Shown here piece after piece: positions 1 through 6,714 of a stretch of 6,714 nt of DNA (position 1 is its first letter; each line of letters opens with the position of its first letter). Under the pieces are notes generated by a model, which was given only the letters and a program-made list of their open reading frames with translations, ran no database searches and was not told the DNA's origin. A program made the position numbers and the translations under genes. Origin of the DNA: Alphaproteobacteria bacterium (lineage in GTDB: Bacteria; Pseudomonadota; Alphaproteobacteria; Rhizobiales; Aestuariivirgaceae); assembly GCA_020441605.1 (NCBI GenBank), contig JAGRLX010000355.1:3688-10401 (forward strand), in the 5' to 3' direction.

Positions 1-277
1 GGATCGGATGCACCGGAAATTCCAGCGGAATGCCGCCGGCCTGGTAGATGCCGTCGCGCACCCGTTTCACCAGGTCGATGTGGGCGCGGTTGCAGGGTGA
101 GAGGTCGGAGCCGGTCTGTGCGATGCCGATGATCGGTTTGGCGCCCTGCAATTCACCGCGGGTGAAGCCATAGTTCAGGTAGCGCTCGAGGTAGAGCGCC
201 GTCATGTCGGCATTGTCGGGATTGTCGAACCAATGCTGCGAGCGGTATTTCAGGGGCTTCTTGGATTTGCCGGTCAT
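1..277 (-). CDS. IlvD/Edd-family sugar-acid dehydratase, N-terminal part (3' end beyond window)
   Basis: The visible 92 residues match the N-terminus of the IlvD/Edd dehydratases that act on sugar acids such as L-arabinonate or D-xylonate, removing water to give a 2-keto-3-deoxy acid in the cytoplasm. Seen directly: [20 protein letters not shown] (residues 12-31), then [17 protein letters not shown] (48-64) and [11 protein letters not shown] near the edge. Family knowledge: the Cys in SPCNR (Cys62) is the first of three cysteine ligands of the Fe-S cluster; the other two lie outside the window. The ATG at 277-275 is chosen because GAGG (287-284) precedes it by six bases and homologues start at a similar distance from the RS.HWFDNP motif. 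It lies 89 bp beyond the stop of the last sulfotransferase gene, with a hairpin and a possible promoter between them, so it is probably a separate unit of pentose or sugar-acid catabolism. The family is secure; the exact substrate is not. Confidence 0.9.
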
Positions 278-302
278 GTCGCGCCTCGTGATGAATTATC
301 AT

Positions 303-332
303 ACAATAGGCAGGAGCCGCGGGCCTTGTCCA
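303..332 (-). promoter_or_regulatory. Candidate promoter for the dehydratase gene
   Basis: On the minus strand a TGGACA box (332-327) is followed after 18 bases by TATTGT (308-303), and an overlapping TATGAT lies at 303-298. The area 291-310 is the only markedly AT-rich patch between the two genes. It sits about 25 bases before the dehydratase ATG. The boxes only loosely match a housekeeping sigma factor consensus, so this is a suggestion based on position and composition. Confidence 0.35.
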
Positions 333-347
333 GAGCGGGTCACGGCA

Positions 348-363
348 GCGTCCGGAAGGACGC
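348..363 (-). terminator. Short GC hairpin after the sulfotransferase operon, possible weak terminator
   Basis: A perfect 6 bp stem GCGTCC/GGACGC with a four-base loop starts three bases after the stop codon of the 367-1134 gene. No T-run follows on the minus strand, so it is not a classical rho-independent terminator. It could stabilise the 3' end or work with Rho. Its place directly after the last gene of the operon supports a role in ending the transcript. Confidence 0.35.
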
Positions 364-366
364 AGG

Positions 367-1134
367 TCATGCGCTCTGGACGGCGCCCTCCGGCGCGGGT
401 GCCTGCTCCAGTTCGGTGGTACGCACCTTTGCGGCATGGTGGAGGCAAAGGTCCTTGAGATTGGCGTCGACCAGTTCGGCATAGAGCGTTTCGCCGATGT
501 CGCGGCGCATCTGCACCAGGCGTTGGTCCAGCGACAGGTTCTTGGAGGCCGAGACATTCTTCCGGGCGGTGAAGGCCTTGAAATCGGGATAATAGGTCTT
601 GAGCCAGGTCTCCATGCGCATGGCCGAGGCGGCGAAGTCCTCGACCAGCCCGACGAAGGGCAGCCGCCGCAAAGCGTCGAGAGCCCGGTCCATTTCCGAA
701 ACTTTCGGGCCGGGCAGGAGCTTGGCCATGCGGAAGGTCTGAAAGTTGCGGCACTGGGTGTCGTGCGGCGCATCCAGCCTGACCCGGATATAGCCGGCAA
801 GGTCGGTGGATTTGGCCAGCTTGGCGCCGAAATTGTCTGAAATCTGCGTGCGCTCGAAGGAATAGGCTGAGAGGATGCGATCGAGCGGATGGCGAAGAAA
901 GACGATCGGCAGTATCTTTACATTGTCCAGTTCAGGCAGAGGAAATTGCGCCGTATGGGAAGAAAAGGCCGAGGCATCGGGGTTGTCGAGGATCCACTTG
1001 CCGACTGCGTCGTGGTTGTTCATTCCCTGGAACTCGGCGGTGACCCAGCGGCTGCCGAAGTTCTTCGATAGAATTTCGTCGACGGACGTGCCGGCATTCT
1101 TGAAGTAATGATAGTGAACGACGACAGGACGCAT
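367..1134 (-). CDS. Sulfotransferase family 2-type protein (255 aa)
   Basis: This is a predicted sulfotransferase, moving sulfate from PAPS (3'-phosphoadenosine 5'-phosphosulfate) to a hydroxyl of a sugar or lipid acceptor. The 5'-phosphosulfate-binding loop is HYHYFKNAGTSVDE at residues 7-20, a form typical of bacterial family 2-like members. The 3'-phosphate-binding strand and helix is PIVFLRHPLDRILSAYSFER (76-95), with the expected Arg and Ser. FVGLVEDFAAS (160-170) matches the usual segment before the C-terminal helices. Length is normal for the family. There is no signal peptide or membrane segment, so it probably works in the cytoplasm. The ATG has an AGG (1143-1141) six bases upstream. 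It is the last gene of a four-gene operon, 31 bp after the previous stop. The residues past about 238 form a loose Pro/Ala/Glu-rich tail. Acceptor unknown; family assignment is firm, activity is inferred. Confidence 0.88.
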   Translation of the reverse strand: MRPVVVHYHYFKNAGTSVDEILSKNFGSRWVTAEFQGMNNHDAVGKWILDNPDASAFSSHTAQFPLPELDNVKILPIVFLRHPLDRILSAYSFERTQISDNFGAKLAKSTDLAGYIRVRLDAPHDTQCRNFQTFRMAKLLPGPKVSEMDRALDALRRLPFVGLVEDFAASAMRMETWLKTYYPDFKAFTARKNVSASKNLSLDQRLVQMRRDIGETLYAELVDANLKDLCLHHAAKVRTTELEQAPAPEGAVQSA

Positions 1135-1165
1135 GAACTACCTGGTTGACTATATTTCTGAGTTT

Positions 1166-2281
1166 CTACTTAACGCGACTGTCTTGCTTGAGTCCATCCC
1201 CCTTGAGGCGGCGCTGCCGGAGGGCAGACGAGGTATTGCGCCGCCCCTGCTTGCCGCGCGCGAGTTCCGAGTCGATGAAAGTGAGTATTGTTGCGATCAG
1301 AATATCCTCGGTTTTGCCGGATGATGATGGCGGCATGTTCTGGTTTGAGGCGGGCTTGGGTTCGAACAAGTCCTCGTCACGGCCGAAGTAGATCCGCGCC
1401 ACTTCCCTGTTGCTCGGCCTGAAGGCATCGCGGATTGCGGCCGCCGCTTCAGTCCCGATGCGGTATCCCGGACTGTCATCGCTTTGGTGCAGGACCTCCA
1501 GGAGGCGTCGCCGGATCGGCTTGCGCTTGCGGGGGTCGAGATTCTCTAGCTGCGTATTGACCTTGGCCAGGATGGCCAGGCCGGCAATGCCCAGGGATGT
1601 GTTCTTGACGGCAGTACCCTCGACCTTAAGTCCGGTGATGTTCAAAGCGGAAAGGAAGTCCTTGACCACATCGCCTTCAACCAGGGACTTGCGTGAGAAC
1701 AGCCTGACGATCAGGTTGTCGCGCCCGAATGCCTCCGCAAGACGTTCCAGCGTGCGCAGGAAGTTCAGGTACCGCTGGCTTCCGGCGGGCTTGTCGAACT
1801 GGGGCAGTTGTGTCGCACCCGCGACCATTGCCGTGTAGGAACGGCTCTCCAGCAGTTCCACCTGCTCACGCAGATAGATCACGACGGTGAACTTGGCATT
1901 GAAGGCGGCGAAGAGCTGCTTGAACCGCTCGAACTCCTCGGGCCGGTTGAAGTGGATCGACACATGTTCGCTGCTGACAATGACATTCGAACACCGGCTG
2001 CGGCGGATCTCGCGCGTCAAGCGGTCACGAATGAACTCCCGGTGCGCCTCGAAATCCCTTTCGGGAGACGCGCCTTCGCCGTCGGGTGCGATGTTGCTCA
2101 GCACCTTTTCGGTCTTGCAGGTCCTTACGACCTGGTACTGGCTGATCTTGCCGAGCGAACGAGGATAGAGATAACCGAGACCGGCGAGCCGTTCCTCATG
2201 ATTGCGCAGGAAGGTCTGGATCGACGTCGTGCCAGTCTTCTCGTAGCCGACGTGAAAGTAGACATGAATCGGCTTCTTCAC
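1166..2281 (-). CDS. Sulfotransferase-like protein (371 aa, GTG start)
   Basis: This is a predicted PAPS-dependent sulfotransferase of the P-loop type. Visible motifs: YFHVGYEKTGTTSIQ (residues 8-22) as the 5'-phosphosulfate loop; NVIVSSEHVS (99-108), the strand ending in Ser-Ser-Glu common in this subgroup; VVIYLREQVELLESRSY (133-149) as the 3'-phosphate-binding strand and helix; and NREVARIYFG near residue 291. A longer frame begins at 2377, but it would overlap the preceding gene and its extra residues resemble nothing. The GTG at 2281-2279 has GAGGAA six bases upstream and puts the nucleotide loop at the usual distance from the N-terminus. After about residue 312 there is a polar tail ending in a Lys/Arg-rich stretch, which could bind membrane or polyanionic glycan (inference). 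No signal peptide or membrane helix. It is third in the operon, 55 bp after one gene and 31 bp before the next. Acceptor unknown. Confidence 0.85.
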   Translation of the reverse strand: MKKPIHVYFHVGYEKTGTTSIQTFLRNHEERLAGLGYLYPRSLGKISQYQVVRTCKTEKVLSNIAPDGEGASPERDFEAHREFIRDRLTREIRRSRCSNVIVSSEHVSIHFNRPEEFERFKQLFAAFNAKFTVVIYLREQVELLESRSYTAMVAGATQLPQFDKPAGSQRYLNFLRTLERLAEAFGRDNLIVRLFSRKSLVEGDVVKDFLSALNITGLKVEGTAVKNTSLGIAGLAILAKVNTQLENLDPRKRKPIRRRLLEVLHQSDDSPGYRIGTEAAAAIRDAFRPSNREVARIYFGRDEDLFEPKPASNQNMPPSSSGKTEDILIATILTFIDSELARGKQGRRNTSSALRQRRLKGDGLKQDSRVK

Positions 2282-2287
2282 GGTTGC

Positions 2288-2293
2288 TTCCTC
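2288..2293 (-). promoter_or_regulatory. Shine-Dalgarno that fixes the GTG start of the 371-aa sulfotransferase
   Basis: GAGGAA lies on the minus strand six bases before the GTG at 2281-2279. No comparable site precedes the other in-frame start candidates between 2377 and 2281, so this decides the start and shortens the protein by 32 residues relative to the longest frame. Confidence 0.75.
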
Positions 2294-2336
2294 GAGATCG
2301 AACCTGTCATTACATCGGATTTCCGAGCATCTGTGC

Positions 2337-2981
2337 TCAAGCTGCCCGGCCGCGGTCCCGGGGTGTTGCCGTCTCATAGCCGAAGGCCTCGAAGTCCTTG
2401 GCGTAGTAGGCTCTCACCGCATCGGCCATGTCCTCCGTCCACCGGGCCGTGGTCGATGAACGAGACTTGTTCTTGTGCTGAAGGGGGTGGGCGATGTTGG
2501 CCTTGTTCTGGACGACGGGCCAGCCCCGGTCAATGTCCTCGAGTTTCAGGGCGTCCTCCACCAGCAGTTCGCCAATCTCGTCGTGGAGAAAATCGTACTG
2601 CGTTCCATAAAACCATGTCTGCCGCTGTTGCAGGTCCGGCAAACGCTCCAGCACGAATTCCCGGAAGTCGATGTCACTGAACAGGTAGCGCCAATGGGAC
2701 GAAATGCGGCTGAAGGGATTTCTCACGACCGAGAAGCGGTACAGGCGGTCGAACAGTTCTCGGCTGATATAGTCCATTTCGAAGTAATCGCGGGCGCGCA
2801 GATGGGCGAGCTTCGGCGGCCCCGGCTTGCCGTGAAACAGCTTCCCCTTCTGCAGACAGAGCATCAGATGGCGATGCTCGCCGAATTTCAGTCCGATATC
2901 GTTGAGGAAGGCGTTCTCTATGCTTTGTCCGCCGCATTTCGGAATGTGCACGAACAGGGTCTTATGCCAAAGACTCAGCAT
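2337..2981 (-). CDS. Small sulfotransferase family 2 protein (214 aa)
   Basis: This is a predicted PAPS-dependent carbohydrate sulfotransferase of the family 2 type, the group that includes heparan/chondroitin enzymes and their bacterial homologues. TLFVHIPKCGGQSIENAF (residues 8-25) is the characteristic 5'-phosphosulfate loop with IPKCGG. YRFSVVRNPFSRISSHWRYL (81-100) is the 3'-phosphate-binding region with the diagnostic RNPFSR. AYYAKDFEAFGY (191-202) is the usual C-terminal motif. At 214 residues it is compact but has both cofactor sites. The ATG at 2981-2979 is preferred to a TTG four codons upstream because GGAG (2991-2988) lies six bases before it and the TTG has no such site. It starts 18 bp after the stop of the three-module gene, so the two are almost certainly co-transcribed. 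No membrane segment or signal peptide. The acceptor is unknown; family assignment is very secure. Confidence 0.92.
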   Translation of the reverse strand: MLSLWHKTLFVHIPKCGGQSIENAFLNDIGLKFGEHRHLMLCLQKGKLFHGKPGPPKLAHLRARDYFEMDYISRELFDRLYRFSVVRNPFSRISSHWRYLFSDIDFREFVLERLPDLQQRQTWFYGTQYDFLHDEIGELLVEDALKLEDIDRGWPVVQNKANIAHPLQHKNKSRSSTTARWTEDMADAVRAYYAKDFEAFGYETATPRDRGRAA

Positions 2982-2987
2982 GGTAAT

Positions 2988-2991
2988 CTCC
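2988..2991 (-). promoter_or_regulatory. Shine-Dalgarno that fixes the ATG start of the 214-aa sulfotransferase
   Basis: GGAG on the minus strand sits six bases before the ATG at 2981-2979. It overlaps the alternative TTG codon at 2993-2991, which argues against that codon being the start. Confidence 0.65.
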
Positions 2992-2999
2992 AAACCATT

Positions 3000-5528
3000 T
3001 CACGATAGGGCCAAGGGCTGTTCCGCATCGGCGTCGAGTTGGAGATCCAGGCAGCGGAAAGTCATTTCCACCCACTCCGGGAGACTGTAGAGCCTGGGCT
3101 TTCCGCCGGCCTTGACAGTGGTGCCGAGTTCGATCTCCTGTCCCTTCACCATCGGCTTGCGCGGCAACTGCAGACCCAGCAGTTCGATCATGGCTGGGTA
3201 GCGTCCCGGTGCGATCTGTCCGAGAGGTTCGCGGGCCGGTATCCCTGCCGGGGTGCCTTGGCGCGAAACCCCGGCTTTCGCCAGAATGCGCTCCGCCAGC
3301 ATTTCCAAAAGCTTCAGCCGCGGGTGGTTGAAGGTGAAGAACAATTCCTCGCGGCGCCATTGCTCGGCTATATAGTCCGATATGGCGGTATCGAGTGTGC
3401 GTTCGCGGTCGGCCAGTTCCTGAAGCGATTGGGCGGGAACGCTGGCATAGTCCGAGATCAGGTCGCCGCCCTTGCGATAGGCCGTGACGACGTCTTTCAC
3501 CTCAAGCCCCCGGCGCCAGGCATTCAGCGACACGCTGCTCTGGTATTCGCCGAGCGGGCCCAGGATGCGTCCACCGCCAGGCAGCCGCGCATAGCAGATG
3601 TCGGGGCACTGGCCCTTGAAGAAGATGTTCGGCCAGGACAAGACCTTGTCGCCCAGCTCCTGCCGGAGATTGACGAGCCGCACGAATCTGGTCGGATAGT
3701 TGTCCGATACGCTTTGGGCGAGGACCAGGTCGCATTTCCGCAGGCCCTGAAGTGCGGCATCGGCATCGCGATCGGCGGCAAGGTGCACGATCACGATCTG
3801 GGGCACGGTGATGCTTGGAACCAGCGTGCCCAGAATCGTGGCAAGCGGCCTTGCCTGTTCGTTACCGACAACGCCGATCACGGGCCGGGCGGTCTTGCCA
3901 GCGGCCGGCATTGCGGGCGCGCCTGCGGCTGCCGGCTGTGCCGGCGTCCCGGCGAAGTACTGTTCGATCTCGCGCCGCCGTCCGAGTGACAATCGTGTCA
4001 GGTCGTAGGTGTCGTCCGTGGGTTTGCGACGGTTCAATGCCCGCATCGCCTCGATCCGCGGGGGACCGACGAGGGCCTCGGCCGCGAGCCGCCGCGCTTC
4101 CATCACCTGGCTGTCGGAGGGCCGGGAGTTGACCACCTGGAAGCTCTTCGGCAAGTCGAGCGGAGCCTGGCCGGCGCGGGCCATGAAATCGGCCATGAAG
4201 GCGTCTGGGCCCTGCTTGATCAAGTCGAATCCGGCCATCTGCAGGTTTCCGCCAAAGGCAGCGGCCAGGTCGCCCGCCAGGCGGTCGAAGGAAATCGACC
4301 TCCAGTCGACGGAGTCGAGGAATTCCTCGATGGTGCCCTCGAAGCGCAGATTGGAAATGGTGTTGCCGTAGAGGCTCTCGATCAATCCGGGTTCGTCGCG
4401 GCGATAGAGGATCACGCTGGTATTGTGCTCGCGGGCGATGGAGGCGAGGCTGCTGGCGATGACGGACGCGGCCTCGTAGAACTTGGTGATGCGCAATTCG
4501 CCCGCCATGGCGAATTCCCCGATCGGCGGGCCGAGCAGGTTCTCGTCGGAAATGATGATGGTCTCTTGCGCGGTATCCCGCATCAACTGGTCGAATGCCT
4601 GCCGGGCCTTCCTGAACAGCGGCTGGGTGAAGAGCTGTTGGCCGGTTTCCAATGCGGCGGGGCTATGCTGTCCCGCCTTGATGAGATGTTTTCCGAGGGC
4701 GAGGAAACTGTCGCGGAAGGGCCGGTAGGCTGGGAAACTCTTGCTATGGGCCGAGTAGACTGCCGTATCCCTGGCCGCCAACTGGTCTTCCGCCGATTTG
4801 AGTGCCAGTTGGATCAGCGTGCTGGCGGTCTTGTGCACGCCCAGATGCAGGACGATCCGTTTGCCCGGCCCGAAATAGGTGCGGAAGATCGAGGTCCGGT
4901 TCTGGGCGGCGGACCAGTGCGTGCCGTCGCTCTTGTAGGGCAGGGCCTGGTTGAAGCGCACCAGGGTTCCGGCGATCTCGTCATGCTTGAGGATCAGGAT
5001 CGCCAGCGGTCCGCCCTCATGGGCCCTGGCAAGCTCCGTCCAGATCGTCGGGCCGGTCACGAAGTGAACATTGTTGCTGGACTTGCTGGCGACCCGCTCC
5101 AGCATGGTCGTCAGGAAATCCCTCAGGAAGGGTGAGCCCGCGGGGGCCCAGAACAATCCGTTGTTGATGGCGCCATGCCAGCGTCGATAAAGGACGAGTT
5201 CGGTGCCGGGTGGAACGCGCTCATCGATCCGGGCGATGGCGACGGTCGAGGCATCGATATACATGCCGCCGTCGAGGTAGGTATAATAGGCCCTGAAGAT
5301 GTCGGATTTCATGGCCGGCAGGTAGCAGCCGACATAGGCGTCCAGCACGCCCTCGGCAAATTCGGCACCGGCCGCGGCCTTCTCGGTCAGATAGGCCTGG
5401 GCCGAGTCGCCGTCGAACTGCACCATTTCGAAATCGGGATAGACCTGCTTCCATGTGGCAATGGAGTCGGCGACAAGGCCGGCGTTCTCCTTGCTGTGCC
5501 AGTAATGGACTATTTTCTTTGGAAGCAT
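3000..5528 (-). CDS. Three-module protein: glycosyltransferase, sulfotransferase-like, WcbI-like acyltransferase (842 aa)
   Basis: Three modules are visible in order. Residues 1 to about 218 resemble GT32 (OCH1-like) and Caps_synth sugar transferases: KKIVHYWHSKENAG at the start, KSDIFRAYYTYLDGGMYIDA (74-93) as the nucleotide-sugar site, and VTGPTIWTEL (157-166). Residues about 222-525 form a sulfotransferase-like module with IVLHLGVHKTASTLIQ (225-240) as the phosphosulfate loop, TIIISDENL (323-331), and VILYRRDEPGLIESLYG (372-388) as the 3'-phosphate site. A Pro/Ala-rich linker (about 526-548) leads to a WcbI-like module (549 to about 755), the fold of a CoA-binding capsule acetyltransferase: VIGVVGNEQ (550-558), LVLAQSVSDNY (601-611), WPNIFFKGQCPD (632-643), FFTFNHP (730-736). 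The last 85 residues are not assigned. The first module ends and the second begins with almost no linker. The ATG is preceded by AGGA six bases away. No signal peptide or membrane helix. As the first gene of the operon it may add a sugar that it or its neighbours then sulfate or acylate (inference). Confidence 0.85.
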   Translation of the reverse strand: MLPKKIVHYWHSKENAGLVADSIATWKQVYPDFEMVQFDGDSAQAYLTEKAAAGAEFAEGVLDAYVGCYLPAMKSDIFRAYYTYLDGGMYIDASTVAIARIDERVPPGTELVLYRRWHGAINNGLFWAPAGSPFLRDFLTTMLERVASKSSNNVHFVTGPTIWTELARAHEGGPLAILILKHDEIAGTLVRFNQALPYKSDGTHWSAAQNRTSIFRTYFGPGKRIVLHLGVHKTASTLIQLALKSAEDQLAARDTAVYSAHSKSFPAYRPFRDSFLALGKHLIKAGQHSPAALETGQQLFTQPLFRKARQAFDQLMRDTAQETIIISDENLLGPPIGEFAMAGELRITKFYEAASVIASSLASIAREHNTSVILYRRDEPGLIESLYGNTISNLRFEGTIEEFLDSVDWRSISFDRLAGDLAAAFGGNLQMAGFDLIKQGPDAFMADFMARAGQAPLDLPKSFQVVNSRPSDSQVMEARRLAAEALVGPPRIEAMRALNRRKPTDDTYDLTRLSLGRRREIEQYFAGTPAQPAAAGAPAMPAAGKTARPVIGVVGNEQARPLATILGTLVPSITVPQIVIVHLAADRDADAALQGLRKCDLVLAQSVSDNYPTRFVRLVNLRQELGDKVLSWPNIFFKGQCPDICYARLPGGGRILGPLGEYQSSVSLNAWRRGLEVKDVVTAYRKGGDLISDYASVPAQSLQELADRERTLDTAISDYIAEQWRREELFFTFNHPRLKLLEMLAERILAKAGVSRQGTPAGIPAREPLGQIAPGRYPAMIELLGLQLPRKPMVKGQEIELGTTVKAGGKPRLYSLPEWVEMTFRCLDLQLDADAEQPLALS
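3264..3884 (-). other. WcbI-like putative acyltransferase module inside the 842-aa protein
   Basis: Residues 549-755 of the three-module protein follow the order of conserved blocks I associate with WcbI, the putative acetyltransferase of the Burkholderia capsule locus: a first strand ending in GN.Q, a Leu-Val-Leu-Ala-Gln block, WPNIFFKG, a Ser..ELADRER block, and FNHP near the end. The expected GNCQ reads GNEQ here (Glu557, codon at 3860-3858). The assignment rests on motif memory only and needs a profile search. Confidence 0.65.
3954..4865 (-). other. Sulfotransferase-like module inside the 842-aa protein
   Basis: Residues about 222-525 carry both cofactor-site motifs of P-loop sulfotransferases, HKTAST (232-237) and the YRRDEPGLIES segment (375-385). 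The block order is the same as in the 371-residue protein at 1166-2281 (loop, then a strand ending in Ser-x-Glu, then the Arg-containing helix), which points to one subgroup, though identity is low. Confidence 0.75.
4875..5528 (-). other. GT32/Caps_synth-like glycosyltransferase module inside the 842-aa protein
   Basis: Residues 1 to about 218 show the KIVHYW start, a SDIFR...GG.YIDA nucleotide-sugar-binding block and a TGP motif. In OCH1-like GT32 enzymes the metal-binding motif reads DxD; here it is Asp92-Ala-Ser94, closer to the DAT/DAS form seen in capsular polysaccharide synthesis proteins. Sugar donor and acceptor are unknown. Confidence 0.75.
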
Positions 5529-5534
5529 CGGTTG

Positions 5535-5538
5535 TCCT
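5535..5538 (-). promoter_or_regulatory. Shine-Dalgarno of the three-module gene
   Basis: AGGA on the minus strand lies six bases before the ATG at 5528-5526, supporting that start and a full-length N-terminal glycosyltransferase module. Confidence 0.6.
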
Positions 5539-5542
5539 GCAG

Positions 5543-5609
5543 CATTGTCATCGGCATGGAGCTCGGGCCACCTTCGGCTTGCCGCCCGGCGCCACGTCGG
5601 ATGACAATG
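5543..5609. repeat. 10 bp inverted repeat and repeated ATTGTC motif in the operon upstream region
   Basis: CATTGTCATC (5543-5552) and its exact reverse complement GATGACAATG (5600-5609) are 47 bp apart. The core ATTGTC occurs four times within about 95 bp: at 5544, inverted at 5603-5608, at 5612, and at 5630. The right arm is shared with the 5603-5617 palindrome. This could be a multi-site operator array, with one site near the start codon. Confidence 0.5.
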
Positions 5610-5637
5610 GCATTGTCTGCCTGCGCCGAATTGTCAA
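5600..5637 (-). promoter_or_regulatory. Candidate promoter with palindromic operator for the sulfotransferase operon
   Basis: On the minus strand a perfect TTGACA (5637-5632) is followed at 17 bases by a poor -10 hexamer AATGCC (5614-5609). That hexamer sits in the middle of a palindrome, GACAATG-G-CATTGTC (5603-5617). A repressor bound there would cover the -10 region. The predicted start of transcription, near 5602, leaves a leader of about 70 bases. The -35 box and palindrome are seen directly; the promoter and operator roles are inferred, and the weak -10 is the main doubt. Confidence 0.4.
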
Positions 5638-5707
5638 CAGGCAATGGCCCCGGCCGCCGGGATCCTCTAGCCACTTTCCTTGAGTCCGCAGCTTTGGCCA
5701 AACAAGA

Positions 5708-5735
5708 GATTGGGAGCCGCAAGGGGCTCCCAATC
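5708..5735 (-). terminator. Rho-independent terminator of the exported-protein gene
   Basis: A perfect 11 bp inverted repeat, GATTGGGAGCC and GGCTCCCAATC, flanks a six-base loop. It begins 15 bases after the stop codon at 5751 and is followed on the minus strand by the T-rich TCTTGTTTGG. This should stop transcripts from the exported-protein gene and isolate the sulfotransferase operon from it. Confidence 0.85.
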
Positions 5736-5750
5736 GCGCATAGCTTTGGA

Positions 5751-6714
5751 TCATCCGGCCCATTTGCTGTCCGGGCCGGAGGTCAGGTTGAGGATGCCAC
5801 GTGCGGCGCTGGTGGTCCAGTCGAACTGGGTGGCTCCAGTCACCAGCTGGTTGAAGCTCCAGGCTTCGGCGCTGGACACCGGGCTCATGCTGGTGGACGA
5901 ATAGTCACCCCAGCGGCAGGCGCCGCGCGACGTGGAATTGCATGGCGTTCCAAAACCGTCGGTGGCGAACTGCGACCCGGACGTGGCCGCAACCGCGTAG
6001 CTCCAGCCAAAATTGCCGTGATTCAGGCCGGTGAACACCAGGTGGGCGGCGTTGCCGGTCCCGGCGGTCGCCGCCGTGCGCGAGGCTGTGATGATCGCCG
6101 GCGCGCCGAGGAGGCCCGAACCCGTGGCAATCGACGGGTTGAACAGGTGGCCGGTGGGATCATCCGAGAGGAATTCGGTCACCGCATTCACCGTGCTGGT
6201 GGTCGATGTCTTGCTGAGCGAATACCAGCGGATCGCGGCCCGGCCGCCATTGTTGACGGTGTGAACGTTCCAGATGTTGCCCAGCGACTGAATGCTGTTG
6301 GACTGGAAGCGTCCGTCCAGCGTGTCGAGCTTCTGGCCGTTCGGCTGGGGAGCGCCGGAGGCTGAGGTCCAGGCCGGGATGGCGTAGGATGGCTTGGCCG
6401 CGACCGTATCGTTCAAGGCATCGCCGCTATTCTGGCCCTGATTCTTGAGGTCATAACGGACAATTGTATTGCCGCCACCGGATCCAGGAGAGAGAAATGT
6501 CGCCTGAATGTTGGTGTCGAGCTGGATCGGCGGGGCGAGGTTCGGCTCCAGGCCCTGGAAGCATGCTACGGACACCGGGCTGCCGGTCAGCGTCGGAATC
6601 TTGTCGATCGACAGGATGGCACCTGGAACAGTCGTGCCGAAGTCATTGGCGGTGATGAACCAGCGGTAGTGGCTGGAGCCCACATTGGGATAGTCCCAGA
6701 AGCTGTTGGCGGCC
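5751..6714 (-). CDS. Probable exported beta-propeller-like protein, C-terminal part (5' end beyond window)
   Basis: The frame is open to the window edge, giving 320 visible residues with the start and any signal peptide outside. It is rich in Ser, Thr, Ala, Gly and Asn, as in secreted proteins. FWDYPN at 6701-6684 followed by YRWFITANDFG resembles the DYP.vG....yit.N.F block of secreted propeller-like hypothetical proteins. CRWGDYSSTSMSP at about 5915-5877 resembles the WGDYS..s.dP block near their C-terminus. Only three cysteines are visible, two of them eleven residues apart just before WGDYS (CNSTSRGAC), which could form a disulfide outside the cytoplasm. I do not recognise an enzyme active site. 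It is separated from the sulfotransferase operon by a strong terminator, so a functional link is not implied. Coding is certain; the fold and export are inferred from composition and motifs. Confidence 0.75.
   Translation of the reverse strand, partial: AANSFWDYPNVGSSHYRWFITANDFGTTVPGAILSIDKIPTLTGSPVSVACFQGLEPNLAPPIQLDTNIQATFLSPGSGGGNTIVRYDLKNQGQNSGDALNDTVAAKPSYAIPAWTSASGAPQPNGQKLDTLDGRFQSNSIQSLGNIWNVHTVNNGGRAAIRWYSLSKTSTTSTVNAVTEFLSDDPTGHLFNPSIATGSGLLGAPAIITASRTAATAGTGNAAHLVFTGLNHGNFGWSYAVAATSGSQFATDGFGTPCNSTSRGACRWGDYSSTSMSPVSSAEAWSFNQLVTGATQFDWTTSAARGILNLTSGPDSKWAG

What the first reader, a model, noticed from the sequence alone, without database searches (positions are those of the whole stretch)
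3000..5528. One polypeptide joining a glycosyltransferase, a sulfotransferase-like module and a WcbI-like acyltransferase
Motifs of three different transferase classes appear in order in an uninterrupted 842-codon frame. Sugar, sulfate and acyl transfer are usually made by separate proteins. A fusion suggests sequential decoration of one residue: add the sugar, then sulfate and/or acylate it without releasing it. I do not know this exact architecture as a described enzyme. The frame is open with normal codon use throughout, so it does not look like an assembly artefact.
Basis: partly seen in the sequence, partly recalled or inferred. Interest (0 to 1): 0.7.

Follow-up and report, generated by a model that had tools for sequence, protein, structure and literature searches.

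The report
Three-in-one enzyme decorating bacterial surface sugars
One bacterial protein joins a sugar-transferase-like part, a sulfate-transferase-like part and a part related to WcbI, a capsule protein whose working partner is unknown; relatives carry the same parts fused in pairs or side by side, which suggests what that partner may be.

Summary
Confirmed: window 5528-3000 (minus strand) encodes one 842-residue protein with three modules: a GT32-like GT-A domain (1-217), a PAPS-sulfotransferase fold (222-530) and, after an Ala/Pro linker, a WcbI domain (551-833). It heads a compact operon with three further sulfotransferase-like genes. The triple order was not found again in the samples searched. 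Elsewhere the modules are neighbouring genes or pairwise fusions: GT+ST (2), WcbI+GT (1), WcbI plus another sulfotransferase type (1). A sulfotransferase gene directly adjoins wcbI in 14 of 19 loci.

The WcbI module has Glu557 where WcbI's CoA-contacting Cys14 lies (Cys in 30 of 30 readable relatives). And the GT belongs to a clade, linked to WcbI, that lacks the last Asp of DxD (0 of 7 have it, against 31 of 35 other GTs) and has gained a Trp-His pair (7 of 7 against 0 of 35).

So "add sugar, sulfate, acylate" is only partly supported. Best reading: a scaffolded decoration enzyme of a sulfated surface polysaccharide. Boldest: the altered GT is the acceptor-presenting partner postulated for WcbI. 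No activity was tested.

The parts
3000..5528 (-). Tri-modular protein, 842 aa: GT32-like / sulfotransferase-like / WcbI
4878..5528 (-). GT32-like module, residues 1-217; D92-A93-S94 in place of DxD, R116-W117-H118 motif, SDxxR at 75-79
3939..4865 (-). PAPS-sulfotransferase-like module, residues 222-530; H228-x-G-x-H232-K-T, S327-D-E, R377 and S385 invariant in 10 rows
3885..3938 (-). Ala/Pro-rich linker, residues 531-548, 81% GC
3003..3884 (-). WcbI module, residues 549-842 (Pfam match 551-756, fold match 546-833); E557 in place of Cys14, H735 = His201
2337..2981 (-). Sulfotransferase ST2a (Sulfotransfer_2, 41 bits), GGAG ahead of its ATG, 18 nt after the fusion's stop codon
1166..2281 (-). 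Sulfotransferase-like STb, no Pfam hit; relatives beside wcbI in L007, L013 and L023
367..1134 (-). Sulfotransferase-like ST2c (Sulfotransfer_2, 20 bits, just under the cut-off of 22); a homologue adjoins wcbI in 14 of 19 loci

Best explanation
The protein is a natural fusion of three subunits that elsewhere are neighbouring gene products of one polysaccharide-sulfation cassette. The ST module sulfates, from PAPS, a sugar of a surface polysaccharide or of its lipid-linked intermediate (inferred from fold and motifs). The GT32-like module supplies the specificity for that sugar, either by transferring it with a changed metal site or by holding it. The WcbI module binds CoA or acyl-CoA beside it (inferred from its family). 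Shown: the three folds (predicted), the gene order, the conserved neighbourhood and the pairwise fusions. Inferred: a common glycan substrate, sulfation as the core reaction, and acylation, which the loss of Cys14 makes doubtful in this protein.
For: Folds. ST motifs invariant in 10 of 10 rows. Neighbourhood: ST2c directly adjoins wcbI, same strand, in 14 of 19 genome loci that were found through WcbI peptide patterns; some sulfotransferase-type hit lies in 17 of 19. GT+ST fusions L007 and L009; WcbI+GT fusion L097; WcbI plus Stf0-type sulfotransferase L099; separate neighbouring genes in L001, L012 and L013. L007 has ST2c, WcbI, STb and GT+ST in one row; L009 has ST2c, WcbI, GT+ST and ST2a. 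Nucleotide-sugar and large glycosyltransferase genes lie in several of these loci (annotated; ORFs named by eye).
Against: No activity is known for any module here. E557 replaces the CoA-contacting Cys14 and DAS replaces DxD, so one or two modules could be inactive. The WcbI tree does not group the WcbI genes that have this GT as partner. No PAPS-synthesis, export or polymerisation gene was recognised in the window. Only one instance of the triple order is known. How the modules sit against each other is not predicted reliably (pTM 0.41).
Confidence: 0.6

Rival explanations
1. Orthodox three-step enzyme: the GT adds the sugar, the ST sulfates it and WcbI acylates it, without release.
For: Presence and order of three transferase-type folds; other GT motifs (SDxxR, TGP, HW) are invariant in the three GT+ST proteins; His201 is kept.
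Against: The DxD and Cys14 equivalents are missing. WcbI alone showed no activity in three assays (PMC4104973). Elsewhere the modules are mostly separate genes.
Confidence: 0.2
2. Sulfotransferase with two binding domains: the GT-like and WcbI-like modules have lost catalysis and only hold the glycan and scaffold the complex.
For: Both active-site changes; of the three modules only the ST keeps all its motifs.
Against: The rest of the GT motifs and the Asn-His-Pro of WcbI are strictly kept, and the DxD loss comes with a new conserved Trp-His rather than with general decay.
Confidence: 0.25
3. Chance or artefactual joining of three genes, without functional meaning.
For: Single instance; the ST-WcbI junction is seen once.
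Against: Even codon use and GC3, 842 open codons; recurrent pairwise fusions and neighbourhoods.
Confidence: 0.05

Closest known systems
WcbI (PF18588; PDB 4bqn/4bqo)
   Different: Fused behind a GT and a sulfotransferase; Cys14 is Glu557 (codon GAA, which differs from both Cys codons at all three bases)
GT32 / Gly_transf_sug (PF04488), Och1-like GT-A fold
   Same: Predicted fold and SDxxR, TGP and HW motifs
   Different: DxD reads DAS; a Trp-His pair absent from the 35 other GTs compared; sequence score under the Pfam cut-off
PAPS sulfotransferases, carbohydrate type (NDST1 1nst, 3-O-sulfotransferases)
   Same: Predicted fold, P-loop and R...S motif
   Different: No Pfam sulfotransferase family matches; about 11% identity
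NDST1, a deacetylase joined to a sulfotransferase (named in the structure titles; its two-step action is recalled)
   Same: Works like it: two glycan-modifying activities in one chain
   Different: Different partner domains, bacterial, not a homologous fusion
Paracoccus aminovorans plasmid p_III locus (L001)
   Same: WcbI, GT and ST2c in a row
   Different: Three separate genes in the order WcbI-GT-ST2c; no ST-module hit in the 17 kb fetched

Membership tests
WcbI (PF18588) | Score over the curated cut-off (29.2 bits) | tested here: met
   133.6 bits
WcbI (PF18588) | WcbI fold (predicted model) | tested here: met
WcbI (PF18588) | Cys14, which contacts CoA | tested here: not met
   E557; Cys in 28 of 28 readable rows of 29 and in 2 of 2 further readable ones. 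So it is a WcbI-fold homologue, not filed as an orthodox WcbI enzyme
WcbI (PF18588) | His201 | tested here: met
   H735; His in 29 of 29 rows
WcbI (PF18588) | CoA binding; acetyl transfer | not testable with these tools
   Needs purified protein
GT32 / Gly_transf_sug (PF04488) | Pfam cut-off of 23 bits | tested here: not met
   21.6 bits; homologues L007, L009 and L097 pass
GT32 / Gly_transf_sug (PF04488) | GT-A fold of Och1 type (predicted model) | tested here: met
GT32 / Gly_transf_sug (PF04488) | DxD motif | tested here: not met
   DAS; 0 of 7 WcbI-linked GTs have the last D. So a GT32-like clade, not filed as an orthodox GT32
PAPS sulfotransferase | Sulfotransferase fold (predicted model) | tested here: met
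PAPS sulfotransferase | 5'-phosphosulfate loop and R...S 3'-phosphate motif (motif names recalled) | tested here: met
   Invariant in 10 of 10 rows
PAPS sulfotransferase | A Pfam sulfotransferase family | tested here: not met
   No family listed at an E-value limit of 10, (HMMER's filters drop most matches above about 0.1)
PAPS sulfotransferase | Sulfate transfer from PAPS | not testable with these tools
   Needs purified protein

The most novel reading that the evidence does not exclude
The GT32-like clade that travels with WcbI, with D-x-[S/A/G] for DxD and a new Trp-His motif, is the acceptor-presenting partner that WcbI's discoverers postulated. It holds the sugar and completes WcbI's active site, and in this protein partner, sulfotransferase and WcbI are one chain.
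Probability: 0.25. Interest if true: 0.8.

Novelty: new variant of a known kind. Interest (0 to 1): 0.6.

Why it matters
WcbI has a solved structure and binds CoA, but no activity was found and its partner was unidentified in the 2013 paper (PMC4104973). Natural fusions are direct candidates for that partner and give single-chain constructs from environmental bacteria in which to test it. The cassette also marks a way in which Gram-negative bacteria may build sulfated, perhaps acylated, polysaccharides.

Tried and rejected
Full-length search of 5.8 billion proteins: only the window's own protein at E <= 1e-3, but the tool scored only the 7998 candidates sharing most words. The ST module alone found 2 relatives under the same limit. 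The GT+ST alignment found, besides itself, four partial relatives, one of them a TPR+GT protein, and no new GT+ST fusion. Plasmids: 14 records with a match, none covering 80% of the query. No match in phages or, with WcbI patterns, in viral contigs (278 pattern matches, none confirmed).

First genome scan with the whole protein: 24 pattern matches, no relative. Whole protein in 385 class-level genomes around G009: 4 with a match; in 369 around G005: 3; no triple order in either (each count includes the centre itself). GT+ST alignment in 194 and 248 genomes: 8 and 52 with a match; both modules in one match only in G003, already known. Whole protein in 17 genomes of the family whose dehydratase is most like the window's partial one: 1 match, GT only. 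WcbI family in 247 and 292 order-level genomes: 9 and 8 with a match; 4 of the 18 places lie in frames over 450 aa, and in all 4 WcbI is followed by something other than the triple order (in L096 the rest has no Pfam hit). The host is not identified: the dehydratase fragment is at best 75-79% like Alphaproteobacteria.

Whole-length alignment A4 put the ST rows on WcbI and was not used for folding; for A8 the L007 and L009 rows were cut short, so residues 377-539 are poorly predicted in the full-length model and the ST fold was judged from its own model. The TPR-protein matches to the ST module are weak (E 0.61) and were set aside. The WcbI tree does not cluster the GT-linked rows (6 changes, 230 of 500 shuffles as low), which speaks against long co-inheritance of all modules.

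For the Cys count, held 29 relatives of my choice (L015 cut short); of the six WcbI hits left out there, two more are readable and have Cys (L028, which is the same place as L095, and L092), while L019, L091 and L094 lack that end and L093 was not matched by my profile. For the GT comparison I dropped duplicate loci L024, L029, L032 and L033 and matches under 70 bits; 42 rows remained, 40 in the trees (two short ones left out). The profile was seeded with the window's relatives. L100's GT lies 3.6 kb from a wcbI gene on the other strand and was counted as unlinked (it has E and no Trp-His). Apart from L004 and L100 the unlinked GTs were seen with only about 1.5 kb of flank, so a more distant wcbI is not excluded. 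Linked GTs form one clade (96/95; 94/91 without the motif columns), so the motif change is one evolutionary event and the Fisher p of 1.2e-5 overstates independence. The L018 gene fragment, outside the seeds and the table by its low score, shows the same D-A-A and Trp-His.

Full report
What is there. On the minus strand, 5528 to 3000, lies one uninterrupted frame of 842 codons. The two other frames of that strand have 25 and 7 stops there; codon score and GC3 are even across the three modules. Residues 551-756 match WcbI (PF18588, E 9.7e-39). Residues 20-101 match Gly_transf_sug just below its cut-off (21.6 of 23 bits). The middle matches no Pfam family.

Operon. The fusion is followed on the same strand by ST2a (2981-2337, 18 nt after the stop codon), STb (2281-1166) and ST2c (1134-367). 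ST2a passes Sulfotransfer_2 (41 bits), ST2c falls just short (20 of 22 bits), and STb has no Pfam hit but carries a P-loop by eye and has relatives beside wcbI. So four sulfotransferase-like modules lie in about 5.2 kb. That they are one transcript is inferred from strand and spacing.

Elsewhere. A scan of 84,980 species genomes with WcbI peptide patterns gave 103 stretches, of which 19 encode a relative. A homologue of ST2c directly adjoins wcbI on the same strand in 14 of 19; in three more (L013, L016, L023) a sulfotransferase-type hit lies further off or is of the STb type; L017 has none, and L019 is cut by the contig end. The GT module is fused to the ST module in L007 (Aestuariicella) and L009 (Shewanella benthica). 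In L013 (Lentibacter) WcbI, STb, GT and ST are four genes in a row. In L012 and on the Paracoccus plasmid L001 the GT follows WcbI. Of the 9 and 8 genomes with PF18588 in two order-level samples (four of them, G001, G005, G009 and G016, already seen), four carry wcbI in long frames: L097 WcbI+GT, L099 WcbI plus a Stf0-type sulfotransferase, L098 WcbI+GSCFA, and L096 WcbI plus about 590 residues without a Pfam hit. The window's triple protein thus joins what others hold in pairs or as neighbours. The triple order itself was not found again; the searches were samples (see Tried and rejected).

Active sites. A profile alignment places Cys14 and His201 of 4bqn on GNCQ and FNHP. The window reads GNEQ: E557, codon GAA, which differs from both Cys codons at all three positions, so one base-calling error cannot explain it. 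Cys stands in 28 of 28 readable rows (of 29) and in two more hits left out of that alignment; His in 29 of 29. In the GT, the seven members linked to WcbI all read D-x-[S/A/G] at DxD and carry R/K-W-H; of 35 other GT32-like domains 31 keep the D and none has Trp-His. The seven form one clade (96/95; 94/91 with those columns removed), so this is one event, not seven. An eighth, broken copy in L018, outside the seeds and the table, shows the same letters. Against a simple story, the WcbI tree does not group the GT-linked rows: the modules seem to have been combined and recombined.

How it most likely works. Sulfation is the best-supported activity. The GT-like module either transfers a sugar with a changed metal site or holds the acceptor. 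WcbI binds CoA; whether this copy still acylates is doubtful. The WcbI paper (passages, part of the abstract among them, and the Discussion in full) reports CoA binding, no activity in three assays, no apparent site for an acceptor, and a proposed unidentified partner that presents the acceptor. The fusions make the GT-like and sulfotransferase modules concrete candidates. That is inference.

Literature. Searches for WcbI (11 papers listed, most about other things), PF18588 and WcbI family (0), glycosyltransferase-sulfotransferase as a phrase (0), and combinations of sulfotransferase, glycosyltransferase and fusion or polysaccharide terms (3, 0, 1 and 5 papers) gave no description of this architecture in what I saw; most subscription papers are not in that library. 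A search on rhamnose and biofilm plasmids gave a listing that I did not follow. Of PMC11766843 and PMC4483657 I read passages only: a sulfated Cobetia capsule cluster and an Aeromonas O-antigen cluster, neither with this protein in the passages seen.

Verdict. The parts are known families; two of them have altered active sites. I call it a new variant of a known kind, with a testable link to an open question.

Noticed in passing
L098:2953-5145: WcbI fused to a GSCFA domain (both over the Pfam cut-off), 731-residue frame.
   Followed up: partly
L099:7015-8802: WcbI fused to a Stf0-type sulfotransferase, 596-residue frame.
   Followed up: partly
L096:5300-7909: WcbI followed by about 590 residues without any Pfam hit in one 870-residue frame, beside ST2c.
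   Followed up: partly
L043:1-2130; P0006: GT32-like domains behind TPR repeats. 19 of the fetched GT frames have at least 450 residues ahead of the GT; for the others TPR was not checked.
   Followed up: partly
L053:430-2541; L062:397-2061: GT32-like domain (under the cut-off) joined to an APH-type kinase, and GT32-like joined to Anp1.
   Followed up: no
L071:3397-5916: GT2 domain (PF00535) joined to a module that matches the ST profile, 840-residue frame.
   Followed up: no
window 5751-6713 (-): 320-residue frame open at the window's edge, without a match in Pfam, PHROGs, PDB sequences or plasmids.
   Followed up: partly
window 2-277 (-): Start of an IlvD/Edd-type dehydratase, at best 75-79% like Alphaproteobacteria.
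   Followed up: partly
window 5184-5528 (-): Residues 1-115 match phrog_28262 (765 positions, unknown function, E 4.5e-7), so a related domain occurs in a phage-protein family.
   Followed up: no
L018:9131-9373: Broken GT gene fragment beside wcbI in Microbulbifer, with the same altered DxD and Trp-His.
   Followed up: yes
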